From a virus, in the IMG/VR virus record IMGVR_UViG_3300042526_000402, positions 1-64,000 of that record: a stretch of DNA of 64,000 nt. One strand, given 5' to 3'. Positions 1-64,000 of this stretch are shown one piece after another. Position 1 is the stretch's first letter; the number at the start of each line of letters is the position of its first letter. The position numbers and the translations under genes are program-made. The notes beneath the pieces were generated by a model, which did not search any database, was not told where the DNA came from, and saw only the letters and a program-made list of their open reading frames with translations.

Positions 1-527
1 ATTTCTACTACAGTAGCGACACCACCAACAACAGTAACTTTAGCAATAAATCCAGAACCTGAACCACCTGAGAATTCAACTTCATTATAAATACCATCTA
101 CAATGTTGTTACCATCATTACTGATTGTAAGTGTTAACACTTGATCATCTGTAAATGGAGTATATCCAACATGAAGAACATTTTGTGAAGCAGGACATGC
201 AGGAGCAAAATAAAATTTGCTTACATATTTTGGGTTGATTTCTTTAGATTTATTAGACTCTAAATATCCACCGTGAAAAGGTCCAATTTTATCTTTTGAA
301 AATAAAGAACCTGATGCCAAAATTAATGGGCAACATCCTGTACCAGTAAAAGAAGTTGGTTGAACCAACCAAGTTTTAGGATTAACAAAAGCATACTGTC
401 CAGCTGCTAAAATGTTTCCTGTAGTTCCTAATACACCTTGATTTAACGCGGTGTAACCTTGTGTACCTGGAGATAAAGCGTTAACTCCTACAAAGGCTTT
501 TTGAAAAGCATGATTAAAATAACTCAT
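1..527 (-). CDS. Virion structural protein (partial, C-terminus cut by window edge)
   Basis: The minus-strand reading frame opens at the ATG at 525-527 and runs off the left edge, giving 175 codons that begin MSYFNHAFQKAFVG and end in a Gly/Val-rich, beta-like stretch (FSGGSGSGFIAKVTV). I do not know the family with certainty. The start resembles large structural proteins (possibly tail sheath or tube) encoded beyond the head-tail adaptor in Bacteroidota phages. It follows a GTATATTA promoter-like motif and is the last late gene visible. Structural role is inferred from position; the exact role is open. Confidence 0.6.
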   Translation of the reverse strand, partial: MSYFNHAFQKAFVGVNALSPGTQGYTALNQGVLGTTGNILAAGQYAFVNPKTWLVQPTSFTGTGCCPLILASGSLFSKDKIGPFHGGYLESNKSKEINPKYVSKFYFAPACPASQNVLHVGYTPFTDDQVLTLTISNDGNNIVDGIYNEVEFSGGSGSGFIAKVTVVGGVATVVE

Positions 528-556
528 TGTTTTTTGTTTTAATTAATAAATAACAC

Positions 557-576
557 TAATTATAATATACTAAAAG
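557..576 (-). promoter_or_regulatory. Late promoter-like motif TTTTnnGTATATTA
   Basis: On the minus strand this reads TTTTAGTATATTATAATTAG, starting about 35 bases before the ATG at 527. It shares GTATATTA with four other minus-strand gene starts (near 17,690, 20,840, 24,500 and 27,150). Promoter function is inferred from recurrence and position. Confidence 0.5.
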
Positions 577-593
577 ATTTTATAATATCAAAA

Positions 594-1046
594 TTATTTC
601 AAGAAAAGTAATTTATATTTTGCAGAATTCATAGTTGATTTGATTGTGTCAAGATCATTTACAATTTCTGAGTAAGGCATTTTATCTTGCAACTTACATA
701 CCATATTACACATATCTTTTAAATAATCAATACCGTCAGCAACAGTATTTAATTTTCTAGGAGCAGCTTCTCCATAAGATAATAATTTTTCACTAGCACC
801 TTGGAAACTTTCTGCTAAATCATCAGCATGTCCAGGTAAAGCATCATATAACTCATTAAGAGCTTTGTGTGCAGCATAGGATCCAGCACCAGTTACTTTT
901 AAATGTAACTTGTGGAAACTAGTTGCAGCATTCATTAATTCACTTACACAAGCTGCAGTAAGGGATTCTACATTGCCATTAGCTGGAGCAGTAGCATATT
1001 CACTACTTGCTTTACTTGCCTCTGGTCTCTTTAACATTCTTTGCAT
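594..1046 (-). CDS. Dps/ferritin-like four-helix protein
   Basis: A 150-residue, mostly helical protein. Residues 45-80 contain FHKLHLKVTG, then AAH, then ELYDALPGHADDLAES. His48, His60, Asp75 and Glu79 have the spacing 12, 15 and 4 seen for the intersubunit ferroxidase residues of Dps (His51, His63, Asp78, Glu82 in E. coli). The LNELYDAL context also matches the Dps helix B pattern. Phage proteins of this kind have been grouped as a ferritin-like domain of unknown function (DUF5856, from memory). It sits between the head-tail adaptor candidate and a structural gene, so it is probably made late. It could bind iron, protect DNA, or be a virion component that kept only the fold. Confidence 0.6.
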   Translation of the reverse strand: MQRMLKRPEASKASSEYATAPANGNVESLTAACVSELMNAATSFHKLHLKVTGAGSYAAHKALNELYDALPGHADDLAESFQGASEKLLSYGEAAPRKLNTVADGIDYLKDMCNMVCKLQDKMPYSEIVNDLDTIKSTMNSAKYKLLFLK

Positions 1047-1051
1047 ATCTA

Positions 1052-1750
1052 TTAGTTATTTCTTTCTGATGACTGAGAGTTTCTAGAGTATTGATTTGTT
1101 GATTCAATATCTCCTGCTATTATAGCTACAGCATCATCAATTATTAGTTCCACTATATCATCTTTGAATTCACATAATACATCTGCTGTAGAAGCAGCTC
1201 CGGTGTATGGGTCTGAGCAGTTTAAAAACTGAACCTTTACAGGCTGTCTATAATAAGTTAGTGATGCATTAGGAATTTCAAATTTATCATTGGTGTATAT
1301 TTTAACACCATTATCCATTAGAGTAGCAAATGTTTCAGCCCACTCAAAACTAGGTTCTTTAGCCTTATCTCTTAAAAGTAAACTCAAGTCATCTTCTTCT
1401 GCAAGATATACTACCATCTTTCTCTTATCGCAGCATTCTTTATTAGCATACACATCTACTCTCTTCCACTGTAAATAGTTACCTGGTAAAGGTGATTCAT
1501 AATAAAGATCTCTTTTTCCTAAAGTAAGATTTTCTAATACAAGTAATCTTTGAAGATCATCTTTTCTTCTGTTACTAGATTCATCTCCTTCTTTAAAAGC
1601 ATTAGTTCCATGCAGCTGTCTTCTTACCCATTCTACCTGAGCTTTATTAAATGCCTCAACTATTTGCCAACATTGAATGTTGTCATAGTCTTGAGAATCT
1701 AATTTATTCAGCCTTTGTTTTACTTTTATTTCAATAGTGCTATTTAACAT
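1052..1750 (-). CDS. Head-tail adaptor/ring protein candidate
   Basis: A 232-residue protein beginning MLNSTIEIKVKQRLNKLDSQ, with an N-terminal helical segment (DNIQCWQIVEAFNKAQVEWV) and a C-terminal region (FKDDIVELIIDDAVAIIAGDIE) whose layout recalls connector proteins that follow the portal and capsid genes in podovirus-like and crAss-like phages. I recognise the general pattern but not a precise family. It lies between the small basic protein cluster and the Dps-like gene, five bases after which the next gene starts. Adaptor function is inferred. Confidence 0.5.
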   Translation of the reverse strand: MLNSTIEIKVKQRLNKLDSQDYDNIQCWQIVEAFNKAQVEWVRRQLHGTNAFKEGDESSNRRKDDLQRLLVLENLTLGKRDLYYESPLPGNYLQWKRVDVYANKECCDKRKMVVYLAEEDDLSLLLRDKAKEPSFEWAETFATLMDNGVKIYTNDKFEIPNASLTYYRQPVKVQFLNCSDPYTGAASTADVLCEFKDDIVELIIDDAVAIIAGDIESTNQYSRNSQSSERNN

Positions 1751-1752
1751 TA

Positions 1753-2244
1753 CTAGTCATTTAAAGTTCTTCTTGGGCGGTTGGCATATTTAATTCCTGC
1801 AGCTGCCGCAATTGTACCAATAACCACTGCTTGTTTAATTCTTTTTTTCTTTTGAGGACTCATTGGTTTTTTACCAGAAGTAGTTTTATTTGTTTTTTGT
1901 GAATTTAAATCATCCATCAATCTTTTTTCTTCTGATACTAATTTAGCTTTTTCAACTTTAGCTTTTTCAGCAACTACTCTTTGAGCAGCTTTAGTCTTTT
2001 CAGTTTTTATTCCAGATTTCACACCTCTAGCAAAACCTTTTCCAGCAGCTTTAACTCCTTCTTTTCCAGCTTTAGCAAAAGATACAGGACCCTTAATAGG
2101 TGTATTTCCAACAGCATTGTAATATGCTTTACCACCTCTAACAGTTGCTTTACCAGCAACTTTACCAGTTGCTGCTATAGCACGAACCATAGGCTTAATA
2201 ATTTTGCCCATCATTGCTTTTGGAAGTTCTTTTTTCTTTGCCAT
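1753..2244 (-). CDS. Lysine/alanine-rich basic protein
   Basis: A 163-residue, strongly basic protein starting MAKKKELPKAMMGK. The middle (about residues 85-140) is a Lys/Ala/Glu-rich helix. The C-terminal 30 residues include a short hydrophobic stretch (AVVIGTIAAAAGIKYA) before a basic tail. It is the longest but one of a run of small MAK-type proteins between the adaptor and capsid genes. Function unknown; a minor virion or internal protein is possible. Confidence 0.65.
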   Translation of the reverse strand: MAKKKELPKAMMGKIIKPMVRAIAATGKVAGKATVRGGKAYYNAVGNTPIKGPVSFAKAGKEGVKAAGKGFARGVKSGIKTEKTKAAQRVVAEKAKVEKAKLVSEEKRLMDDLNSQKTNKTTSGKKPMSPQKKKRIKQAVVIGTIAAAAGIKYANRPRRTLND

Positions 2245-2246
2245 AA

Positions 2247-2393
2247 TTATTTCTTTTTAGCTATTTTTTTCAGTGTTTTAGCCAAAGCTTTTCTCTTTGG
2301 TGTACAAGTAGGTTTAGAAATTGGAGTGCAAAAACCCTTATGTTTAGGGTTAACCGCTTTTTGTATCCAATTTTTATCCTTCTTCTCAGCCAT
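2247..2393 (-). CDS. Small basic Cys-containing protein (48 aa)
   Basis: The ATG at 2391-2393 opens a 48-codon frame ending in TAA at 2247, two bases before the next gene. The product starts MAEKKDKNWIQKAVNPKHKG and has two cysteines in a CTPISKPTCTP context, then a Lys-rich tail ending KKIAKKK. Similar short KNWIQKA-type proteins are common beside structural genes of uncultured tailed phages. Function unknown. Confidence 0.6.
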   Translation of the reverse strand: MAEKKDKNWIQKAVNPKHKGFCTPISKPTCTPKRKALAKTLKKIAKKK

Positions 2394-2395
2394 TA

Positions 2396-2791
2396 TTAAC
2401 AGTTCTTTTTAGTTGCACCACCCATTTTTTTCTTGCTCATTTTTGCACCAGCAATTCTATCAGCAGCAGTAGCTCTAGGGTTTTTATCTACACCAGCTTT
2501 AACAGATAGCATACCAAATGTAGAACCACCTTTTTTAAAGCTAGGTGTTTCTCTAGTACCACATCTACCATCAGGCATTCTAACTGTACCTGGAGGACAT
2601 GAATGTTTAACAGCAGTTACTTTAGAACCACCTTTCTTCATAGACTCCATACCTTGCATATTAGGTCCTGTAGCGCCAGCATTAGGAATCCCAAATATTA
2701 ATCCTTTTGGTGAAGCAGATCCTACTGTTGTTTTCATTGTAGACCCACCTTTTTGCATCTTAGCACCACCACATTTCATACACTTTGCCAT
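2396..2791 (-). CDS. KKGG-motif basic protein
   Basis: A 131-residue protein with repeated basic diglycine motifs (MQKGGSTMK, MKKGGSKVT, FKKGGSTFG) and cysteines at both ends (CMKCGG near the start, KKNC at the end) and in the middle (CPPGT, GRCGT). The K-K-G-G motif recurs in small proteins next to head genes in many uncultured tailed phages, but no function is known to me. The cysteine pairs could bind metal or form cross-links. It belongs to the run of eight small lysine-rich proteins. Confidence 0.65.
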   Translation of the reverse strand: MAKCMKCGGAKMQKGGSTMKTTVGSASPKGLIFGIPNAGATGPNMQGMESMKKGGSKVTAVKHSCPPGTVRMPDGRCGTRETPSFKKGGSTFGMLSVKAGVDKNPRATAADRIAGAKMSKKKMGGATKKNC

Positions 2792-2803
2792 CTTATATAA
2801 GTT

Positions 2804-3334
2804 TTAACAATTCCATTTTCTTAGAGAAAGAGCTTTTCTAGTAGGTCTTCCTTTTTCATCTTTCATAGGTCCAGGCATTCCTGACATTCTAGCACAAAAG
2901 CTTTTTCTTCTCTTAGCATCTTTACTATCTGGATCAAGCTTTGATGGCTTAGTAGTCACAGCCATTTTTAATTTGCTTCCTGGATTTTCTTTTCTGTAGG
3001 AAGCAACTCCTTTAGCATTAAGACCACCTGTCTTATTCTTACCTTCTTTTCTAGTCCAAGCTGCCGTAGACCCACCAGTTTTCATTTTAGATAAACCTTT
3101 TCCCTGATAGTTGTAATCAGGATTATCTTTATGCCATTTCTTTGTAGCTGCTACACCCTGAGCTACTGTTTTTGCTCTTCCTTTTGCAGTAAGATCTATT
3201 GTATCCCACTGACCTTTATCTTTGGTAGGATGGTTAACCATTATATTACCAACCTTTCCTTCACCTTTTTTTGTAGTTTTTTTATATACTACATGTTTTT
3301 CACCATCTGCAGTAACTTTTACCTTAGCTGCCAT
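2804..3334 (-). CDS. DUF6321-like basic protein
   Basis: A 176-residue basic protein. Its C-terminal half (about residues 90-176) carries the conserved pattern AWTRKEGKNKTGGLNAKG, then SFCARMSGM and the terminal SLRKWNC, which I recognise as the DUF6321 type found near capsid genes in phages. The N-terminal half is a separate region (VVYKKTTKKGEGK, DTIDLTAKGRAKT) with a KTGGST motif like those of the neighbouring KKGG protein. Biochemical role unknown; a virion-associated role is likely from context. Confidence 0.65.
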   Translation of the reverse strand: MAAKVKVTADGEKHVVYKKTTKKGEGKVGNIMVNHPTKDKGQWDTIDLTAKGRAKTVAQGVAATKKWHKDNPDYNYQGKGLSKMKTGGSTAAWTRKEGKNKTGGLNAKGVASYRKENPGSKLKMAVTTKPSKLDPDSKDAKRRKSFCARMSGMPGPMKDEKGRPTRKALSLRKWNC

Positions 3335-3336
3335 GA

Positions 3337-3489
3337 CTATTTCTTTTTTGTTGTTGCCTTAATCTTCTTCTCTTGTTTCAGCATTGCTGCTGTAGGTTTC
3401 TTTCCAGAACCTTTAGCATCACGGATGTTATCCCAGAGACCTCTCTGGGAAACACTACCGTCTTTTCTTTTTAGCATTTGCTTTGCCAT
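3337..3489 (-). CDS. Small lysine-rich protein (50 aa)
   Basis: The ATG at 3487-3489 overlaps by one base the TAA of the gene transcribed before it. The frame ends in TAG at 3337. The product starts MAKQMLKRKDGSVSQRGLWD and ends in a Lys/Thr tail (KATTKKK). The one-base overlap and the MAK start, shared with neighbours, support it as a real gene of the small basic cluster. Function unknown. Confidence 0.6.
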   Translation of the reverse strand: MAKQMLKRKDGSVSQRGLWDNIRDAKGSGKKPTAAMLKQEKKIKATTKKK

Positions 3490-3731
3490 TATTTTCTTTT
3501 TAAAGTTCTAACTGGTCTTGCTACAGTTTTTGCTGCTGGAGCTTTACCTGAAGTAACAATTCCTCCTAGTGCTTTAATTTGTTCTTGTGCATGCTTTGCA
3601 ACATGCATCATCATTTTAGGATCTTTTCTGATTTCATCAGCTCTTTTCAAAGTACTTAAAGCAGATTCAATCTCCCATCTGTCCATTTCTTTCTTTGCCG
3701 GGGAAGCAATTGGTTTACTTACTTTAGCCAT
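3489..3731 (-). CDS. Small helical protein of capsid-proximal cluster (80 aa)
   Basis: An 80-residue protein starting MAKVSKPIASPAKKEMDRWE and containing a helix ESALSTLKRADEIRKDPKMM followed by a His/Ala-rich segment. Short proteins with the layout ERWQxESxLxTLxxAxxI are common near capsid genes of tailed phages. Function unknown. It overlaps the next gene by one base, so the two are probably translationally linked. Confidence 0.6.
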   Translation of the reverse strand: MAKVSKPIASPAKKEMDRWEIESALSTLKRADEIRKDPKMMMHVAKHAQEQIKALGGIVTSGKAPAAKTVARPVRTLKRK

Positions 3732-3733
3732 GA

Positions 3734-4015
3734 CTATTTCTTTTTAAATAATTTTTTAAAAAAAGATTTAATTTTAGTAGACAATGATACTGACTCAACA
3801 ACTTTTTCTTCAACTTCTTTAACTAATTCTTCTAAAGATTCTTTGTGTTCAGAAATAATTTTAGTTGTTTCATATACAGCATTCTCAACTACTGGTAATA
3901 CTTCTTCAACAATTGCTTCAACTTTCTTAACTACTTTTTTTACAACTTTTTTTCTTGGAGCTCTTGGAGTCTTTACTTTCTCAACAACAGCTACTTCTAC
4001 TTTTTTCTTTGCCAT
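3734..4015 (-). CDS. Lys/Val/Glu-rich helical protein (93 aa)
   Basis: A 93-residue low-complexity protein. It begins MAKKKVEVAVVEKVKTPRAP, has a Lys-Val repeat (VVKKVVKKVEA), an acidic amphipathic helix in the middle and a very basic C-terminus (FFKKLFKKK). No family is recognised. Composition and position match the other small basic proteins of this cluster. Confidence 0.55.
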   Translation of the reverse strand: MAKKKVEVAVVEKVKTPRAPRKKVVKKVVKKVEAIVEEVLPVVENAVYETTKIISEHKESLEELVKEVEEKVVESVSLSTKIKSFFKKLFKKK

Positions 4016-4027
4016 AATATTAAAATA

Positions 4028-4058
4028 AAATTAAGCAGTACCCTATCTAGGTACTGCT
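4028..4058 (-). terminator. Rho-independent terminator overlapping gene end
   Basis: AGCAGTACC at 4034-4042 pairs with GGTACTGCT at 4050-4058. On the minus strand the hairpin is followed by a T-rich run. It overlaps the last codons of the 58-residue gene at 4043-4219. Confidence 0.6.
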
Positions 4059-4219
4059 GTTTTAGGAGCTTTGGATGTTCCACCCACTCTTCCTTTTGCT
4101 ACTTTTTGTACGGTTGCTTTTGGATTAACTCCAGATTTAACACCTTTACTTCCAGCAACTTTAGAAGCTGTAACTTTTGCATTTGGGTTATTCATTTTCC
4201 CAGTTGTGTAATTTGCCAT
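4043..4219 (-). CDS. Small Gly/Lys/Val-rich protein (58 aa)
   Basis: The ATG at 4217-4219 opens a 58-codon frame ending in TAG inside a terminator hairpin. The product starts MANYTTGKMNNPNAKVTASK and contains GSKGVKSGVNPKA and KGRVGGTSKAPK. I have seen similar tiny NPNAK...GGTSKAP proteins beside capsid genes in uncultured phages. Function unknown. It directly follows the capsid-associated gene. Confidence 0.6.
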   Translation of the reverse strand: MANYTTGKMNNPNAKVTASKVAGSKGVKSGVNPKATVQKVAKGRVGGTSKAPKTAVPR

Positions 4220-4231
4220 TTTATTTTATTT

Positions 4232-5248
4232 TTAAGAGTTCCAATATTTTTCACAAGCCATGTTCAAGTCTTTTAAAATATCCTCATTTAAAGGATTTTT
4301 TAAGTGCTCTAATACATCAGAAACATTCCTACCTAACAATGCATTAGTTTTGGTATGATAGATATAACCATCGGCCTTATTAACAATATACTTAAAAAAT
4401 ACGGAATCTCTAACAATTGATTTAATTTTTAATGTTTCCATATCTAAAGTAGCTACTTCCATAAATGTTTTAGCAGCTCTTTCTTTGTTGCTTTCACCAC
4501 CTAAACCAGAAATGTAGTTATCCATATTTTCATAGATTACATCATTTGGTGTAGATTTTCTATATTGTGTACTGTTAATATCTACAACTTTTGCAATGTA
4601 GAATAACTTAGTACTGTTTTTGTCAAATAATTTTTGTAGTTCAGATAGAGCTTTGTTACGTAATTTTTTGTACTCTGTTCTTACCATTACAGTTTCCTCT
4701 TCTTTGTCTAAGTAAAACTTTGGTGGAACAGCTTTTGCTCTTGCATCTTCTAAACTTTTTGAAACTAATGAGAATCCCCCAGCTTCAATTGCATATAATT
4801 TAATTCTGTCATACGGATCCTTTGGATCTAAGAACAAAGGTTCATTACCACATGAAATAGAAATTCTATTCCAGAATTCAGAATTGTTTGGTCTTAGTAA
4901 AGTTACTTTAGCCCAAAATTCTTTATCATCAACATCAATAACATTAGCTGCTAGTTCTTGTTCTAACTCTGCAACTGCTGCTCTAATCTCTCTTACTCTA
5001 GCTTCTTTCTCTGCTGTAGGAAGTAATTTGATTTCTGGAGCAAACTCATTTAATCCAGTTACATATCTTACTACACCATTGTTATCTAAACAAGCTAGTT
5101 GTTCATTATGTGTTACCCCATCAAATAAGCTCATACCATAGTCTTCTAATCCCATGTTAGAAGCAGAGTTATCAAAGTAAGGTCTTACAGCAATAGCTGT
5201 TTTTTTAACTGAGCCTTTTCCGGTCTCAACCATTGTGAAATTTTCCAT
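4232..5248 (-). CDS. Capsid-associated structural protein candidate
   Basis: A 338-residue acidic protein encoded directly after the major capsid gene and separated from it by a strong terminator. It has a coiled-coil-like stretch near residues 78-100 (EKEARVREIRAAVAELEQEL) and a C-terminal helical part. No domain is recognised. The position suggests a head decoration, vertex or completion protein. The terminator before it implies its own promoter or leaky read-through. Confidence 0.5.
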   Translation of the reverse strand: MENFTMVETGKGSVKKTAIAVRPYFDNSASNMGLEDYGMSLFDGVTHNEQLACLDNNGVVRYVTGLNEFAPEIKLLPTAEKEARVREIRAAVAELEQELAANVIDVDDKEFWAKVTLLRPNNSEFWNRISISCGNEPLFLDPKDPYDRIKLYAIEAGGFSLVSKSLEDARAKAVPPKFYLDKEEETVMVRTEYKKLRNKALSELQKLFDKNSTKLFYIAKVVDINSTQYRKSTPNDVIYENMDNYISGLGGESNKERAAKTFMEVATLDMETLKIKSIVRDSVFFKYIVNKADGYIYHTKTNALLGRNVSDVLEHLKNPLNEDILKDLNMACEKYWNS

Positions 5249-5282
5249 TGTTTTGTTGGTTTTTGTTTGTGTAAAATTAATT

Positions 5283-5319
5283 AAAAAAATAGGTAGAGGA
5301 AATTAATCCCCTACCTATT
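5283..5319 (-). terminator. Terminator after major capsid gene
   Basis: AATAGGTAG (5288-5296) pairs with CTACCTATT (5311-5319). On the minus strand the stem is followed by a run of seven T. It lies just beyond the stop of the capsid gene. Confidence 0.75.
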
Positions 5320-5329
5320 CTAGGTATTA

Positions 5330-6949
5330 TTAGAAACTTCCTCCTGTAATAGGGTTTCTCATTACAATCTTTAATACCTTAGTCGGATCTTTAACCCAAA
5401 TAGCAGGCATTGTTTGAGACATCATTACACGGTATCCATTGAATTGACCTGAAGATTGGAACCCTTGAGTTCTACCCATGTAATCCATAGTACCATTTTG
5501 ATACCACCATTTCAATTGATTATCCCAAGATAATTTCAATAAGAAGATGTTATCATTAGTATTATCAGTGATATCAAAGATAATGAATGAATAAGAAGAT
5601 AATGGGAAACCATCAATGATTGGGTTCTCAATATCATTTGTGTGAACATTATCAAATGCTGGATTCAATACAAATTTCACGTTAGCCAAGAATGGGATAA
5701 CATATGAAGTGTATGCAAATCCAAAGTTTAAGTCCATACCTTTACCAGTGATTGCACCGATATCAGCAGCTTGGATTAATAAACCTGAAGATACTGCTTC
5801 ACGTTTGATAGCCTCATTTACCATTCTCATACCACCCATACCAGTTTGTACAACTAGAGAGCGTTTTGGATCTGGACCTTGGAATTCAACTTTACCATTG
5901 AAGAAGTTGTAGATCTCACCACGGAATAAATCCAATGTGAAGTTATTTTTGTTGTAGATTCTTTTGAAAGAGTTATCCAACTGTTTCCAAAGACCCACTG
6001 ACAATCTTAAATCATCTGGACCATCTTGTTTGATTCTACCACCTTGTCCCCACATTAAGTAAGTCTCAATATCTTGAGCTATCTTAGACAAGTGAGCAGC
6101 TTCCATAGTAGTTAAGAAAGTTCTAGATAAATCACCATTGTCAAAAGCTTTTTTAACTTTGTCTTTACCTAATGTCTTAACCATATCATCTAAGCTATTG
6201 ATTGAAGGATCATTTAAGTTTGTATCAAATGTTCTCCAGATCTCAGTTACAGGAACTGTACCATCTGCATTCATACCACCTTTGATCATTAAATCTGCTC
6301 TAGAAGAAATAGAGTAATGAACGTGAGCTTCAGCACCTCCTACAAAGTTGTAGAATTCACGGAAACCAGCTCTAGTTTGGATGTCAGAGAATCTCTCACC
6401 ATACTCACCACGAGCAGAACCTTTACGGAATACTTTAGTACCATTAGCTAAGTACTTGTTATCCAAGAACTTGAAGTTATCATTATTTACTAACTGTACG
6501 GTATAGATAAATCCATCACCTACAGGTAAAATATCTTCAGCTGTTACATAAAGTTCAACACCGTTATATTTGTCATATGTGAACATATCACCATGTCCAA
6601 ACTCACGTCTGTTTAACTTTACTCTGAAGGTTGATCCTTCAATTCCTTTGAACTCATTATCTGGTTCAATGTCCTCAATAATGTAAGGAAGATCAATAGA
6701 CACAGGAGTCTGCCATCTATATTCACCTCTTGCATTATCAACCATAATTACATTTTTTCCGCCAAAAGAAGACATTTGGTATAGGGGCATTTCAACTTTT
6801 TGAGCCATAGCCCATAAGTCTACTGGACCTAAATCCATTGGTTGTGCATCTTTCAACATGTTTACTAAGTGGTAAGAATCCACATGTGAACTTGCATTGT
6901 ATGCAGTATCACGCAGAAATATACCATTGTTTAAAACTGGAGTTGCCAT
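5330..6949 (-). CDS. Major capsid protein
   Basis: A 539-residue protein, long but acceptable for an HK97-fold capsid protein. It follows portal and scaffold genes and precedes a strong terminator, the classical position of the major capsid gene. It has no transmembrane segments and is rich in aromatic and beta-type stretches. Around residues 115-135 there is a segment (VKLNRREFGHGDMFTYDKY) that could be the E-loop region. The call rests on synteny and size rather than a sequence signature, so a second major virion protein is a less likely alternative. Confidence 0.7.
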   Translation of the reverse strand: MATPVLNNGIFLRDTAYNASSHVDSYHLVNMLKDAQPMDLGPVDLWAMAQKVEMPLYQMSSFGGKNVIMVDNARGEYRWQTPVSIDLPYIIEDIEPDNEFKGIEGSTFRVKLNRREFGHGDMFTYDKYNGVELYVTAEDILPVGDGFIYTVQLVNNDNFKFLDNKYLANGTKVFRKGSARGEYGERFSDIQTRAGFREFYNFVGGAEAHVHYSISSRADLMIKGGMNADGTVPVTEIWRTFDTNLNDPSINSLDDMVKTLGKDKVKKAFDNGDLSRTFLTTMEAAHLSKIAQDIETYLMWGQGGRIKQDGPDDLRLSVGLWKQLDNSFKRIYNKNNFTLDLFRGEIYNFFNGKVEFQGPDPKRSLVVQTGMGGMRMVNEAIKREAVSSGLLIQAADIGAITGKGMDLNFGFAYTSYVIPFLANVKFVLNPAFDNVHTNDIENPIIDGFPLSSYSFIIFDITDNTNDNIFLLKLSWDNQLKWWYQNGTMDYMGRTQGFQSSGQFNGYRVMMSQTMPAIWVKDPTKVLKIVMRNPITGGSF

Positions 6950-6974
6950 TTATATTTATTTATTAGTTACTTAT

Positions 6975-8246
6975 TTAAAATGTACGTCTGAATATATTAG
7001 TATTCTGACGCTGTATTGTTTTTTGTGAAGATCCAGGTTTTTTAGTATCTGTTGCTCCAGTATTAGTTGAAGAACTTGAAAGTTTTCTTGACTCTTCAGT
7101 CTTCAATGCTCTCACAGTTTTTTCAACTGATTCTTTATTACCTACTTCTTTTACTCTATTTCTGTATCCTTCTGGATCTTGTAATAACCAAAGTGCTTCA
7201 GCAATTAACCCATGATTAGGTTCAACAAACTGATACTTCTCTAACAAGTGTCCTAACAAGTTTGTATTCTTACCTGATATAGATGGGTAGTTAGGTTGCA
7301 CCAATCCAGAATAAAGTAAGCTTTGTACTTTCTTATCCAATTTAAGTCCAGCAAGTTCACCCGCTGCAAGTGTATTATACACACTATCAGTATAAGCTTT
7401 AGCTTGTTTTTGTTGTTGTTCTTTTTTGTGCTCTTGTTCTGCTAACTGTCTTGCAACAATTTCTTCTTGCATTCTGTCTAACTTAGGTTTAAACTGATTA
7501 GCTTTTTGTTCAAGCTTATTCATGTCAGCCCAATCTTGAATCTCTGATTCAATTTCTTCAGCATTTCCAAAGTTAGTAGCCCAAAGATATTGTCTAGCAA
7601 TTTCTTCTTGGTCACCTTCATTAGAAGGATCTAAGTCAATGATCTCTTCTACATGCGCCAGAGTTCTAAAAAGACCCTTTAAATCTTGTCCGCCATCAGC
7701 TACATATTTAGCAGCAATTTGAAGTTCTTCAGGAAGAGCATTAAAAAATTCTTTAGGAACTTTTGCCTTTACAGCATTTTCTCTTTCTTGAAAATTTGCT
7801 TCAAACAATTCTCTAAAATCTTTAGTACTGTACTCTTCTAAAGCTTTATCATCATCAAAAGGAATTAGAGTTCCTTCCTCAATCATTTTTTGTGCTAGAT
7901 CATAAAGACCTTCTTTATCTACTTTAGGTCTTCCTTTTGTCCCAGCTGTTTCTTCTTGAGAAATTAAATTATCTAACTCAGCAATAGTTTCTTCAACTTC
8001 TGCTTTATCCTCTACTGCTTGAGCTTTTTCTTTTGCAGTACTTGTTGTATTGTCAAGGAACGTAGTGTCAATGTTTTCTTTGGAGAACATGGTTTTAGGC
8101 TTACTTTCTTCAGCTGTCTTACCATCTTCTGGTGTCATGATGTTTGCTGCACCAGGATTACCAAATAATTCATCAATGTTTACATCAACTTGCTCTACCG
8201 TTGTAGAATCTTGAATGTCATCAAGATTAGTTGCATCTTTGTTCAT
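6975..8246 (-). CDS. Scaffolding/head-assembly protein candidate
   Basis: A 423-residue acidic protein between portal and capsid genes, the usual place for a scaffold. The N-terminal 110 residues are disordered and Asp/Glu/Thr-rich. A Gln/Lys/Glu-rich coiled coil (MQEEIVARQLAEQEHKKEQQ and on) covers about residues 260-290. The C-terminus is Ser/Thr/Lys-rich and ends in a basic RRTF. Internal coiled coil plus a basic C-terminal tail fits capsid-binding scaffolds. No protease gene is evident nearby. Confidence 0.5.
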   Translation of the reverse strand: MNKDATNLDDIQDSTTVEQVDVNIDELFGNPGAANIMTPEDGKTAEESKPKTMFSKENIDTTFLDNTTSTAKEKAQAVEDKAEVEETIAELDNLISQEETAGTKGRPKVDKEGLYDLAQKMIEEGTLIPFDDDKALEEYSTKDFRELFEANFQERENAVKAKVPKEFFNALPEELQIAAKYVADGGQDLKGLFRTLAHVEEIIDLDPSNEGDQEEIARQYLWATNFGNAEEIESEIQDWADMNKLEQKANQFKPKLDRMQEEIVARQLAEQEHKKEQQQKQAKAYTDSVYNTLAAGELAGLKLDKKVQSLLYSGLVQPNYPSISGKNTNLLGHLLEKYQFVEPNHGLIAEALWLLQDPEGYRNRVKEVGNKESVEKTVRALKTEESRKLSSSSTNTGATDTKKPGSSQKTIQRQNTNIFRRTF

Positions 8247-8336
8247 GTTGTTGGTTTTGGTTTATAATTTAATATAATAAATAAACTTGATAAATTTAAA
8301 AGTCTTAAAAACATTTTTTGCATTATATAGCTAAGC

Positions 8337-11066
8337 TTATTCTTTTTCATCAAATTTGTTTTTGTTCTCTCTGGCAATTTCTAGTTGTTTATTAGCAATT
8401 TCTTTTTGAGCTTGTATTTTTTCTCTTTCAATTTGATTCTTTTGAGAGTCATTATTTTGTCTATTAGTTTCTTTTTCTCTCTGAAGATTCATTTGATCTT
8501 GAAACTGTTCACTATCTTTAATATCTTTCATAGCATCAATATAATCAGATTGCATGTTTTGGTTTATATCTACCATAGAGCCCATACCAGCAGCTCTGAT
8601 TTCTGCAATTAAAATATCTTTCTGTCTATTTTTTTCATCCCTCATTTCTTCAGCATCAATCTCCATTTTCTTTTGTTTTTCTTGAGACTCTATTTGCTGT
8701 TGTTGCATTTCTTGTTGATGTTGTTGTTCTTCTTGTTTTTGTTTTTGTTGTTTCTCTTCAGCAGCTTTAAGTGTATTATTAACTTCAGAGACAGTATCTG
8801 CTTGCACAAGTTTTCCTAAATCATAAATAGTTGCACCAGTAGTATTATTAGTCATAGCCATTTGTTTCAATTGCTCTAACACAGCTCTATGATTTGCTGT
8901 AGTGGTACAGAATATATTAAGATCTCTCATTAATAAGTCTGTCCCATTTATTTCAAAGTTTACTTTTTCATCTGTGGATGTGACATAGGAAAGTCTAGCT
9001 GACGGTTTTGTTGAATGATAATATTGTGCAAGATCTGTTCTCATTGTATGTACTCTAGGCATTAAGTAATCACAGTGTTGTATAAAGTATACTTCTGTTT
9101 GTGCATATGATGCTGATGCAGCTTGCTCTACCCCTGTAGCAGTCATTTGAGATAACTGTTGTCCCAATCTTTGAGGATTAATCCCAATTACATCATATGC
9201 TTGTTGCTTAAAATGTTCTGATAATTTAATCCTTGACATTAACCTGTTAGTCTGTTCTAGATCTAATTTCTGGAAATGTTGGAAGCTTAATGGGTTTTCT
9301 GTATTTGTAATAGATGTATCAAGCGGTAACATCTGGAAATTTTTCATAGCAACATAAGCTTTTGCTAAGTTGTTTTTTCCCCAGTCTTCTCCAGCAGAGT
9401 GTCTCGGTAATGCATTTTGATCAAGTAATATTACAGTACCTAACTCATCAACTAGTATGTCAGCTATTTGATTGTTTACAATATTGTATCCGATCTGATA
9501 TGGTTTCATTAAATCCAACAAAGATGTTGACTTAGTATTTCTATCAGAAAACACAGCTCCTTCTACAGGAAGCTTACAACCATACAAACTATTGTCACCT
9601 TTAAATTGAAATCTTAATGGTCCAATATGGTTTTTATCTATACCAATGTATAGTGGAGAAAATCCTCCAGGATTATTCATACCCCAGAATGAAGGAATAT
9701 TAGGACCAATTTTTACACCACCCCAAACTTCATTAATCCATATCCAGTCAATGTGCTCTCCATATACAAGAGTCTCTTTATTTTTATTCTTAAATAGTCT
9801 TGTATCATAAATTGGATTATCTGTTATTTTATAATCTTCAGTTATAATCTCATTAACAACTTCTCCGTTTTCTTTTATTTTTGTTAAGTGACCAACTTTT
9901 CTTTGAGATTTCCAATAGCAGGTTGTAACTCTTAATAAATATGCTGTACCTTGATCATAGTAATCTTCTCCTTCAGAAAGAATTTGATTGACTATATCTC
10001 CACCATCATATACAGAACCAGCCATCATTGTGGTATATTGTCTATATGCTAATGAAGGCATATTAGTATTCCATTCATGAGACTTAGTAGCATCATAAAA
10101 TGTACCATCATTTTGACCACCTATTGCATAACCCGCAGATCTAATTGGGTAGACTGCTTCTAATGCTTCATGTTGTTCTTCTGTAAGTATATAACCATAC
10201 TTATCAATTACATCAGCTACAGTCATCATGTCTACTTTACCTACCCAGTTACCTTGAGAAATATACCTTGCATCAGGAGACTTGTGATAGAAAGTAACAG
10301 GAGGATTCCATAGTTCTACTTCATAGTCATCTTCCATCATTCTAAAATGCCAAAACTCTCTGTCTGTAATAAGCATATCTCTGAACCCTCTTTCTTCTAG
10401 CTCATCCATATGGAATCTTTCAACATCTACTTTATGTTGGTGAGAAGCCCATTGTTCTACAAGAGATCTGTAATTTTTTTTAAAGAAGCCTTCTATTTCA
10501 GGTAATGATTTAATACTTTCTGGAGCCGTTTGTTGTTGTGCTTCAGGAGAGTTGGGATCCAACCCTTGTTCTAATAAAGCAGCTTGTATTTTATTAGTTG
10601 CATCTGACATTAGAGTATCTTCTACCATCTTTCTTTTTTGCTCCATCATCTCATTATATGAGAAATCATCAATGGCTCTGTAAGTAAGTTTGGTAGATCT
10701 TTTAGCAAATTCAGCTACAAGAACATTAATAACATTTGGGATAATAGGATAAAACTTTAACTCTAAAGCAGACCAGTCTTCTCTAGTTAATACATCAACA
10801 ATTTCTTTCATTTCATTGTTTTCTTCAACTATATAGTCTGACTTGTCTATAATACCTTTAGCAAGCTTATAGTTTTTCATCAGCCTCCGTGCATTTCTAC
10901 GGATTTGTTTTAACCCATTCCACTCTAACCAGTCAAGATTCCAAGCTGCCCACTCTTCATCTTTTTCCTTTTTAGGAACAAATTGTAAAGGTTGAGTAAT
11001 ACTACCCATTCTGTTATGAGATGCCTTTGCTCCTTTTTTGAGCTGCATAGCGTTAAATACTTGCAT
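8337..11066 (-). CDS. Portal protein
   Basis: A 909-residue protein encoded two bases after the large terminase, the standard place for a portal. The first 700 residues form the putative core, rich in Trp/Tyr (for example VTTCYWKSQRK and WIWINEVWGG). The last 180 residues are a long Gln/Glu/Lys coiled coil (about residues 735-909), suggesting an extended barrel or crown domain. The length is near the upper end for portals and similar to crAss-like and other large Bacteroidota phages. The call comes from gene order and architecture. Confidence 0.75.
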   Translation of the reverse strand: MQVFNAMQLKKGAKASHNRMGSITQPLQFVPKKEKDEEWAAWNLDWLEWNGLKQIRRNARRLMKNYKLAKGIIDKSDYIVEENNEMKEIVDVLTREDWSALELKFYPIIPNVINVLVAEFAKRSTKLTYRAIDDFSYNEMMEQKRKMVEDTLMSDATNKIQAALLEQGLDPNSPEAQQQTAPESIKSLPEIEGFFKKNYRSLVEQWASHQHKVDVERFHMDELEERGFRDMLITDREFWHFRMMEDDYEVELWNPPVTFYHKSPDARYISQGNWVGKVDMMTVADVIDKYGYILTEEQHEALEAVYPIRSAGYAIGGQNDGTFYDATKSHEWNTNMPSLAYRQYTTMMAGSVYDGGDIVNQILSEGEDYYDQGTAYLLRVTTCYWKSQRKVGHLTKIKENGEVVNEIITEDYKITDNPIYDTRLFKNKNKETLVYGEHIDWIWINEVWGGVKIGPNIPSFWGMNNPGGFSPLYIGIDKNHIGPLRFQFKGDNSLYGCKLPVEGAVFSDRNTKSTSLLDLMKPYQIGYNIVNNQIADILVDELGTVILLDQNALPRHSAGEDWGKNNLAKAYVAMKNFQMLPLDTSITNTENPLSFQHFQKLDLEQTNRLMSRIKLSEHFKQQAYDVIGINPQRLGQQLSQMTATGVEQAASASYAQTEVYFIQHCDYLMPRVHTMRTDLAQYYHSTKPSARLSYVTSTDEKVNFEINGTDLLMRDLNIFCTTTANHRAVLEQLKQMAMTNNTTGATIYDLGKLVQADTVSEVNNTLKAAEEKQQKQKQEEQQHQQEMQQQQIESQEKQKKMEIDAEEMRDEKNRQKDILIAEIRAAGMGSMVDINQNMQSDYIDAMKDIKDSEQFQDQMNLQREKETNRQNNDSQKNQIEREKIQAQKEIANKQLEIARENKNKFDEKE

Positions 11067-11068
11067 AA

Positions 11069-13282
11069 CTATTTTATATTTTTAAATGGAGATCTTTTTA
11101 CATTTTGTCCTCCTGATGAACTACCTGAAGTCCTCCCCATATGACGGAAAGGACTACTGTTTAATTTAAACAAATTTTCTGACTTCTGCAAGTTTTTGGC
11201 TGCATCATCCATGATGACTCTCTTAGCATAACCTCTGTTTGCTTGCTGTATTCTCATGAATGCAACCAGTGCACAAAATGCTACAAGCCTATCCACATTG
11301 ACTCCATCTGAGTATGCACCCATTTCTTTTAGCAACATAATATCTGGTATCCTTTCAATACCATATTTAGTTCTTACAATAGTACCATCAGATTTAGTTT
11401 CAACATCTAATTCTTCTTTAGTATATTCTATAGCATAACTTAATAAGTGAGCTTTGAATAATGTTCCTGTATTCTTCCAACCATACTCTTGATATACTGA
11501 ATTATTAGAACCAAGATCTTTTAAGAACATTATTTGACTTTTTGGTACTAAGTACTTCTGCTTCTTTCTAGAGATCATGTACTGGATAAATAATGAGATG
11601 TTATTCTCAATTACTGTCCAGGCATTATACCATTCTATTATTGTCTCAAGTCTTTGGTGAGTTTTATTAATATCATCAAACCTTCCGCACCAAGCTGCTA
11701 CAATTTTATCTGGTTCTATATATGTTTCAGTTTCTATACCTGTAACCTTTGTTACTTCTACAGGAGCTTTCATTATATATATAGAACACAAAGATTCAGA
11801 TGTAGTTGTTTTACCTTCAGCTACGGGGTCAATAGAAGCATAGTACATTCCAAAGTTAGGATTCTCAACGGGTCTTTCCCATACTACAAGAACTCCTGTT
11901 TTATCTTCAGTATTTTTTGTAATTGGAAATTCTGTAATTGGTCTTTTATTACTATGCTCAGGAAGTATCTTTCCATTGGCATCTCTACCTAAATCTAAGA
12001 ACTCATATGGGTAATCTTTATCTTCAATTCTTCTTTGTTGTGCTGTTACCAAATGCATTGGAAACTTAGATACTGTTCTGTTAGCAAAAGCTTCTTCAAT
12101 ATTTCTTGGATGCTGAGAAATCCTTAACTGATATGTTTCCGGATCAAGTTCTTTTTTCCATTTTTCAAACTGATCATCTAATGCTTCTAATGCTTCTTGT
12201 ACTTTAGAATTTCCAAAGTTATCAATATAGGGAGGCATAGACCATTGCTCAGGTATAAATAACCCAGATTTTCCTACAGAACCTTTATTATCTAGCAAAT
12301 CAGTTTCTACAGAGTATATATCATTTTCAGTTGGATACAGAATCATTTTTCTTAATGGTTCACATTGAGATAAATCCCCCACTGATCCTGCTGCAATAAA
12401 CATACCTGTAGTAGTTAAACCAGATCTCATTGCAGGACGCATATACTCATATGTATTATTCATTCTTGGAGCAATACCAGCCTCCTCATGGAAGAAGTAC
12501 TTAACCGGACCCCCTACACCATTTGTTGGATCTTTCTCAAATGACATACCTTGAATAGTACCTTTAAGACCTACTTCTGTTTTTCTGTCCCCTCTCCTTA
12601 CCTCAATCTTCTGTTGCCACATCATCACTTTGTCTGGAGACATAGGTCTATACCATGCTGTATGTTCATTAAGAAAAGCCGCGTACTCTTGTAAAAACTT
12701 CCAGGAACCTTTCTCATTAATGTAGTCTTTAAGGCTGGCACCAATCTTTAGAGTAACCCCTTCTTCAAACCATTGCTGGTTAAGAAGTTTAGCCATGTGA
12801 TAATAAGAAGAAGCTATCTGTCTTTTCTTTAGAATAGCTACATGGTTATAATTTAATTCTGATAGTATTTCATAAAGAGCCATGTGATATTGAGCATCTC
12901 TAATATCAGCAAAACCAAACTTTTGTATTTCTTTGTTGAAGATGGGTAAGAAGTTTAACCACATATAGTAGTCTCTAGTCATATACCAGACTTTACCTTT
13001 TTCTTTAATCAAGAGTCCTCTTCTGCATTTTGCTTTCTGATCATCCCAGTATGTTATAAAATCTTTAGATTTAAAAGGAGCTGTACAATAAACTTTGTCT
13101 TTATTAAACTTTGCAGATTCTTGTGTAAATAAATTTGCGGTAGTATCATTAAACTCATACTTACCAGGTTCTTTAAAAACATTGGTTAATAAGTATTCAT
13201 AGAATTCTTCTCTTGAGTTAAAGTCAGTAGAAGCCCATGTACCATTATCCCATGTAGGTATGTCTTGATATATTTCTCTCAT
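11069..13282 (-). CDS. terL: Terminase large subunit
   Basis: A 737-residue packaging ATPase and nuclease. A degenerate Walker A lies at about residues 150-160 (ILKKRQIASSY), Walker B with the catalytic glutamate at 260-268 (VKYFFHEEAG) and the coupling motif at 294-301 (MFIAAGSVG). The RNase H-like nuclease half starts with YYASIDPVAEGK (about residue 480), continues with an acidic WTVIENN strand, and ends near NVDRLVAF. It pumps DNA through the portal encoded just downstream and cuts concatemers. Length and Walker A form match large Bacteroidota phage terminases. No canonical small subunit is obvious next to it. Confidence 0.9.
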   Translation of the reverse strand: MREIYQDIPTWDNGTWASTDFNSREEFYEYLLTNVFKEPGKYEFNDTTANLFTQESAKFNKDKVYCTAPFKSKDFITYWDDQKAKCRRGLLIKEKGKVWYMTRDYYMWLNFLPIFNKEIQKFGFADIRDAQYHMALYEILSELNYNHVAILKKRQIASSYYHMAKLLNQQWFEEGVTLKIGASLKDYINEKGSWKFLQEYAAFLNEHTAWYRPMSPDKVMMWQQKIEVRRGDRKTEVGLKGTIQGMSFEKDPTNGVGGPVKYFFHEEAGIAPRMNNTYEYMRPAMRSGLTTTGMFIAAGSVGDLSQCEPLRKMILYPTENDIYSVETDLLDNKGSVGKSGLFIPEQWSMPPYIDNFGNSKVQEALEALDDQFEKWKKELDPETYQLRISQHPRNIEEAFANRTVSKFPMHLVTAQQRRIEDKDYPYEFLDLGRDANGKILPEHSNKRPITEFPITKNTEDKTGVLVVWERPVENPNFGMYYASIDPVAEGKTTTSESLCSIYIMKAPVEVTKVTGIETETYIEPDKIVAAWCGRFDDINKTHQRLETIIEWYNAWTVIENNISLFIQYMISRKKQKYLVPKSQIMFLKDLGSNNSVYQEYGWKNTGTLFKAHLLSYAIEYTKEELDVETKSDGTIVRTKYGIERIPDIMLLKEMGAYSDGVNVDRLVAFCALVAFMRIQQANRGYAKRVIMDDAAKNLQKSENLFKLNSSPFRHMGRTSGSSSGGQNVKRSPFKNIK

Positions 13283-13284
13283 AA

Positions 13285-13800
13285 TTATTGATCATATCCT
13301 AAACCAATTCCTCCGCGCACTTTGCTGGATTGTTCTTCTTGCAAATCTTTGTAGACTCCTTTAAAAGAAGCTCTGATATCATTAAAACTTTTAGCAGCTG
13401 CAATTAGAGAGTTAAAGTTTCCATCTCTACCAGTTGTAAACTGACTTGTTTCCATATATTTACCTAATCTATCTAGCATAGATGCAATACCTTTATATGC
13501 TCTTGATGTTGGTGTTTCATACATTCTTTGACAGAATAGTAAACCAATAGCAATGTCATCATCTTCTGTAGAAAACTCTGCTTCTATTTCTTGAAGTATA
13601 ATAGATTCTTTATCTATTTCAGGTGTATTAAAAAAAGGATTCATATCTGGATTAGGACATGTCATGTAAAACAAGTACTGGTAAATCTTTAAGTGTTCAT
13701 CTGGATAATTATCCATAATATCTTTTAAAGCTTTCAGTGTATAACAATGTTCTGTTGGTATCACAGTACCATTCTGAACATCAAACAATCTTACTATCAT
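13285..13800 (-). CDS. Unknown protein upstream of terminase (TerS candidate)
   Basis: A 171-residue acidic, mostly helical protein ending GGIGLGYDQ. It is encoded two bases before the large terminase and overlaps the gene before it by four bases, so it belongs to the packaging operon. Residues 90-160 (FCQRMYETPTSRAYKGIASM and on) look like a helical core. No HTH is clear. Small-terminase function is a positional guess only. Confidence 0.55.
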   Translation of the reverse strand: MIVRLFDVQNGTVIPTEHCYTLKALKDIMDNYPDEHLKIYQYLFYMTCPNPDMNPFFNTPEIDKESIILQEIEAEFSTEDDDIAIGLLFCQRMYETPTSRAYKGIASMLDRLGKYMETSQFTTGRDGNFNSLIAAAKSFNDIRASFKGVYKDLQEEQSSKVRGGIGLGYDQ

Positions 13801-14093
13801 TTTCTTTTAAATATATTAGTATTAGACTTTTTTTTGGTTTTAACTATTGTATTTTTATAAATAAAAACAAGAGCATTTATTAATGAAGTTGCTTTATATT
13901 CCTCATAATATATATGATGTTTTAAAAGAACTGACCACTTTGATTTTTTTGAAATATCATAATTAGTAAACTCAGCATCTTGACCTGTAGAAGGAATTTT
14001 ATATAAATTTTTTACTAAAATATATTTAGAAAATTTCCATTTTACATTACCTACAAGAATTATATCTTTATAAAAATTAAAAAATTGTATCAT
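13797..14093 (-). CDS. Unknown basic protein (98 aa)
   Basis: A 98-residue protein rich in Lys, Tyr and Ile, with a beta-like first half (DIILVGNVKWKFSKYILVKN) and a very basic end (TKKKSNTNIFKRK). It overlaps the next gene by four bases. Nothing is recognised. Translational coupling to the terminase group suggests a role in packaging or DNA handling. Confidence 0.55.
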   Translation of the reverse strand: MIQFFNFYKDIILVGNVKWKFSKYILVKNLYKIPSTGQDAEFTNYDISKKSKWSVLLKHHIYYEEYKATSLINALVFIYKNTIVKTKKKSNTNIFKRK

Positions 14094-14095
14094 AA

Positions 14096-14935
14096 TTATT
14101 TCTTTTTAATTACTATTTTGTTGTCTTTGATATAATGCATTAAAGCATTAACCTCATCTACAAGATACGGAATTACCATGGGGATTACTTCTTTTATTAC
14201 AGGATCTCCATTGTGATTTAGTTTAATTACTGGATATCCATATTCATCTTCTGAATCAACTTCAAACACAACATGATGAATAAACATTTTTCCTGGTTTT
14301 AATTTTGGATTATGTTTAAGCATAATGTACATGTAGATGCTTAATTGGATTGCATAATGATTAAAGTTACAATCATCTAAACTATCTAATGGAAATTGTA
14401 ATTTGTCTGAAGCTCCTTCCCAGTTTACAAAAGATTCTTTCTTAATCTCTTTGTTTGTCTTGTAGTCAATGATATTTATTTTACCATTCACTACCTCAAC
14501 TAAATCTGACTGACCACATATACCTGCAGATTTAAGATAAACCATATGTTCAGGATACACTCCTTCTTCCAGCTTCTGATTAGGTGCAAGTTTTATACCG
14601 CTTTCTGTTGTTTCATTAGGAATAAATATTGGTATATTCTTCCCATCAACTTCAAGAGATGATAATGCACAAAGATCTGCTTCTCTTTGATTATGGTAAT
14701 ATGTTCCCATAGTAACAGCTCTTTCAGATTCAGTTTCCCAAATCTCTTGTATTTTCTTTGGATCAATACCAAACCATTTAGATCTTTTATTCTTAGAAAC
14801 TTTTGCAGCAATAGACTTAGCATCAAAAGGTTTTTTAAAGTGAGCAACTAATGTTGTTACACTTATCCAATTGAGTTTATCTTCAGCTGTTAAGCTTTTA
14901 TAAGTATGATCTGTTGCACTAAAGTATATACTCAT
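14096..14935 (-). CDS. PD-(D/E)XK nuclease, RecB/Cas4-like
   Basis: A 279-residue protein with the hallmarks of the RecB-type nuclease fold: a GTYYHNQRE segment (GxxxH motif, about residue 75), CGQSDLVEV (first acidic residue) and INIIDYKTNKE (the D-x-K catalytic motif, about residue 165), then a Gln-containing helix (NHYAIQLSIYMYIM). Such enzymes are single-strand or end-processing exonucleases. Its place beside the terminase, rather than in the replication block where a second RecB-like nuclease sits (56,449-57,468), suggests a DNA-processing role during packaging or host DNA breakdown. Confidence 0.8.
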   Translation of the reverse strand: MSIYFSATDHTYKSLTAEDKLNWISVTTLVAHFKKPFDAKSIAAKVSKNKRSKWFGIDPKKIQEIWETESERAVTMGTYYHNQREADLCALSSLEVDGKNIPIFIPNETTESGIKLAPNQKLEEGVYPEHMVYLKSAGICGQSDLVEVVNGKINIIDYKTNKEIKKESFVNWEGASDKLQFPLDSLDDCNFNHYAIQLSIYMYIMLKHNPKLKPGKMFIHHVVFEVDSEDEYGYPVIKLNHNGDPVIKEVIPMVIPYLVDEVNALMHYIKDNKIVIKKK

Positions 14936-14936
14936 C

Positions 14937-15239
14937 TTATTTAAGATTATCTAGTTTATCCTCATCTTCTTCTGATATTAATGCTTTCCATCTCAAGTCT
15001 GGACAACTTGATGATAAAGATCTTGTTTTAAAAGAAAGTGAGCAACCACATAAATTACAACAAGGTTGTGTACCAGGCATAATACATGATTTGCCTTCAT
15101 CATCTCTTTTTACACAAATATTGCATTCAGCCATTCTTGCTGCTGCTATCTCTTCAACAAACTGATCTCTAATGATGGTATTTTTAATCCCCTCCATTAT
15201 TTCTTTCCGGTGTTTCCAGATGTTTTGAAATGTACTCAT
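14937..15239 (-). CDS. Cysteine-rich zinc-binding protein
   Basis: A 100-residue protein with a Cys-rich core: AECNICVKRD, then PCCNLCGCSLSFKTR and SSSCPDLRW. The pattern C-x2-C ... C ... CC-x2-CGC ... C-P-x3-W is a zinc ribbon or rubredoxin-like arrangement seen in many phage small proteins. It overlaps the HU/IHF-like gene by 56 bases. A partner or adaptor role in DNA metabolism is possible but not shown. Confidence 0.6.
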   Translation of the reverse strand: MSTFQNIWKHRKEIMEGIKNTIIRDQFVEEIAAARMAECNICVKRDDEGKSCIMPGTQPCCNLCGCSLSFKTRSLSSSCPDLRWKALISEEDEDKLDNLK

Positions 15240-15594
15240 TTTTAATAGTTTTAAAATTATTCTTTTTTTCTTCTTCTTTTAAAATGATAATGTCTAGTTC
15301 TTTTAATAATTCAATTTTAGACTCTAATTTCTTTTTATTAAAGTAAGCATTAAATGTAGATGTATCATGGCTTTTAAGTTTTCTTTCTGCTTCACTTATA
15401 CCTCTTCTTACATTATAGGCTTTACATACAAATTGACCTAACCCATCTACATTAATTCTAGGATGTACAAGATTTGATAATTTTTGTCTTAAATTCTTGT
15501 ACATGAACTCTACAAGATCCTCAATTAAATATTCACTAATACTTAACTCTTCTGAAAGAGTTTTATACAGGTTGTTTGTTTTCTTCGGATTCAT
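15184..15594 (-). CDS. HU/IHF-like DNA-binding protein
   Basis: A 136-residue protein. Residues 10-60 (SEELSISEYLIEDLVEFMYK, then INVDGLGQFVCKAY) match the N-terminal helical pair and the glycine turn of HU/IHF, where G-x-G-x-F introduces the beta arms. The second half is a basic coiled-coil-like helix rather than a normal HU arm and body, so this is a divergent member. IHF-like proteins near the terminase are a known feature of crAss-like phages. It may bend DNA for packaging, replication or transcription. Confidence 0.6.
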   Translation of the reverse strand: MNPKKTNNLYKTLSEELSISEYLIEDLVEFMYKNLRQKLSNLVHPRINVDGLGQFVCKAYNVRRGISEAERKLKSHDTSTFNAYFNKKKLESKIELLKELDIIILKEEEKKNNFKTIKNEYISKHLETPERNNGGD

Positions 15595-15952
15595 AACCTA
15601 ATAATTTATAATCAAGAAGTATTGTCCCTGTTGTTTGAATTTTTAAATTTGGATTAAGCATAACTTGTTTTTTATTATTTGGATCTTTAATTACCAATCC
15701 AATTTTTTCAGATTTGTTAATACAGTTTCTTACTGTCTGTGGGGATTTAAAAATCCAATCTTCTTCAGAAGATGCATCATAACAAAAATGAGTTAATTCT
15801 ACTGGTTGATTAAAACTTAATAATGTCAAACAATTTAAATCAGAATCACTCATTACTACACGGTTAATGTAGCAATGAGTTAATATCTGAAACTTAACCA
15901 CATCCCATTTAGGCATCTTCACCTTTTTCTGAACTTGGTTAACTGTTGCCAT
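15563..15952 (-). CDS. Winged-helix-like DNA-binding protein candidate
   Basis: A 129-residue protein. Residues 15-95 read as helices followed by a wing: KWDVVKFQILTHCYIN, DSDLNCLTLLSFNQP, FKSPQTVRNCINKSEKIGLV, then a beta pair (VMLNPNLKIQTTGTILLDY). The layout IFxSxQTVRNxIxKxEKxGLI looks like the recognition part of a winged helix and recurs in Bacteroidota phages. It overlaps the HU/IHF-like gene by 32 bases. It could be a small terminase subunit or a transcription or replication regulator. Confidence 0.55.
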   Translation of the reverse strand: MATVNQVQKKVKMPKWDVVKFQILTHCYINRVVMSDSDLNCLTLLSFNQPVELTHFCYDASSEEDWIFKSPQTVRNCINKSEKIGLVIKDPNNKKQVMLNPNLKIQTTGTILLDYKLLGYESEENKQPV

Positions 15953-15954
15953 AC

Positions 15955-16245
15955 TTATGATTTTTTAAGTTTTCTCTCTGCTGTAGGAGTAGGTTCTTCT
16001 GACGGTAATCCTTCTTCTTCACCATCACCTGTTTCTTGCTCTTGTTGAGCAGCCATAATGTTAGCCCACTGAATTTGAATAGTAGCTCTCTTAAATCTTG
16101 CTTCCTCAATTTCAGTTAACAGCTTTTCATACTTAGCTTGTGCTTCTAAATAAGGATGTGACTCTGTGTAGAACTGCTTCATTTCTTCCTTTCTTGCAGC
16201 TAACTCTTCTTGAGTCAATTCTCTTTCTTCTGTTACATTTTCCAT
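15955..16245 (-). CDS. Acidic coiled-coil protein (96 aa)
   Basis: The start is placed at the ATG at 16,243-16,245 (MENVTEERELTQEELAARKE), because the longer frame upstream would encode a Phe/Tyr-rich peptide inside the leader. The protein is Glu/Gln-rich with a helical middle (EAQAKYEKLLTEIEEARFKR), then an acidic Pro/Glu tail. It is the first gene of the packaging operon, just after a terminator. Function unknown. Confidence 0.6.
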   Translation of the reverse strand: MENVTEERELTQEELAARKEEMKQFYTESHPYLEAQAKYEKLLTEIEEARFKRATIQIQWANIMAAQQEQETGDGEEEGLPSEEPTPTAERKLKKS

Positions 16246-16310
16246 TTTTATATTTTTTAAGTTTAAACAAAAATACAAATAAAGTTTAAATCTAAAATAT
16301 TTAAAATAAA

Positions 16311-16339
16311 AAAAATCCAGATGTACAAACACCTGGATT
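16311..16339 (-). terminator. Terminator of the lysis cassette
   Basis: AATCCAG (16,314-16,320) pairs with CTGGATT (16,333-16,339), with an inner TGT/ACA pairing. On the minus strand it is followed by eight T. It separates the lysis genes from the packaging operon. Confidence 0.75.
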
Positions 16340-16365
16340 ATTGTAAATTCATTATGTAATATGAA

Positions 16366-16524
16366 TTACCTATTTTTAATTGTAAAATTTAATATGGTTA
16401 AACAATAAAACATTCTAGTTTTATCAATTTCAATACTGAATACATCAATGCTAGATATTCTTAATTTAATTATTAATTTATCCCATTGTTTATTTGGTGA
16501 CTTCCAATTATTTCTAAATTTCAT
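16366..16524 (-). CDS. Small basic protein coupled to lysin (52 aa)
   Basis: The ATG at 16,522-16,524 overlaps the TGA of the lysin gene in an ATGA arrangement, and the frame ends 27 bases before the terminator. The product starts MKFRNNWKSPNKQWDKLIIK and is basic and hydrophobic. Translational coupling supports it as real. A lysis accessory role is possible from its place. Confidence 0.5.
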   Translation of the reverse strand: MKFRNNWKSPNKQWDKLIIKLRISSIDVFSIEIDKTRMFYCLTILNFTIKNR

Positions 16525-17114
16525 ATTTCAAATTCATTTAATAAAACATAAGTAACTTTCTTTTGTGGTTTCACAAGTTTAATTATTTCTAAATGTTTTT
16601 GTTTATTATTTACCACCTGACAACCTGCAGACCAAGTTTCAATATTTTCTTGAATACCTTTAAAATTACTATCATAAGTAGCAGCATGGAAGTTAATACC
16701 AAAACCAGAACCTTTAGTAGGAATTCCATACTCTTCTGATTTTTTATTTTTGTTTCCATCTCGGAATACAATAAAGTTACCTACTTGTTTTAAAGCTGGC
16801 ATTTTTCCTAAATGTAAACCATAAGCCCATACATCATAATACCACTCATCAGATTTAACTAAAGCAGCACCTGCTTTATTGTATTTAAGAAAACCACCTT
16901 CCAGAATTGGTGTACCAGGATTAGTTGTACCAGATACAACCATTATAAAAAGTTCACCATTAAATAAATAAAATTTATCATCAAATTTATTTGGAGCATC
17001 TTCATTAGATCTTATTCCAAGTATCCAATAACCTTGTGGAATATTTTTAAATGATGGTAAAGATTTTACTTTAGCAATTAATTGCTGATCATTATAAGTT
17101 CTTACGTTTGTCAT
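16521..17114 (-). CDS. L,D-transpeptidase-fold lysin (endolysin candidate)
   Basis: A 197-residue protein without signal peptide. Its C-terminal part has INFHAATYDS (about residue 145) and TWSAGCQVV (about residue 168), matching the H ... S-x-GC motif of the YkuD/L,D-transpeptidase fold as used in a phage lysin family (INxH ... WSAGCQ). The catalytic Cys and the upstream His are both present. The nearby small membrane proteins suggest a holin-dependent endolysin that cuts or modifies peptidoglycan peptides. Whether it acts as a peptidase or a transpeptidase cannot be told from sequence. Confidence 0.7.
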   Translation of the reverse strand: MTNVRTYNDQQLIAKVKSLPSFKNIPQGYWILGIRSNEDAPNKFDDKFYLFNGELFIMVVSGTTNPGTPILEGGFLKYNKAGAALVKSDEWYYDVWAYGLHLGKMPALKQVGNFIVFRDGNKNKKSEEYGIPTKGSGFGINFHAATYDSNFKGIQENIETWSAGCQVVNNKQKHLEIIKLVKPQKKVTYVLLNEFEI

Positions 17115-17124
17115 ACTTTAATTT

Positions 17125-17352
17125 TTAATGAGCAACTTGAGAATCATCAACTGTTAGTTGAGACATAGCGGCAATTAAACTACCACCAAATGCAGCGTAG
17201 CCACCTGCTGTAATAATTGCTATTGGCAAACCTACCGGAGCTGTTATTAACACTGTTCCTACAGCAGACAACACTAAACCTATACTTTGTACTTTTTTCC
17301 AAAACTTAGGTGTAGGTGCTAAAAATCTTTCTTTGATTGTTAATTTTTTCAT
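17125..17352 (-). CDS. Holin-like membrane protein
   Basis: A 75-residue protein with a basic N-terminus (MKKLTIKERFLAPTPKFWKK) and one long hydrophobic region at about residues 24-65 that can form two transmembrane helices with a short Gly/Ala/Pro turn. Size, topology and position directly before the lysin gene fit a class II-type phage holin. No family is assigned by sequence. Confidence 0.6.
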   Translation of the reverse strand: MKKLTIKERFLAPTPKFWKKVQSIGLVLSAVGTVLITAPVGLPIAIITAGGYAAFGGSLIAAMSQLTVDDSQVAH

Positions 17353-17357
17353 AATGT

Positions 17358-17657
17358 TTATTTTTTAATTATCAGTGCTTTTACAGCATCTGAAAGTTCA
17401 CTAACATTTTTTGCAAGATTTTTAATTTCAAGCTGAGTCAGTTCTTGTATAGCTTGATACTTTAACTGATTTTCTTGTTGTACTAACTCAATTTTTCCTT
17501 TAAGTTTTCCAAGTTCTTCACTTGTTTTAGTGTGATGATTTAATAACAATTCAATGTCTTTTCTTGTATCATTATAAGCATTCCTTAAAAAGAAACTAAA
17601 CAGAGTAATAACAGTACCTGCTATAAATAATATTAAGGTTAATGTTGAAGCATCCAT
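17358..17657 (-). CDS. Membrane-anchored coiled-coil protein (lysis cassette)
   Basis: The start is taken as the ATG at 17,655-17,657 (MDASTLTLILFIAGTVITLF), giving 99 residues and placing the GTATATTA motif about 30 bases upstream. An N-terminal transmembrane helix (residues 3-23) is followed by a coiled coil (about residues 30-95, with ELLLNHHTKTSEELGKLKGK). This resembles XhlA-type lysis accessory proteins or an i-spanin, but no family is certain. Confidence 0.6.
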   Translation of the reverse strand: MDASTLTLILFIAGTVITLFSFFLRNAYNDTRKDIELLLNHHTKTSEELGKLKGKIELVQQENQLKYQAIQELTQLEIKNLAKNVSELSDAVKALIIKK

Positions 17658-17680
17658 GTACAATAAGTTTATAAAAATAT

Positions 17681-17702
17681 ATATAATAATATACAAAAAA
17701 TT
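17681..17702 (-). promoter_or_regulatory. Late promoter-like motif before lysis cassette
   Basis: On the minus strand the sequence AAAATTTTTTGTATATTATTA precedes the gene starting at 17,657. The core GTATATTA is 17,694 to 17,687. The same 20-base context recurs before the gene at 27,118. Confidence 0.5.
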
Positions 17703-17713
17703 TTAAAATAAAC

Positions 17714-17956
17714 CTATAAAAAATACTGTTCTCTAACCTCTATAGGAACATTATCCATCTCCTGAAACTTCTCAAATAAGATAGGTCTTTGAGTAATAGC
17801 TAATTCATAAATTTCATCTAATGCGGCTTGTTCATTTGGGTATGTGAAAAAACTTGCAATGTAGTCTGATATCTCTGGATCAGATGGTCTTAAACAAACA
17901 TTAGCCTCTAAATCGGGCTCTATGTAATAACTTGTTGATAATGTAAACTGTTTCAT
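17714..17956 (-). CDS. Unknown small acidic protein (80 aa)
   Basis: An 80-residue protein starting MKQFTLSTSYYIEPDLEANV, acidic and without membrane segments or cysteine pairs. It follows a tail-fibre gene by two bases and ends before the lysis promoter. It may be a fibre chaperone or a small tail protein; nothing in the sequence settles this. Confidence 0.55.
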   Translation of the reverse strand: MKQFTLSTSYYIEPDLEANVCLRPSDPEISDYIASFFTYPNEQAALDEIYELAITQRPILFEKFQEMDNVPIEVREQYFL

Positions 17957-17958
17957 AA

Positions 17959-19233
17959 TTATAAAGAATAAACACCTAATCTATAAACATCAAATTGTCC
18001 TGAATTGGTAACACCACCTGCTGATGTACCCATAGTTCTTGCACCATAAAAATTTAAAGCTGGTGCTGGTAAATTATCATATATTGTTCCTTGTGCAATA
18101 GCTCCTGTTTGTTTATTTATTATTCTATAGTTAACTTCACTTGAATTTGGGGCATTATATAAGTAACAACTATAGATTGCTGTGATATCAGCATCTACTG
18201 TTCTATTTGAAGGAAATGAAGAACCTAAATCAACTTTTGTTGCTATACCTGATGCGTTATTGTGCATTATTTGTAAGTTGGCATCTCCTGAATCATTTGC
18301 AAATGCAATAATATTTACCAATGAAGAAGGTTGGTCATTTGCTGCACCACCTATAACCAAGTCAGATGCTGATGAAGCAAGACCCCAAAAGTTGTGTGTA
18401 CCTGTAGCAAATGCTGAATCTTTAATATTAAATTCACCTGTAAATAAAAATCCTCCTGAAACATACCATAATAAAGCAGACCCTCTTAGTCCAGAATATC
18501 TACCTGTTGCTACTATGCTTGCTGTTACACCCAGTCTAATACTTCTTGTTGCAAATGAAACAGCTGAAATTGCTCTAGCAACGGTAGTACCACTTGTAGC
18601 TAATGTTACACCTGCTACAGTATCAACTGTTGTAGAATTATTTCTAAATGTACTACCTCTCCAAATTCCATTAGAACTAACTTTGTAATTAAATGTATTC
18701 CAATCTTCTAAACTTAACCAACCATCAAATGTAGAAGTTGATTGTCCAAGCTTATATTTAATACTTTCTAAAGTTTCATCACCTGTATTTGTACTACTTA
18801 AATTAGCAGCATAGATATCCCCTATAAAAGTATCACCATTTATGCTTGCCGGAGTAAATCCAAGTGCAGCTTGTTTATTATTAAAAGTAGTCCAATCAGT
18901 TGAAGTTAAATATCCATCTGTAGAAGTGGTTGCAATACCTAACTTAGTTTTAATTGTTGCTGTAGTCTCATCACCAGTATTTGTACCTGATAGGTTTGTT
19001 GCAAAGATGGGACCAGTAAAAGTATCACCAGCTTTATTTGCCGGAGTATATCCTAAAGCAGTAAATATATTCCAAGATGTTCCATCTGAATAATAGTAAC
19101 TCCCATTATGATACACTATTCTTTTAGTATTTGCACTTGCTAAATTAGTTGTAATATCTAATGTATCAGCTCTTAAATTATTGATGTTATTACCTTGCAT
19201 GTTAACATCAACAAAAAACTTCTTGTCCGCCAT
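17959..19233 (-). CDS. Tail fibre/receptor-binding protein A
   Basis: The ATG at 19,231-19,233 is chosen because the resulting MADKKFFVDVNMQGNNINNL matches the start of the neighbouring fibre gene (MAEKKFFVDINLQG). The 424-residue product has a shared N-terminal anchor (residues 1-40), then two modules of LGYTPANKAGDTFTG and LSGTNTGDET type followed by STDWTTFNNK (residues 60-190), which are known from Bacteroidota phage fibres. The C-terminal 230 residues are a beta-rich, Ser/Ala/Thr-rich receptor-binding candidate. It probably trimerises. Confidence 0.75.
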   Translation of the reverse strand: MADKKFFVDVNMQGNNINNLRADTLDITTNLASANTKRIVYHNGSYYYSDGTSWNIFTALGYTPANKAGDTFTGPIFATNLSGTNTGDETTATIKTKLGIATTSTDGYLTSTDWTTFNNKQAALGFTPASINGDTFIGDIYAANLSSTNTGDETLESIKYKLGQSTSTFDGWLSLEDWNTFNYKVSSNGIWRGSTFRNNSTTVDTVAGVTLATSGTTVARAISAVSFATRSIRLGVTASIVATGRYSGLRGSALLWYVSGGFLFTGEFNIKDSAFATGTHNFWGLASSASDLVIGGAANDQPSSLVNIIAFANDSGDANLQIMHNNASGIATKVDLGSSFPSNRTVDADITAIYSCYLYNAPNSSEVNYRIINKQTGAIAQGTIYDNLPAPALNFYGARTMGTSAGGVTNSGQFDVYRLGVYSL

Positions 19234-19261
19234 ATTATTATTTTTTACAAATATAGTGTAT

Positions 19262-19295
19262 TTAAAAAAACCCACCCCTATTATGGAGTGGGTTT
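19262..19295 (-). terminator. Terminator between fibre genes
   Basis: AAACCCAC (from 19,268) pairs with GTGGGTTT (to 19,295), and on the minus strand the stem is followed by seven T. It ends the transcript of the upstream fibre gene. Confidence 0.75.
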
Positions 19296-19318
19296 AGTTT
19301 ATTATTTTTTATAGTTAA

Positions 19319-20803
19319 TTATCTAGAAACACCAACTACTGTTTCAGAAGTAGGAATAAAATTAGAAATAATAGCTATTTCATTAGTGTCATTCACCGCC
19401 CAGAAAAATTCTACACTACCTAAACTCTGAACTATTGTAGTAACTTTAGGTGCATTTGTACCTATATTGTGTAATACAGTAAGTTTATAACCAAAACCAG
19501 GAATAAGTTCCCAATCTGCTGTACTAAAGGTTGCCTCATAAAATTGTGCATCAGTATAATCATTAGCATTAGATTCAGCTGTTGCAGCAGTAGTATCAAC
19601 ATACTCTTTGTTAGCTGCATCTCCGTCATTGGTTGGAGCTGGTAAGTTGGTAATAGAATGTGAATCTGCATTTAAAGTTTTAAGTACTTTAATTTCTGAA
19701 AAACCTGCTTTTGCATCTAAGTTTTCCGTATAAATAGTATCAACATTATGAAGTTTATTGCCATTCAAATCAATAGCACCAGACATAGTACCACCAGCTA
19801 AATCTAATTTAGCAGCAAGTCCAGTATCAGTGTAAGCATTAGCATCAGTTAATGCTTGAGCAGCAGATCCAGCAGCATCATAGTTAGGAGCTAATGAATC
19901 AGCGTAAGCTTCAGCAGCAGCTTGTGCAGCATCTGCTTTTGTAGTAGCGTCAGCAGAAGCAGTAGCTTCAGCGTTAGCTTGTGCAGTTGAAGCAGCATCA
20001 TCAACATAAGTCTTATTAGTAGCATCACCATCATTTGTTGGTGCTGGTAAGTTGATAATTTTTTGCGTGTTTAGTGCATTAATATCACTAGATAATTTTA
20101 CATCAGGACCATAATATTGACCTATATGGTCTGTGTTTAAGTAAGGAGAATTTAATGAACCTCCATCTTCCGTAAATAAATTTGTTATATTTGTAATATT
20201 ATTATTACCCATATCAATACTACCACTCATAGTACCACCTGACTTGCTTAACTTATCGTTAATAAGAGGAACAACATGGTCATCAATTTTACCTTGTAAT
20301 GTAGCTGGAGTAATAACAACTGCACCACCTTCTGTACCTTCATTAGCTTCTGCTTGTGTAGCTAAACGAGAAATACCATCAACTGAATCAGTAGCAACAA
20401 CTATGTTACCTTGTAAAATCAACCAATCAGAAAGAGTAGTACCAGCATTATCAACTTTAGCAACAATTGAATCACCAACTTGTACAGACTCTCCTAAGAA
20501 AGTACCTGCAGCAGTTACTGCCCAAAAGAAACCTTTTAATGCTGATCCATCAGTAATATCAGGAGTGTTTGTTGTTGGATCATATCCACCTTGGAAGATC
20601 AAACCACCTGTTACTGCTGAAATATCAGATAAGTTAGCAACTTCTTTAGTAGCTGTACCATCAAAATATTGTAATCTATGTGCTGCTGAATCATATCCAA
20701 AAGCACCTTCTGTAGAACCAATACCCGTGTTAGTTCCAATTTTTGCGTTAGTTAACGCACTACCTTGTAGATTAATGTCTACAAAAAACTTTTTTTCTGC
20801 CAT
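19319..20803 (-). CDS. Tail fibre protein B
   Basis: A 494-residue fibre protein. The N-terminal anchor MAEKKFFVDINLQGSALTNA is shared with fibre A. Two LNGNKLHN or MGNNNITN segments (SKSGGTMSGSIDMGNNNITN and LAGGTMSGAIDLNGNKLHNV), each followed by LPAPTNDGDATNKTYVD, form a tandem duplication typical of fibre shafts. Between them is an Ala/Asp-rich coiled coil (about residues 265-325). The C-terminus ends in a small beta domain. It probably forms a trimeric fibre shaft and may carry another fibre. Confidence 0.75.
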   Translation of the reverse strand: MAEKKFFVDINLQGSALTNAKIGTNTGIGSTEGAFGYDSAAHRLQYFDGTATKEVANLSDISAVTGGLIFQGGYDPTTNTPDITDGSALKGFFWAVTAAGTFLGESVQVGDSIVAKVDNAGTTLSDWLILQGNIVVATDSVDGISRLATQAEANEGTEGGAVVITPATLQGKIDDHVVPLINDKLSKSGGTMSGSIDMGNNNITNITNLFTEDGGSLNSPYLNTDHIGQYYGPDVKLSSDINALNTQKIINLPAPTNDGDATNKTYVDDAASTAQANAEATASADATTKADAAQAAAEAYADSLAPNYDAAGSAAQALTDANAYTDTGLAAKLDLAGGTMSGAIDLNGNKLHNVDTIYTENLDAKAGFSEIKVLKTLNADSHSITNLPAPTNDGDAANKEYVDTTAATAESNANDYTDAQFYEATFSTADWELIPGFGYKLTVLHNIGTNAPKVTTIVQSLGSVEFFWAVNDTNEIAIISNFIPTSETVVGVSR

Positions 20804-20831
20804 TTTGTTTTGTTTTTAGTTTAATTAGGTT

Positions 20832-20850
20832 ATAATATAATATACAATTT
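20832..20850 (-). promoter_or_regulatory. Late promoter-like motif before fibre B
   Basis: The minus strand reads AAATTGTATATTATATTATAA. The core GTATATTA (20,845 to 20,838) begins 35 bases before the ATG at 20,803. Confidence 0.5.
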
Positions 20851-20857
20851 AATTTTA

Positions 20858-21130
20858 TTAATTACAATAAACATACCCAGAAACTGGAATATTTAATGTT
20901 ATGTTTACAGTATTATTATCTATCCAGTCAATCTGAGCAATGATTTCATTCTTATCTTCATCAACTACTTGTACAGAACATTTAGTATTTAGATTATGAT
21001 TAACAATCCATAGAGTTTCTGGAACAGATTGAGTATGTACATAACTTATATCTGGAAGTGAATTTACAAGATCAAATTCACCAGATACAGGATTGTATTT
21101 ATTTTTCATACCGTTATTTCTATTTTGCAT
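20858..21130 (-). CDS. Tail-fibre-associated beta protein (90 aa)
   Basis: A 90-residue protein. Residues 30-90 (YVHTQSVPETLWIVNHNLNT and on, ending GYVYCN) match a small beta-sandwich module often found at the tip or base of phage fibres, where HxQ...W.I.HNLN and a D-x-x-x-N-x-V-x-I pattern recur. A second possible start is Met8. It sits among fibre genes two bases after its neighbour. Confidence 0.6.
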   Translation of the reverse strand: MQNRNNGMKNKYNPVSGEFDLVNSLPDISYVHTQSVPETLWIVNHNLNTKCSVQVVDEDKNEIIAQIDWIDNNTVNITLNIPVSGYVYCN

Positions 21131-21132
21131 AA

Positions 21133-21498
21133 CTATGAATATTGAATTTGTGTTACATTTCCATTTACATCATAGGTGAAAGTTTCAATAATAGTTTCTA
21201 CACCATATTCGGTAGTTCCTGTATGGGTAACACTTGTAATATCATTATCACCATTGTAAGCTAAAACTCTATTATAATTTGATGCTCCTTGAATCCTACC
21301 TATTTTAGATATTGAATTCTTTTTAATTATTTCTACAAATGCCTCAACTATTAAGAGAGTTGTTTCTGTAGCAGCCCCACCTGGAGGTGCAATACTGGAA
21401 ATACCATCTACTATTTGTTGAAGGCCTAGTAAGGTTTTCATTTGATACGGATAATTATTTCCTTGATTTCCGGTATCTTTTAAGTTTCCTATTGACAT
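21133..21498 (-). CDS. Fibre-attachment protein, SIGNLKDTGN type, copy 1
   Basis: A 121-residue protein whose first 20 residues (MSIGNLKDTGNQGNNYPYQM) are nearly identical to those of the gene at 24,040-24,471, including the following LLGLQQIVDGI. The rest is beta-like and ends VTQIQYS. The shared N-terminus is probably a docking domain to the same tail position, with different C-terminal heads. Confidence 0.6.
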   Translation of the reverse strand: MSIGNLKDTGNQGNNYPYQMKTLLGLQQIVDGISSIAPPGGAATETTLLIVEAFVEIIKKNSISKIGRIQGASNYNRVLAYNGDNDITSVTHTGTTEYGVETIIETFTYDVNGNVTQIQYS

Positions 21499-21557
21499 TA
21501 TTTCTATTTTTTAATTAAACTGATTTCTGATTTCTATAAGAACATTATTTAATTGCT

Positions 21558-24038
21558 TTATGAATATAATGTACAAGCAAATCTAATTGCCGTAGCAGTA
21601 CCTGTTGGTGATGCGGGCATAGTTGTTATGTTTGCTGTATTACTTATTCCAAATATAGCATCAGAAATTCCTACATCATATATTGTTCGCCAGCTAGTTC
21701 CATCTGCATAGTAACCTACAACAAGATTTTCACCAACTACTAAGTTTAATGTCTGTCCTACTTCTGCTGTAAGAGATATTTCATTTGGACCAAGGCTGCA
21801 GGTTAAAGATCCTTGACCTATTAATGTCATTGACCCACCCAAAGTTCCTCTATAAATTCCAAATCTAACTAAGTCTGTTCCGGAAAAACCCCACATTTTT
21901 ACTTTAGATATAGTTCCTGTAACAGTACTTATTGTTTGATAATAATACTGAGTAGATGCTGCAGTTGGCGCAGTGTCAGCAGAAGATACATCTTGAGGTG
22001 AAAAGGCAACAGGTATTGCCGCCCAGTTAGCATACCCAGTGCTTCCATCTACACATTTTAAATACTTACCTGTTCCTTCTGTTCCATCAATTATTTGAAT
22101 TCCATAATTTGCTGTTGCTCCAGTTGCAGTAAACTTACCACCTATATTTAAACCAGGTGTACCAAAGCCATCAGCAGTTGCTTGACCTTCAACACCAACA
22201 TTATTATAACCACCCGAAGAAGAAATACCAAAAACACCTCTTCCACCATTAGTAATTCCATAAACACCGTATGTAATTCTTGTTGCTGAACCAGCTACTA
22301 AATTAGAATCTCCGTATAAACCATGATAAGTACCATTTGCTAATGTAAAGTTTATATCACCATAAACACCAACACTCAATCCGGAAACACTTAATCCACG
22401 GCTTTTATTACTTTGTATTAGAAATTGTATTGTTGCACTAGGAGTTGTACCAATAGATAGTGTAGTCCCATCATCTTGAATTAAAGAATTACCAAGTGCT
22501 GTTCCTGTAGGTGTCCATTTAGTTAAATAATTATTTGTTCCTGAACCAGTAATTGATCCAGATACATCTGCTGTTGTAATATTTGCCCAGTTAGCTTGTC
22601 CTGTTGCTGTTACTGATTTGAGAAATTTACCAGAAGCTTCTGAACCATCTACTAACTGTACAGAATAGTTTGCTGCTCCACCATATGCTTCAAATTTACC
22701 ACCTGTGTTTGTAGCCAATGCAGGAAGTTCAGTTTGAAAAGCTTTACCATACACACCTGTATTACCACCAAAACTATCATTACTAGATTCACCATAAACA
22801 CCTGTACCTCTTGCTGCATAAGCTGCAATAGCAGTACTAAAATCACTAAATGTACTTGCAACAACAGCATTAGAAGAAGATGTAACATTTATACCATAAA
22901 GATTGCTAAGACCTGATTGTATTGAAAGGATTGTATCTGCAACATATGTACCACCTATATTAGCTCTAGTTCCATTATCTTCAAACAAACTATCACCAAG
23001 TGTTGATCCACCAGTCCATTTTGAAAGTTTATTGATTGTACCTGAACCATCTACTTTATTATTAAAAGTTGTCCAATTAGCTGAACTTAAAGCACCTCTA
23101 TTAGTAGCTGATGCTGTTGGTAAGTTAAACGTGTGTGTAGTTCCACTTGATACTATTGCAAAATCTGTACCTGTAGTACCTACTCCTAAATTTTGAACTT
23201 GAGCTGTTAAGCCGTTTAATGCAGTTAAACCAGTTGAAAATGTAGTTATTATCTGACAAAGATGGCTATCCTCTGTATGCAATTTTATAGTCCTACCACT
23301 ATGTGTTACATAGATACGGACAGCTAATCTATCAGTAGCTAATAATGTTGTTTGCGGCACAGCTAATGCACTGATGTATAAATCTATTACTGTTCCACCT
23401 GTTATTCCTTCAGGATTTGCTGAATTACTTGCAATTAAAGATAAGGTAGCCCCATCCCATTTATATAATTCAACATAAAATGAAGGTGTACCACCGCTAC
23501 TTGAAGCACTAAAATAAGTTTCAAAATTCCAATTTCCTCCCGGTATTTCTAATAAACCTGGTACACCAATATCTGTAATAAATGATTGAATATAACCATT
23601 GGCATTTATTGTAAAATCTGTTCCAGCACCTAACACTGGTGTTCTATCTACTTGTTTAAATGCAACACCACCAAGTGTACCTTGTGAAACTGAACCGTTT
23701 AAATATAATGATAATGATGCCCCACCACCTGTTGATCCTGGAAAATTAGCAAGTGTACCATCTCCTCTAATATATTGACCAACAGTTCCAGCTCCTGTTA
23801 CACCTATTATACCAGATGAAATAATTGGTGAATTAGTTACTGTAAATGCAGACGGCATTGATAAACCAACACTAGATACACCCATAGGTGCTCCATTAAT
23901 AGTGACTGTTACATCATTACCTATAGTTGATGCAGTAACACCAGCACCAACAAAATCAATACTAGAGACATCTGTAGTGAGTATTGTTGATTCTTCTGAA
24001 ATAGCAATTTTTTTCTTTATATTTATTTCTGTACTCAT
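21558..24038 (-). CDS. Large tail fibre/tip protein with internal repeats
   Basis: An 826-residue, Gly/Ser/Thr-rich beta protein. It begins MSTEINIKKKIAISEESTIL and carries an SSANWTTFNNKVDGSGTINK module (about residues 320-340). Two tandem units follow: LSKWTGGSTLGDSLFEDNGT and LTKWTPTGTALGNSLIQDDG, each leading to a GKF-x-A-x-G-A-NYxxQxxDG-x-x-GK(F/Y)LK segment. This duplication spans about 330-690. The C-terminal 140 residues are a separate beta domain. It is likely the main receptor-binding or adhesin-like fibre. Confidence 0.7.
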   Translation of the reverse strand: MSTEINIKKKIAISEESTILTTDVSSIDFVGAGVTASTIGNDVTVTINGAPMGVSSVGLSMPSAFTVTNSPIISSGIIGVTGAGTVGQYIRGDGTLANFPGSTGGGASLSLYLNGSVSQGTLGGVAFKQVDRTPVLGAGTDFTINANGYIQSFITDIGVPGLLEIPGGNWNFETYFSASSSGGTPSFYVELYKWDGATLSLIASNSANPEGITGGTVIDLYISALAVPQTTLLATDRLAVRIYVTHSGRTIKLHTEDSHLCQIITTFSTGLTALNGLTAQVQNLGVGTTGTDFAIVSSGTTHTFNLPTASATNRGALSSANWTTFNNKVDGSGTINKLSKWTGGSTLGDSLFEDNGTRANIGGTYVADTILSIQSGLSNLYGINVTSSSNAVVASTFSDFSTAIAAYAARGTGVYGESSNDSFGGNTGVYGKAFQTELPALATNTGGKFEAYGGAANYSVQLVDGSEASGKFLKSVTATGQANWANITTADVSGSITGSGTNNYLTKWTPTGTALGNSLIQDDGTTLSIGTTPSATIQFLIQSNKSRGLSVSGLSVGVYGDINFTLANGTYHGLYGDSNLVAGSATRITYGVYGITNGGRGVFGISSSGGYNNVGVEGQATADGFGTPGLNIGGKFTATGATANYGIQIIDGTEGTGKYLKCVDGSTGYANWAAIPVAFSPQDVSSADTAPTAASTQYYYQTISTVTGTISKVKMWGFSGTDLVRFGIYRGTLGGSMTLIGQGSLTCSLGPNEISLTAEVGQTLNLVVGENLVVGYYADGTSWRTIYDVGISDAIFGISNTANITTMPASPTGTATAIRFACTLYS

Positions 24039-24039
24039 A

Positions 24040-24471
24040 CTATGAATTATAAATTATTATCAACTCTGTTCCTGTACCATTATAAGTAAAGGTACCAGTT
24101 GTATAATAATTATTTATTGCATCTGCACTAAAACTAAAACTTTCTCCTGGCTTAATTGTACTACCTAAGAATGTACCATTTGCTGCTCCTACATTAGAAA
24201 CTGAAAGGCTGTAAGTTTTTACAGCAACAGTACCTGATCCAGTAACTCTAAGAAAACCTGGAGTTCTTGCTACACCAGCTTGATCAGAAGCAAGAACAAC
24301 AGCCAAACTATTAGACATAGTATCTTGACCAAGAGGATTAACAATAGTTACATTTCCACTTCCACCACCAGCAACAGTATCAATAATACCCTGTAAACCT
24401 TGTAATACTTTATATTGGTATGGAAAGTTATTACCTAAATTCCCAGTATCTTTTAAATTTCCAATTGACAT
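24040..24471 (-). CDS. Fibre-attachment protein, SIGNLKDTGN type, copy 2
   Basis: The ATG at 24,469-24,471 is preferred, giving 143 residues starting MSIGNLKDTGNLGNNFPYQY, aligned with its paralogue at 21,133-21,498 and placed 25 bases after a GTATATTA motif. The C-terminal part is a Val/Thr/Gly-rich beta domain. It shares one base-pair-scale spacing with the large fibre gene downstream, so they are probably co-translated. Confidence 0.65.
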   Translation of the reverse strand: MSIGNLKDTGNLGNNFPYQYKVLQGLQGIIDTVAGGGSGNVTIVNPLGQDTMSNSLAVVLASDQAGVARTPGFLRVTGSGTVAVKTYSLSVSNVGAANGTFLGSTIKPGESFSFSADAINNYYTTGTFTYNGTGTELIIIYNS

Positions 24472-24491
24472 GATATAAAAATTTAGACTAT

Positions 24492-24508
24492 GTATTAATA
24501 TACTTAAA
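24492..24508 (-). promoter_or_regulatory. Late promoter-like motif before 24,471 gene
   Basis: The minus strand reads TTTTTTTAAGTATATTAATA. The core GTATATTA (24,503 to 24,496) begins 25 bases before the chosen ATG and supports that start. Confidence 0.5.
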
Positions 24509-24523
24509 AAAATTAACAAAAAC

Positions 24524-24552
24524 AAAAAACCCCAGAAGTTAATCCAGGGTTT
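24524..24552 (-). terminator. Terminator after small gene at 24,571
   Basis: AAACCC pairs with GGGTTT (hairpin 24,527-24,552), and the minus strand continues in a T-rich run. It separates the small gene from the following promoter. Confidence 0.6.
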
Positions 24553-24570
24553 GTATAAGTCAAGTTAAAT

Positions 24571-24732
24571 TTATTCAGCTACTTCTAATTTTAATTCCTC
24601 AACAGGAACTAAATTGTGAACTACATTTAATGCTACTAATATTTGATTAGTATCTGCTAATGTATAAACTCCTTTTAATGTAGCTGCGTTTAATGCTTGC
24701 TCAATTGTTTTAACTGCTTCAGTTGGTGTCAT
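24571..24732 (-). CDS. Small helical protein (53 aa)
   Basis: The ATG at 24,730-24,732 opens a 53-codon frame ending in TAA at 24,571, just before a terminator. The product starts MTPTEAVKTIEQALNAATLK and ends in an acidic helix. Small proteins with the layout IEQALNxAxxKGxYxLxDxxxI are common beside tail genes of Bacteroidota phages. Function unknown. Confidence 0.6.
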   Translation of the reverse strand: MTPTEAVKTIEQALNAATLKGVYTLADTNQILVALNVVHNLVPVEELKLEVAE

Positions 24733-24784
24733 AGTAAATTTATTTAGTTTATGGTTTAGATTGTAAATATATAAAATTTATTAT

Positions 24785-25021
24785 TTATATTAAACCTTCC
24801 AACTCAGTTTTTTGTGCCGGAGTTAATGCAGTTGCAAACCATTCTTTACCTAACATAATAGCAATGTGATCCACATTACGTGTTACAGTTGCTGTTTCTT
24901 CTTCAGATAGTTCTGCTTTTGCTTTTAACTCAGTAATTAATGCTACACTATCATAAGCTGCTAATACAGACTTTGCCGCTTGTTCAGCTGTTACTTCTTC
25001 TTTAAATTGTTCTACTGACAT
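24785..25021 (-). CDS. Small tail-region protein (78 aa)
   Basis: A 78-residue helical protein starting MSVEQFKEEVTAEQAAKSVL and ending ALTPAQKTELEGLI. Similar short proteins with a terminal LTPAQKxEL occur next to fibre genes of Bacteroidota phages. No function is known to me. Confidence 0.55.
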   Translation of the reverse strand: MSVEQFKEEVTAEQAAKSVLAAYDSVALITELKAKAELSEEETATVTRNVDHIAIMLGKEWFATALTPAQKTELEGLI

Positions 25022-25040
25022 TTTATTTTTATTTAAATTA

Positions 25041-25946
25041 TTAAAGTCTTACACCTTCTATTGCAAATGTTGTTTGATTGTAATATAAATATGTATTTCC
25101 TGCTATAGCTCCGTTAGGTACAGTAATTGCTGTTGTTGCTGCGGATCTATTTGCATAAGAAGGTAATGTAACATTAGCAAATACAGTTTGTCCATCCAAT
25201 GTTCCATTTTTATGAGCTGCTTTACCAAATGCATTTACATTATTTGCGGATGCTCCCATTCCTGCTTCTTCACCAAAGAAATTTGAATTACTTGAATTAG
25301 TGGCTTGGTATCCAGCATTGGTACCAAAGAAGTTTGAATGTTGTGTAAACCATGCGCGTGTACCTGCATTTTTACCTAAAAAATTTGAATGAGAAATCTC
25401 ATCACCTTGTTTTCCTGCTTCAAAACCAAGAAAATTGGAATAAGCTCCACCTGTTGAACTATGACCAGCCAAGTTACCTATCATTACTGCGTGTGCTGCA
25501 TTAGGTGCCCCACTACCAGCAGATTGACCTGCAAAAAAAGAGTGTATTGCATTTCTTGCATTTGTTCCTGCATTATAACCTAAAAAGGTAGAATAATTTG
25601 GAGAACTATTTGGTTGAGATTGCGCTCCAGCTCCATTTCCAATACAAATTAAACCTTCAGTGTTTGTATTTGCTCCAGCATTAGCACCAAATAAAGTATT
25701 ATGCTGAGAAGTATTAAATGGCCCTGCAGCAGGAGTAACAGAGTATAAACTTGTACCCACACTGTTTATTACAGTTGGTGGTGTTGGAACTAATGTTAAA
25801 AAATCAGTTACTGATATAGCACCAGCTAAGTATCCATCATCTCTCTTAGGATCTTTAAGACCCACAGGTACTAATGTATTTGCACTATCAACAGTAGAAA
25901 CTGTTCTACCATTTCTAGTCCATGATATGAAATTAAGTATGTCCAT
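25041..25946 (-). CDS. YadA-head-like repeat adhesin, protein A
   Basis: A 301-residue protein. After an N-terminal docking segment, residues 80-250 are repeats of about 20-25 residues of the form N-x-(F/I)-(F/L)-G-x-x-AG (for example SNFLGKNAGTRAWFTQHSNF), the left-handed beta-roll pattern of trimeric autotransporter heads. The C-terminal end has GAIAGNTYLYYN, a small capping unit. It is adjacent to a second protein of the same type. It is probably a trimeric receptor-binding fibre. Confidence 0.7.
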   Translation of the reverse strand: MDILNFISWTRNGRTVSTVDSANTLVPVGLKDPKRDDGYLAGAISVTDFLTLVPTPPTVINSVGTSLYSVTPAAGPFNTSQHNTLFGANAGANTNTEGLICIGNGAGAQSQPNSSPNYSTFLGYNAGTNARNAIHSFFAGQSAGSGAPNAAHAVMIGNLAGHSSTGGAYSNFLGFEAGKQGDEISHSNFLGKNAGTRAWFTQHSNFFGTNAGYQATNSSNSNFFGEEAGMGASANNVNAFGKAAHKNGTLDGQTVFANVTLPSYANRSAATTAITVPNGAIAGNTYLYYNQTTFAIEGVRL

Positions 25947-25967
25947 GATTTATATATATATTTTTTA

Positions 25968-26909
25968 TTAAGCTAATAAAATTTTTCTTGCTACACCATT
26001 AATTCTAACATTCCATACTCTAGATGAAGTATTTACTTCAGTTGCTACAGAACCTGCATTATAAGTTGTACTACCTATTACAAATTGATTATTTGCAGTA
26101 GCTGTTGCCTCTGCTCCTAAAATAACACTTCCTGAAAAATTTTGAGAATCTGCATAATAACCTACTGCTACATTATAAGCACCTGTTTGACAAAAAGACA
26201 TTGCAAATTTACCAATACCAATATTATTATTACCAGTAGTTAATCTGTAAAATGAATCATTTCCTATAGCAATATTGTTACTTGCTGCTGAAAAACCAGG
26301 TTGTAAGGCACTATAACCAATTGCTATATTTCCAGTTCCTTCATTAAACTGAGCTGCTGAATAACCTATTGCTGTATTACCATTACCTGTACAACGTTCT
26401 AAAGCATTATAACCAATAGCCGTATTAAGAGAACTAACTGTACTATTAGTCATTGCACTATAACCAACAGCTATATTACCACTACCAGTAGTATTTCTAT
26501 CTAATGCTGTACTACCAATAGCTACATTATTAGTACCGGTTGTATTAGATCTTAATGCATTAACACCAAATCCAATATTATCAAAGCCTGTAACATTAGA
26601 ATTTAAAGCATTATATCCAATTGCAATATTGTCATTACCTGTAGTATTGTTTTCAAGAGAATTGCAACCAATTCCTACATTACTTTCTCCAGTTGTAACA
26701 CTAGATAAAGCATCTTCACCAAATGCAATATTACAATTTGTATATGTTGGGGTTATTTGAGATTTTAAATCTCCAAAAGTTACACCTAGTATATTACCTT
26801 GTAAGCTGCTACCTATTGATAAAGGTAACACAGCATTATCTGGTATTGTCGCTATAATATTTTGAGTAGTTATAGGATACCCAAAATTTAATTGTCCTAA
26901 GAAGCTCAT
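25968..26909 (-). CDS. YadA-head-like repeat adhesin, protein B
   Basis: A 313-residue protein with about nine repeats of roughly 23 residues between residues 60 and 270, each with the pattern TTGxxNxAIGYNAL (for example NTTGNDNIAIGYNALNSN). This is the beta-roll repeat of trimeric adhesin heads, here with a longer period than protein A. The N-terminal 55 residues are a probable attachment part and the last 35 form a cap (VWNVRINGVARKILLA). It is probably a homotrimeric spike. Confidence 0.75.
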   Translation of the reverse strand: MSFLGQLNFGYPITTQNIIATIPDNAVLPLSIGSSLQGNILGVTFGDLKSQITPTYTNCNIAFGEDALSSVTTGESNVGIGCNSLENNTTGNDNIAIGYNALNSNVTGFDNIGFGVNALRSNTTGTNNVAIGSTALDRNTTGSGNIAVGYSAMTNSTVSSLNTAIGYNALERCTGNGNTAIGYSAAQFNEGTGNIAIGYSALQPGFSAASNNIAIGNDSFYRLTTGNNNIGIGKFAMSFCQTGAYNVAVGYYADSQNFSGSVILGAEATATANNQFVIGSTTYNAGSVATEVNTSSRVWNVRINGVARKILLA

Positions 26910-26911
26910 AA

Positions 26912-27118
26912 TTAATAAACTATAAATAATTGGCCTGTTGAAGTTCTGTAAAAATCTCCTTTTTTTAAACCACCTGCTAATGCTGCTGTATTATTAGCAT
27001 AAACATTATTGTTTACTTGATTTAGTAAAAAATTAATATGTCCAAATTTTATTAAAGACATTTGACTTTCTGAAGTTAAAAACTCATCTGGAGATTGAGG
27101 TATAAATTGTTGTGGCAT
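26912..27118 (-). CDS. Fibre-operon small protein (68 aa)
   Basis: A 68-residue protein starting MPQQFIPQSPDEFLTSESQM, whose C-terminus AALAGGLKKGDFYRTSTGQL is a short motif (GLxxGDxYRTSxGxL) found in Bacteroidota phage fibre-linked proteins. It is the first gene after a GTATATTA promoter-like motif and is followed by the two YadA-like genes two bases on. Confidence 0.6.
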   Translation of the reverse strand: MPQQFIPQSPDEFLTSESQMSLIKFGHINFLLNQVNNNVYANNTAALAGGLKKGDFYRTSTGQLFIVY

Positions 27119-27139
27119 AATTTCTAAATTTTAAAGGTT

Positions 27140-27160
27140 ACATAATAATATACAAAAAAT
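27140..27160 (-). promoter_or_regulatory. Late promoter-like motif before fibre operon
   Basis: The minus strand reads AATTTTTTGTATATTATTAT, with core GTATATTA (27,153 to 27,146), just after a terminator and 28 bases before the ATG at 27,118. Confidence 0.55.
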
Positions 27161-27166
27161 TTTGCA

Positions 27167-27199
27167 CAAAAAAAAGCCTTTGGAATAATTACCAAAGGC
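27167..27199 (-). terminator. Terminator after accessory cluster
   Basis: GCCTTTGG (27,176-27,183) pairs with CCAAAGGC (27,192-27,199). On the minus strand it is followed by eight T. It ends the 29.6-27.2 kb accessory operon. Confidence 0.85.
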
Positions 27200-27221
27200 T
27201 CAATATAAACAAATAATATTA

Positions 27222-27413
27222 TTACATAAATAATCCTAACAGAAATGCAATAGCTAACATCAACACTAATATACCATTTGCATTTTTAATAGATTCTTCA
27301 TCTTCTTGCCAAACATTATACATTCGGTTAAACTTAGGTTTCCTTATCTTATCTTGTACTTGAAACATTACAAATAATAAAAGTAATGTTAATGTGTAGA
27401 TTGCATATTTCAT
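27222..27413 (-). CDS. Two-helix membrane protein (63 aa)
   Basis: A 63-residue protein with hydrophobic helices at residues 3-18 (YAIYTLTLLLLFVMFQ) and 47-63 (ILVLMLAIAFLLGLFM), separated by a charged loop. It overlaps the DUF3310 gene by four bases. Function unknown; a membrane-located role late in infection is likely. Confidence 0.6.
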   Translation of the reverse strand: MKYAIYTLTLLLLFVMFQVQDKIRKPKFNRMYNVWQEDEESIKNANGILVLMLAIAFLLGLFM

Positions 27414-27751
27414 AAACTATCAATTCTTCTTCGCAAATATACTAAAGCTTTTTCTAAATCTTCTTTTGTTTTTGCAGGATCTTTTTTACCAGCACGAGCA
27501 ATATACTTAATAACATTACCAAGATAAAAGTCTTTGTCCAGATTCCAAGCTTCCAATACATTAAATACCTCATACGCATTCCCAGCTCCACCATAATGTA
27601 TAGGTCTCACAGCATGTAACTTATCACATAGTAAGTTTTTTCCTGTTTGATTTGGTTCATATACGGCACCTACTGTAGGAGTGTTTGCTTCTTTCATTCT
27701 TTCCTTTAGTATTTGGTTTCTTGTATTAATCTTATATTCTTCGTAGTCCAT
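27410..27751 (-). CDS. DUF3310 protein
   Basis: A 113-residue protein whose C-terminal two thirds match DUF3310: PIHYGGAGNAYEVFNVLEAW, then FYLGNVIKYIARAGKK and EDLEKALVYLRRRI. The family includes T7 gp1.7, linked to nucleotide kinase activity. The P-x-HY and KYIxRxGxK motifs are intact. It lies in the accessory operon between the GroES-like and membrane protein genes. A role in nucleotide supply is plausible. Confidence 0.8.
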   Translation of the reverse strand: MDYEEYKINTRNQILKERMKEANTPTVGAVYEPNQTGKNLLCDKLHAVRPIHYGGAGNAYEVFNVLEAWNLDKDFYLGNVIKYIARAGKKDPAKTKEDLEKALVYLRRRIDSL

Positions 27752-27753
27752 AC

Positions 27754-28032
27754 TTAGTATTTAAAAGCAATGTCAAACTCTTTTACTAACAACTTCATCT
27801 CTTCACCTACTATGATTTTCTCAGCAGATTCTAATCCAAAAGCTTGTACATACACTTTGTCACCCACTTGAACTTTTTCTACTTCATCACCCACGGCAAA
27901 TACTTCAAGTTCTGTCCATTTTTTAACAGCATCTTTTTCGCGTTCTGCTTCTTGTGCTGGGCTTAATTCAATGATTGCTTTTTCAATAACCGGTACATTG
28001 ATTAAGATTCTTTTTCCAAATAATTGTTTCAT
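27754..28032 (-). CDS. GroES-like co-chaperonin
   Basis: A 92-residue protein of GroES size. It starts with a first strand GKRILINVPVIE, has the dome-like glycine strand VFAVGDEVEKVQVGDKVYVQ (compare VLAVG ... VKVGD-x-V in GroES) and ends with EEMKLLVKEFDIAFKY, matching the terminal E-x-x-L-x-x-x-E-x-D-I-L-A strand. The region corresponding to the mobile loop (about residues 18-40) is charged and differs from bacterial GroES. Like T4 gp31, it could team with host GroEL to fold the capsid protein. Confidence 0.7.
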   Translation of the reverse strand: MKQLFGKRILINVPVIEKAIIELSPAQEAEREKDAVKKWTELEVFAVGDEVEKVQVGDKVYVQAFGLESAEKIIVGEEMKLLVKEFDIAFKY

Positions 28033-28039
28033 GGTTTTT

Positions 28040-28318
28040 TTATTTAAACGTGATTACTTTTACTACTGCCATTTGTGCACTTACTAATTCTCCTACAGCA
28101 TGATCAAATAGTAAACTTTTAATTGGGTTACCCGTACTAGATGTATAACTGTCTTTAAGAATGTTTGCAATCTCAGCATATAATTCTTTTACTTTAGCTA
28201 CACCAGCATCATTACTTGGGTTGAATTCTATTCCTACTAATTGCTCACCAAATGAAAGCAGCTTAGCTTCATTAACATTAATAATTCCTTCTGGAATACT
28301 TACTACTGTTTCACTCAT
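28040..28318 (-). CDS. Acb2/Tad1-hairpin-like protein (anti-defence candidate)
   Basis: A 92-residue protein. Residues 20-92 show a helical hairpin with the pattern LVGIEFNPSNDAGVAKVKEL (GIxFNPSxxxxVxxVK) and the C-terminal ELVSAQMAVVKVITFK (AQM-x-x-VK-x-x-T). I recognise this layout from the domain shared by anti-CBASS Acb2 and anti-Thoeris Tad1 proteins (DUF7681-type), which bind cyclic nucleotides or gcADPR signals. Assignment is by memory of the pattern, so it is a good candidate rather than a proof. Its neighbours are the GroES-like gene and small host-takeover-type genes. Confidence 0.5.
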   Translation of the reverse strand: MSETVVSIPEGIINVNEAKLLSFGEQLVGIEFNPSNDAGVAKVKELYAEIANILKDSYTSSTGNPIKSLLFDHAVGELVSAQMAVVKVITFK

Positions 28319-28401
28319 TACTTTTTAGATTTGATTATTACTAAATGATGAAGCCATCCCTTTAAGACTTCAATTTTTGCTTTGTTACTTGTTTTGCTCA
28401 T
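28318..28401 (-). CDS. Possible 27-aa peptide
   Basis: A short frame from the ATG at 28,399-28,401 to a TAA whose last position overlaps the ATG of the Acb2-like gene by one base (TAATG). The product is basic and starts MSKTSNKAKIEVLKGWLHHL. The stop-start coupling argues for translation, the size and the overlap with the upstream gene argue against it. Confidence 0.3.
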   Translation of the reverse strand: MSKTSNKAKIEVLKGWLHHLVIIKSKK

Positions 28402-28639
28402 CTGCTTTACTATATGTTAATTTAAATATGTCCGGTTTACATGGATAGAATTCATCATTGATTCCTTTAATAATAAAGTCACTTATGCTTGCTCTCATGT
28501 TACCTTCAAGCGTAAATATAAATAAAAATTCATTATGTAAAAATTCACAGTGTTCTCCTACAAACTCTTGGATCTCTTCATTGTTAGAACCATTCCATTG
28601 TATAGCCTCAATAACTACAGGTTTTTTTATATACCTCAT
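28385..28639 (-). CDS. PGDYG-type phage protein, copy 1
   Basis: An 84-residue protein: YIKKPVVIEAIQWNGSNNEE at the start, LEGNMRASISDFIIKGINDE in the middle and FYPCKPDIFKLTYSKAD near the end. This is a widespread phage family (RKKPVxVEAxQW ... TLEG ... GDyIIxGvxGExYPCKPDIFxxTY). Its biochemical role is unknown. It overlaps the next gene by four bases and has a diverged neighbour of the same type. Confidence 0.75.
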   Translation of the reverse strand: MRYIKKPVVIEAIQWNGSNNEEIQEFVGEHCEFLHNEFLFIFTLEGNMRASISDFIIKGINDEFYPCKPDIFKLTYSKADEQNK

Positions 28640-28905
28640 TTCAACTCAACTCTTTTTACATTTACAAAAGACTCTTCATATTCATCTTGAGTATATACAG
28701 ATATTTCTCCAGAGCTTGATTTCAATATATAATTACCTGGCAACACTTTTTTAGGACCCTGTTTAGCAGCAACAAATAAAGTTAAAACCTTGTTGCTTAT
28801 TACAAACTCAGCACTATGTGCAAACTTAAATACTTCTTCTCTGTCACCTTCAGTATATCTTAAAGCATCATAATACTCAGGTTTCTTCATACATCTTTGA
28901 ATCAT
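28636..28905 (-). CDS. PGDYG-type phage protein, copy 2 (diverged)
   Basis: The start is the ATG at 28,903-28,905, which overlaps the stop of the gene before it in ATGA form; the codon one triplet upstream is GTG and is not needed. The 89-residue product (MKKPEYYDALRY near the start, VLPGNYILKSSSGEISVYTQ in the middle) keeps the N-terminal and PGxYI layout of copy 1 but lacks the CKPDIF motif. It is probably an old tandem duplicate. Confidence 0.6.
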   Translation of the reverse strand: MIQRCMKKPEYYDALRYTEGDREEVFKFAHSAEFVISNKVLTLFVAAKQGPKKVLPGNYILKSSSGEISVYTQDEYEESFVNVKRVELK

Positions 28906-29120
28906 CACGCATCAAATTTATTGTTCATAAAATTTATTGGTAGCTTTTCTTCAGGTTCTATGTCATCATACTCACGTATGAGTAATTCAAACTTAACCTT
29001 TTCTAATAAACCTACTAAAACTGGAATAGCTGCACTATCAACATTTCCAACTTTAACTTCAAAATTATTATTACTAGTTATTACTACTTCAATAATTGTT
29101 ACAGGTTCTCGCTTCTTCAT
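28905..29120 (-). CDS. Unknown acidic protein (71 aa)
   Basis: A 71-residue protein with a beta-alpha-beta look (TIIEVVITSNNNFEVKVGNV, then a helix AAIPVLVGLLEKVKFELL) and an acidic tail. It overlaps the next gene in ATGA form, so it belongs to the accessory operon. No family is recognised. Confidence 0.6.
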   Translation of the reverse strand: MKKREPVTIIEVVITSNNNFEVKVGNVDSAAIPVLVGLLEKVKFELLIREYDDIEPEEKLPINFMNNKFDA

Positions 29121-29141
29121 ATACCAACAAATATATAAAAA

Positions 29142-29585
29142 TTATTTACTAAAGAAACCTTTTTTAGGTTGTTCTTTTTTATCAAACCCTAACTTTGCAA
29201 TAATCTTGTTAGCCTCTTCTTCAGCAAAGGTTACAGCTTCCTCTTCTTTATCCTTGATATTATAGTTATCTAAAAGTATAGCCATGTGCATAGTTTCATG
29301 CATAACAGCTGTACATTTTTCTGTAAGAGAGTATCTACTAAACGTACCAAGATTAATAAACAAGAAAGGTTTGTATGGAGCTTTAGCAGTTAGTTTCTTA
29401 TCCCGCGGATCATAATTATTCCACCCATAGATATATACACCGTTACCAACAGTCTTATCTACTTCTTCTGCCTGAGCATCTTTACGGTTTAACCCGTGCA
29501 TTTCTTCTACTCCATAATAATCAAAAGGTTCTGTTGCATCTTTACCAACAAGGAGAACATATTTCCCCATATCTATCTTTTTCAT
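29142..29585 (-). CDS. Putative zinc metallopeptidase (HExxH)
   Basis: A 147-residue protein with CTAVMHETMHMAILLDNY at about residues 94-112 (HExxH) and, 18-23 residues further, EEEAVTFAEEEANKI, where a glutamate could be the third zinc ligand as in gluzincin-type folds. No signal peptide. The rest (residues 1-90) is beta-like and unassigned. It is the first gene of the minus-strand accessory operon, next to the divergent region. A second small HEITH protein is encoded at 61,959-62,360. Peptidase activity is inferred from the motif only. Confidence 0.55.
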   Translation of the reverse strand: MKKIDMGKYVLLVGKDATEPFDYYGVEEMHGLNRKDAQAEEVDKTVGNGVYIYGWNNYDPRDKKLTAKAPYKPFLFINLGTFSRYSLTEKCTAVMHETMHMAILLDNYNIKDKEEEAVTFAEEEANKIIAKLGFDKKEQPKKGFFSK

Positions 29586-29604
29586 GTAAATAATTTTTGA
29601 TACA

Positions 29605-29612
29605 CAAATTTA
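29605..29612 (-). promoter_or_regulatory. Bacteroidota -7-like element TAAATTTG
   Basis: The minus strand reads TAAATTTG, which fits the Bacteroidota -7 consensus TAnnTTTG, about 20 bases before the start of the first accessory gene at 29,585 and after a terminator. No good TTTG at -33 is seen, so the call is tentative. Confidence 0.3.
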
Positions 29613-29614
29613 AA

Positions 29615-29815
29615 ACAAAAAACCCAGATAGTAATCTCTGGCCAAGAGAACTTTTCTGGGTGTTGCTAACAGTTATACTTTACAGCTTTCCTGCGCAGAG
29701 AAGGCCAGAGAGTAAGCGAGCAGATCTTACGGTATGCCCTCCTGGCACTGAGCCTATAGATACTATCTACAGGGGAGGTATGATAAAGAAAAACCCTGGC
29801 GAACCAGGGCTTGAC
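29615..29815 (-). ncRNA. Structured RNA candidate in divergent region
   Basis: About 200 bases with much higher GC than the genome and several strong helices: CCCAGA/TCTGGG closing 29,622-29,659 with an inner TCTCT/AGAGA; CTCTGGCC (29,636-29,643) able to pair with GGCCAGAG (29,703-29,710); GTAAG/CTTAC; TAGAT/ATCTA inside CCTCC/GGAGG. On the minus strand the proximal hairpin is followed by TTTTTTG and a second hairpin (CCCTGG/CCAGGG, 29,794-29,809) by a T-rich run, so a short RNA on the minus strand ending at about 29,615 is the best reading. Confidence 0.4.
29785..29809 (-). terminator. Terminator in divergent region
   Basis: CCCTGG (29,794-29,799) pairs with CCAGGG (29,804-29,809) across a CGAA loop, followed on the minus strand by TTTTTC and more T. 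It implies minus-strand transcription starting upstream (29.8-30.1 kb). Confidence 0.65.
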
Positions 29816-30071
29816 ATTTTAGGCAAATTTGGAAACAGGCCTATAAGCAAAAACACATACAAATGTAACAACTTTTCCTACACCACATAATTTTTTTAAT
29901 AAATTTTTTGAGTTGCTTATTTAACCCCCCATGTTACCAAGTAGTAACTTACCCCCTGGTAACTTGATTTGGGTATTGGGAAATGTTGTATGTAGGAGAT
30001 GGTGGTGACCCCCCTATTCCAAGCCCCCCGGCCTGCGCCACTAGCCTCCCACCCCCCATGCTTTGAGAGAG
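29816..30071. other. GC-rich divergent intergenic region, possible origin
   Basis: No credible gene is seen. The stretch has C-rich runs on the plus strand (ACCCCCCATG occurs at about 29,924 and again at about 30,051), an inverted repeat GTTACCA (29,934-29,940)/TGGTAAC (29,957-29,963) and locally high GC in an AT-rich genome. It lies exactly where the two opposed gene blocks meet, a place where phages often keep a replication origin or the main control region. Origin function is a guess. Confidence 0.4.
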
Positions 30072-30095
30072 CTAACCCTTGAATCAAGAAATATA
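30072..30095 (+). promoter_or_regulatory. Early promoter-like motif CTAACCCTT, copy 1
   Basis: CTAACCCTT at 30,072-30,080 followed by GAATCAAGAAATATAATA. It is the first of six copies at plus-strand unit starts. An inverted repeat TCAAGAA/TTCTTGA follows. Confidence 0.5.
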
Positions 30096-30122
30096 ATAAA
30101 CTTTTTCTTGACAGAAAAAGAA

Positions 30123-30146
30123 CTAACCCTTATCTAGAACTAAATA
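30123..30146 (+). promoter_or_regulatory. Early promoter-like motif CTAACCCTT, copy 2
   Basis: CTAACCCTT at 30,123-30,131, followed by an A-rich stretch with TAAATATAA, 39 bases before the ATG at 30,162. Confidence 0.6.
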
Positions 30147-30161
30147 TAAAATTTAGAAATC

Positions 30162-30389
30162 ATGGATAAAAAAGACAGGTTGTATACTTTCAGATGCAAA
30201 GTGTGCAAATCACAGCAAGATTGGGGATTCTTATTGATTGTTGTAGGCTTTGAAAATAAAGCCTTTACAATCAACAAGAACTATGCTACAAAGTGTGGTA
30301 TGGTTCTTAATAGAATATATGATGTTACTGCAACCTTGAAAGAGGTTGGCAAGTATACAAATATTGAGAAAATATTGAGAGTGCATTAG
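30162..30389 (+). CDS. Unknown early protein (75 aa)
   Basis: A 75-residue protein with FRCKVCKSQQDWGF near the start (one C-x2-C pair), which may be half of a zinc site with the later Cys at KCGMVL. It is the first plus-strand gene, flanked by a CTAACCCTT motif and a strong terminator, and so forms a single-gene early unit. The stop lies inside the terminator stem. Immediate-early host takeover is a reasonable guess; the family is not recognised. Confidence 0.7.
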   Translation: MDKKDRLYTFRCKVCKSQQDWGFLLIVVGFENKAFTINKNYATKCGMVLNRIYDVTATLKEVGKYTNIEKILRVH

Positions 30390-30404
30390 GCACTCTCTTT
30401 TTTT
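30377..30404 (+). terminator. Terminator after first early gene
   Basis: GAGAGTGC (30,377-30,384) pairs with GCACTCTC (30,390-30,397), followed by seven or more T. Confidence 0.9.
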
Positions 30405-30420
30405 CTTCCCTCTCTTTTCT

Positions 30421-30444
30421 CTAACCCTTAACATATATAAAAAT
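30421..30444 (+). promoter_or_regulatory. Early promoter-like motif CTAACCCTT, copy 3
   Basis: CTAACCCTT at 30,421-30,429 followed by AACATATATAAAAATATA. No gene follows for 420 bases, so this copy most likely drives a non-coding RNA. Confidence 0.6.
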
Positions 30445-30447
30445 ATA

Positions 30448-30797
30448 TACTCTCATCTAAGCAAGATATCATTCACTCAAGTGATATAACTAACTTACTG
30501 AACTGATACGTCATCTGTTGGAGAACAGTGCATCTATTAGACAAGAATAGCTATCATATTAGTTAGCAAAATTGTAATTCAATAGAGAAGAATTGAGTTC
30601 TATAAATCATAGGTTGAGTTACAAGGGTTGCAACCTTGTGAGAGTACTATACTGCTATTGAGTTAACTGAACAAATGATGTTCTCATAGCAGTATTATTA
30701 TGTAACAATCAGAGGCATTCTCCTTAAAGGCTTTGGAGATGTAAGTACCGTAAAAGGAGTTAGCCACTCAATAAGAGAGAACTATAAAGGTTCTCTC
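30448..30797 (+). ncRNA. Structured early RNA A
   Basis: This gene-free stretch lies between a promoter-like motif and a strong terminator. TACTCTCA (30,448-30,455) pairs with TGAGAGTA (30,639-30,646), closing a domain. Inside, ACAAGG (30,621-30,626) and CCTTGT (30,634-30,639) make a hairpin with the seven-base loop GTTGCAA directly against the closing stem. The 5' end (TACTCTCATCTAAGCAAGAT) and the 3' end (AAGGGTTGCAACCTTG then AGAGTACTA) both recur in RNA B at 33,372-33,463. Other internal helices include ATATCA/TGATAT and CTGTT/AACAG. The 3' part to 30,797 contains CTCC/GGAG and the terminator stem. Confidence 0.6.
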
Positions 30798-30805
30798 TTT
30801 TTTTT
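30775..30805 (+). terminator. Terminator of RNA A
   Basis: GAGAGAAC (30,775-30,782) pairs with GTTCTCTC (30,790-30,797), followed by eight T. Confidence 0.9.
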
Positions 30806-30808
30806 CAA

Positions 30809-30832
30809 CTAACCCTTAACTCAATTAAAATA
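30809..30832 (+). promoter_or_regulatory. Early promoter-like motif CTAACCCTT, copy 4
   Basis: CTAACCCTT at 30,809-30,817, followed by AACTCAATTAAAATATTA, 43 bases before the ATG at 30,852 and directly after a terminator. Confidence 0.65.
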
Positions 30833-30851
30833 TTAATTAATACTAACTACC

Positions 30852-31319
30852 ATGACAAAAATTATTAAAGCTGCATTAAGCACTAAATATGCTAATGAGC
30901 AAATTGCAAATCTATTAACAATAATAGAAGCAACTCCTAATCCTGAAACTGCTGTAGAAATTGCATTAGGATTATACTCATTACCAAATCTTGCTCCAAA
31001 AGGTATCTTGGAAAAAGGAAATGAAAAGATTGAAGTGGATTTGTTACGCTATGATATATGGCAAAACACAGTATACTTTCAGCATGAAGTACCTAAAGGA
31101 AAGGCTCTCTATGTACTATTAGAAGATGTAGACTATGTGGATTATGATAATTATAGAAACTATGAAGCTGATTACACAGACCGTAGACAGAATCCTGAAA
31201 AGTATGAATATGTGACAGTGTATTCTACTAAAGAAACCACTATAGCTACTGACTATGTGTATCTTGATAAGTGGGAAACTATGGCAGCATTATGGGAATC
31301 AAAACATAGTCTTGACTAA
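30852..31319 (+). CDS. Unknown early protein (155 aa)
   Basis: A 155-residue acidic protein. The first 60 residues are helical (YANEQIANLLTIIEATPNPE), the rest is Tyr/Asp-rich (DYVDYDNYRNYEADYTDRRQ near residue 100). No domain is recognised. It is a single-gene unit with a CTAACCCTT motif before and a terminator after. The acidic Tyr/Asp-rich surface could mimic DNA or bind a host protein, but that is speculation. Confidence 0.7.
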   Translation: MTKIIKAALSTKYANEQIANLLTIIEATPNPETAVEIALGLYSLPNLAPKGILEKGNEKIEVDLLRYDIWQNTVYFQHEVPKGKALYVLLEDVDYVDYDNYRNYEADYTDRRQNPEKYEYVTVYSTKETTIATDYVYLDKWETMAALWESKHSLD

Positions 31320-31326
31320 AAGGAAT

Positions 31327-31352
31327 GAGAGCTAAGGCTCTCTTCTTTTTTT
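31327..31352 (+). terminator. Terminator after 155-aa early gene
   Basis: GAGAGC (31,327-31,332) pairs with GCTCTC (31,337-31,342), followed by TTCTTTTTTT. Confidence 0.85.
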
Positions 31353-31371
31353 CCCCTTTCCCTCTTTCTTA

Positions 31372-31395
31372 CTAACCCTTAACTTAAATAAAAAT
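31372..31395 (+). promoter_or_regulatory. Early promoter-like motif CTAACCCTT, copy 5
   Basis: CTAACCCTT at 31,372-31,380, followed by AACTTAAATAAAAATAAATT, 52 bases before the ATG at 31,424. Confidence 0.65.
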
Positions 31396-31423
31396 AAATT
31401 ATTAATTATTAAATTTAATTATT

Positions 31424-31840
31424 ATGAAAGCTAAATTAATTGGCAAGAGCAAAAGTGCAAAGAGCAAAACTGGATTATCATTTAGATATGTAATCAGTGG
31501 CACTAAAGAAGAAATTGCTGAGTTGGTAAAAACTGAGAATTTCAAAGAGTATCCTCAATATGAAGAAGCTACAGGTTTACCACTTGTATTCAGAAATGAG
31601 CCATTATTGATGAATCCATGTGATGTAGGCATCAGTAAGAATAACAGGTATTATCTTGATGATACAGATGTTATGGTAGAAATGGCTATGACTGAAAAGA
31701 TGAGTAAGACATCTTCTATATTTGCTGAGAAATTTGCAGAGAAAGCAGTTAGTAAGCTCTCTGCCTTATCAGCATTTATGGATAAGGTAGAAATACCTGA
31801 AACTGAAGAATCTGAGCCTGAGACTAAAGAGAAGAAATAG
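31424..31840 (+). CDS. Unknown early protein (138 aa)
   Basis: A 138-residue protein. The N-terminal half is beta-like and basic (MKAKLIGKSKSAKSKTGLSF, RYVISGTKEE), the second half helical with an acidic C-terminal tail (EIPETEESEPETKEKK). An OB-like N-terminal domain with an acidic tail would suit a single-strand-binding or RNA-polymerase-binding protein, but no motif proves this. It is a single-gene early unit. Confidence 0.65.
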   Translation: MKAKLIGKSKSAKSKTGLSFRYVISGTKEEIAELVKTENFKEYPQYEEATGLPLVFRNEPLLMNPCDVGISKNNRYYLDDTDVMVEMAMTEKMSKTSSIFAEKFAEKAVSKLSALSAFMDKVEIPETEESEPETKEKK

Positions 31841-31847
31841 TCTGTAA

Positions 31848-31890
31848 AGAATATAGTATGTGTAATAGCATACTGTATTCTTTTTCTTTT
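31848..31890 (+). terminator. Terminator after 138-aa early gene
   Basis: AGAATATAGTATG (31,848-31,860) pairs with CATACTGTATTCT (31,869-31,881), one mismatch, followed by TTTTCTTTT. Confidence 0.85.
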
Positions 31891-31902
31891 CCCTCCTTTT
31901 TA

Positions 31903-31926
31903 CTAACCCTTTACTAACATAAAATA
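31903..31926 (+). promoter_or_regulatory. Early promoter-like motif CTAACCCTT, copy 6
   Basis: CTAACCCTT at 31,903-31,911 followed by TACTAACATAAAATAGG. It precedes a 470-base stretch without a convincing gene. Confidence 0.6.
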
Positions 31927-31929
31927 GGA

Positions 31930-32370
31930 AGAACAGATATATATACTATAATATGCTGTTTGTACAGTGCTGATTTGTTGTTCAGCATCATGCATAATGC
32001 ATATTAAGTTGTTCTGTAGGAAAGATTATTTATCTGTTCAGCATTATGCACAATGCTACTATGTTGTCTCCACCGTGTGTAGCATTGGCACTTTGCTATT
32101 GGTAATCAAGCAGTTATATTTTTATAATTCTTGTGAAAGTGTGAGTGATTGTGGTAAAAGGTGTCATACTCCTTCACTATATTAACAGTTCAGCATGCTT
32201 GCAAAATGTAGTAAATACCTGACTATTAAGAATAATATAGCTAGAACATGACTAAACAGTACCTTGTAGACAACATATTAAGAGTGTCTATACATATATT
32301 AATCAGTATTACTATTACTATTAGTGTTATCTGCTTTAAGACAGTAATTACTTCCGGAAACTCTCTAAAA
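31930..32370 (+). ncRNA. Gene-free stretch with repeated hairpins, likely RNA
   Basis: No convincing gene. Three related 20-base elements start at 31,981, 32,037 and 32,189, each beginning TTCAGCAT. The first two read TTCAGCAT-x-ATGCA-x-AATGC and can form a small hairpin (AGCATT/AATGCT in the second); the third is diverged. The stretch follows a CTAACCCTT motif, so a transcribed non-coding RNA is the likely reading. A 72-codon frame here (31,967-32,185) is Cys/Tyr-rich and unlike neighbouring proteins. Confidence 0.4.
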
Positions 32371-32393
32371 TCTATAATCTAAATAATATAATC

Positions 32394-32600
32394 ATGAAAA
32401 CTTACAAAATTTATTGGTCAGTAGACCAAAGAACAGGTGATAACCTTATTAAAGCTACTTCAGAAGAATTAGCTATTGCAGAATTTAAATCTGCTTATCC
32501 TAATAAACTTGTTGAACAAATAATAAACTGTTCAACACAAGAATATCAGCTTGCTTATGATAATGAGCAATTTGATTCTAATGGTAGAAGAAAATTCTAA
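32394..32600 (+). CDS. Unknown early protein (68 aa)
   Basis: A 68-residue protein (MKTYKIYWSVDQRTGDNLIK, ATSEELAIAEFKSAYPNKLV) with a beta-alpha layout in which a short helix follows two strands. Nothing recognised. A TAATCT leader element lies 19 bases before the ATG and a terminator directly follows the stop. Confidence 0.65.
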   Translation: MKTYKIYWSVDQRTGDNLIKATSEELAIAEFKSAYPNKLVEQIINCSTQEYQLAYDNEQFDSNGRRKF

Positions 32601-32622
32601 GGGGTAGAAATACCCCTTTTAT
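32601..32622 (+). terminator. Terminator after 68-aa early gene
   Basis: GGGGTA (32,601-32,606) pairs with TACCCC (32,611-32,616), with a GAAA loop and TTTT after. Confidence 0.8.
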
Positions 32623-32650
32623 AAAATAATAATCTCAAAAACTAAAAACC

Positions 32651-33028
32651 ATGACTAATTTATTATGGTGTTCTGCTCATACACCAACAAAAGAGCAAAT
32701 GGAATCACTGAATTCAATGGGACGTGTAATATTCTTGAAAGATATTAACACAACTATACAAGATAAAATAAATAACTGCTCTTCTGATAGAAGTGAGTTA
32801 ATGGATCTTGCCCAAGAATTAAATAAAATAAGACTTGACCTTGACTGTACAATAGTGCAATTAGGTGGCTCACCGATGTTCTTGTATATTGCTGGAGCTA
32901 GTATTAATAGCTGTTTATCAAAACAAGCATTAATATTTGCTCACTCAGAAAGAGTATCAGTAGATATACCACAAGAAGACGGAACTGTAGTGAAAACCAG
33001 TGTGTTTAAACACATTGGTTGGATCTAA
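32651..33028 (+). CDS. Csx20/Csx16-like fold candidate (possible ring nuclease or signal-binding protein)
   Basis: A 125-residue protein. The start MTNLLWCSAHTPTKEQMESL and the later CTIVQLGGSPMFLYIAGASI, then ALIFAHSERVSVD, follow the layout of small Rossmann-like CRISPR ring-nuclease families (a first strand, H-x-x-T-x-x-Q, a central V-x-x-Q-G-x-x-x-x-x-x-x-x-A segment and a last strand before an R). Related proteins occur in Bacteroidota phages and mobile elements. Catalytic residues cannot be assigned. The call is a fold guess supported by its early position. Confidence 0.4.
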   Translation: MTNLLWCSAHTPTKEQMESLNSMGRVIFLKDINTTIQDKINNCSSDRSELMDLAQELNKIRLDLDCTIVQLGGSPMFLYIAGASINSCLSKQALIFAHSERVSVDIPQEDGTVVKTSVFKHIGWI

Positions 33029-33371
33029 TAAAATACTCTGTAATATCAGTTGTAATACCTGAATAATGGTCACATCAAAAGCATGTAGGTATATATCAAT
33101 ATTACATTGATTGAAGTATCATGCTATTACAACTGAGTGCAGAGGGATTATTAAAAGGTTAATAGCAGTCCTTAAATGCTAGATGCAGTGGATAAGCAGT
33201 TTAAACCACTAGGGATACCGTAAATCGGTCAAGGAAAGGTAGACTCCTTATAAGCTACTTTAATAAAATGTACCATTCTCACTTCCCAAGGGTGAGCAGT
33301 TGTAGTGAACATTGTGCAGTGCTTTTAGTAGCTAAGCTAAATCACTTCATTACAACTGAGTGCAAGGGAAT
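33029..33371 (+). ncRNA. Gene-free stretch with two related long hairpins
   Basis: Two paralogous structures are visible. In the first, CAGTTGTAAT (33,047-33,056) pairs with ATTACAACTG (33,126-33,135). In the second, CAGTTGTAGTGAA (33,297-33,309) pairs with TTCATTACAACTG (33,346-33,358). Both are followed by AGTGCA and an AGGG(A)ATTA sequence. Between them are more short helices (AGTGG/CCACT near 33,190-33,215; ACCG/CGGT near 33,225-33,240; AAGGA/TCCTT near 33,232-33,250). No gene is seen. The RNA probably continues into RNA B. Confidence 0.5.
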
Positions 33372-33463
33372 TACTCTTGTCCAAGCAGGATTAATATACT
33401 ACCTATCTGATCATAATATCAGACTATAGGATGTATATCAGGGATTGCAACCCTGCAAGAGTA
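33372..33463 (+). ncRNA. Structured early RNA B, related to RNA A
   Basis: TACTCTTG (33,372-33,379) pairs with CAAGAGTA (33,456-33,463). A hairpin CAGGG/CCCTG (33,439-33,443 with 33,451-33,455) with the seven-base loop ATTGCAA stacks on it, and a rod formed by ATATAC/GTATAT, CCTAT/ATAGG and CTGAT/ATCAG fills 33,394-33,438. The ends match RNA A (TACTCT-x-x-TC-x-AAGCA-x-GAT and GG-x-TTGCAACC-x-TG then AGAGTACTA). The acceptor-plus-T-arm look is tRNA-like, but no D arm or usable anticodon arm is present. Confidence 0.6.
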
Positions 33464-33504
33464 CTAATTAATAATCTAAATAATAATCTCAAAATTTAAA
33501 CCTT

Positions 33505-34260
33505 ATGAAAATTCATTTAAACTCTAGAAATGGTGTGTATACTGTAAAGTCTTACAATAATACATACATATATTTAGTAACTAAGCATTATGAAATGCGT
33601 GTACCATGCAGTGACTTTAAAGCATTTGCTGGTGGTAATCATAACTTTAGCATTAATACAGAAGAAACAGATAAGTTTCTTGCTACTGTTAATCCATCAA
33701 TGTTTCAGCATCAAGCAAAGATGACTGAAAATATTATAGAAGCTGTCAAAGCTTTATCTACTAAACAAATAGAGTTAGATGATAAAGAAGAAATTGATGA
33801 AGCTGATAACATACAATATGAAAATTGGTATTATCAGAAATCGGAAGAGTTAGCTAAGTATAAAGACAAGATCCGCAAGACTGCATCTGATGTGTATAAA
33901 CAAAAATTAGACTTTAGTGATCTTCAAATTCATGATGGTATCAAGTTTATCATACAAGCTAAGCATGATGAAACAGACTTTAGATTCTGTTTTGATCCAT
34001 TTGGATTTGTAGATAACTTTCATAGTTCAATCAGTAATATATACCGTGAAATTGGTTATGGTACTATTAATGGTGGTTGGATTAAAGTAATAAACAAAAA
34101 TGTTATTCTATACTACAAGTCTGGTGACTATGGTGTGTATGATGATATCATTGCTATAGAAGCAGCAAAGAAATTGTTCCCGAATCATAATATCAGCTCA
34201 TATGCTGGTAGACAGTGGGATAATGAATTGAATGTAAAATATGATGATTTACCTTTCTGA
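33505..34260 (+). CDS. Early protein with phosphohistidine-phosphatase-like C-domain and DDLPF tail
   Basis: A 251-residue protein. Residues 1-90 are unassigned, 90-150 helical. Residues 170-235 resemble the PHPT1/Janus fold: FHSSISNIYREIGYGTINGG, then WIKVINKNVILYYKSGDYGV and AAKKLFPN, compare H-x-x-I ... GGGRI ... I-x-VYG-x-S-x-x-(F/Y)G ... YP. The His of the first segment falls near the family's catalytic His. The protein ends KYDDLPF, close to the acidic tip DDDIPF of bacterial SSB. Both readings are pattern-level. The TAATCTC leader element is 21 bases before the start. Confidence 0.5.
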   Translation: MKIHLNSRNGVYTVKSYNNTYIYLVTKHYEMRVPCSDFKAFAGGNHNFSINTEETDKFLATVNPSMFQHQAKMTENIIEAVKALSTKQIELDDKEEIDEADNIQYENWYYQKSEELAKYKDKIRKTASDVYKQKLDFSDLQIHDGIKFIIQAKHDETDFRFCFDPFGFVDNFHSSISNIYREIGYGTINGGWIKVINKNVILYYKSGDYGVYDDIIAIEAAKKLFPNHNISSYAGRQWDNELNVKYDDLPF

Positions 34261-34261
34261 T

Positions 34262-34294
34262 ATGAGTGAGCAATAATAAGCTCACTCATTTTAT
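34262..34294 (+). terminator. Terminator after 251-aa gene
   Basis: ATGAGTGAGC (34,262-34,271) pairs with GCTCACTCAT (34,280-34,289), followed by TTTATT. An ATG inside the stem is therefore not used as a start. Confidence 0.8.
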
Positions 34295-34316
34295 TAATCT
34301 TAAAAACCAAATCAAA

Positions 34317-34520
34317 ATGAAAACAATTAAGTATGTAATGTCTATTAGTCTAGGATTAATAGCATTAATCTTTGTAGAAGCAATATTCACATTTGGTAAT
34401 GCTTTTATAATAAGTAACTACAACCTGTTTGGTTGGGTAATTCAAGCTATAGTAATAACATTCACTGTCAGTGCTTCAGTTATTATTTGTAATAACCTGA
34501 TAAATGAAAGTGAGTTATGA
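34317..34520 (+). CDS. Two-helix membrane protein (67 aa)
   Basis: The start is the ATG at 34,317, after the terminator and 22 bases after a TAATCTT leader element. The product has two hydrophobic helices (ISLGLIALIFVEAIFTFG and VIQAIVITFTVSASVIICN). It overlaps the next gene in ATGA form. Function unknown. Confidence 0.65.
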   Translation: MKTIKYVMSISLGLIALIFVEAIFTFGNAFIISNYNLFGWVIQAIVITFTVSASVIICNNLINESEL

Positions 34521-34792
34521 AGAATTACTACTGGACTATGAAGAATGGTCAAAAGATAAATATTGATGATATGGATATAAATCATTTGAGAAATAGTCTC
34601 AAATTGATTGTAAGATCTATGAATAATATTGAAGCTGAGTTAGCTAAAAGAAAAGCTAAAAGACAGTTCAGTGGAGGTGAACTAATGTCTGAAGATGCTG
34701 ATAAAGCTATGTTATATGGAATATCTCCTGAATTAACATGTGAGTGTGATGAAGTACACACATGTCAACAGTGTTTAATGAATGATTTTTAA
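34517..34792 (+). CDS. Small conserved phage protein with Cys motif (91 aa)
   Basis: A 91-residue protein. The start (YYWTMKNGQKINIDDMDINH, then LRNSLKLIVRSM) follows a recurrent phage pattern, W-x-x-K-(D/N)-G-x-x-I-x-I-x-x-M-x-x-x-H-L-x-N. The C-terminus has ELTCECDEVHTCQQC, a C-x-C ... C-x2-C set that could bind zinc. Function unknown. Confidence 0.65.
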   Translation: MKNYYWTMKNGQKINIDDMDINHLRNSLKLIVRSMNNIEAELAKRKAKRQFSGGELMSEDADKAMLYGISPELTCECDEVHTCQQCLMNDF

Positions 34793-34802
34793 AACAAATA
34801 GT

Positions 34803-35036
34803 ATGAGTAAAATAATTTTTATGTGGTGGCTCCTTAATGGAACCATCACTCCTGCGGGAAAACATGAAGACCACAAGTTATATACTGTGTGGTTTTCTGA
34901 TGGCAAAGTTGCAGACTATGCCTATAAAGGAGAAGTAATGAATTATATTAAAACAGGTAAGTTTGAGTATGATGAATCTCTTGAATTAAAAGATGATGAA
35001 ATACTTGATGAAGAAGTATTTTACAGTAAAAATTAA
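34803..35036 (+). CDS. Unknown small acidic protein (77 aa)
   Basis: The ATG at 34,803 (MSKIIFMWWLLNGTITPAGK) is preferred to one at 34,782 that overlaps the preceding gene. The protein has a beta-like middle (HKLYTVWFSDGKVADYAYKG) and an acidic end. No family recognised. Confidence 0.55.
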   Translation: MSKIIFMWWLLNGTITPAGKHEDHKLYTVWFSDGKVADYAYKGEVMNYIKTGKFEYDESLELKDDEILDEEVFYSKN

Positions 35037-35048
35037 AAACTAAAAGTT

Positions 35049-35234
35049 ATGATTGCTAAAAGAAAAAAACAAATTGAAAAGGTAGAGGTTACAAAATTTG
35101 TAGCCTCTTTACCAGGTTATGAAGATTTTGATTATAAACCAATTATGAAAATACATAGCTGGTTTTGGAAAAGAAGTAGTACTGATTATAAAACTCATGA
35201 ACAATGGAAGAAGCAGAGATTAAGTATAGGTTAA
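35049..35234 (+). CDS. Unknown basic protein (61 aa)
   Basis: A 61-residue basic protein starting MIAKRKKQIEKVEVTKFVAS with an aromatic segment HSWFWKRSSTDYKTHEQWKK. It overlaps the next gene by 31 bases. Nothing recognised. Confidence 0.5.
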   Translation: MIAKRKKQIEKVEVTKFVASLPGYEDFDYKPIMKIHSWFWKRSSTDYKTHEQWKKQRLSIG

Positions 35235-35449
35235 ACAGCATTGTATTGTATATGCATCATGTTGATAGAAGTGATACTCCAATTGAATTAAAAAGGGAAA
35301 AGTTAAATGAATTGGAAAGGGAGAAATTATTTCTTGAATGCATACTAGATCATAGAAAACAAAATAAGTTGATTAAAGAAATTGCAATAACATCTGTTGC
35401 AATAATGGTAGGTTTTGTATTATTTTACTTAATAATATTTTATGGGTAA
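35204..35449 (+). CDS. Coiled-coil protein with C-terminal membrane anchor (81 aa)
   Basis: An 81-residue protein: a charged helix (residues 1-55, with ELKREKLNELEREKLFLECI) followed by a transmembrane helix (about 58-80, ITSVAIMVGFVLFYLIIF). Tail-anchored layout. It overlaps its neighbours on both sides. Function unknown. Confidence 0.55.
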   Translation: MEEAEIKYRLNSIVLYMHHVDRSDTPIELKREKLNELEREKLFLECILDHRKQNKLIKEIAITSVAIMVGFVLFYLIIFYG

Positions 35450-35867
35450 TGAACAAATCAGTTTTATGGTATCCTTAAATAGAGATAGCATAGCAATTCT
35501 TATGGACAATATAATCAATAGTAATAACAATTATGCTAAAAGGAAGTTAATAGATGTTTTAAAACATGTTATTATTTCAGACAGTACTTTGTGTAATACT
35601 CTTGTGGATATTGCTATAGGAAAAGAACTCCCGGTAGAAATCAAAGTGGGTACAACTGTAAAGATTGATCCAGACAATACGGGTTGGTTATCATCTGAAG
35701 ACAAAGCTATACTTCAAGATAACACAACAGAAAGTGAAATTTATGGTCTAGTAAAACAGTTTGTTGGCTACCATAGTTATTCAAACTATATAATAGCTTT
35801 TAAAGGAAATAAAGAAATATCTTTACCAAGTAAAGCTATTACATCTGTAAAAGATGTAGTGATATAA
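35442..35867 (+). CDS. Unknown protein (141 aa)
   Basis: A 141-residue protein with an N-terminal helical part (residues 1-60) and a beta-rich C-terminal part in which EIKVGTTVKIDPDNTGW and YSNYIIAFKGNKEISLPSKA look like a small beta-barrel (SH3-like). It is the last gene before a hairpin at 35,907-35,929. No family assigned. Confidence 0.6.
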   Translation: MGNEQISFMVSLNRDSIAILMDNIINSNNNYAKRKLIDVLKHVIISDSTLCNTLVDIAIGKELPVEIKVGTTVKIDPDNTGWLSSEDKAILQDNTTESEIYGLVKQFVGYHSYSNYIIAFKGNKEISLPSKAITSVKDVVI

Positions 35868-35906
35868 TATTCTGTCCTGTGTGGACGCTTTTCCAGGTTA
35901 ATAGTA

Positions 35907-35935
35907 TGAGAGAGTTAATAGCTCTCTCAATATTG
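35907..35935 (+). terminator. Perfect hairpin, possible weak terminator
   Basis: TGAGAGAG (35,907-35,914) pairs with CTCTCTCA (35,922-35,929). The following sequence is only moderately T-rich (ATATTGTT), so termination is uncertain. Confidence 0.4.
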
Positions 35936-36019
35936 TTAGCTATATAATGCCATATTTATTCAGCTAATTGATACCAGTTGTTTATTAATGTGATATTTTT
36001 ACTGCACATTAGAAAACAG

Positions 36020-36280
36020 ATGTTATACCAGTTGCCAAACGGAAAAGTAATTAATATCTCAATTGATCAGTTTTTAGATATGACTGATCATGATATTCAG
36101 TATCTAATGTCCATCAATGGCGGAGATTATTGTAGCAATCCATTTACAGAATCAGCATGTATAGACAATATCAAAGAAAAAGTATATGACTTTGACTATG
36201 TGCCTGATGATGATAATGATGACAATAATGATTTACCATTTGATGATATCATAGACCTATCAGAAGGTTTGGATTTATAA
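36020..36280 (+). CDS. Small acidic conserved phage protein (86 aa)
   Basis: The ATG at 36,020 (MLYQLPNGKVINISIDQFLD) is preferred because this start, L-P-x-G-K-V-I-x-I-S-x-x-x-x-L-x-M-x-D-x-D-I-Q-x-L, is the conserved part of a phage family. The C-terminus is very acidic (DDDNDDNNDLPFDDIIDL) and contains a DLPF element like the 251-residue early protein. Function unknown. Confidence 0.65.
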   Translation: MLYQLPNGKVINISIDQFLDMTDHDIQYLMSINGGDYCSNPFTESACIDNIKEKVYDFDYVPDDDNDDNNDLPFDDIIDLSEGLDL

Positions 36281-36387
36281 GTGCAATCATGCATTTATCA
36301 CTTACTGCACTATGAGTAATGGTGTCAGTATAGTATTCTATTTACTCACAATCAATTTTATTTATTAATCTCAAAAAACTTAAAGAG

Positions 36388-36885
36388 ATGAGCACAAAAG
36401 TTAAAGTTGTAGCAGATGCTACTACAGGATTGGTTATTAATCAATCAGCAAACCCATTATTTGGTTATGTTAGAGTAACTCAAATGAGAACAATAATTGA
36501 TGACAACTCATTCATGAAAAAGAAAGAGTTCTCTGCACTTATTCATGGTGATATTGAAGAATTAAAATCTGAAAACTATTATGAAGGTCAGGAATTACCT
36601 GGCTCAATCATAGCTGAAGAGTCTTTAGAGCCTTTTAGTAAAAAAGGTCCTAATAAGCCAAAAACAGCTGGTGATACAAATGTAGTATGTACATTGGGTG
36701 GTTTTCCAATCTACAGAAGAACTAAATACACAACTAAAGTAGGTGCAGAAGATATCTTGATAGCACATGACAACAAAGCAGAAGTTAAAGCTGCTTATGC
36801 TGCTGCAGAAGCTGCTAAAGCTAAAACAAAAACAATGCAACCAAATACTGAGTTTGACAATTCATCAGAAGAATTTGGTTTATAG
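36388..36885 (+). CDS. Unknown abundant-type protein, possible nucleic-acid-binding (165 aa)
   Basis: A 165-residue protein starting MSTKVKVVADATTGLVINQS. The first 120 residues are beta-rich with LFGYVRVTQMRTIIDDNSF and TKYTTKVGAED, the last 40 are Ala/Lys-rich and acidic at the end (FDNSSEEFGL). An OB-like core with an acidic tail is conceivable, so an SSB-type role is possible but unproven. The TAATCTC leader element is 22 bases upstream. Confidence 0.55.
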   Translation: MSTKVKVVADATTGLVINQSANPLFGYVRVTQMRTIIDDNSFMKKKEFSALIHGDIEELKSENYYEGQELPGSIIAEESLEPFSKKGPNKPKTAGDTNVVCTLGGFPIYRRTKYTTKVGAEDILIAHDNKAEVKAAYAAAEAAKAKTKTMQPNTEFDNSSEEFGL

Positions 36886-36896
36886 TGAATAACAAT

Positions 36897-36922
36897 GAGC
36901 CTGTTACGGCAGGCTCTATTTT
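36897..36922 (+). terminator. Terminator after 165-aa gene
   Basis: GAGCCTG (36,897-36,903) pairs with CAGGCTC (36,910-36,916), followed by TATTTTAT. The ATG at 36,895 lies at the base of this stem and is rejected as a start. Confidence 0.7.
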
Positions 36923-36945
36923 ATGATTTAAAAATGTATATGATT

Positions 36946-37383
36946 ATGGAAAAGCTAAAACAAGACATCAAAGATTATATGGCAAAACCTGTGAAATATC
37001 AGGATTTTGAACAAGATAAGTATAGTACTTATCAAAACTATTTGTATAAAAGAGCTCTATATGGTTTAGACTCACTATCAGTAGATGAGTTGAATAGTAT
37101 GTGCAGTAAGAAAAGGTCCCGCATAGTCAATGTGTATAACAGAGCACAAATAGTGGTAAACAACTACAAGCACAAGGTAACCAAGCAGTTAACTGATAAG
37201 TTATTATCATCACTATTTCCTAAAAGTTCACTTATAAGTGAAATCATTAGGTATGATGACATAGATTCTAAATGTAAAAACACACTTACATTCAAAGATC
37301 TGTCAATACACAAGGATCAGTTAGTTGACCAGTTTATCTTGGAAGGTGTACTACCTAAAAATTTCTTATCTTTGGAAAAATAA
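36946..37383 (+). CDS. Unknown basic helical protein (145 aa)
   Basis: The ATG at 36,946 (MEKLKQDIKDYMAKPVKYQD) is chosen over two close upstream ATGs near the terminator. The protein is helical and basic (KKRSRIVNVYNRAQIVVNNY, HKVTKQLTDKLL). No family recognised. It heads a run of genes leading to the HNH and regulator genes. Confidence 0.55.
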   Translation: MEKLKQDIKDYMAKPVKYQDFEQDKYSTYQNYLYKRALYGLDSLSVDELNSMCSKKRSRIVNVYNRAQIVVNNYKHKVTKQLTDKLLSSLFPKSSLISEIIRYDDIDSKCKNTLTFKDLSIHKDQLVDQFILEGVLPKNFLSLEK

Positions 37384-37392
37384 AAAAAACCA

Positions 37393-37602
37393 ATGTCAAG
37401 ACAAAATGATTATAAACCAGCCTTTGCATCAGTAGAGGCTGGTTACCTTCAATTAGGTATGTCCAAAAAAGAATATGTTATTAATACAGTTACACAAGGC
37501 TTATTAGCTGATGGTAAGTGGAAAGGTATTGAAGAAGGATTTGCTGATAGAATAAACGCAATAACCGAAACAGTATTAAATCTGATGGATGAAAAAGCTT
37601 AA
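37393..37602 (+). CDS. Unknown small protein (69 aa)
   Basis: A 69-residue protein starting MSRQNDYKPAFASVEAGYLQ, with a helix KKEYVINTVTQGLLADGKWK. It overlaps the HNH gene by 14 bases. Function unknown. Confidence 0.6.
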   Translation: MSRQNDYKPAFASVEAGYLQLGMSKKEYVINTVTQGLLADGKWKGIEEGFADRINAITETVLNLMDEKA

Positions 37603-37981
37603 AGTTTGTAGTGCCTGTCAAGAAGAAAAAGTTATCTGGAAAAATCATGAAGGTAACAAACTTTGTCAATACTGTTGGAACAAAGTCAAATCAGATGACC
37701 CTGAGTATAAGAATGTTATTCCTAAAATATCTGACAAGAAAAAGAAACAAGATGCTGAGTATTTAAAACTCCGGTATAAGTTCCTTAGTGATAACACCAT
37801 GTGTAAGGTTAGTGTTGCAGGTTGTTCAATCAAAGCAAGTGATGTTCACCATACATATGCAGGAGCTAACAGAGATGCATTCTATTTAGTACAAAGTACT
37901 TGGTTACCTGTATGTAGAAATTGTCATGACTGGATACACACACATCCAGAAGAAGCAAGAGTTATGAACTGGTTGAAATAA
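37589..37981 (+). CDS. HNH-type zinc-finger nuclease-like protein
   Basis: A 130-residue protein. The N-terminus has a zinc ribbon (VCSACQEEK ... LCQYCW, residues 7-30). The C-terminus (CSIKASDVHHTYAGANRD, then STWLPVCRNCHDWIHTHPEE) matches the HNH layout: HH at the first strand, a central N/Asp-containing loop, C-x2-C-H and a final H-x-H. Residue spacing is as in phage NinG or restriction-like HNH proteins. It may nick DNA or resolve structures during replication. It has no homing-type insertion context. Confidence 0.7.
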   Translation: MKKLKVCSACQEEKVIWKNHEGNKLCQYCWNKVKSDDPEYKNVIPKISDKKKKQDAEYLKLRYKFLSDNTMCKVSVAGCSIKASDVHHTYAGANRDAFYLVQSTWLPVCRNCHDWIHTHPEEARVMNWLK

Positions 37982-37989
37982 TTAAAACT

Positions 37990-38895
37990 ATGACTGAAAA
38001 AGAACAATTTAAAATAATTCAAGATAAGCTAAAGATTGCTAACAAAAGAACAGTAAAGCAAATATTAGCACATAAAGAGCTTTGCGAGGATATTATAAAA
38101 AGAGATGTGATATCTGAACATGAGCTGGTGGAGGAATATGAGATTCCTCAGAACCATTTGAAAAATTTAAAAACACAAGGTAAAATATCCTTTTTTACTT
38201 CTTCAGGTGAACTGAATAAAACTAACCGTGGAACTAAAGTATATTATTTTGTAGATGATGTGAAAGATTTGTTTGGATATAATATCCGCTACAATAAATC
38301 TTTTATGTTGAAAAATAACATATTTAGTAAACTTATTGTAGATATTTCAAGTAAACTTCTTACAGAAAAAGAAACTAAAATGTTAGATATGCTTCTTAGA
38401 AAAAACATTTCTATTGAAGAAATTGCTGAAGAATTTTCTCTTAGTAAGTTAAGAACTAATGAAATTGTTTCAAAAGCTGCTAGAAGAATGATTGGTAGAA
38501 TATATAACCTTCAATGCATGTTTGCTGATTATAATACAGCTCTTGATTATAAAACTGAAAATATATTACTTAAACAACAAAATAAAGAATTATACCGTAA
38601 GTTTTTAAGAAACCAAGAAGATCAAGCAAATAAAGATGCTGATTCTAATCCAATTGTTCAATATTTTATTAAAAATGGATATGATATTAAAGACTTAACT
38701 AAAGAGTTTTTGTTTCATGAACACTTATCTGTAAGAGCTGTTGGATGTTTAAGAGCAGCTGATATTAATAACATTGAGGAGTTACTTTCTTATCATAAGT
38801 CTGATCTTTTAAAATTTAGAAATATGGGTAAGAAAACTTTAGATGAAATTTGTTATTGGTTGGAATATAAGTATGACTTACAATTAAAAAATTAA
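37990..38895 (+). CDS. Transcription regulator: sigma-4-like HTH plus RNA polymerase alpha-CTD-like domain
   Basis: A 301-residue protein with three parts. Residues 40-98 form a possible MerR-like or excisionase-like HTH (DVISEHELVEEYEIPQNHLK, ending YYFVDDVKDLFG). Residues 122-172 form a sigma-region-4-like HTH (LLTEKETKMLDMLLRKNISI, EEIAEEFSLSKLRTNEIV). Residues 245-292 match the alpha-CTD helix-hairpin-helix domain (LSVRAVGCLRAADINNIEEL, DLLKFRNMGKKTLDEICYWL; compare LSVRAxNCLKxxxIxxxGDL and KxxNLGxKSLxEI). A protein that can bind DNA and mimic alpha-CTD could redirect host RNA polymerase, for example to the CTAACCCTT or GTATATTA motifs. That link is inference. Confidence 0.7.
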   Translation: MTEKEQFKIIQDKLKIANKRTVKQILAHKELCEDIIKRDVISEHELVEEYEIPQNHLKNLKTQGKISFFTSSGELNKTNRGTKVYYFVDDVKDLFGYNIRYNKSFMLKNNIFSKLIVDISSKLLTEKETKMLDMLLRKNISIEEIAEEFSLSKLRTNEIVSKAARRMIGRIYNLQCMFADYNTALDYKTENILLKQQNKELYRKFLRNQEDQANKDADSNPIVQYFIKNGYDIKDLTKEFLFHEHLSVRAVGCLRAADINNIEELLSYHKSDLLKFRNMGKKTLDEICYWLEYKYDLQLKN

Positions 38896-38899
38896 AGTT

Positions 38900-40000
38900 A
38901 TGATTACAAAAGATGATGTACAAGATATTGCATTAGCTAAAACTGATGATCACAGAAGATGTACAATAGTATTAGGAACCGGTGTAGGTAAAACTAAAGT
39001 AGGTTTAAACCACATCAATAGAAATACATCTCCTCTAAACAAAGTATTAGTTGTTGCACCAAAGAAATCTATATTTGTATCATGGATTGATGATGCTGGT
39101 AAATTTGATATGGCTAATCTACTTGGTAGAATAGTATTTACTACTTATCTAAGCATAAACAAACATGATCCTAATGATTATGATATTGTTTATTTGGATG
39201 AAGTACATAGTCTTCTTGATAGTCACAGACTTTTCTTAGAGAACTTTAAAGGTAAAATACTTGGTCTTACAGGTACACCACCAAAACATCATGGTTCAGA
39301 AAAAGGTAAAATGGTTGATGAATTTTGTCCAGTAGTATATAGCTTTGAAGCTGATGATGCAGTAGAGAATAATATCTTGAATGATTATAAGATATTTGTT
39401 CACATGCTAAGTCTTTCTGATAAAAAGGATTATTATGTAAAAAACAAAAGTAATTCATTTCTTACTTCAGAAACATTAAACTATCAATACTGGTCTCAAA
39501 GAGTTGAGTCCGGAGCAGGTAATTTACAAATGCTTAGAGTAATGAGAATGCGCGCTCTTATGGAGTATCCTAGCAAAGAAAGATATACTAAGAAACTTAT
39601 TGAGAGTATTTCTCAAAAAAGTAAAGTAATTGTTTTTGCTAATACACAAGAGCAGGCTGATAAATTATCTAAATATTCATATCACAGCGGTAATAGCAGA
39701 AGTGATGAAAATCTTGAACTATTTAAAAACAGTAGTATAAACTGTCTCACAACTGTACATCAGTTAAGTGAAGGTGTTAATATTCCTGATTTGAGACAAG
39801 GTATTATTATGCATGCATATGGTAATGAGAGAAAGTCAGCACAGAGAATTGGTAGGCTTTTAAGGCTTAATCCAGATGACACAGCTGTAGTACATATTTT
39901 ATGCTATAAAAGTACTATGGATGAGCAATGGGTTAAACAAGCTTTGGAAGGTTTTGACCAAAGTAAGATAACTTATAAAACTTTTAATGTATTATACTGA
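38900..40000 (+). CDS. SF2 DEAD/DEAH-type helicase
   Basis: A 366-residue helicase. Walker A is VLGTGVGKTKV (about residues 24-34), Walker B is IVYLDEVHSLL (DEVH, about 96), motif III GLTGTPP (about 128), motif V LSEGVNIPDLRQ and motif VI SAQRIGRLLRL (about 320). Both RecA-like lobes are present though compact. Phage proteins of this type act in recombination, replication restart or R-loop removal (UvsW-like). It overlaps the ClpS-like region at its 3' end only in the untranslated leader. Confidence 0.85.
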   Translation: MITKDDVQDIALAKTDDHRRCTIVLGTGVGKTKVGLNHINRNTSPLNKVLVVAPKKSIFVSWIDDAGKFDMANLLGRIVFTTYLSINKHDPNDYDIVYLDEVHSLLDSHRLFLENFKGKILGLTGTPPKHHGSEKGKMVDEFCPVVYSFEADDAVENNILNDYKIFVHMLSLSDKKDYYVKNKSNSFLTSETLNYQYWSQRVESGAGNLQMLRVMRMRALMEYPSKERYTKKLIESISQKSKVIVFANTQEQADKLSKYSYHSGNSRSDENLELFKNSSINCLTTVHQLSEGVNIPDLRQGIIMHAYGNERKSAQRIGRLLRLNPDDTAVVHILCYKSTMDEQWVKQALEGFDQSKITYKTFNVLY

Positions 40001-40022
40001 AAAAAATTCCATAAATTATAGT

Positions 40023-40262
40023 ATGGAGAATAAAACACACAAAATAATATTATTTAATGATGACAGACATGATTTCTTGTATATCATTGCTTGTCTTATT
40101 AAATATTGTAATCATGATCCTTATCAGGCAGAACAATGTGCTATACTAGCACATGGTAAAGGATCAGTAGATATTGCCTCTGGTAGTTATATGGATATGT
40201 TTGAAATGAGTAGTGCATTAGAGAATATGGAAGTTGAAACAGAAATAGAAGAGTATGTTTAA
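40023..40262 (+). CDS. ClpS-like N-degron adaptor
   Basis: The ATG at 40,023 gives 79 residues (MENKTHKIILFNDDRHDFLY). The protein aligns along the ClpS core: KxILFNDD, a hydrophobic helix (FLYIIACLIKYC), AEQCAILAHGKG matching the AxxxMLxVHxxG region, and a final strand-helix part. The pocket residues Asn-Asp and His (of AHGKG) that bind the N-degron amine are conserved, whereas the pocket-lining Thr/Met positions differ, so specificity may be altered. It would act with host ClpA/ClpC-ClpP. It overlaps the next gene by eight bases. Confidence 0.7.
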   Translation: MENKTHKIILFNDDRHDFLYIIACLIKYCNHDPYQAEQCAILAHGKGSVDIASGSYMDMFEMSSALENMEVETEIEEYV

Positions 40263-40518
40263 AGTTGTCTGTGTCAATGACCAGAATAAACCTAAAAAGA
40301 TTCCTTTATCTGAATGGGTTGTTCAAGGTAATGTATATACTGTAAGAAGAGTTGTTCCTTTAGCACTGGGAAATAAACTAGGATTTGAATTGGAGGAAGT
40401 ATCTCTTTCTCCAGATTCTTTTCCGTATGAATACTATAGTGCTTCACGTTTTATACTATTAGAAGATGAAAAAGAAATTGCAGAACATAAAGAAGTGGAT
40501 TTATCAGAAGCTTTCTAA
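40255..40518 (+). CDS. Small conserved Bacteroidota phage protein (87 aa)
   Basis: An 87-residue protein with VVCVNDQNKPKKIPLSEWVV at the start, VYTVRRVVPLALGNKLGFEL in the middle and YEYYSASRFILLED near the end. This is a recurring small family in Bacteroidota phages and mobile elements (V-x-x-D-x-x-x-P-x-x-x-P-x-x-W-V-x-x-G-x-x-Y-T-V ... G-x-x-L-x-E-I ... R-F). A compact beta fold is likely. Function unknown. Confidence 0.65.
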   Translation: MFKVVCVNDQNKPKKIPLSEWVVQGNVYTVRRVVPLALGNKLGFELEEVSLSPDSFPYEYYSASRFILLEDEKEIAEHKEVDLSEAF

Positions 40519-40828
40519 AAAGAAAACTTTACCACAATCAAATCAAAACTTAAAAGTTCTGATTATTGATGATGCAGATGAAACTATCACAGGTACATTA
40601 GGTATTACACCTGAAAGAAAAAATGAGTTGTATGCAATAACAAAAACAGCTTGTGATCAGGAGTCTATAACAAATATACTTGCTGAAGCAAGCATACATG
40701 TAAAACATCCTAATGAGCTTGCATTTGTATGTTTTTTAGTTGGACATAAACTTGGTAAAGGAGAAATTGATCCTTATAAAGGCATTATTCGTGCAATTTT
40801 AAGAGGTACACAACATGGGGAAGATTAA
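40466..40828 (+). CDS. Unknown protein (120 aa)
   Basis: A 120-residue protein with a basic start (MKKKLQNIKKWIYQKLSKKK) and a helical C-terminal part with NELAFVCFLVGHKLGKGEID. It overlaps the previous gene by 53 bases and the following one by 14, typical for this densely packed stretch. No family recognised. Confidence 0.5.
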   Translation: MKKKLQNIKKWIYQKLSKKKTLPQSNQNLKVLIIDDADETITGTLGITPERKNELYAITKTACDQESITNILAEASIHVKHPNELAFVCFLVGHKLGKGEIDPYKGIIRAILRGTQHGED

Positions 40829-40982
40829 GCAAATTTACATAGACCTAATAAACTCTGGTGTTACACCTGATGGTTTATCTCTTGGAGAAGCTCTTGATAT
40901 TCTAAAACAAAAAGAGAATGAAGAAGGAGAACAATATGCCAGACAACAATCTGGTGAACAAGAAAATAGCAGAGAGGCTTGA
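40815..40982 (+). CDS. Small protein (55 aa)
   Basis: The ATG at 40,815 opens a 55-codon frame ending in TGA at 40,982. The product starts MGKIKQIYIDLINSGVTPDG and has a Glu/Gln-rich C-terminus. Overlaps with both neighbours suggest translational coupling. Function unknown. Confidence 0.5.
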   Translation: MGKIKQIYIDLINSGVTPDGLSLGEALDILKQKENEEGEQYARQQSGEQENSREA

Positions 40983-41052
40983 GTATTTCAACAAGCTTGC
41001 TGAAAAAGAAAGAAAGTCTAAACAAACTAAAAATACGGGAGTGAATAAGTAG
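40936..41052 (+). CDS. Small charged peptide (38 aa)
   Basis: The ATG at 40,936 opens a 38-codon frame ending in TAG at 41,050-41,052. The product starts MPDNNLVNKKIAERLEYFNK and is a charged helix. It overlaps the preceding gene by 47 bases, so it is less certain. Confidence 0.4.
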   Translation: MPDNNLVNKKIAERLEYFNKLAEKERKSKQTKNTGVNK

Positions 41053-41082
41053 CTCAAAGCCTTGCGGATTACAACAGGGTAT

Positions 41083-41107
41083 AGCAGGTGGGATTCCTGC
41101 ATTTTTA
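41083..41107 (+). terminator. Terminator before GH73-like lysin gene
   Basis: GCAGG (41,084-41,088) pairs with CCTGC (41,096-41,100) over a seven-base loop, followed by ATTTTTA. The A-rich side also allows weak tRNA-like folding, which I consider incidental. Confidence 0.55.
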
Positions 41108-41118
41108 AAAATATTTAT

Positions 41119-41634
41119 ATGAAAATAACATTAATGTTTATTGGTATTGCTATCAGTGTAAGTGTGATAGCAAGTTTTGGAGAAAATAAAAAACTGGTAA
41201 AAGCAAAAAAGAAAATTATGATTGAAGATACTACAGAAGTAATACCTGTAGTAGACAGTACAAAGATTACAAAAGATATGCTTATTGAGTATATCCTGCA
41301 ATCTAAAATAGCACATCCTGAGATTGCATACAGTATAATCATGACTGAATCCGGAATGTGTAGTAAATTATTCAAATCAAATAACAATTTGTTTGGTATG
41401 AGACAGCCTGGTGTTAGACCTACAATGAGTAAAGGTCCTAAATATGGCTTTGCATCCTTTGAGAAGTGGCAACACAGTGTACTAGATTATAAACTATACT
41501 TGGAGTTTGTTGGTGGTCATAAGTTAACTAGAGATCAATACTTAGCACATCTAGATAGAAACTATGCACATAAAGGATACAGTTCTTACATCAGTAAATT
41601 TTTTAATGAGTTTTACAGTTACGTAAACAACTAA
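41119..41634 (+). CDS. GH73-like glucosaminidase with N-terminal membrane segment
   Basis: The ATG at 41,119 gives 171 residues: an N-terminal hydrophobic helix (MKITLMFIGIAISVSVIASF), a linker, then a peptidoglycan hydrolase domain from about residue 50. IMTESGMCSKLFKSNNNLFG (catalytic Glu, the N-N-L-F-G-M motif), PTMSKGPKYGFASFEKWQHS and VLDYKLYLEF match the glucosaminidase family. It would cut the glycan backbone from the periplasmic side or as a virion-delivered or secreted lysin. It lies in the early or middle block, far from the lysis cassette. Confidence 0.75.
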   Translation: MKITLMFIGIAISVSVIASFGENKKLVKAKKKIMIEDTTEVIPVVDSTKITKDMLIEYILQSKIAHPEIAYSIIMTESGMCSKLFKSNNNLFGMRQPGVRPTMSKGPKYGFASFEKWQHSVLDYKLYLEFVGGHKLTRDQYLAHLDRNYAHKGYSSYISKFFNEFYSYVNN

Positions 41635-41638
41635 GCAT

Positions 41639-42511
41639 TTGAGTTTAATTAAGGAAGTTACCAGGAAGTCTATGATAATTAGACCTTCTGGTAGATCTAC
41701 TGATTATATATCACCGTCCTTTGGACATGGGTGTTTATATGACTGTAGTTACTGTTACATGAAAAGAAATAAACCTACAGGTTTATCTATTGCTAAAAAT
41801 CATGGAGATATATTAACTGCTATCAATGACCATGCATGGTTTGCTGATGTGGAAAAACCAAATCAAACACATGAAGAGTATATAACTTATGACATAAGTT
41901 GTAATGAAGACTTTGCTCTACATGCTAAATATCATCAGTGGGAAAGAATATTTGATTTCTTTGTTATGCATCCTAAAGCTATGGGTTCTTTTGCTACTAA
42001 GTATGTAAATGAAAAGTTTCTAAGCTTTAATCCACAAGGTAAGATTAGAATAAGATTTAGTCTTATGCCAGAAATTTATAGAAATAAGCTTGAACCAGGA
42101 ACAGATCATATTATTGATAGATTATCTGCTGTAAAAGAGTTTCTTGATGCGGGTTATGAAGTGCACTTAAATTTCAGTCCTGTTATTGTTACTGCAAATT
42201 GGCTTACAGAATATAAAAACTTATTTTATGATATATCTATTATAGCTTTGTCAAATCGTTGGGCTGATGACAGAGTAAAAGCTGAGGTAATATTCTTAAC
42301 TCACAATGTAGATAAGCACTATGCTAATATTGCTAATAATCTTCCGGGAGAAAGTTTGCTTTGGAAACCAGAAATACAAGAGATGAAAATATCTCAGTAT
42401 GGAGGTGCTAACTTGAGGTATAATTATACTCTTAAAGCAGATTATATTGAACAGTTTAAGCAATTACACGAAGAGATAATCCCTTGGAACACAATTAGAT
42501 ACATATTTTAA
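41639..42511 (+). CDS. Spore-photoproduct-lyase-like radical SAM protein
   Basis: A 290-residue radical SAM protein. GCLYDCSYCYMKR (about residues 31-43) holds the C-x3-C-x2-C cluster. The upstream LIKEVTRKSMIIRPSGRSTD matches the N-terminal signature of the SplB-like family, and this needs the TTG at 41,639 as start, because the first ATG (41,672) would remove it. Five bases separate it from the lysin gene. The family repairs UV thymine lesions in spores; phage homologues may act on phage DNA lesions or other substrates. The later motif NFSPVIVTANW fits the SAM barrel. Confidence 0.75.
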   Translation: MSLIKEVTRKSMIIRPSGRSTDYISPSFGHGCLYDCSYCYMKRNKPTGLSIAKNHGDILTAINDHAWFADVEKPNQTHEEYITYDISCNEDFALHAKYHQWERIFDFFVMHPKAMGSFATKYVNEKFLSFNPQGKIRIRFSLMPEIYRNKLEPGTDHIIDRLSAVKEFLDAGYEVHLNFSPVIVTANWLTEYKNLFYDISIIALSNRWADDRVKAEVIFLTHNVDKHYANIANNLPGESLLWKPEIQEMKISQYGGANLRYNYTLKADYIEQFKQLHEEIIPWNTIRYIF

Positions 42512-42522
42512 ATTAAAAGATT

Positions 42523-43044
42523 ATGATTTTAAAGAAACTAGGAACAGAGTATAAACTCTATGAAGAAGATGCCAGTTGTATAGCTACAACTCAAGAGTCA
42601 CCACATAAAAGATTATCTAAGGAGAATTGTGATGAGATATTTGGAGTGATTGATGTTGAGAAGTTGGCTAAAGAATATGCTAAAAAAGCAGATGATATAA
42701 GTGCAAAATACAGTGGAAAAGTATTTGGAGATAATAATTCTACACCTTTTAAAGATGGCTTCCACAAAGCAATGGAACTTAATAAAGATAAGTTGTTTAC
42801 TGTTGAAGATATAAAAAGATTTGTAAGATGGGGAATACATCAGGCATATCTTGAAGATATCTATGATACAACTCATCTTGAAAAAGCAACAGTTGAAATA
42901 TGTAATCAACTTATAGAAGTCATCCAACAACTAACAGAAATAGAGGTTGAGATTGAGATGTGGTTTCATGGAACTAGACATGAAAAAGGTAAATGGATTG
43001 AAAGATTAGATGAAAATGGTTGTTTAATACTTAAAAAGAAATAA
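42523..43044 (+). CDS. Unknown Bacteroidota phage protein (173 aa)
   Basis: A 173-residue protein. The middle (VIDVEKLAKEYAKKADDISA, FKDGFHKAMELNKDKLFTVE) and the end (KWIERLDENGCLILKKK) are recurrent features of a family found in several forms in Bacteroidota phages; the next gene shares the style. No enzymatic motif seen. It is followed one base later by that gene, so they form an operon. Confidence 0.65.
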   Translation: MILKKLGTEYKLYEEDASCIATTQESPHKRLSKENCDEIFGVIDVEKLAKEYAKKADDISAKYSGKVFGDNNSTPFKDGFHKAMELNKDKLFTVEDIKRFVRWGIHQAYLEDIYDTTHLEKATVEICNQLIEVIQQLTEIEVEIEMWFHGTRHEKGKWIERLDENGCLILKKK

Positions 43045-43045
43045 G

Positions 43046-43285
43046 ATGAAACAAGAAACATTAGAAGAAGCTGCTCAAAACTATAGTGTAACATTTATAG
43101 AAGATGATGGAACAGCAGAAGTAGATTTTATAGCTGGTGCTAAATGGCAAGCTGAAAGAATGTATAGTGAGGAAGAAGTTGAAAATATTTTATTTAGATA
43201 TGCAGAAGAAGAACATGCTTGGTTTTCTTGTAAATCAGAAATAGATTCATTTAATGAATGGTTAAAACAATTTAAAAAGAAATAG
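43046..43285 (+). CDS. Small acidic protein related in style to its neighbour (79 aa)
   Basis: A 79-residue acidic protein with FIAGAKWQAERMYSEEEVEN, a pattern (GAKWQAERMYSEEEV) common in Bacteroidota phage proteins together with DENGCLILK-type ends. Here only the first part is present. Function unknown. Confidence 0.65.
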   Translation: MKQETLEEAAQNYSVTFIEDDGTAEVDFIAGAKWQAERMYSEEEVENILFRYAEEEHAWFSCKSEIDSFNEWLKQFKKK

Positions 43286-43286
43286 T

Positions 43287-43385
43287 ATGAGAAAATTTTT
43301 AGAAGCTATTAATGACTATCCAACAACAAGTGTTTTACTTGTGATAGCTTTAATAGCTATTATAGAAGTAATCAAAAGAAAATAG
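43287..43385 (+). CDS. Single-span membrane peptide (32 aa)
   Basis: The ATG at 43,287 follows the preceding stop by one base. The product MRKFLEAINDYPTTSVLLVI and on has one transmembrane helix and a basic end, and the TAG is followed by the next ATG one base later. Tight spacing on both sides supports translation. Confidence 0.5.
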   Translation: MRKFLEAINDYPTTSVLLVIALIAIIEVIKRK

Positions 43386-43386
43386 T

Positions 43387-43572
43387 ATGACACCTGATAT
43401 ACCCTTACTATTTCAAAAAACAGTTCTGCAAGTAGAGTATAGAACTTTGTCAAGAGTAAGAGAAGAGTTTCCAAAGAAATCTAATCATAAAGCTGTTGTC
43501 TATGTTGAAAAGGAAATGACAAGAGTTATTAATGAGCTAGATTCTATTAACCATCAGTTAAATTTAAAATGA
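43387..43572 (+). CDS. Unknown small protein (61 aa)
   Basis: A 61-residue basic helical protein (MTPDIPLLFQKTVLQVEYRT, ending NELDSINHQLNLK). It overlaps the next gene in ATGA form. Nothing recognised. Confidence 0.55.
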   Translation: MTPDIPLLFQKTVLQVEYRTLSRVREEFPKKSNHKAVVYVEKEMTRVINELDSINHQLNLK

Positions 43573-43946
43573 GTGACAATCAGATTATTAATGATAAGTA
43601 TAATACCAAGTACCGTAGATATAGTACTAATACACTCTTAGAGTCTTTAAAGAAGTTTGATAAAGACTCTGAGATTTATTTAATTATCATGATGATTCTT
43701 GTAAAAAGAATTTCAACTAAAGATAGCTATTGTAATGCAGCTATTATTCAGTTACAAAAAGAAAGGCTGGAAAAGCTTAAAGATAATAGAGTACACTTTG
43801 GTTCAAAAGATGAAGCTTATTTTACAGAAGAAGAAATGCTAAAAGAATATGTAGCACCTACTTATGAAGAATTAAGTCCTGAAGAACAAAAGCTTTATGA
43901 CTATGATGATGAAGTGTTTTACCCTGAAAATTATTTCCATGAATAA
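43569..43946 (+). CDS. Unknown protein (125 aa)
   Basis: A 125-residue protein, basic at the start (KYNTKYRRYSTNTLLESLKK) and acidic at the end (EEQKLYDYDDEVFYPENY). No motif recognised. It overlaps the zinc-finger gene by eight bases. Confidence 0.55.
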   Translation: MSDNQIINDKYNTKYRRYSTNTLLESLKKFDKDSEIYLIIMMILVKRISTKDSYCNAAIIQLQKERLEKLKDNRVHFGSKDEAYFTEEEMLKEYVAPTYEELSPEEQKLYDYDDEVFYPENYFHE

Positions 43947-44142
43947 AGAAGATAGAAAATCAGATTATGTATGTGTAAATTGTGGAGTATCTTTTCTTAC
44001 AGAAGAACAAAAAGATAAAGCAAGAATTTGTACATTTTTTATTGATAAGTGTGGGTTATGTGGTAAAGAAGATCCTGTCACACATATTAGAAATTATAAC
44101 TATTTAAACAAAAAAGATGAGAAAGTTAATAAAGCTGATTAA
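43939..44142 (+). CDS. Zinc-finger-like small protein (67 aa)
   Basis: The ATG at 43,939 gives MNKEDRKSDYVCVNCGVSFL and a later DKCGLCGKEDPVTH. Two C-x2-C pairs separated by about 27 residues form a treble-clef or zinc-ribbon candidate. It overlaps the next gene by 26 bases. Function unknown. Confidence 0.6.
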   Translation: MNKEDRKSDYVCVNCGVSFLTEEQKDKARICTFFIDKCGLCGKEDPVTHIRNYNYLNKKDEKVNKAD

Positions 44143-44239
44143 GCAACTGACATGTAAGCATGTATACATAGATCTTAGAAAAATAGGATTTGAAAGATGC
44201 ATAGACTGTGGTAAAGAAAGAAAAAATGGCAGAGTATGA
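44117..44239 (+). CDS. Small zinc-binding peptide (40 aa)
   Basis: The ATG at 44,117 opens a 40-codon frame, MRKLIKLIKQLTCKHVYIDL, then RCIDCGKERK, ending in TGA at 44,239. C-x-H and C-x2-C can form one zinc site. Tiny proteins of the form C-x-H-x-(Y/F) ... C-x2-CGK are common in phages. It overlaps the next gene in ATGA form. Confidence 0.55.
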   Translation: MRKLIKLIKQLTCKHVYIDLRKIGFERCIDCGKERKNGRV

Positions 44240-44478
44240 AAGCAACATTTGAATTTGACATGAATGATCCAGAAGATATGATGGATCATAAAAGAATGAG
44301 TAATGCTCTTGGTATGGCTTTAGTACTATGGGAACTAAAAGTCAATGTAAAAAGAAAAATAGAGTATATGATTGATTTTGATACTTTATCAGGTCAAGAA
44401 ACTCTAGATAGAGTATTTGAAATGATTGGAGAATTAATGGAAGACCAGGGTCTGAATATAGAAAATTTAATACAATAA
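44236..44478 (+). CDS. Small conserved phage protein (80 aa)
   Basis: An 80-residue protein with FEFDMNDPEDMMDHKRMSNA at the start and a helical rest with KRKIEYMIDFD. The F-x-F-D-x-x-D-P-x-D-x-x-x-H-x-R layout with a later R-x-K-Y recurs in phage proteins of unknown role. Confidence 0.6.
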   Translation: MKATFEFDMNDPEDMMDHKRMSNALGMALVLWELKVNVKRKIEYMIDFDTLSGQETLDRVFEMIGELMEDQGLNIENLIQ

Positions 44479-44481
44479 GTT

Positions 44482-44661
44482 ATGGTGAGTAATATATCTG
44501 AAACTGATGTGGTAGTGGTAGCTAACAGCATCAAAAAAAGTTTAACAACTGAGCAAGTAAATCAAGTTCTTGCTATGTATGCAGATGAAGAAGAGTCTGA
44601 TCCTTCAGCTACTTGGAATCTTATTGTAGAGAATTGTATTTATCAAGTATTACGGCCATGA
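44482..44661 (+). CDS. Small conserved phage protein (59 aa)
   Basis: The ATG at 44,482 opens a 59-codon frame: MVSNISETDVVVVANSIKKS, then EQVNQVLAMYADEE and SDPSATWNLIVENCIYQ. The pattern (V-x-x-V-L-x-x-Y ... D-P-x-x-x-W-x-x-I-V-E-x-x-x-Y) recurs in Bacteroidota phages. Its TGA overlaps the next ATG. Function unknown. Confidence 0.6.
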   Translation: MVSNISETDVVVVANSIKKSLTTEQVNQVLAMYADEEESDPSATWNLIVENCIYQVLRP

Positions 44662-44732
44662 AAAGGTTGTTCTATAGGATAGCTGAGGAGTTCAGGTTAT
44701 TAGTAATATTACTTGTATATGGGAAACAGTGA
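44658..44732 (+). CDS. Possible 24-aa hydrophobic peptide
   Basis: An ATG overlapping the preceding TGA (ATGA form) opens a 24-codon frame, MKRLFYRIAEEFRLLVILLV and four more residues, ending inside the start of the following gene. The coupling supports it, the size does not. Confidence 0.3.
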   Translation: MKRLFYRIAEEFRLLVILLVYGKQ

Positions 44733-45156
44733 TATAAAGGCTGATGTTGGTAAAGAAGTATTGTATTTAGCAAAAGATCTTCTTAGAGATCATACTAGTA
44801 TATCTCAATGGTTAAATTCTGATATAAATTATATTTTATTTAAGCATCAAGTAAATATGACAAGACCAAGATATGACTTTCTTAATAAGAAAGAATGGTT
44901 GTTTGTATATAAACTTGAGCTTAATTTACTGCAGTTCTTAGAAATAATTTCTCAAGAAGAAAATAATAGAATTTTTGAAATGCTTTTAGCTAATGAAGAT
45001 GATATTTATATAGCTGTTTTAAGTTTAAAACAGTTTTGGAACACCCGAAGAGATACATATGCTGTTTTATTAGGTCACCAGATTTCTAATGAAGACTATA
45101 CATCTAAGATTGCAACACCAGAGTTAATGATGTTTAAAATGAAAAACAAATTATGA
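44719..45156 (+). CDS. Unknown protein (145 aa)
   Basis: The ATG at 44,719 (MGNSDIKADVGKEVLYLAKD) is preferred to a TTG two codons upstream. The protein is helical, with RDHTSISQWLNSDINYILFK and later FLEIISQEENNRIFEMLLAN. It overlaps the next gene in ATGA form. No family recognised. Confidence 0.6.
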   Translation: MGNSDIKADVGKEVLYLAKDLLRDHTSISQWLNSDINYILFKHQVNMTRPRYDFLNKKEWLFVYKLELNLLQFLEIISQEENNRIFEMLLANEDDIYIAVLSLKQFWNTRRDTYAVLLGHQISNEDYTSKIATPELMMFKMKNKL

Positions 45157-45410
45157 AAGAGCAAGATTTAATTGATGCTGGATTTACTAAAAGAATTGTT
45201 ACAAAAGAAGAAAGTGGAAATAAAGAAGACTTTTATTACTATTTTCTTGAAGTATTAGATGGTATTACTTTAGTATCTGATGCTACTGTAGAGATTGAAG
45301 GAGATCAATGGACTGTAGACTGTTTTGAAGTAGATAAAATACTTATTACAGAACCAGAACAATTGTTTAATTTTCTTGAAACTATGAAAATATGTACACA
45401 GGTAAATTAG
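45153..45410 (+). CDS. Small conserved protein (85 aa)
   Basis: An 85-residue protein: KEQDLIDAGFTKRIVTKEES, then DFYYYFLEVLDGITLVSDAT. Beta-rich with the pattern L-x-x-x-G-F ... Y-Y-x-x-x-x, common in Bacteroidota phage and mobile-element small proteins. It overlaps the NinB-like gene by 19 bases. Confidence 0.6.
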   Translation: MKEQDLIDAGFTKRIVTKEESGNKEDFYYYFLEVLDGITLVSDATVEIEGDQWTVDCFEVDKILITEPEQLFNFLETMKICTQVN

Positions 45411-45766
45411 TAAAGAAAGATGGTAAGCTAACATATGCACATCCAAAGGATAAGTTGGCTTATGAAATTTTTGTAGGAAAACTTTCTGAAGGTCAGGAAA
45501 TAGAAATGTATATTGATCTTGCTAATGCAGATCATAGCAGAGCACAAATTAATAAAGTGCATGCTTGTATTAGAGAGTTAGCCAAAGAATCTGGCTATAC
45601 TTTTGAAGAAATGAAGAAGATTGTGAAAGAAAGATCTGGTCTTTGCTACACAGACTCAGAAGGTGAGTTTTGCAAATCATTTGCAGAGTGTAGTAAAGAC
45701 CAGTTGATGCTTGCTATAGAAGCTTGTATTGAAGTAGGAGTTGAATTAAATGTTAACCTTCAGTAG
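45392..45766 (+). CDS. NinB-like recombination protein candidate
   Basis: A 124-residue protein. Residues 50-115 (SRAQINKVHACIRELAKESG, FEEMKKIVKERSGLCY, then FCKSFAECSKDQL) match a NinB/Orf-like family layout (AQ-x-x-K-x-H-x-x-I-R-x-L-A ... K-x-x-V-K-x-x-x-G ... CKSFAxCSKxEL). Such proteins bind single-stranded DNA and help exonuclease/annealase systems. It converges on a minus-strand gene, overlapping it by 14 bases. Confidence 0.6.
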   Translation: MYTGKLVKKDGKLTYAHPKDKLAYEIFVGKLSEGQEIEMYIDLANADHSRAQINKVHACIRELAKESGYTFEEMKKIVKERSGLCYTDSEGEFCKSFAECSKDQLMLAIEACIEVGVELNVNLQ

Positions 45767-46064
45767 GAGCAACATATCCTTCATCTGTTGGCTCCAAGAT
45801 TTCTTTCTCAGCAGTTAAGTTTTGTTTTTCAGCTTGTGTTTCAATCTCAGCAATCATTAAACCTACTGTTTGAAGATTTCTTTGAGTTTCATTTAACTGA
45901 TCATAAGTTTTTTCAAAACTGTCTTTAATATACTGAGGATCTTTATTCTCATTTAACAGTTGTTGAGTTAATGAATAAGCAAGGTTTTTAACCATAAAGT
46001 AGTATGTTTTATTAACTACTATACTTACTAGAGCATCATCTTTAAGTTCTTTTACTTTTATCAT
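45753..46064 (-). CDS. Isolated minus-strand helical protein (103 aa)
   Basis: The only minus-strand gene in the right-hand block. The 103-residue acidic helical product (KVKELKDDALVSIVVNKTYY, FMVKNLAYSLTQQLLNEN, ending YVAPTEG) resembles a small family (L-K-D-x-A-L-V-x-I-x-V-N-K-x-x-Y-x-M-x-K) that I associate with Bacteroidota phage virion gene clusters. The opposite strand has no competing long frame. The start region (46,064) is 32 bases from the divergent UDG start. Confidence 0.6.
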   Translation of the reverse strand: MIKVKELKDDALVSIVVNKTYYFMVKNLAYSLTQQLLNENKDPQYIKDSFEKTYDQLNETQRNLQTVGLMIAEIETQAEKQNLTAEKEILEPTDEGYVAPTEG

Positions 46065-46096
46065 GTTGGTTGTTTTAAAAATACATTTGTAAAATT

Positions 46097-46810
46097 ATGA
46101 AAGAAAAACTAGATTTAGACAAAATTGTAGACAAATTATATGAAGATTTGGTTCCTTCTGGATGGGCCAGAGTTTTGAGATCTTTTATGTATAGTTCTGA
46201 TTTCAAAAATATACTTCAAACACTTGCACAAGAAAGTGGAGCTGATAAAAGATTTACTCCACCTATCAAAGATGTATTCAGAGCTTTTAAAGAATGTCCT
46301 TATGATGAACTTAAAGTTGTAGTTGTAGGACAGGATCCTTATCCAAGCATTAACATTGCTGACGGTATTGCATTTAGCTGTAGTAAAACAATGAAGTTAC
46401 AACCAAGTTTAAAGTTTATGTTAGATGAAGTAAACAGGACTGTTTATAATGGAGAGTATATTAGTAATAGTCCGGATTTAACCAGATGGGCAAATCAAGG
46501 TATACTCATGCTTAATACAGCTCTCACAACTCAAATAAATAAAGTTGGTGTACATTATAATATATGGAAACCATTTTTAAATTATCTTTTTGATTTCTTA
46601 TCAAATTATAATAATGGATTGGTGTATATTTACATGGGGAAAGAAGCAAGTACTTGGGCAGATAGTCTTAATGACAATTGTTATAAGCTATTCTGTGCTC
46701 ACCCAGCATCTGCTATTTATAACAAATTCAGAAGTTGGGACTCTAAAGATGTATTTCCTACAGCACAAAAAATAGTACAAGAAAACTATAACTATTCAAT
46801 TATTTGGTAA
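46097..46810 (+). CDS. ung: Uracil-DNA glycosylase
   Basis: A 237-residue family 1 UDG. VVVVGQDPYPSINIADGIAF (about residues 73-92) holds the catalytic Asp motif GQDPYP, RWANQGILMLNTALTT the uracil-binding LLN(T) segment, and CAHPASAIY (about 205) the HPSP-like minor-groove loop with the catalytic His (here HPAS). It removes uracil from DNA. It starts the replication operon and its TAA overlaps the next ATG (TAATG). Confidence 0.9.
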   Translation: MKEKLDLDKIVDKLYEDLVPSGWARVLRSFMYSSDFKNILQTLAQESGADKRFTPPIKDVFRAFKECPYDELKVVVVGQDPYPSINIADGIAFSCSKTMKLQPSLKFMLDEVNRTVYNGEYISNSPDLTRWANQGILMLNTALTTQINKVGVHYNIWKPFLNYLFDFLSNYNNGLVYIYMGKEASTWADSLNDNCYKLFCAHPASAIYNKFRSWDSKDVFPTAQKIVQENYNYSIIW

Positions 46811-47397
46811 TGGAAGAAATATTTAACAGACTCATAGTTGCAGAGTTAATGCCTAATACATATTACATGCTCTACTGTTTAAAAGAGAAAGTAATACCTA
46901 ACAAATTTATCAATAAAGAACTAGAACTGAGTAGATTAAAAGCTAATGATTGGGTTACTCAAGATTTGGTTTTAACAGCAAAAAGTCTTATCTTTATTGA
47001 AGAAATCAACAGTTTCTTTAAGAAAACCAAGAAGAAAACTATAAGTGCATTGATGGGTGATTCATATATGGAAAGAATAAGTTTATACTTAGAGATCTTT
47101 CCAAATAGAAAACTTAACTCCGGTAAACCTGCCAGAGTAAATGCTAAAAACTTAGAGGCTCCTTTTAAATGGTTTTTTGAAACTTATGACTATGATTGGG
47201 AAACAATATTACAAGCAACAGAAAAATATGTATCTGAATATGAACTTAAAAGGTTTGAGTATATGAGAAATTCACAGTATTTTATCCGTAAACAAAATTT
47301 GGATAAATCTTTTGAGTCAGATCTGGCTACATACTGTGAACTATTCATATCTGGTGCAGATGAAGTTCCTACTTATTTTAGGGACAACATAGTGTGA
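46810..47397 (+). CDS. DnaB-associated unknown protein (helicase loader candidate)
   Basis: The ATG at 46,810 overlaps the UDG stop. The 195-residue product has SGKPARVNAKNLEAPFKWFF, YDYDWETILQATEKYVSEYE and MRNSQYFIRKQN, a set I recall from proteins encoded directly before DnaB in Bacteroidota phages. That position suggests a helicase loader or primosome protein, like T4 gp59 or the DnaB loaders. No known loader fold is visible. Confidence 0.55.
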   Translation: MEEIFNRLIVAELMPNTYYMLYCLKEKVIPNKFINKELELSRLKANDWVTQDLVLTAKSLIFIEEINSFFKKTKKKTISALMGDSYMERISLYLEIFPNRKLNSGKPARVNAKNLEAPFKWFFETYDYDWETILQATEKYVSEYELKRFEYMRNSQYFIRKQNLDKSFESDLATYCELFISGADEVPTYFRDNIV

Positions 47398-47417
47398 TCA
47401 ATTTTTAAAATCCACAT

Positions 47418-48425
47418 ATGTCAAATTTATTTAATGGAGCAAGACCTTTACTACCTGTTAGTGAAAGGCAGTCAGTAGAAAAAGCTATCTATAAAATTAG
47501 AGCTAGGAGACAGGGTACATTAAAATCCCTAAAGAGTGCTTGGCCTAAATTTAATGATGCTTTCTGTGATGGTCTTGAATGGAGAACAATTACCGTGGTT
47601 GGTGCCAGACCTGGAACAGGTAAAACTTTATTTATGGAACAACTAATTAGCGATATAATTGCTAATAACAGTGATCAATATTTTAGAGTTTTGAAGTTTC
47701 AGATGGAGATGGTAGATGAAACCAGCGGTGTTAGAAAACTAAGTCTGATTACAAGTGCTGATTACAACACATTAATGAGTAAAGACGGCAAACAAGTAGA
47801 TAAGAGAATCTATGATGAATGTGTTAAGTATTACCAAAGTATGCAAGCAACAGACAGAATTAATGTTGTCTATGATGCTTGTACAGTAGATGAGATGTGT
47901 GCTACTATACACTATGAGATGGATAAGTACAAAAATGAAGATGGTACTTATAATAACATGCTTGTTGGTATAGATCACTCAGCTTTATTTAAAGTTGGTA
48001 AAGGACAGAAAGACAAATTTGAAATGCTAGGAAGCTTAGGTGAGGCTCTCACTATGATGAAAAAGAAATATCCTATAGCATTCATTGTCTTGAGTCAGCT
48101 AAACAGAAACATAGATGATCCTAAAAGACAAGAAGAAGGTGTTTATGGAAATTATGTGTTAGATTCTGATATTTATGGGTCTGATGCTTTACTACAACAT
48201 GCGGATGTGGTAATGGGTATTAATAAACCTTCTGTAAGAAAGATTAGGTTGTATGGTCCGGAAAAATTTATTATTGCGGATGAAGACATCTTAGTGTTTC
48301 ATTTCCTTAAATCAAGGAATGGTACCACTAGGATAAGCTTCTTCAGACTTGATAGAACTTTGATGAGGATTATAGAAGTACCAACACCTCCCACCGCAGT
48401 TAAACCAAAAATTTCAACAACATGA
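47418..48425 (+). CDS. dnaB: Replicative DNA helicase, DnaB-like
   Basis: A 335-residue RecA-fold helicase lacking most of the N-terminal DnaB domain. Walker A TVVGARPGTGKTLFMEQL (about residues 56-73), an acidic beta-strand with MLVGIDHSALF (Walker B) and AFIVLSQLNRNIDD (DnaB motif 3/4) are clear; the arginine finger region HFLKSRNG follows. It unwinds the fork ahead of the family B polymerase. It overlaps the next gene in ATGA form. Confidence 0.88.
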   Translation: MSNLFNGARPLLPVSERQSVEKAIYKIRARRQGTLKSLKSAWPKFNDAFCDGLEWRTITVVGARPGTGKTLFMEQLISDIIANNSDQYFRVLKFQMEMVDETSGVRKLSLITSADYNTLMSKDGKQVDKRIYDECVKYYQSMQATDRINVVYDACTVDEMCATIHYEMDKYKNEDGTYNNMLVGIDHSALFKVGKGQKDKFEMLGSLGEALTMMKKKYPIAFIVLSQLNRNIDDPKRQEEGVYGNYVLDSDIYGSDALLQHADVVMGINKPSVRKIRLYGPEKFIIADEDILVFHFLKSRNGTTRISFFRLDRTLMRIIEVPTPPTAVKPKISTT

Positions 48426-49117
48426 GTGTAACAACAGTAAGAAAAACAAGAGAGAAAGAATTCTATGTGAATCACATAGAAACTTTTAAGAAAGTAGGTG
48501 AGTCTGATCCTGCATTCTTGATTAAAACTGCCTTTTTTCAAAAAGGTAAGTATGGTAGACAAGTACAATTTTTTGAGTCTGAATTAAATAAGGGTCAAGA
48601 TTTGTATGTAGAGTTTTATGACAATGTAACTGATAACTCTGGTACAGTTGTAGATGTAAAACCATTCTATGAAAACAGACAATTGTTTAGATATAGGTAT
48701 AATCCTTTCTATTCAGAAGAATATGATAAAAAAAGTGGTGTATCTTCTGCAGGATCTGACTATTCATTATTTACAGTTCCATTACAAGAATTATTAGCTG
48801 TTAATCCTGACGGAAGCACACTTAGCTATGGTTTGTTTGAGAAAAGACTTGCTGAGATTGAAGAGAAGAAGAAAAGTTCTGACTTTGATATAGATTTACC
48901 AAGACTACAGAATTCTTTAGTTAACAACAATGATTTTCCTGATTTTACAGAAGAATTGAAACCAAAAACTAATAATTCTGTGTCAGAGATTAAATCTATT
49001 CCTAGCATTCCAGATGTATTATATTCTGAAATGACTATTGCAGATTATGCAGCAATTATATGGAAAAAACCTGTAAGCAACAGACAGTGGTTAAATGAAT
49101 TAATTACAAAACAATGA
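48422..49117 (+). CDS. Unknown replication-operon protein (231 aa)
   Basis: A 231-residue protein. The first 140 residues are beta-rich with YGRQVQFFESELNKGQDLYV; the rest is acidic and disordered with a final helical SNRQWLNELITKQ. It lies between DnaB and the Sak4-like ATPase and overlaps both by four bases. It could be an accessory or annealing factor; not recognised. Confidence 0.6.
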   Translation: MSVTTVRKTREKEFYVNHIETFKKVGESDPAFLIKTAFFQKGKYGRQVQFFESELNKGQDLYVEFYDNVTDNSGTVVDVKPFYENRQLFRYRYNPFYSEEYDKKSGVSSAGSDYSLFTVPLQELLAVNPDGSTLSYGLFEKRLAEIEEKKKSSDFDIDLPRLQNSLVNNNDFPDFTEELKPKTNNSVSEIKSIPSIPDVLYSEMTIADYAAIIWKKPVSNRQWLNELITKQ

Positions 49118-49833
49118 GTATAGTACTTCCAACTACAAAGGTAAAGGCTCAGAGAGCTAATCCTAAAAGATTGGTTATCTATTCAAAACCTAAAACAGGT
49201 AAAACTACTTGTTATGCAGGTCTTGAAAATAATCTTATCTTAGATTTAGAACATGGTGCAGATTTTATTGAAGCATTGAAAGTTCCAATTACTAGTTTAC
49301 AAGAGTTATTGGATACTGGTAAAGCAATTAGAGAAGCTAACAAACCTTACAAGTACATTACTATTGATACTGTAACAGCATTAGAAGAAATGATTCATCC
49401 GCTTGCAATAAAATTATACAAACAAACACCAATGGGTAAAAATTTTGATGGAGATACTGTCACTACTTTACCAAATGGTGCAGGATATTTGTATATTCGC
49501 CAAGCTTTTTTCCAAGTGCTGGATTTTGTAGATACCTTAGCTGATCATGTAATCCTATCAGGACACATTAAAGATAAGCAAGTTGATGACAAAGGTGAAA
49601 TGGTTATGGCAGCTAATATAGATTTGACAGGTAAAATCAAATCTTTAGTGTGTGCTAATGCTGATGCAATTGGTTACATGTACAGAAAAGGTTCTAAAAC
49701 TATACTAAGTTTTAAAACTAATGATGAAGTAACTTGTGGTGCAAGACCAGATCACTTGAGAAATCAAGAAATAGTGATTGCTGATTCTAGTGAAGGACAA
49801 TTGAATGTGTCTTGGAATGAAGTATATATTTAA
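49114..49833 (+). CDS. Sak4-like RecA-family recombination ATPase
   Basis: A 239-residue single-domain RecA-type ATPase. Walker A is VIYSKPKTGKTTCYAG (about residues 19-34), Walker B is YKYITIDTVTALEE (about 84), and a LSGHIKDKQV strand resembles motif 3. The family (Sak4/AAA-type ERF-like) acts in annealing-based phage recombination and usually pairs with a phage SSB, which is likely the next gene. Size fits the family. Confidence 0.75.
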   Translation: MSIVLPTTKVKAQRANPKRLVIYSKPKTGKTTCYAGLENNLILDLEHGADFIEALKVPITSLQELLDTGKAIREANKPYKYITIDTVTALEEMIHPLAIKLYKQTPMGKNFDGDTVTTLPNGAGYLYIRQAFFQVLDFVDTLADHVILSGHIKDKQVDDKGEMVMAANIDLTGKIKSLVCANADAIGYMYRKGSKTILSFKTNDEVTCGARPDHLRNQEIVIADSSEGQLNVSWNEVYI

Positions 49834-49869
49834 AAAAATAAGTTTAACAATTAAAAAAGTAAAAAAAAG

Positions 49870-50553
49870 ATGGCTTTAAGTACAACTGATTTAGGAACAG
49901 GCTCCGGGATGCCTAAAACAATTACACCAGGTAATCATGTTTTAAAAATTAATTCTATTACATTAGAAGATTTCTCATTTATTGAAGGTGCATACCACTT
50001 GATGTTAAATGTAGAAACACCACCTATTGCTGATTATGAAGGTTTTATGATTGACAAAGATGATGAAAGCAAGGGTCGTTATGCAGGTCAAATTGGTAGA
50101 GTGAAAGCAAGCCAATATGCATTTGCTGATGGTGAGACTAAAACTGGTGTTAAGATTCAAAGAAATAGATCTATCATGATTTTCTTGAAAAACTTAGCAC
50201 ATACATATGGTGCTGATGAATGGTTTGTAGCACAAGATAACAAGTTTGATACTATTGAAGACTTTGTTAAAAACTTCAGTGAAAATGCTCCAATCAAAGA
50301 CACATATCTTAAATGGTGTGTAGGTGGTAAAGAATATATGGGTAAGACTGGTTATACTAACTATGACATGTATTTACCAAAAAGTGAAGGTAATAAGTAT
50401 GCTTATGGTAATGTTGAAAATGGTAATATTGTTGAGTATAATGAGGCTAAACACCTTAAAAAGCTTGAAGTAGTTGAGAAAAAAGAATTTGGAACACAAG
50501 AAGATGATTTTTCTATTCCAAGTAAGAATGCTGCTGACTTTAGCTTAGATTAA
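49870..50553 (+). CDS. Probable single-strand-binding protein
   Basis: A 227-residue protein: KTITPGNHVLKINSITLEDF with HLMLNVETPPI (an OB-like first half), FLKNLAHTYGADEWF in the middle, and an acidic C-terminus (EFGTQEDDFSIPSKNAADFS). Its place after the Sak4-like ATPase and its layout match SSB partners of Sak4 in Bacteroidota phages (DUF669-like). A strong terminator follows, so the transcript ends here. Confidence 0.6.
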   Translation: MALSTTDLGTGSGMPKTITPGNHVLKINSITLEDFSFIEGAYHLMLNVETPPIADYEGFMIDKDDESKGRYAGQIGRVKASQYAFADGETKTGVKIQRNRSIMIFLKNLAHTYGADEWFVAQDNKFDTIEDFVKNFSENAPIKDTYLKWCVGGKEYMGKTGYTNYDMYLPKSEGNKYAYGNVENGNIVEYNEAKHLKKLEVVEKKEFGTQEDDFSIPSKNAADFSLD

Positions 50554-50571
50554 AAGTAATTAACTTTTGAG

Positions 50572-50598
50572 AAAGGGGGTCTCAGTGCTCCCTTTTTT
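50572..50598 (+). terminator. Terminator after SSB candidate
   Basis: AAAGGGGG pairs with CTCCCTTT (one G-U pair; 50,572-50,594), followed by TTTT. Confidence 0.75.
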
Positions 50599-50616
50599 AT
50601 TCTAAAATAAATTGTT

Positions 50617-51591
50617 ATGATTTCTACTAAAGCAATTATATATGATTTGAATCAGGTTCCTACAGAATGGCCTTTTGAATTTTATCTTAATCTTCCAGAA
50701 AAACTCACTGGACAAGATGTTAAAATCAAATCAGTATTTTCTGCAGAAAAAACACCTTCATTTTGTATATATTCAGATAAAATGGGTAAATACAGGTTTA
50801 AGGATTTCTCTACTGGTAAATCTGGTGATACAATTGATTTTGTGTTGCACTATTATAATCTAGAGTCTAGAGGTATTGCTGTAAGAAAGATAATGGATGA
50901 TTATTCTGATTATGTTTCAAGAAATGATATAACTCCCAGGGAATATAAACCAGAGAGTAGATATGAAGTTTCTGATTATGAAATCAGACACTGGAATAAT
51001 CTTGATCAAGATTTTTGGTTAAGCTATAAGATAGGTTCTAAAGTATTAGACAAACACAATGTTCAACCACTGAAGTATTTTATACTTAGTAAAAGTGATC
51101 AAGATGGTGCTATAAAAGAGCTCCGGTTTGAAAATAACTATACATATGGTTATTTCAAAAATGATGGTACACTATATAAAATCTATCAACCTAAAAATAA
51201 GGTCAGCAAGTTTATTAAAGTTTCTGATTATATTCAGGGTTCTGAACAAATTACTTTTGAAAGCAAGTATCTAATAATTACAAAATCTTTAAAAGATATC
51301 ATGTCTTTCAAAACTCTTGGGATTGGTAATGTAGAAACAATTGCACCAGATAGTGAGAATTCAATGATTGCAGAAAATATTATGAAGAAGTATATCCAAA
51401 AATATGCTAAGATTATATTAATTTTTGACAATGATGAGCCCGGTATTGAAGCAGCTAAAACTTACAAGAAAAGATATGGTTTTGATTATGTGGTTCTACC
51501 ATTTGAGAAAGATATATCTGATACTGTAAAAGCAAGAGGTATTCAAGAAACAAGAAACATAGTATTCAAATCAATAAAAGCACTATTATGA
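50617..51591 (+). CDS. DnaG-like primase (TOPRIM, no CHC2 zinc finger)
   Basis: A 324-residue primase-like protein. The first 110 residues keep the shape of the DnaG N-terminal domain (SVFSAEKTPSFCIYSDKMGK, RFKDFSTGKSGDTIDFVLHY) but lack the CHC2 cysteines. The TOPRIM part has LIITKSLKDIMSFKTLGI (Glu replaced by Lys at the usual catalytic E) and IILIFDNDEPGIEAAKTYKK with the DxDxxG motif, then VVLPFEKDISD. It lays RNA primers on the lagging strand. The loss of zinc ligands is common in phage primases. Confidence 0.8.
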   Translation: MISTKAIIYDLNQVPTEWPFEFYLNLPEKLTGQDVKIKSVFSAEKTPSFCIYSDKMGKYRFKDFSTGKSGDTIDFVLHYYNLESRGIAVRKIMDDYSDYVSRNDITPREYKPESRYEVSDYEIRHWNNLDQDFWLSYKIGSKVLDKHNVQPLKYFILSKSDQDGAIKELRFENNYTYGYFKNDGTLYKIYQPKNKVSKFIKVSDYIQGSEQITFESKYLIITKSLKDIMSFKTLGIGNVETIAPDSENSMIAENIMKKYIQKYAKIILIFDNDEPGIEAAKTYKKRYGFDYVVLPFEKDISDTVKARGIQETRNIVFKSIKALL

Positions 51592-52028
51592 GTAAACCAA
51601 TAGATTTTTGGACATATAAAGGAAAAGTATTTAAAGAATCTGATATCCCAGAAGGAGCTATTGGCTTTATTTATCTTATGACAGCTATAATAGATGGTAA
51701 GTCTGTTTCTTATATAGGCAAGAAGAATTTTTTTGCTAATATAAAAAGACCGTTAGGTAAGAAAGCTTTGGCTATGAGTACTGATAAGAGACTTAAAAAG
51801 TATACTAGAGTTCTTAGACCAGATTTTCTTAATTATTATAGCTCTAATAAAATACTGAAAGAAGCGCACAAAATGGGTGTAAATATTAAAAGAGAAATTC
51901 TTAGAATATGTTACTCAAGTACTGAGCTTACTTATCAGGAAACAAAACATCACTTTGTACATGAAGTGTTAGAAAAAGAAGAGTTTCTTAATGGAAACAT
52001 CTTAGGTAGATTCTATAAAGTAAAATAG
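51588..52028 (+). CDS. GIY-YIG-like endonuclease candidate
   Basis: A 146-residue protein: GFIYLMTAIIDGKSVSYIGK (the usual first strand pair and Y-x-G-K) then LNYYSSNKILKEA and REILRICYSSTELTYQETKH. This resembles small phage endonucleases where the GIY is degenerate (GFIYL...SYIGK) and the later Arg/Glu follow. It overlaps the primase gene in ATGA form. It could be a mobile endonuclease-derived or resolvase-like gene. Catalytic integrity is uncertain. Confidence 0.5.
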   Translation: MSKPIDFWTYKGKVFKESDIPEGAIGFIYLMTAIIDGKSVSYIGKKNFFANIKRPLGKKALAMSTDKRLKKYTRVLRPDFLNYYSSNKILKEAHKMGVNIKREILRICYSSTELTYQETKHHFVHEVLEKEEFLNGNILGRFYKVK

Positions 52029-52030
52029 TT

Positions 52031-52123
52031 ATGAAAACACTTAAACGCATTTACAGGTATTTAGCTTTTATTGAAAAGCATGTTAAAAAATGTAGAGAGA
52101 AGTCTCTATTTGGTAAAATGTAA
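52031..52123 (+). CDS. Small basic peptide (30 aa)
   Basis: The ATG at 52,031, two bases after the previous stop, opens a 30-codon basic frame (MKTLKRIYRYLAFIEKHVKK, with a final CREKSLFGKM) ending in TAA at 52,123, 12 bases before the next ATG. Spacing supports it. Function unknown. Confidence 0.45.
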   Translation: MKTLKRIYRYLAFIEKHVKKCREKSLFGKM

Positions 52124-52134
52124 AAAAAAGACTG

Positions 52135-52539
52135 ATGGAAAAAGTAAAATTTGGAAAAGAAGAATGCAAGAATCTGATTGCAATGATTAATTCTTCTGAT
52201 GAAAGTAATTCAAATTTAGCACATACAATTATTGATTCTTTAGACATTAATGATAACCTATTCTGGATTTTTATGGTTTTTATCTTTTCTGGTAAAGATG
52301 AAACCTATTGGGAAAAAAATAAATTTTATGATGCTTTAAATCTAGAATTAGGATTTAATTTTTCTCTTTGTTTTAAGGATAAACAAAAAGTACTCAATGT
52401 TATAGAATACTTCATAGTATGTCCTGACCACACTGAGTGTATAACTTTTTATTTTGAAATGTATGTAGAAGTTGTAAAAACTAAACTTGAAAAATTTGGT
52501 TTTGAATTTGAAGGAAATCTAAAAATAGTAAAAAAGTAA
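52135..52539 (+). CDS. Unknown protein (134 aa)
   Basis: A 134-residue acidic helical protein (MEKVKFGKEECKNLIAMINS, then DNLFWIFMVFIFSGKDETYW). No domain recognised. It precedes the metallopeptidase/VWA gene by six bases. Confidence 0.6.
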   Translation: MEKVKFGKEECKNLIAMINSSDESNSNLAHTIIDSLDINDNLFWIFMVFIFSGKDETYWEKNKFYDALNLELGFNFSLCFKDKQKVLNVIEYFIVCPDHTECITFYFEMYVEVVKTKLEKFGFEFEGNLKIVKK

Positions 52540-52545
52540 GAGTTT

Positions 52546-53853
52546 ATGAATAAAGTAGATTTACTAAGCAAGGCCAGTAAGGACATAATGCTTAAAGAGC
52601 CCTATTATGGGTATTTTCTAATCCAGCTAAATAAGCATTGGAGAAATGACATTCCTACAGCAGGAGTTAGTAAGAATGGAATAAACTACCAGTTAGCAAT
52701 TAATGAGACTTTCTGGTGTGGATTGACTGATTTAAATAGATTAGGTTTGTTAAAACATGAGCTATTACACATTGCATTTGGACACTTAACAGCATATCAT
52801 AATTTTGCTGATAAGAGAATGGCCAACATTGCAATGGATATGGAAATTAACCAGTATATAGAAAATGACTGGTTACCGGGTGGAGAATATACTACAGAAG
52901 AATTTACACTGTTGAAAGATGCTGTAATGACTGAGTATAAAAAAGCAAAAGATAATAATGCTACACCAGAGGAACTAAAAGAAATTGAATCTAAGATACC
53001 TTGCAGAGGTATAATGATTGATGATTATCATGAGTTGAATCTTGATACAAAGGCAGGTACTAAATACTACTATAAGAAGCTGAAAGAGGCTCAGGAGCAG
53101 AAGGAACAAACTGGTACTTCAGGTTCAGAAGCTATGGATCAATTGCTTGACCAAATGGAACAAGGAATGAGTCCAGGTGATGATCATGGTACATGGGAAG
53201 AGTTTGACGGCATAAGTGAAACAGAACAAAAACTTATGGAAGGTCAAATTCAAAGAATTCTCACCGAAGCTAAAGACCAGACTGAAAAGAAAAGAGGTCA
53301 TGTTCCTGGTGAAATGTCCAGTCTTATTAAAGTAGAAGAATTTGTAAAACCAAAATTTGATTGGAGAGGTTATGTAAGAAGATTTACTGGTACAAGTACA
53401 AAAGTATTTACCAAGAAACTTCAAAGAAAGGAAAACAGAAGATTTCCGGCTTTTCCAGGTCTAAAAATTAAAATGCGTCAGCACATCTTGTTAGCTATTG
53501 ATACTTCAGGTTCAGTAAGTGATTCAGAGCTAAAAGAGTTTATGAATGAGATTCATCACATTTATAAAACAGGTGTTGATATTACTATTATCCAATGTGA
53601 TACAAAAATCAACAGTATTGAGCCCTATAAAGGCAAGAATGATTTGAATGTTGTTGGTAGAGGTGGGACTGAATTTGATCCCGTCCTAGAGTATTATGAT
53701 GCAAACATCAGAAAGTTTACAAGTTTAATATACTTTACTGATGGTGAGTGTTATACAAGTATAAAGCCAAAAGGCAAAATATTGTGGGTATTATCTGAAA
53801 GATCAGATATGAATGATAAATTACCAGGCAAAATTATTAAGTTAGAGTTATAA
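52546..53853 (+). CDS. DUF2201-type metallopeptidase/VWA protein
   Basis: A 435-residue protein of two parts. Residues 1-120 form a putative metallopeptidase domain with GLLKHELLHIAFGHL (HExxH, about residue 71) and later MDMEINQYIE. Residues 300-420 form a VWA-like domain with LLAIDTSGSVSD (MIDAS D-x-S-x-S, about 323), a GGTEFDPV segment and IYFTDGECYT. A helical region joins them. The next gene encodes a MoxR-like AAA+ ATPase; such pairs act as chaperone or remodelling systems. The VWA part may recruit the metal-bound client. Confidence 0.85.
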   Translation: MNKVDLLSKASKDIMLKEPYYGYFLIQLNKHWRNDIPTAGVSKNGINYQLAINETFWCGLTDLNRLGLLKHELLHIAFGHLTAYHNFADKRMANIAMDMEINQYIENDWLPGGEYTTEEFTLLKDAVMTEYKKAKDNNATPEELKEIESKIPCRGIMIDDYHELNLDTKAGTKYYYKKLKEAQEQKEQTGTSGSEAMDQLLDQMEQGMSPGDDHGTWEEFDGISETEQKLMEGQIQRILTEAKDQTEKKRGHVPGEMSSLIKVEEFVKPKFDWRGYVRRFTGTSTKVFTKKLQRKENRRFPAFPGLKIKMRQHILLAIDTSGSVSDSELKEFMNEIHHIYKTGVDITIIQCDTKINSIEPYKGKNDLNVVGRGGTEFDPVLEYYDANIRKFTSLIYFTDGECYTSIKPKGKILWVLSERSDMNDKLPGKIIKLEL

Positions 53854-53872
53854 AAAATTAAAAAAGAAAGTT

Positions 53873-55042
53873 ATGAGTCAAGTTCAATTAAATTTAGATG
53901 AGTTAAAAGATTTTATAAAGTATATGGTTACTAATAACCAACATATACAAGCTAATGGTAAAGTTCCTGTAGCAGTGAATATAGAGGGTGATGCTGGTTT
54001 GGGTAAAACTTCATCAGTAAAACAATTAGCTTCAGAGCTTAACATGGATATGATCAGACTAAACTTAGCAGAGTTTGAGGAATTAGGTGACCTAGTAGGT
54101 TTTCCTGTAAAAGAATTTGAGATTTCAAATGCAGAAGGTAAGACTACCTGGATTAATGAGCATCAGATTGATGCAGCAATGAAGAAAGGTTACAAAGTAA
54201 TCAATAAGAGAATGGCTCATGCTGCTCCTGAATGGATTCAAGGTAGAGGTGAAGGTGGATTCTTAATCTTAGATGACTATACCAGAGCTGACCACAGATT
54301 TATGCAAGCTACCATGACTCTTATTGATGAGCAAGCATATGCTTCTTGGAAATTACCAAAGAACTGGCATATCTTATTGACAACTAATCCAGACAATGGT
54401 GATTATAATGTAACTTCTTTAGATGTTGCTCAGAAGACAAGATTTATCTCTACAGAAGTAAAATTTGATGCTAACATCTGGGCTAAGTGGGCAGAGAAGT
54501 CTAATATTGACAGTAGATGTATTAACTTTTTATTGATGAATCCAGAATTAGTTTCTCAAAGAATTAATCCAAGGATGATTACTACTTTCTTTAACTCTAT
54601 CAGTTCTATTCAAGATTTTTCTAAGAACTTACCAATTATTCAAATGATTGGTGAAGGTTCTGTAGGTCCTGACTTTGCATCTATGTTTACTATGTTTATT
54701 AATAACAAACTAGATAAGATTATTGGTCCTAAAGATATCTTTGAAAAAGATGAGCAGTATGTGTTAAATACACTTAAATCTGCTATAGGAGAAGGTGATG
54801 ACTTCCGAGCTGATTTATCTAGTGTAGTTGCAACAAGAGTTGTTAACTATGGTTTAACATTTGCTGAGAAAAATACCATTACTCAACCAATGATTCAAAG
54901 AATTATAAAACTTACTACTGAATGTGATTCTTTCACTGATGACTTGAGATACTATGTCATCAAAGAGTTAATCAATGGTAACAAGGTTAAATTTGCTTCA
55001 TTGATGATGAATGCTAATGTAGTAAAGATGTCAGTAAAATAA
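53873..55042 (+). CDS. MoxR-like AAA+ ATPase
   Basis: A 389-residue AAA+ protein. Walker A NIEGDAGLGKTSSV (about residues 36-49), Walker B GFLILDDYTRADHRFM (about 134, with D-D), sensor 1 LLTTNPDNGDYN (about 165) and a C-terminal lid region (QRINPRMITTFFN) fit the MoxR group. It is encoded 20 bases after its VWA partner and before a terminator. It probably assembles or remodels protein complexes with that partner; a role in replication or in host metabolic takeover is open. Confidence 0.85.
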   Translation: MSQVQLNLDELKDFIKYMVTNNQHIQANGKVPVAVNIEGDAGLGKTSSVKQLASELNMDMIRLNLAEFEELGDLVGFPVKEFEISNAEGKTTWINEHQIDAAMKKGYKVINKRMAHAAPEWIQGRGEGGFLILDDYTRADHRFMQATMTLIDEQAYASWKLPKNWHILLTTNPDNGDYNVTSLDVAQKTRFISTEVKFDANIWAKWAEKSNIDSRCINFLLMNPELVSQRINPRMITTFFNSISSIQDFSKNLPIIQMIGEGSVGPDFASMFTMFINNKLDKIIGPKDIFEKDEQYVLNTLKSAIGEGDDFRADLSSVVATRVVNYGLTFAEKNTITQPMIQRIIKLTTECDSFTDDLRYYVIKELINGNKVKFASLMMNANVVKMSVK

Positions 55043-55092
55043 ACAGGACTAACCAGTTCCCTGTAAACACAAGTAACTTAATTATTAACTAT

Positions 55093-55124
55093 GATAGGGG
55101 TGGATTACATCCCTATCTTTTTAT
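55093..55124 (+). terminator. Terminator after MoxR-like gene
   Basis: GATAGGG (55,093-55,099) pairs with CCCTATC (55,111-55,117), followed by TTTTTAT. Confidence 0.85.
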
Positions 55125-55133
55125 GTTTAAAAA

Positions 55134-56474
55134 ATGAAAGCAAATATTTATATAGAATTAGATAATCGTGGTGGTTTAACCACTAAACTTAAACACTTTG
55201 TCAATAGTGCAAAACCATTGTTTAATATTCAAGATATAGATTTTCAACCAAAGAAAGGTGATAAAATATATATTTTACCAGGTGTTAACATTCCTAGAGT
55301 AAAAGTAAAACAGTTTAATGAAGAAAATGGTACTAAGACTATTAGAGATTTAATAACTGCAGATTATATCTTTGGTTCTGATAGAACACAAAATGAGTAT
55401 TTTGATGCAAAAGGTAATCATTGGATTTACAAAATGCCTGTAGCTGATATGGAACAGTTAATGGCTTATTTTACAAGTGAATTAGAATGTGATCCAACTG
55501 ATGTAGCAGATTTAAGAGACATAATTGAAGCTCACAAAACAGTTGAAGAAAATTTAGAAATTTACTACAACTATACAACCATGAATAATTTAAGAGATGT
55601 CAAAAATAGGCGTAATCTTAAAATTCATGAAAACTATGATGACTCAAATACTTATCATATGATTGATCTTGAGTTTCTTGAAGAAGTTGAAATGTTAGAA
55701 ACTTTAACAATTTATAATGTTAATGCTCTGATAAATGCAGTTAATTCTAAGAATGTGACAATTGATTATGAGATGTTTGGTCAGTTAAAAAACATGTTTG
55801 AAAGTAATGACAATGATAATCATGTCTTAGCAATGGAAATTATGGCTAACTCAAATATTATTGAAAGTTTACTTTTTATTGAAATGCTGTTTAAAGAACA
55901 TAGTTATCAGATGTATAACAGTCACACAAGAAACCATGTAAACTTTAAAAGTTTATGTAACACAATTGCTAAAGATAAATATAGATTCAACACAGAGATT
56001 GATGATATAGTTAAATCTTTGAGAACATTTAATGTACTTACAGCTGATAAACTAGATATTTTAATGAAGCATTATCATGAAGAAATCATGAGAAATGGTG
56101 ATTCTACATTTTTTAAAGTTAAGACTATTACTGTTGCAGATAATGTGCATGAGATTCTAAATCAGAACTATACATATACTGTTAAAGATGATTATCAACC
56201 TGTAGCTCAAGATGAAGAAGAAGTTGTTGTAGAAGAAGAAGTTTTAGAAGAAGAACTTGTTGAAGCTGTAAACACTGAAAGTTTAAACATAGAAAGTGTA
56301 GAAGAAGAACCATCTTTTGAATTAGCAGATGTAAATGTAATTGAAGAACCAGTTACTGAAACAGTTGAAGAAGTGATAGAAGAACCTCAAGATGTTATTG
56401 AGACTATTCAAGAAGAAGTTATTGTTGAACCTAATAAAGAAGAAGAAGATGAGTCAAGCATTGATTGGTTCTAA
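55134..56474 (+). CDS. Large unknown protein with acidic tail (446 aa)
   Basis: A 446-residue protein. Residues 1-340 are mixed alpha/beta (IYILPGVNIPRVKVKQFNEE near 45-65, helices beyond 130) with no clear motif; residues 350-446 are an extremely Glu/Val-rich tail (EEEVVVEEEVLEEELVEAVN) ending DESSIDWF. The tail is unlike normal globular sequence and similar to that of the DUF932-like protein at 60,576. It overlaps the nuclease gene by 26 bases. Function unknown; it might bind DNA-binding proteins or the replisome. Confidence 0.6.
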   Translation: MKANIYIELDNRGGLTTKLKHFVNSAKPLFNIQDIDFQPKKGDKIYILPGVNIPRVKVKQFNEENGTKTIRDLITADYIFGSDRTQNEYFDAKGNHWIYKMPVADMEQLMAYFTSELECDPTDVADLRDIIEAHKTVEENLEIYYNYTTMNNLRDVKNRRNLKIHENYDDSNTYHMIDLEFLEEVEMLETLTIYNVNALINAVNSKNVTIDYEMFGQLKNMFESNDNDNHVLAMEIMANSNIIESLLFIEMLFKEHSYQMYNSHTRNHVNFKSLCNTIAKDKYRFNTEIDDIVKSLRTFNVLTADKLDILMKHYHEEIMRNGDSTFFKVKTITVADNVHEILNQNYTYTVKDDYQPVAQDEEEVVVEEEVLEEELVEAVNTESLNIESVEEEPSFELADVNVIEEPVTETVEEVIEEPQDVIETIQEEVIVEPNKEEEDESSIDWF

Positions 56475-57468
56475 TGAAGAGTTAGAACAGTTCTATAAGA
56501 AGAAGTTTTACTTCAGTTATAGTGGAATTAACAAGTTGTTATATTCTCCGGTGATATTTTATAACCATTATGTTCTTAATCAAAGAGAGGACTCTACAGA
56601 CGCGCACCTAGTTGCAGGGCGCGTTCTGCATTGTCTACTATTTGAAGAAGAAAAGTTTGATGAAAACTTTTTAGAACTACCTGGCAAAATGCCTACAGAT
56701 AGCCAAAGAAAAATTATTTATGATGTGTTCAAAATACATTTGTCAATAAGTAATAATTCACTATCTTTGGAAGACTACTCCCAAGACATTCTCACATTAC
56801 TTCTCACAGCTAATCTCTACCAAACTCTCAAAACAGATCAGCAAAGACTTGACAAGATTCTTACAGAAGAAAACAAGACTTATTTTGAATTCTTGAAAAA
56901 CAGCATTGGCAAAACTGTTGTGGATCAAGAAACTCTGAGTGGCTGCAGAGTTCAGATTGAAATTCTAAGAAGCAATAAAGATGTTAGAGCTTTATTACAA
57001 TTAGATAGAAAACCTGAAGATAATCATCTTGTTGTAGAAAGTGAGTTGCATTTAGAGTATAACAACCCTAAATTAAGCTTTGGTCTTCATGGAGTTCTTG
57101 ATCATGTAGTTGTAGATTCTGAATCTAAGACTATATTCATCAATGATCTCAAGACAACATCAAAAGCAATTCAAGATTTTCCAGAGACCGTAGAATACTA
57201 TAAATATTGGATGCAAGCCGTTATTTATACTATTCTTGCAAACAACAGATACCTTGCTAACAGAGAAGATAAGTTTGATTGGAAGTTTCAAGTAACATTT
57301 ATTGTTATTGACAAGTATAATCTAGTGTATCCATTTCAAGTTAGTCAGGAAACCTTAGAGAAATGGAAGGAGTCTTTTAATGAAATAGTAAAAACTGTTA
57401 AGTGGCACTATGAAAATAGAAGATATGACCTACCATACTCATTAGTTGTAAATAATGTAAAATTGTAA
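56449..57468 (+). CDS. RecB/Cas4-like PD-(D/E)XK exonuclease
   Basis: The ATG at 56,449 (MSQALIGSNEELEQFYKKKF) is preferred to one 57 bases upstream inside the neighbour's acidic tail. The 339-residue product has VAGRVLHCLLFEE (G-x-x-x-H motif), LHGVLDHVVVDS (first Asp) and IFINDLKTTSKAIQDF (D-x-K catalytic motif), then YYKYWMQAVIYTIL (Q motif). This is the exonuclease layout found in phage recombination modules, and it could work with the Sak4-like and NinB-like proteins. Confidence 0.8.
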   Translation: MSQALIGSNEELEQFYKKKFYFSYSGINKLLYSPVIFYNHYVLNQREDSTDAHLVAGRVLHCLLFEEEKFDENFLELPGKMPTDSQRKIIYDVFKIHLSISNNSLSLEDYSQDILTLLLTANLYQTLKTDQQRLDKILTEENKTYFEFLKNSIGKTVVDQETLSGCRVQIEILRSNKDVRALLQLDRKPEDNHLVVESELHLEYNNPKLSFGLHGVLDHVVVDSESKTIFINDLKTTSKAIQDFPETVEYYKYWMQAVIYTILANNRYLANREDKFDWKFQVTFIVIDKYNLVYPFQVSQETLEKWKESFNEIVKTVKWHYENRRYDLPYSLVVNNVKL

Positions 57469-57473
57469 GAATT

Positions 57474-58115
57474 ATGGCTTTAAATTCAGTGTATAGGAAG
57501 TATTTCCAAAAATCTCAGGTGTTTGTATATCCGCTCCTGGGTATTAAAAGAGGCGCAGCATATGTTCCTAAAGCAACTTATGTAGCTTGGGAAGAAAATT
57601 GCACGTCCTCTGAGGATATGAAACTAATATGTGTGTATGACAATGATGGTTCAAATACTTTTGAAGTATTTGTAAAATCTGTTTTACTTAAACATGCTAG
57701 ATTATTTGGGTATGTGAAAGCTGACTCAAAAACTAGTGTGTTCACATTTGAGTTTTCTGATTTAAGTGATGACTGGGTAAATTTTCTGATGGGAAGGTAT
57801 AGTAAAATAAATCTGAATTTAAAAGCTAAAATTTTAAACTTTTTTGATCCACAAAGTGGTAATTACCAATATATAAAAAGTTATTTGTATCCTGAAAAAT
57901 ACTATAATGAGTATGCAGATTTGTTAAATACTAATGTGGAACTACTGAAATCTGTTGTTGAATTATGTACTAAACCTGACTTAGCTAAAGAAACTCTACA
58001 ATTAGAGATAGCTAATTTAGGAAGTATGGAAGAATCTGCAGTAAATTTGTTAATTAATAATTTAAATAATAACTATGAACAACTCAATGATGATTGTCCA
58101 AGCAACTTGGAATGA
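57474..58115 (+). CDS. Conserved Bacteroidota phage protein (213 aa)
   Basis: A 213-residue protein beginning MALNSVYRKYFQKSQVFVYP and containing LLGIKRGAAYVPKATYVAWE, SDLSDDWVNFLMGRYSKINL and the end PDLAKETLQLEIANLG. I recall this as a family conserved in Bacteroidota phages directly before or after replication genes; its role is unknown. It overlaps the next gene by 41 bases. Confidence 0.7.
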   Translation: MALNSVYRKYFQKSQVFVYPLLGIKRGAAYVPKATYVAWEENCTSSEDMKLICVYDNDGSNTFEVFVKSVLLKHARLFGYVKADSKTSVFTFEFSDLSDDWVNFLMGRYSKINLNLKAKILNFFDPQSGNYQYIKSYLYPEKYYNEYADLLNTNVELLKSVVELCTKPDLAKETLQLEIANLGSMEESAVNLLINNLNNNYEQLNDDCPSNLE

Positions 58116-58446
58116 AACACAAACTTTTAGATTAATCCCAATTGCGACAGAGTGTCCATATGTGGAATGTATCTTTGATCCAGCTACAAAAGTATTTGTA
58201 ATTATATCTAAGATCACTAAACAAAGTTTACACATGTTGCCTAAAATGGATGAAAATGGTGATCCAGTTGCATGTAAAGTAAAAAGACCTAATGGTAGAA
58301 ACTTTAAAGAAGAGAGAAACAAAATTGAAGTTTTTCAAGAGTATTATGTTGAAGATAGAATTGCTATTGAAGATTTAATTAATCTTTTTGCAATCAATGC
58401 TTCCACATTTGACTACAAAGCTTTTACGGAAGCAGAGACAAAGTAA
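58075..58446 (+). CDS. Conserved Bacteroidota phage protein (123 aa)
   Basis: A 123-residue protein: MIVQATWNETQTFRLIPIAT, PYVECIFDPATKVFVIISKI, HMLPKMDENGDPVACK and VKRPNGRNFKEERNKIEVFQ. The layout (W-x-E-x-x-x-F-x-L-x-P-x-x-x-x-P-x-V-E ... S-K ... DENGDP ... G-K-x-x-K-E-x-R) recurs in Bacteroidota phages with the preceding gene. Function unknown. Confidence 0.7.
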   Translation: MNNSMMIVQATWNETQTFRLIPIATECPYVECIFDPATKVFVIISKITKQSLHMLPKMDENGDPVACKVKRPNGRNFKEERNKIEVFQEYYVEDRIAIEDLINLFAINASTFDYKAFTEAETK

Positions 58447-58457
58447 TTAATTAAATT

Positions 58458-58547
58458 GCTTATTTGGTGTAAGGAGGAATGAATACTCTACATGGTTTTA
58501 ACATGCTAACTTGTTAGTGGATAAGGGTTAGAATCCCTTAATAAGCA
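58458..58547 (+). tRNA. tRNA with long variable arm, anticodon loop reads UUU
   Basis: A full cloverleaf can be drawn. Acceptor: GCTTATT (58,458-58,464) with AATAAGC (58,540-58,546), discriminator A. D arm: GTGT/ATAC with a 12-base GG-containing loop. Anticodon arm: CATG/CATG with seven-base loop GTTTTAA, giving UUU at the anticodon. Variable arm: TAAC-TT-GTTA hairpin. T arm: AAGGG/CCCTT with loop TTAGAAT. UUU means lysine, but lysine tRNAs are normally class I with a short variable loop, and the loop position 32 is an unusual G. CCA is not encoded. Confidence 0.55.
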
Positions 58548-58588
58548 ATTTTAACTTAACGGGGAGACAGCTTAACTGAATAAATCCT

Positions 58589-60574
58589 ATGAAAACCAAC
58601 TATGTACACGACTATGAAACACTCAAGAATTGTTTCATTGGAGTCTTTGAGGATGTAAAATCTGAGAATAAAAAAATATTTGTGTGTCATGAATCCAGAA
58701 ATGATATCTTTGATTTAATAACATTTTTAGAACACAACATTGCCTATAATGAATGGCATATAAGCTTTAATGGTTTAGCATTTGATGCTCAAATAACAGA
58801 GCATATTCTTAGAAATAAGAGAATGCTGCTTTCTAGCAATGGAGACAAGATAGCAAGATTTCTTTATTACAAAGCACAAGATGTAATTTCAAGACAGAAC
58901 AGAGGAGAATTTGCAGAGTTTAAACCTAAGCAAATTAAAATCAATCAGATTGATTTGTTTAAACTTAATCACTGGGATAATCCAGCTAAAAGAAGTTCAC
59001 TAAAGTGGATTCAGTATACAATGGATTGGGCTAACATAGTAGATATGCCAATTCACCACACTAAAGAAATTACTGCACAAGAAGTAGACACTGTTATTAG
59101 TTACTGTATTAATGATGTCAAGTCTACTAAAGCTATTTTGATGTTATCTAAGAGTCAGATTGATCTCCGGAAAAATCTAACTATGGAGTATAATATTGAT
59201 TTATTCAGTGCCTCTGAACCAAGAATTTCTAAAGAATTGTTTTTGCATTTCTTGAGTGAAAAAACTGGATACAAAAAATGGGACCTAAAAGAACTCAGAA
59301 CTTATAGAAGCCTCATAAAATTTGAAGATATTATTCTTCCTTACACAAAGTTTGAGACAGCAACATTTCAAAATTTACTAAAGAAGTTTAAGGAGATTGA
59401 ATTAGATCCGATGTATACCAAAGGAGGGTTTAAGTATTCTGTGCAATATAAGGGTGTGAAAACAGATTTTGGTCTGGGTGGTGTTCATGGAGCTAGAACA
59501 GCTGGTGTATATGAATCAGATGATGATATGGTAATCATGTCTTCAGATGTTGTCAGTTATTATCCAAACTTAGCTATTAGAAATAAATGGGCCCCTTATC
59601 ACCTTCCTAAAGCAGAATTCTGTGATCTGTATGAATGGTTCTTTAATGAAAGAAAGAAAATAAGCAAGAAGGATCCAAAGAACTATGTATATAAGATTAT
59701 CCTTAACTCAACTTATGGTTTGAGTAATGATGAGAATAGTTTTCTGTATGATCCAGAGTTCACAATGAGGATCACTGTTAATGGTCAGCTAAGTCTAATG
59801 ATGCTGTATGAGATGATTTGTGAAGAGATTCCAGACGTTACTCCGCTAATGCAGAATACAGATGGTCTAGAGACAATGATTCCTAGAAAGTATTATGATA
59901 AGTATATGGAAATATGTGAGAGATGGCAGAATATAACTAATCTGCAGCTGGAGCATGATACATATAGTAAAGTAATACTTGGTGATGTAAATAATTACAT
60001 TGCTGTAACTGAAAGAAAGAAAATAGACAAAGAAGTTTATGAGGAACTCAAGAAAAAAGTCCCTTATGATGTCTATGAAGAAATTAATGGAGAATATTTC
60101 TTTAAAGCAACTAAGTCCAAGGGCAGATTTGAGTTTAGTAATCTAGCATTACATAAAAACAAAAGCTTCTTGATTATTCCAAAGGCTATATTTATGTATT
60201 TTGTACATGGAATAAAACCTGAAGATTACTTTCTTACAGAAAACAACATATTTGATTACTGTGGTGGTGTTAAAATCAAAGGGAATTGGGAATTTGTAGA
60301 ACACTATGTAGATAAGGGTGATTATACAAAAAACAAATTACAACATACTTTGAGGTATTACATCTCTAATACTGGTAGTAAGATAATCAAAGAAAACAAA
60401 GATGACAAGCGGGAAATTCAGATAGAAGCTGGACGCTGGTTGCAAACAGTTTATGTAAAACATGTAGAAACACCATTTGAAGAATATGGTATTAATCTGA
60501 AATATTATTCAGATAAGGTTTATAAAGAGATACAATCTCTTGAACCACTAGTTACTCAATTAAAATTATTTTGA
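58589..60574 (+). CDS. Family B DNA polymerase
   Basis: A 661-residue polymerase. Exonuclease motifs: VHDYETLKNC (Exo I, Asp8 and Glu10), ISFNGLAFDAQ (Exo II, about 58-68) and ISYCINDVKSTKA (Exo III, about 175). Polymerase motifs: MSSDVVSYYPNLAI (motif A, about 317), YKIILNSTYGLSND (motif B, about 368) and LMQNTDGLETM (motif C, about 418), where the first Asp of the usual DTD is Asn. The size is small, and no obvious terminal-protein-priming insertions are seen, so normal RNA priming by the DnaG-like protein is expected. It replicates the phage genome. Confidence 0.9.
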   Translation: MKTNYVHDYETLKNCFIGVFEDVKSENKKIFVCHESRNDIFDLITFLEHNIAYNEWHISFNGLAFDAQITEHILRNKRMLLSSNGDKIARFLYYKAQDVISRQNRGEFAEFKPKQIKINQIDLFKLNHWDNPAKRSSLKWIQYTMDWANIVDMPIHHTKEITAQEVDTVISYCINDVKSTKAILMLSKSQIDLRKNLTMEYNIDLFSASEPRISKELFLHFLSEKTGYKKWDLKELRTYRSLIKFEDIILPYTKFETATFQNLLKKFKEIELDPMYTKGGFKYSVQYKGVKTDFGLGGVHGARTAGVYESDDDMVIMSSDVVSYYPNLAIRNKWAPYHLPKAEFCDLYEWFFNERKKISKKDPKNYVYKIILNSTYGLSNDENSFLYDPEFTMRITVNGQLSLMMLYEMICEEIPDVTPLMQNTDGLETMIPRKYYDKYMEICERWQNITNLQLEHDTYSKVILGDVNNYIAVTERKKIDKEVYEELKKKVPYDVYEEINGEYFFKATKSKGRFEFSNLALHKNKSFLIIPKAIFMYFVHGIKPEDYFLTENNIFDYCGGVKIKGNWEFVEHYVDKGDYTKNKLQHTLRYYISNTGSKIIKENKDDKREIQIEAGRWLQTVYVKHVETPFEEYGINLKYYSDKVYKEIQSLEPLVTQLKLF

Positions 60575-60575
60575 C

Positions 60576-61760
60576 ATGCCAAAAAGAATTAGCGAGTGTA
60601 GCAAAGCACATTTAATTAATGTGCCATTACCACAACACGGATCAACTTATACAGTAATCAGCCACCAATTTGTGATTGATTATGTTCATCAAGCCCTAGC
60701 ACTTGCAGGGTTTAACATTTTACATGAAGAATATAGATGTACTGCAGACGGTCAGATAGCTCAAGGGATTCATAAGTTAGCTTATAATAGTGATCCTGAA
60801 CTATCAATGATGTTTGCTTGGACTAATAGCTACAACAAACAGATTAAATTTAAATGTATTGTTGGTGCATATATTGAAACTACCAGCACTGTGATGGTAT
60901 CCGGTGACATGGGAGTTTGGATTAGAAAGCATATGGGTACTGCAGATACTGAGACTAAAGATACAATTGATGAGCAAATTAAAAATGCACATCAGTATTA
61001 CAATCAGTTGTTGTCCGATAAGAATGAGATGATTGACAAGACTCTGGATCTTAGGAAAAAAGCTCAACTTTTAGGTATTTTGTTTGCTGAGTATGGTATT
61101 TTAACTACTGAGCAAGCTAGTATTGTAAAGAACTTTATTGATAGACCAATGAAGAACTTTACAAATCCTAATAGTTTGTGGACTTTCTATAATGCAATCA
61201 CTATTGCTTTACAACAGTCACATCCTAGAACTTGGATGGAAGACCAAAGAGTATTACACTATTTTATAGATAACATCTACAAATTTCCTAAACAAGTTTT
61301 CACAGCTCCTGTAGCTGTTATTGAACCCGTAGAAGATGTAGTAGAAGAAACTGTTACCTCAGAAGCTTCTGAAGAAATTCCGGATCCTAATCAAATAAGC
61401 ATCTTTGATGTTATTGCGGAAGTTGAAGAAGAAGAAGTAGCTGTTTGTCCTCCACCAGCTGAAGTTATTGAAGAACCAGAAGTAGAAAGTGAATTTGCTG
61501 TTGAAGATAATGTTGATGAAGTTGTTATCTACACAGATCCTGCAGGAAATACATTTGAAGCTCCGCTGTTAGAAGATGTAGTAACACACAAGGTATTTGT
61601 TAATCCTTCAGAAGAACCAAAAACTGAAAAATTATCACTTGATGATATTTTAATAAGATTACCAAATGAAGAAAAAGCTAAAGAAGAACCAGATTTTTCA
61701 TTAGACTTTAGTTCTTCAGATGAAGAAAAAGATTCTGATTTCATACCTGATTTGTTTTAA
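60576..61760 (+). CDS. DUF932-like replication-linked protein
   Basis: A 394-residue protein. Residues 20-160 follow the DUF932 layout: YTVISHQFVIDYVHQALALA, FAWTNSYNKQIKFKCIVGAY, and MVSGDMGVWIRKHMG (NSYDKS ... G ... VC-x-N ... RKHTG in other members). Residues 240-394 are an acidic, low-complexity tail ending SDFIPDLF. DUF932 proteins are common beside plasmid and phage replication genes, with unknown chemistry. It starts two bases after the polymerase and ends before a terminator. Confidence 0.7.
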   Translation: MPKRISECSKAHLINVPLPQHGSTYTVISHQFVIDYVHQALALAGFNILHEEYRCTADGQIAQGIHKLAYNSDPELSMMFAWTNSYNKQIKFKCIVGAYIETTSTVMVSGDMGVWIRKHMGTADTETKDTIDEQIKNAHQYYNQLLSDKNEMIDKTLDLRKKAQLLGILFAEYGILTTEQASIVKNFIDRPMKNFTNPNSLWTFYNAITIALQQSHPRTWMEDQRVLHYFIDNIYKFPKQVFTAPVAVIEPVEDVVEETVTSEASEEIPDPNQISIFDVIAEVEEEEVAVCPPPAEVIEEPEVESEFAVEDNVDEVVIYTDPAGNTFEAPLLEDVVTHKVFVNPSEEPKTEKLSLDDILIRLPNEEKAKEEPDFSLDFSSSDEEKDSDFIPDLF

Positions 61761-61781
61761 TAGTTAATTTTTATTTTTTTT

Positions 61782-61808
61782 AGAGGTAGGAAACTGCCTC
61801 TTTTTTTA
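61782..61808 (+). terminator. Terminator after DUF932-like gene
   Basis: AGAGGTAG (61,782-61,789) pairs with CTGCCTCT (61,794-61,801), with one G-U pair and a GAAA loop, then TTTTTTT. Confidence 0.85.
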
Positions 61809-61818
61809 TCTTTACAAA

Positions 61819-61950
61819 ATGAAATTTTTAATTATTATACTTATGCTAACTTCATGTGCAACTACCAGTGAGTATAGCTGGAAGATGAAAAAAACACATA
61901 AGGAAAGTAAGAAAATGTTCCGCAAAGTACAAAGATCAAGAAAGTATTGA
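61819..61950 (+). CDS. Small predicted lipoprotein (43 aa)
   Basis: The ATG at 61,819 gives a lipoprotein signal: MKFLIIILMLTSCATTSEYS with lipobox L-T-S-C (Cys13), followed by a short Lys/Arg-rich mature part ending RSRKY. It could be an outer-membrane lipoprotein used for superinfection exclusion or an o-spanin-like factor. It overlaps a TTG that could begin the next gene, but the ATG at 61,959 is preferred. Confidence 0.6.
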   Translation: MKFLIIILMLTSCATTSEYSWKMKKTHKESKKMFRKVQRSRKY

Positions 61951-61958
61951 ATAAAATA

Positions 61959-62360
61959 ATGAGAAAGAAAACTATTGAGATTGTTCAATTAATTCAGATA
62001 CCCTTAATAAATCAAGATTTTATGTTTATTTATGGTGTTAAGGATTATAAAAGATTAAGTACTTATTTTATTGGTCAACATGAATTAGCAAAAAGAGTCT
62101 ATGCTGACTTTGATAAAACTAGTTTATATACAGATGCATATGTTGAATGCTATACAGAAGAAGATGATAGTTTCTATTTAAGCTTTGTTCTTAAAAAAGT
62201 TGAATTAGGAATTATTATACATGAGATAACACATCTTATGCAGCATATCAGAACCCGCTTTTTTCCAAATGGAATAGAAAGAGAGTTTGAAGCTTATCTT
62301 ACTGAATGGATATTTAATGAAATATATAAGATATTAAAAGATAATAAACTAATACAGTAA
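61959..62360 (+). CDS. Putative small metallopeptidase (HEITH)
   Basis: The ATG at 61,959 gives a 133-residue protein. IIIHEITHLMQHI (HExxH, about residues 85-97) followed by IEREFEAYLTEWIF (about 108-121), where a Glu about 19 residues later could be the third zinc ligand, as in the HE-x-x-H ... E-x-x-x-x layout of gluzincins. It is the second small HExxH protein of this phage. Nothing else is assigned. Confidence 0.55.
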   Translation: MRKKTIEIVQLIQIPLINQDFMFIYGVKDYKRLSTYFIGQHELAKRVYADFDKTSLYTDAYVECYTEEDDSFYLSFVLKKVELGIIIHEITHLMQHIRTRFFPNGIEREFEAYLTEWIFNEIYKILKDNKLIQ

Positions 62361-62362
62361 TC

Positions 62363-62542
62363 ATGGAAGAACAACAAATTAAAAACCAAATTGAAGAGTA
62401 TAAGAAACTCTTAACAGGTGATCTTTTTGCTGATAGTGATATTCAGCAAAAAATTTATGATTTAAAAAAACAATTAAACCCAAGAATTGAAGAGCATCCT
62501 GAAGAGGATGATGATGAGGGTTGTTCAAACTGCGGAAGCTAA
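62363..62542 (+). CDS. Small CGS-tail phage protein (59 aa)
   Basis: The ATG at 62,363 opens a 59-codon frame ending in TAA at 62,542: MEEQQIKNQIEEYKKLLTGD, then FADSDIQQKIYDLKKQLNP, ending CSNCGS. The layout I-x-x-Y-x-x-x-L-T-G-x-x-F-x-D ... I-x-x-L-K ... NP ... C-x2-CGS recurs in phages. Function unknown. Confidence 0.6.
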   Translation: MEEQQIKNQIEEYKKLLTGDLFADSDIQQKIYDLKKQLNPRIEEHPEEDDDEGCSNCGS

Positions 62543-62548
62543 ATTATT

Positions 62549-63103
62549 ATGGAAACAGCAAAAAAACAAGACCTAGACATATCACAAGAAGATTCAATTA
62601 GAATAGTCAGAATTGTTGTAAAATGTTCTGACTTATTATCTGACTATGATTTATTAGCTGATAAAATAGAGAAGAAAAATGCAAAGTATGTTAAGCATGA
62701 ACTTAAAAATATAACTTTAGAATTAGGAGAGTTTGTTGATAAATTTAGTGGAGCTTTTTTAGTTCCTTTTGTTAAAACAGATGATGAGCTACAAATGGAA
62801 TTACAAAAGTCATTTAGTGCTTTTTCTAAAAACATAAATGTAAAAAACCCTGAATTAACAGCTTTAATATTACTTTACATCAAATGTAAATCTATTTTAG
62901 ATGATATATTTGAAATGGAACATGCTGATAAATTCTTAGGTTTACTTATAGAAATGTGTAAGCTTTTTTGTGAGACTGTTGAGAAAAAATATGTCTTTAT
63001 TAAAGACTTAAAGGATCCTAAATCTGGATATACAGTTGAAATGTTAGCAAATGCTATGAGTGAGTTAGGTAAAAAAATAATGTATGGAGAAAAACCAGAA
63101 TAA
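62549..63103 (+). CDS. Unknown helical protein (184 aa)
   Basis: A 184-residue, mostly helical acidic protein (ISQEDSIRIVRIVVKCSDLL, then KYVKHELKNITLELGEFVDK). No motif recognised. It ends seven bases before the ThyX gene. Confidence 0.6.
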   Translation: METAKKQDLDISQEDSIRIVRIVVKCSDLLSDYDLLADKIEKKNAKYVKHELKNITLELGEFVDKFSGAFLVPFVKTDDELQMELQKSFSAFSKNINVKNPELTALILLYIKCKSILDDIFEMEHADKFLGLLIEMCKLFCETVEKKYVFIKDLKDPKSGYTVEMLANAMSELGKKIMYGEKPE

Positions 63104-63110
63104 CAAAAAT

Positions 63111-63767
63111 ATGAAAGTAGAATTAATTAACTATTTTGGAGATGTCCAAATGGTGGCGGAAGTTGCCCGTGTAAGTTATGATAAATCAGCTATTAATTAT
63201 ACACAAGAACAAAACAACAAACTTATAAAATACTTGTGGAAGCATAATCACACAAGTCCTTTTAGACATTTATCATTGCAGTTTAGAATCACATGCCCTA
63301 TCTATGTAGAGCGTCAGTTAGCAAAACACCAGGTAGGAATATCAATTAACAGTATTTCAGGCAGATATGTGGATTTCTCCGATACCTATACTCTGATTGA
63401 TGAATGGAGAGAGCAAAGTAAAGATAGTAAACAAGGTAGTGCAGGTTCATTAGATTATGAAGGACAAGAAGCTTGTAATATTATTGAGCATAATGTGTAT
63501 CAAACATGTAAGAAAGCTTATGCTGATTTAATTAAGTTGGGTGTTTCTAAAGAACAAGCAAGAACAATACTACCTCTTAACTTGAATACAACATTTATTT
63601 GGACAGGTAGTTTTCTTGCCTTCATACATATGTGTATATTGAGACTTAAACCAGATGCTCAGTATGAAACAAGAAAAGTTGTTGATGCTATGTTAACTGC
63701 TGTAAGAGAGATTCCGGGAAACCCTTATGAACAATTATTAGAAATTATAGATTCAGAATTAATATAA
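63111..63767 (+). CDS. thyX: Flavin-dependent thymidylate synthase
   Basis: The ATG at 63,111 gives 218 residues. VERQLAKHQVGISINSISGR and the following YVDF (about residues 67-87) hold the ThyX signature; the usual RHR is KHQ here, while the Ser, the Arg and the Tyr (S-x-R-Y) remain. TSPFRHLSLQFRITCPIYVE and RTILPLNLNTTFIWTGS match conserved family segments. It makes dTMP from dUMP using FAD and methylene-tetrahydrofolate, complementing the UDG strategy against uracil. Confidence 0.92.
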   Translation: MKVELINYFGDVQMVAEVARVSYDKSAINYTQEQNNKLIKYLWKHNHTSPFRHLSLQFRITCPIYVERQLAKHQVGISINSISGRYVDFSDTYTLIDEWREQSKDSKQGSAGSLDYEGQEACNIIEHNVYQTCKKAYADLIKLGVSKEQARTILPLNLNTTFIWTGSFLAFIHMCILRLKPDAQYETRKVVDAMLTAVREIPGNPYEQLLEIIDSELI

Positions 63768-63772
63768 GCAAA

Positions 63773-63982
63773 ATGAATTTTTTAAGATATTTAATAATTA
63801 ATGGTGTTCAAAGATGGGGCTCATTTATGTGGGTGGGAACTCATGTAAGTATGACTCAAACTGATTGGCATTGGATATTAGAAACTATCTTATGTATTGG
63901 CTTAGACATAATTTTGGTTATGGGTTTGTATTTAGAGTGGGTAGAACATAAAAAAAATAATAATAATGAAAAAACAAATTGA
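63773..63982 (+). CDS. Membrane protein (69 aa)
   Basis: A 69-residue protein with an aromatic N-terminal part (IINGVQRWGSFMWVGTHVSM) and one clear transmembrane helix (ETILCIGLDIILVMGLYLEW), ending in a charged Asn/Lys tail. It overlaps the start of the next gene by 17 bases. Function unknown. Confidence 0.55.
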   Translation: MNFLRYLIINGVQRWGSFMWVGTHVSMTQTDWHWILETILCIGLDIILVMGLYLEWVEHKKNNNNEKTN

Positions 63983-64000
63983 ATCAGTAAGAGAGTTCCA
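63966..64000 (+). CDS. Partial gene at right edge
   Basis: An ATG at 63,966 opens a frame, MKKQIESVREF, running off the edge after 11 codons. The start resembles that of phage MazG or phosphoribosyl-ATP pyrophosphohydrolase-like proteins (IxxVxxFHxAF), but 11 residues cannot establish this. Confidence 0.4.
   Translation, partial: MKKQIESVREF

Follow-up and report, generated by a model that had tools for sequence, protein, structure and literature searches.

What do two gene-free stretches with matching 5′ and 3′ ends encode near the start of the early genes of an uncultivated virus? The question arises from a window of 64,000 nt (positions 1 to 64,000 of IMG/VR record IMGVR_UViG_3300042526_000402), in which an initial annotation proposed two structured RNAs built from shared end modules. 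Both copies are present, and RNA A and RNA B, as they are referred to here, are members of a large, undescribed family of structured RNAs in crAss-like phage whose function is unknown. We regard it as nearly certain that this family combines a constant frame with exchanged inserts. The frame family, its fold, a loop-loop contact, insert exchange and genomic position were all established by computation.

The constant frame and its family

The frame consists of an 8-bp closing stem (P1), a D-arm-like linker, a T-arm-like hairpin of 5 bp with a 7-nt loop, and a C-N-A tail (Table 1). The hairpin loop is RUUGCAA in nearly all members. C directly follows P1 in 112 of 120 elements, N can be any base, and CCA occurs in a minority. 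In a subclass of elements P1 ends in a T run, TGAGAGTTTTT, and is terminator-like. In RNA A the linker mini-stem carries a C-G to U-A change relative to the UCC..GG(A) of other members. A sixth pair in its hairpin and the eighth pair of P1 compete with each other; the consensus for the family is a hairpin of 5 bp. The lengths of about 200 and 92 bases previously assigned to the "middle" are those of whole elements; the variable inserts themselves measure 156 nt (RNA A) and 49 nt (RNA B).

Table 1. Features of the RNA A and RNA B regions (window coordinates; parts of each element in 5′ to 3′ order)
Feature	Position	Strand	Evidence or remark
Intrinsic-terminator-like hairpin and T run, separating the upstream gene from RNA A	30377..30406	+	consensus scan
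Promoter-like motif CTAACCCTT-N-AAAATATA, immediately 5′ of RNA A	30421..30447	+	early promoter inferred, not experimentally shown
RNA A, whole element, 202 nt	30448..30649	+	fold z = -2.6
RNA A P1, 5′ strand (TACTCTCA)	30448..30455	+	covariation
RNA A D-arm-like linker TCTAAGCAAG, mini-stem UCU/AGA around loop AAGCA	30456..30465	+	
RNA A variable insert, 156 nt	30466..30621	+	insert family common to L060, L073, L119 and L138
RNA A T-arm-like hairpin CAAGG-GTTGCAA-CCTTG	30622..30638	+	
RNA A P1, 3′ strand (TGAGAGTA), and C-N-A tail (CTA)	30639..30649	+	
Hairpin module TACTGCTAT..ATAGCAGTA, immediately 3′ of RNA A	30650..30694	+	fold z = -3.5
Terminator-like hairpin and T run, end of RNA-only unit	30773..30805	+	11-bp stem, then T run
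C-frame element 1, divergent: closing stem CTCTGTA..TGCAGAG, arm CAGTTGTA[insert]TACAACTG, without H hairpin	33036..33146	+	fold z = -3.9
C-frame element 2: P1 TGTAC/GTGCA, hairpin CTCAC-TTCCCAAGG-GTGAG, arm CAGTTGTA[insert]TACAACTG	33269..33369	+	C-family covariation
RNA B, whole element, 95 nt	33372..33466	+	fold z = -4.2; covariance model R1, E = 7.5e-20 (RNA B is one of the R1 training sequences)
RNA B P1, 5′ strand (TACTCTTG)	33372..33379	+	
RNA B D-arm-like linker TCCAAGCAGG	33380..33389	+	
RNA B variable insert, 49 nt	33390..33438	+	ACTACC/GGATGT insert family
RNA B T-arm-like hairpin CAGGG-ATTGCAA-CCCTG	33439..33455	+	
RNA B P1, 3′ strand (CAAGAGTA), and CTA	33456..33466	+	

Evidence for the fold comes from pairing across the family. 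Pairing is found in 98.8% of cells across 36 distinct frames and in 36–42% of cells in slid controls. Two-sided changes occur in 12 of the 20 frame pairs, a level reached by none of 500 shuffles, and all eight P1 pairs covary. The compensatory differences between RNA A and RNA B in stem and hairpin are real, as the initial annotation had argued. A failure of covariation, one of its three conditions for refutation, did not occur, as judged by a shuffle test rather than R-scape. The linker and hairpin loop also change together, which supports a loop-loop contact; three states are known, namely GCA/UGC, UUGUA with UACAG (L008), and AAUAG with UUAGAA (several loci), the last of which was also recovered with a search pattern that did not constrain the linker.

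The family comprises 124 distinct elements collected from IMG/VR, including RNA A and RNA B. A strict structural scan found 90 distinct elements in 1.47 Mb of related loci and none in a reversed control, which excludes chance occurrence, while the covariance model recovered members in almost every one of 100 loci. A looser scan (seven of eight pairs, weak linker) was swamped by chance matches, with 99 in the reversed control, and for this reason only matches with the linker and loop motif were retained. Five matches from a pattern scan of genome contigs were taken as chance; none passes the structural scan with the linker/loop motif.

The frame is absent from six other crAss-like genomes and from the GTDB collection. 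Neither the region nor RNA B by itself gave a blastn match among 50,697 phage records. The collections searched hold no cultured member of the clade, the nearest cultured relative found being Leptolyngbya phage Lbo-JY46, which has a portal protein 32–35% identical and lacks the frame. Rfam 15 gave no match at or above the gathering threshold in the whole window, and nothing relevant at E ≤ 10 over 29800–34300; a FuFi-1 candidate at 30264–30405 scored far under its threshold and was rejected. No description of the frame family was found in the literature searched, although most subscription papers lay outside the search. The initial annotation had also stated that a lack of further homologues would refute it, and many were recovered by structural scan and covariance model. 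Together with strong covariation, a conserved early-arm position and the absence of Rfam matches, they uphold its proposal of a new structured RNA family with an acceptor/T-arm-like frame and no described counterpart.

Likeness to tRNA and other known RNAs

The geometry of the frame raises the possibility of a degenerate tRNA- or tmRNA-like molecule that acts through recognition by enzymes that handle tRNA (RNase P, CCA enzyme, EF-Tu or a synthetase), for example as a tRNA decoy. An acceptor-like stem of 7–8 bp (in the family, 8 bp, or 7 plus one) stands beside a covarying T-like hairpin with a 5-bp stem and 7-nt loop, the D-like loop reads A-G-C-A-G-G, most members carry a C-N-A 3′ tail, and a contact of the D-loop/T-loop type is present in its three covarying states. 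The loop-loop contact uses base pairs other than those of tRNA, the D-like stem has only 2–3 bp, the T loop is RUUGCAA instead of UUCRANY, the C-N-A tail admits any base at its middle position where tRNA ends in CCA, and a fixed 5-bp/7-nt anticodon arm is absent, its place being taken by the inserts. Neither ARAGORN nor Rfam detects a tRNA or tmRNA at the elements, and this explanation is considered improbable. A single Rfam tRNA match, in L010 at 2521–2626 (E 5e-5), was gone when the stretch was searched alone with default filters.

Other RNAs share parts of this plan. In tmRNA another domain is likewise inserted at the place of the anticodon arm, and the family's C-N-A tail adds to the likeness; the family differs in giving no ARAGORN or Rfam match, in lacking a tag ORF, and in having inserts that differ wholly between members. 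YrlA, a bacterial Y RNA known in bacteria and some phages, is a noncoding RNA that joins a tRNA-mimic module to another arm, and the frame likewise pairs a tRNA-like module with another arm; no Rfam match to the family was found, however, and we know of no YrlA with dozens of unrelated exchanged inserts. A TROVE/Ro60 gene (PF05731) is absent from 23 of these phage records, which does not exclude a host-encoded Ro60. GOLLD and ROOL are large structured noncoding RNAs of unknown function from bacteria and phages, some of them phage-linked (PMC12286853). They are far larger and conserved throughout, whereas the frame of the present family spans ~46 nt, the rest is exchanged, and Rfam gives no match.

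Genomic setting and exchange of inserts

The position of the RNA is constant: in all 15 genomes that have both, the RNA and the portal gene lie on opposite strands, 11–27 kb apart, and the RNA is located at the start of the early arm in 15/15 genomes. The RNAs are read as noncoding and probably transcribed early, transcription being an inference. Exact copies of CTAACCCTT occur seven times in the 64 kb, six of them on the + strand at 30072–31911, ahead of early genes, and slightly altered versions of the motif preceding RNA A stand at the corresponding site in L011, L037 and L096. The hairpin module on the other side of RNA A is also kept there, the downstream flank being conserved. RNA A had been described as framed by an early promoter-like motif and a strong terminator. 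The promoter-like motif does stand directly before it and a terminator is present, but the latter lies ~125 nt downstream, beyond this further conserved hairpin, so the unit holds several RNA modules.

This setting bears on whether the element acts in cis, as a leader, processing or stability element of a polycistronic early mRNA, with the insert tuning the downstream gene as a sensor or protein-binding site. Elements are intergenic, in 95 of 98 cases a codirectional ORF comes next, in some just 28–56 nt away, and the terminator-like subclass described above would suit such a role. Against it, RNA A has a promoter-to-terminator unit to itself, with no ORF of at least 40 aa inside, the next codirectional ORF of at least 90 aa lies a median 469 nt away, and one insert family precedes many different flanks. 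A cis role is rated unlikely, though by no means negligible.

The part of the element between the frame ends ranges from 5 to about 200 nt. Clustering by blastn gave 51 insert clusters, with further merging possible; the insert of RNA B, a singleton by blastn, joins the ACTACC/GGATGT family by structure, and the number is accordingly given as roughly 45–50 families, apparently unrelated by sequence. Exchange is best seen between close relatives. For example, at the RNA A site L011 and L037 share 96% identity in the 700 nt upstream and 83% in the 700 nt downstream, and their inserts (48 and 109 nt) cannot be aligned. L042 and L044, at 98.9% identity across 700 nt downstream, carry different inserts. 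Conversely, a single insert family is found next to many different flanks. Frames of 18–25 nt are short enough to seed chimeras in metagenome assembly; several combinations of flank and insert recur in independent samples. Inserts are more stably folded than shuffled sequences (mean z -1.3), and insert families show internal covariation. A 51-nt member with a 5-nt insert, a nearly empty frame, persists in four contigs, which indicates that the insert is not always needed. Hypervariability of the exchanged middle is the most unusual feature of these RNAs and went beyond what the initial annotation had seen.

A second frame family, "C", which had been missed, occupies the same gap as RNA B and follows the same plan of constant frame and insert. 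Its first element, which is divergent, includes TACAACTGAGTGCAGAGGG at 33128–33146, and in the second a 3′ GGGA pairs with the hairpin loop. One insert motif recurs inside the C frame with its strands swapped.

Exact exchange between conserved ends that form inverted repeats, together with the almost empty 51-nt frame, could instead point to a small mobile DNA cassette in which the ends are recombination sites (terminal inverted repeats or attC-like hairpins) and the RNA is incidental. Integron attC cassettes are a familiar case of variable pieces exchanged between folded conserved ends, as in this family. The family differs in its confinement to one syntenic region, usually with one or two elements per genome and an insert without an ORF; no cassette array was seen around the RNAs. 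Because the frame is kept in that region (15/15 genomes) and in one orientation, its sites are unlike insertions. Moreover, covariation between loop and linker and within inserts requires a folded single strand, and the second, unrelated frame behaves alike. Little credence is given to the cassette explanation.

A constant and a variable part are also what would be expected of a guide RNA whose insert pairs with nucleic-acid targets, whether as antisense or in a CRISPR/TIGR-like manner. RNA-guided phage systems of this design, with a constant element and a programmable part, include TIGR (PMC12045711) and VIPR (PMC13142463). The inserts of the frame family are instead conserved folded domains with internal covariation, there is no tandem repeat array, and the GGYNN repeats of VIPR are absent from the inserts. 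In addition, the longest antisense match of 121 inserts to surrounding sequence, the only sequence compared, is 9.86 nt against a shuffled expectation of 9.84 nt. A guide function is very improbable.

A possible role for the exchanged inserts

The explanation that we prefer, with roughly even confidence in the combination as a whole, is that these are early noncoding RNAs in which the frame is a handle and the exchanged insert acts in trans on a variable host factor. The constant frame folds like the acceptor/elbow half of a tRNA, with the 8-bp stem beside the 5-bp/7-nt hairpin, whose loop kisses that of the D-arm-like linker, and the independently folding insert occupies the place of the anticodon arm. 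Related phages exchange inserts, in this account through recombination at or close to the conserved frame ends, and leave frame and site unchanged. The frame would provide stability and a recognition handle. Target specificity would reside in the insert, which most plausibly binds some variable host factor or serves as its decoy, a defence protein being one candidate; changing hosts would select for insert swapping.

Individual parts of this proposal are not equally secure. Action in trans is somewhat probable, an inference made without transcription data or a known target, and the 95 of 98 codirectional next ORFs are also to be expected of a cis-acting leader. A role in anti-host specificity is likewise inferred and remains possible but doubtful. 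More broadly, it can be suggested tentatively that an undescribed general strategy exists, in which phage populations swap, like specificity cassettes, the RNA domains displayed at the start of the early region by at least two unrelated, stable frames, each with a constant pseudoknotted core.

Structured phage RNAs are usually conserved along their whole length. Here, in contrast, a small frame retains its fold, and near-identical phages carry wholly different versions of the part that looks functional; a second, unrelated frame behaves likewise. If the proposal is true, RNA domains would be swapped much as anti-defence genes are. Should the inserts prove to bind host factors, the 51 clusters would constitute a catalogue of natural RNA binders and the frame a natural display scaffold. 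The family also gives a handle on the role of the gene-poor start of the early arm in this crAss-like clade.

Distribution and genomic setting of the frame RNAs

The initial annotation had described a 5′ and a 3′ module shared by two RNAs, RNA A and RNA B, and both modules are present as described. In IMG/VR, the 3′-module pattern matched 47 stretches and the 5′-module pattern at least 119; two extra patterns that left parts of the frame unconstrained were also searched, and 124 distinct complete elements were collected after duplicate removal. A strict scan, requiring eight closing pairs, five hairpin pairs and the linker motif, picked up 90 elements across 1.47 Mb; the reversed sequence gave none. 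Run on 100 loci (1.04 Mb), a covariance model derived from RNA B and ten relatives gave 101 matches at E <= 0.01; all of those compared with the collected elements fall at family members, even where inserts were quite different. Most genomes carry one or two copies.

Features of the window and of related loci
Feature	Record	Coordinates	Description
RNA A	window	30448-30649	+ strand; first frame, 156-nt insert
Gene-free stretch	window	31928-32390	~450 nt; repeated CAGCAT/TGCATAATGC-like pieces
Frame C elements	window	33036-33146; 33269-33369	same gap as RNA B
RNA B	window	33372-33466	+ strand; first frame, 49-nt insert
Spore photoproduct lyase-like gene	window	41639-42511	PF20903, E 3.6e-21
tRNA	window	58457-58548	predicted Pyl, anticodon CTA
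Second portal gene	full record (G000)	130517-133243	outside the window
Hatchet ribozyme	L019	10327-10463	82 bits, E 1.7e-15
Gene-free module array	L023	1400-4100
Gene-free module array	L141	5000-7300
Gene-free module array	L108	2500-4293

The virus record that contains the window comprises 135,860 bases. Major capsid, portal and terminase proteins of the window match PHROGs head-and-packaging families, and its portal retrieves crAss-like phages when used as a query. Portal proteins of the carriers are 62–95% identical to that of the window. The first frame is absent from Leptolyngbya phage Lbo-JY46 (portal 35% identical) and five other crAss-like genomes, and a second frame, frame C, is absent from all three of these six that were tested. 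The RNA system seems restricted to one clade, with metagenome contigs lying outside the scan.

Structural genes occupy the − strand of the window to ~29.9 kb, and early and replication genes the + strand from ~30.1 kb; both RNAs are located in gene-poor DNA where this early arm begins. In all 15 genomes in which an RNA and a portal gene were both located, the RNA is carried by the strand opposite the portal gene, 11–27 kb from it, and is directed away from it. The next ORF (>=90 aa) is codirectional for 95 of 98 elements, and 114 of 124 elements have no overlapping ORF of that size. The early-arm position of the RNAs is fixed. Since nearly all elements are sense-oriented in early-arm DNA, the main rival to a trans-acting RNA, namely a cis-acting element, cannot be dismissed. 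RNA A is preceded by a terminator-like site and then a CTAACCCTT promoter-like motif, and is followed by a conserved hairpin and another terminator-like site. No ORF of >=40 aa is contained between the two terminators, and the arrangement resembles an RNA-only transcription unit, although there are no expression data.

Other features of the record include a spore photoproduct lyase-like gene, here in a crAss-like phage, and a tRNA, also present in one related locus (L028), that is more likely an amber-suppressor tRNA than Pyl. The second portal gene, close to the distal end of the 136-kb record, is 92% identical to that of the window; two strains may have been joined in this record, or its ends may overlap.

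A structurally constrained frame

The frame is an RNA fold. Pairs were counted on 36 distinct frames, covering P1 (the closing stem), a D-like stem of two pairs, a helix between linker and hairpin loop, and the T-like hairpin. In these, the paired share of cells is 98.8% (94.0% in shuffles) and both-sided changes occur at 12 pairs (3.1 in shuffles), with neither value attained in any of 500 shuffles. Because the shuffle control takes no account of kinship, the case also draws on how varied the pair types are and on a control in which sliding the partner strand lowers pairing to 36–42%. All eight P1 pairs show both-sided changes in one member or more, as in TGTTCTTG/CAAGAACA, TTCTCTTA/TAAGAGAA and AAACTTTA/TAGAGTTT. 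Linker and loop change jointly: GCAGG occurs with UUGCAA, UUGUAGG with UUACAG, and AAUAG with UUAGAA. This last state was also recovered by a scan with P1 and hairpin stem fixed and linker free, in two matches that are near-identical loci. The 3′ end reads C-N-A: of 120 elements, 112 have C directly after P1 and 90 have A as third base. This small RNA frame is under strong structural constraint. An extended subclass (L054, L058, L065/L165, L068/L087, L094 and L158) has two more hairpins after the T-like hairpin and before P1′, which continues into a T tract (TGAGAGTTTTT).

Exchanged inserts and a second frame

Inserts of 5 to ~200 nt lie between linker and hairpin. Among the 124 elements, blastn yields 51 insert clusters, 23 with at least two members; this count depends on blastn, and as a few clusters would merge on structure, the families are put at roughly 45–50. 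The insert families that were aligned show internal covariation, and inserts have better folds than their shuffled counterparts (mean z −1.3).

A given insert family adjoins many different flanks, and matching flanks hold different inserts. The clearest case of exchange is RNA A's own site. There, the 700 nt upstream are 96% identical between the related loci L011 and L037, and the 700 nt downstream 83%, but their inserts (48 and 109 nt) cannot be aligned and the window holds a third, of 156 nt. Likewise, L042 and L044 are 98.9% identical over 700 nt downstream and differ in their inserts. Identity stops exactly where the linker ends and restarts at the hairpin. Several flank-plus-insert combinations recur in different samples, which makes assembly chimeras less likely, without excluding them everywhere. 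The insert is a folded domain exchanged between phages. A 51-nt, nearly empty frame (5-nt insert) in four contigs (L003, L007, L029 and L046) is perhaps an empty frame.

Frame C, unrelated to the first, also occurs in L010, L023, L141 and about 60 other loci. It consists of a closing stem (TGCAC/GTGCA), a hairpin with loop UUCCCAAGG, and an arm in which the insert sits between CAGTTGTA and TACAACTG; GGG after the closing stem pairs with the hairpin loop as a pseudoknot between loop and 3′ flank. Pairing reaches 99.4% of cells across 23 frames, with both-sided changes at 12 pairs; one locus, L071, shows a compensatory change in the loop contact (CAC with GUG). Insert variability in this family matches that of the first frame. 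A first-frame insert motif, ACTACC facing GGATGT, appears in three distinct C inserts with strand order reversed; the only further match in that order is not enclosed by a frame. That one recognition motif is set in two frames is suggested by these sequences, and with three cases remains unproven.

Other modules occur in gene-poor arrays. A hatchet ribozyme lies ~600 nt before a frame RNA in the same array, and the gene-free stretch between RNA A and RNA B may hold more RNA modules. Three dense arrays contain further gene-free modules, several common to different loci and none with an Rfam match.

Comparison with known RNAs and possible role

The frame resembles tRNA in its elbow-like geometry and differs in T loop, CCA and anticodon arm. 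On these grounds, and given that neither ARAGORN nor Rfam detects the elements as tRNA, tRNA identity was rejected. The RNA is not tmRNA either. For a tRNA-like three-dimensional shape, pairing is the sole basis of inference. No Ro60 gene was found alongside the RNAs, and antisense or guide action on surrounding sequence has no support. There is no matching Rfam family and no match in the other phage records searched. A literature search found no description, although one may exist elsewhere, as coverage was incomplete.

What is new is the organization, a constant frame with exchanged domains and two such frames, rather than a demonstrated function. The most likely mode of action, inferred rather than shown, is that of a trans-acting RNA: the frame would stabilize the RNA and would possibly be read by a protein that recognizes tRNA elbows, and the insert would touch a variable partner. 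Wholesale substitution of the insert between near-identical phages would be expected if the insert were the specificity part in conflict with hosts or rival phages.
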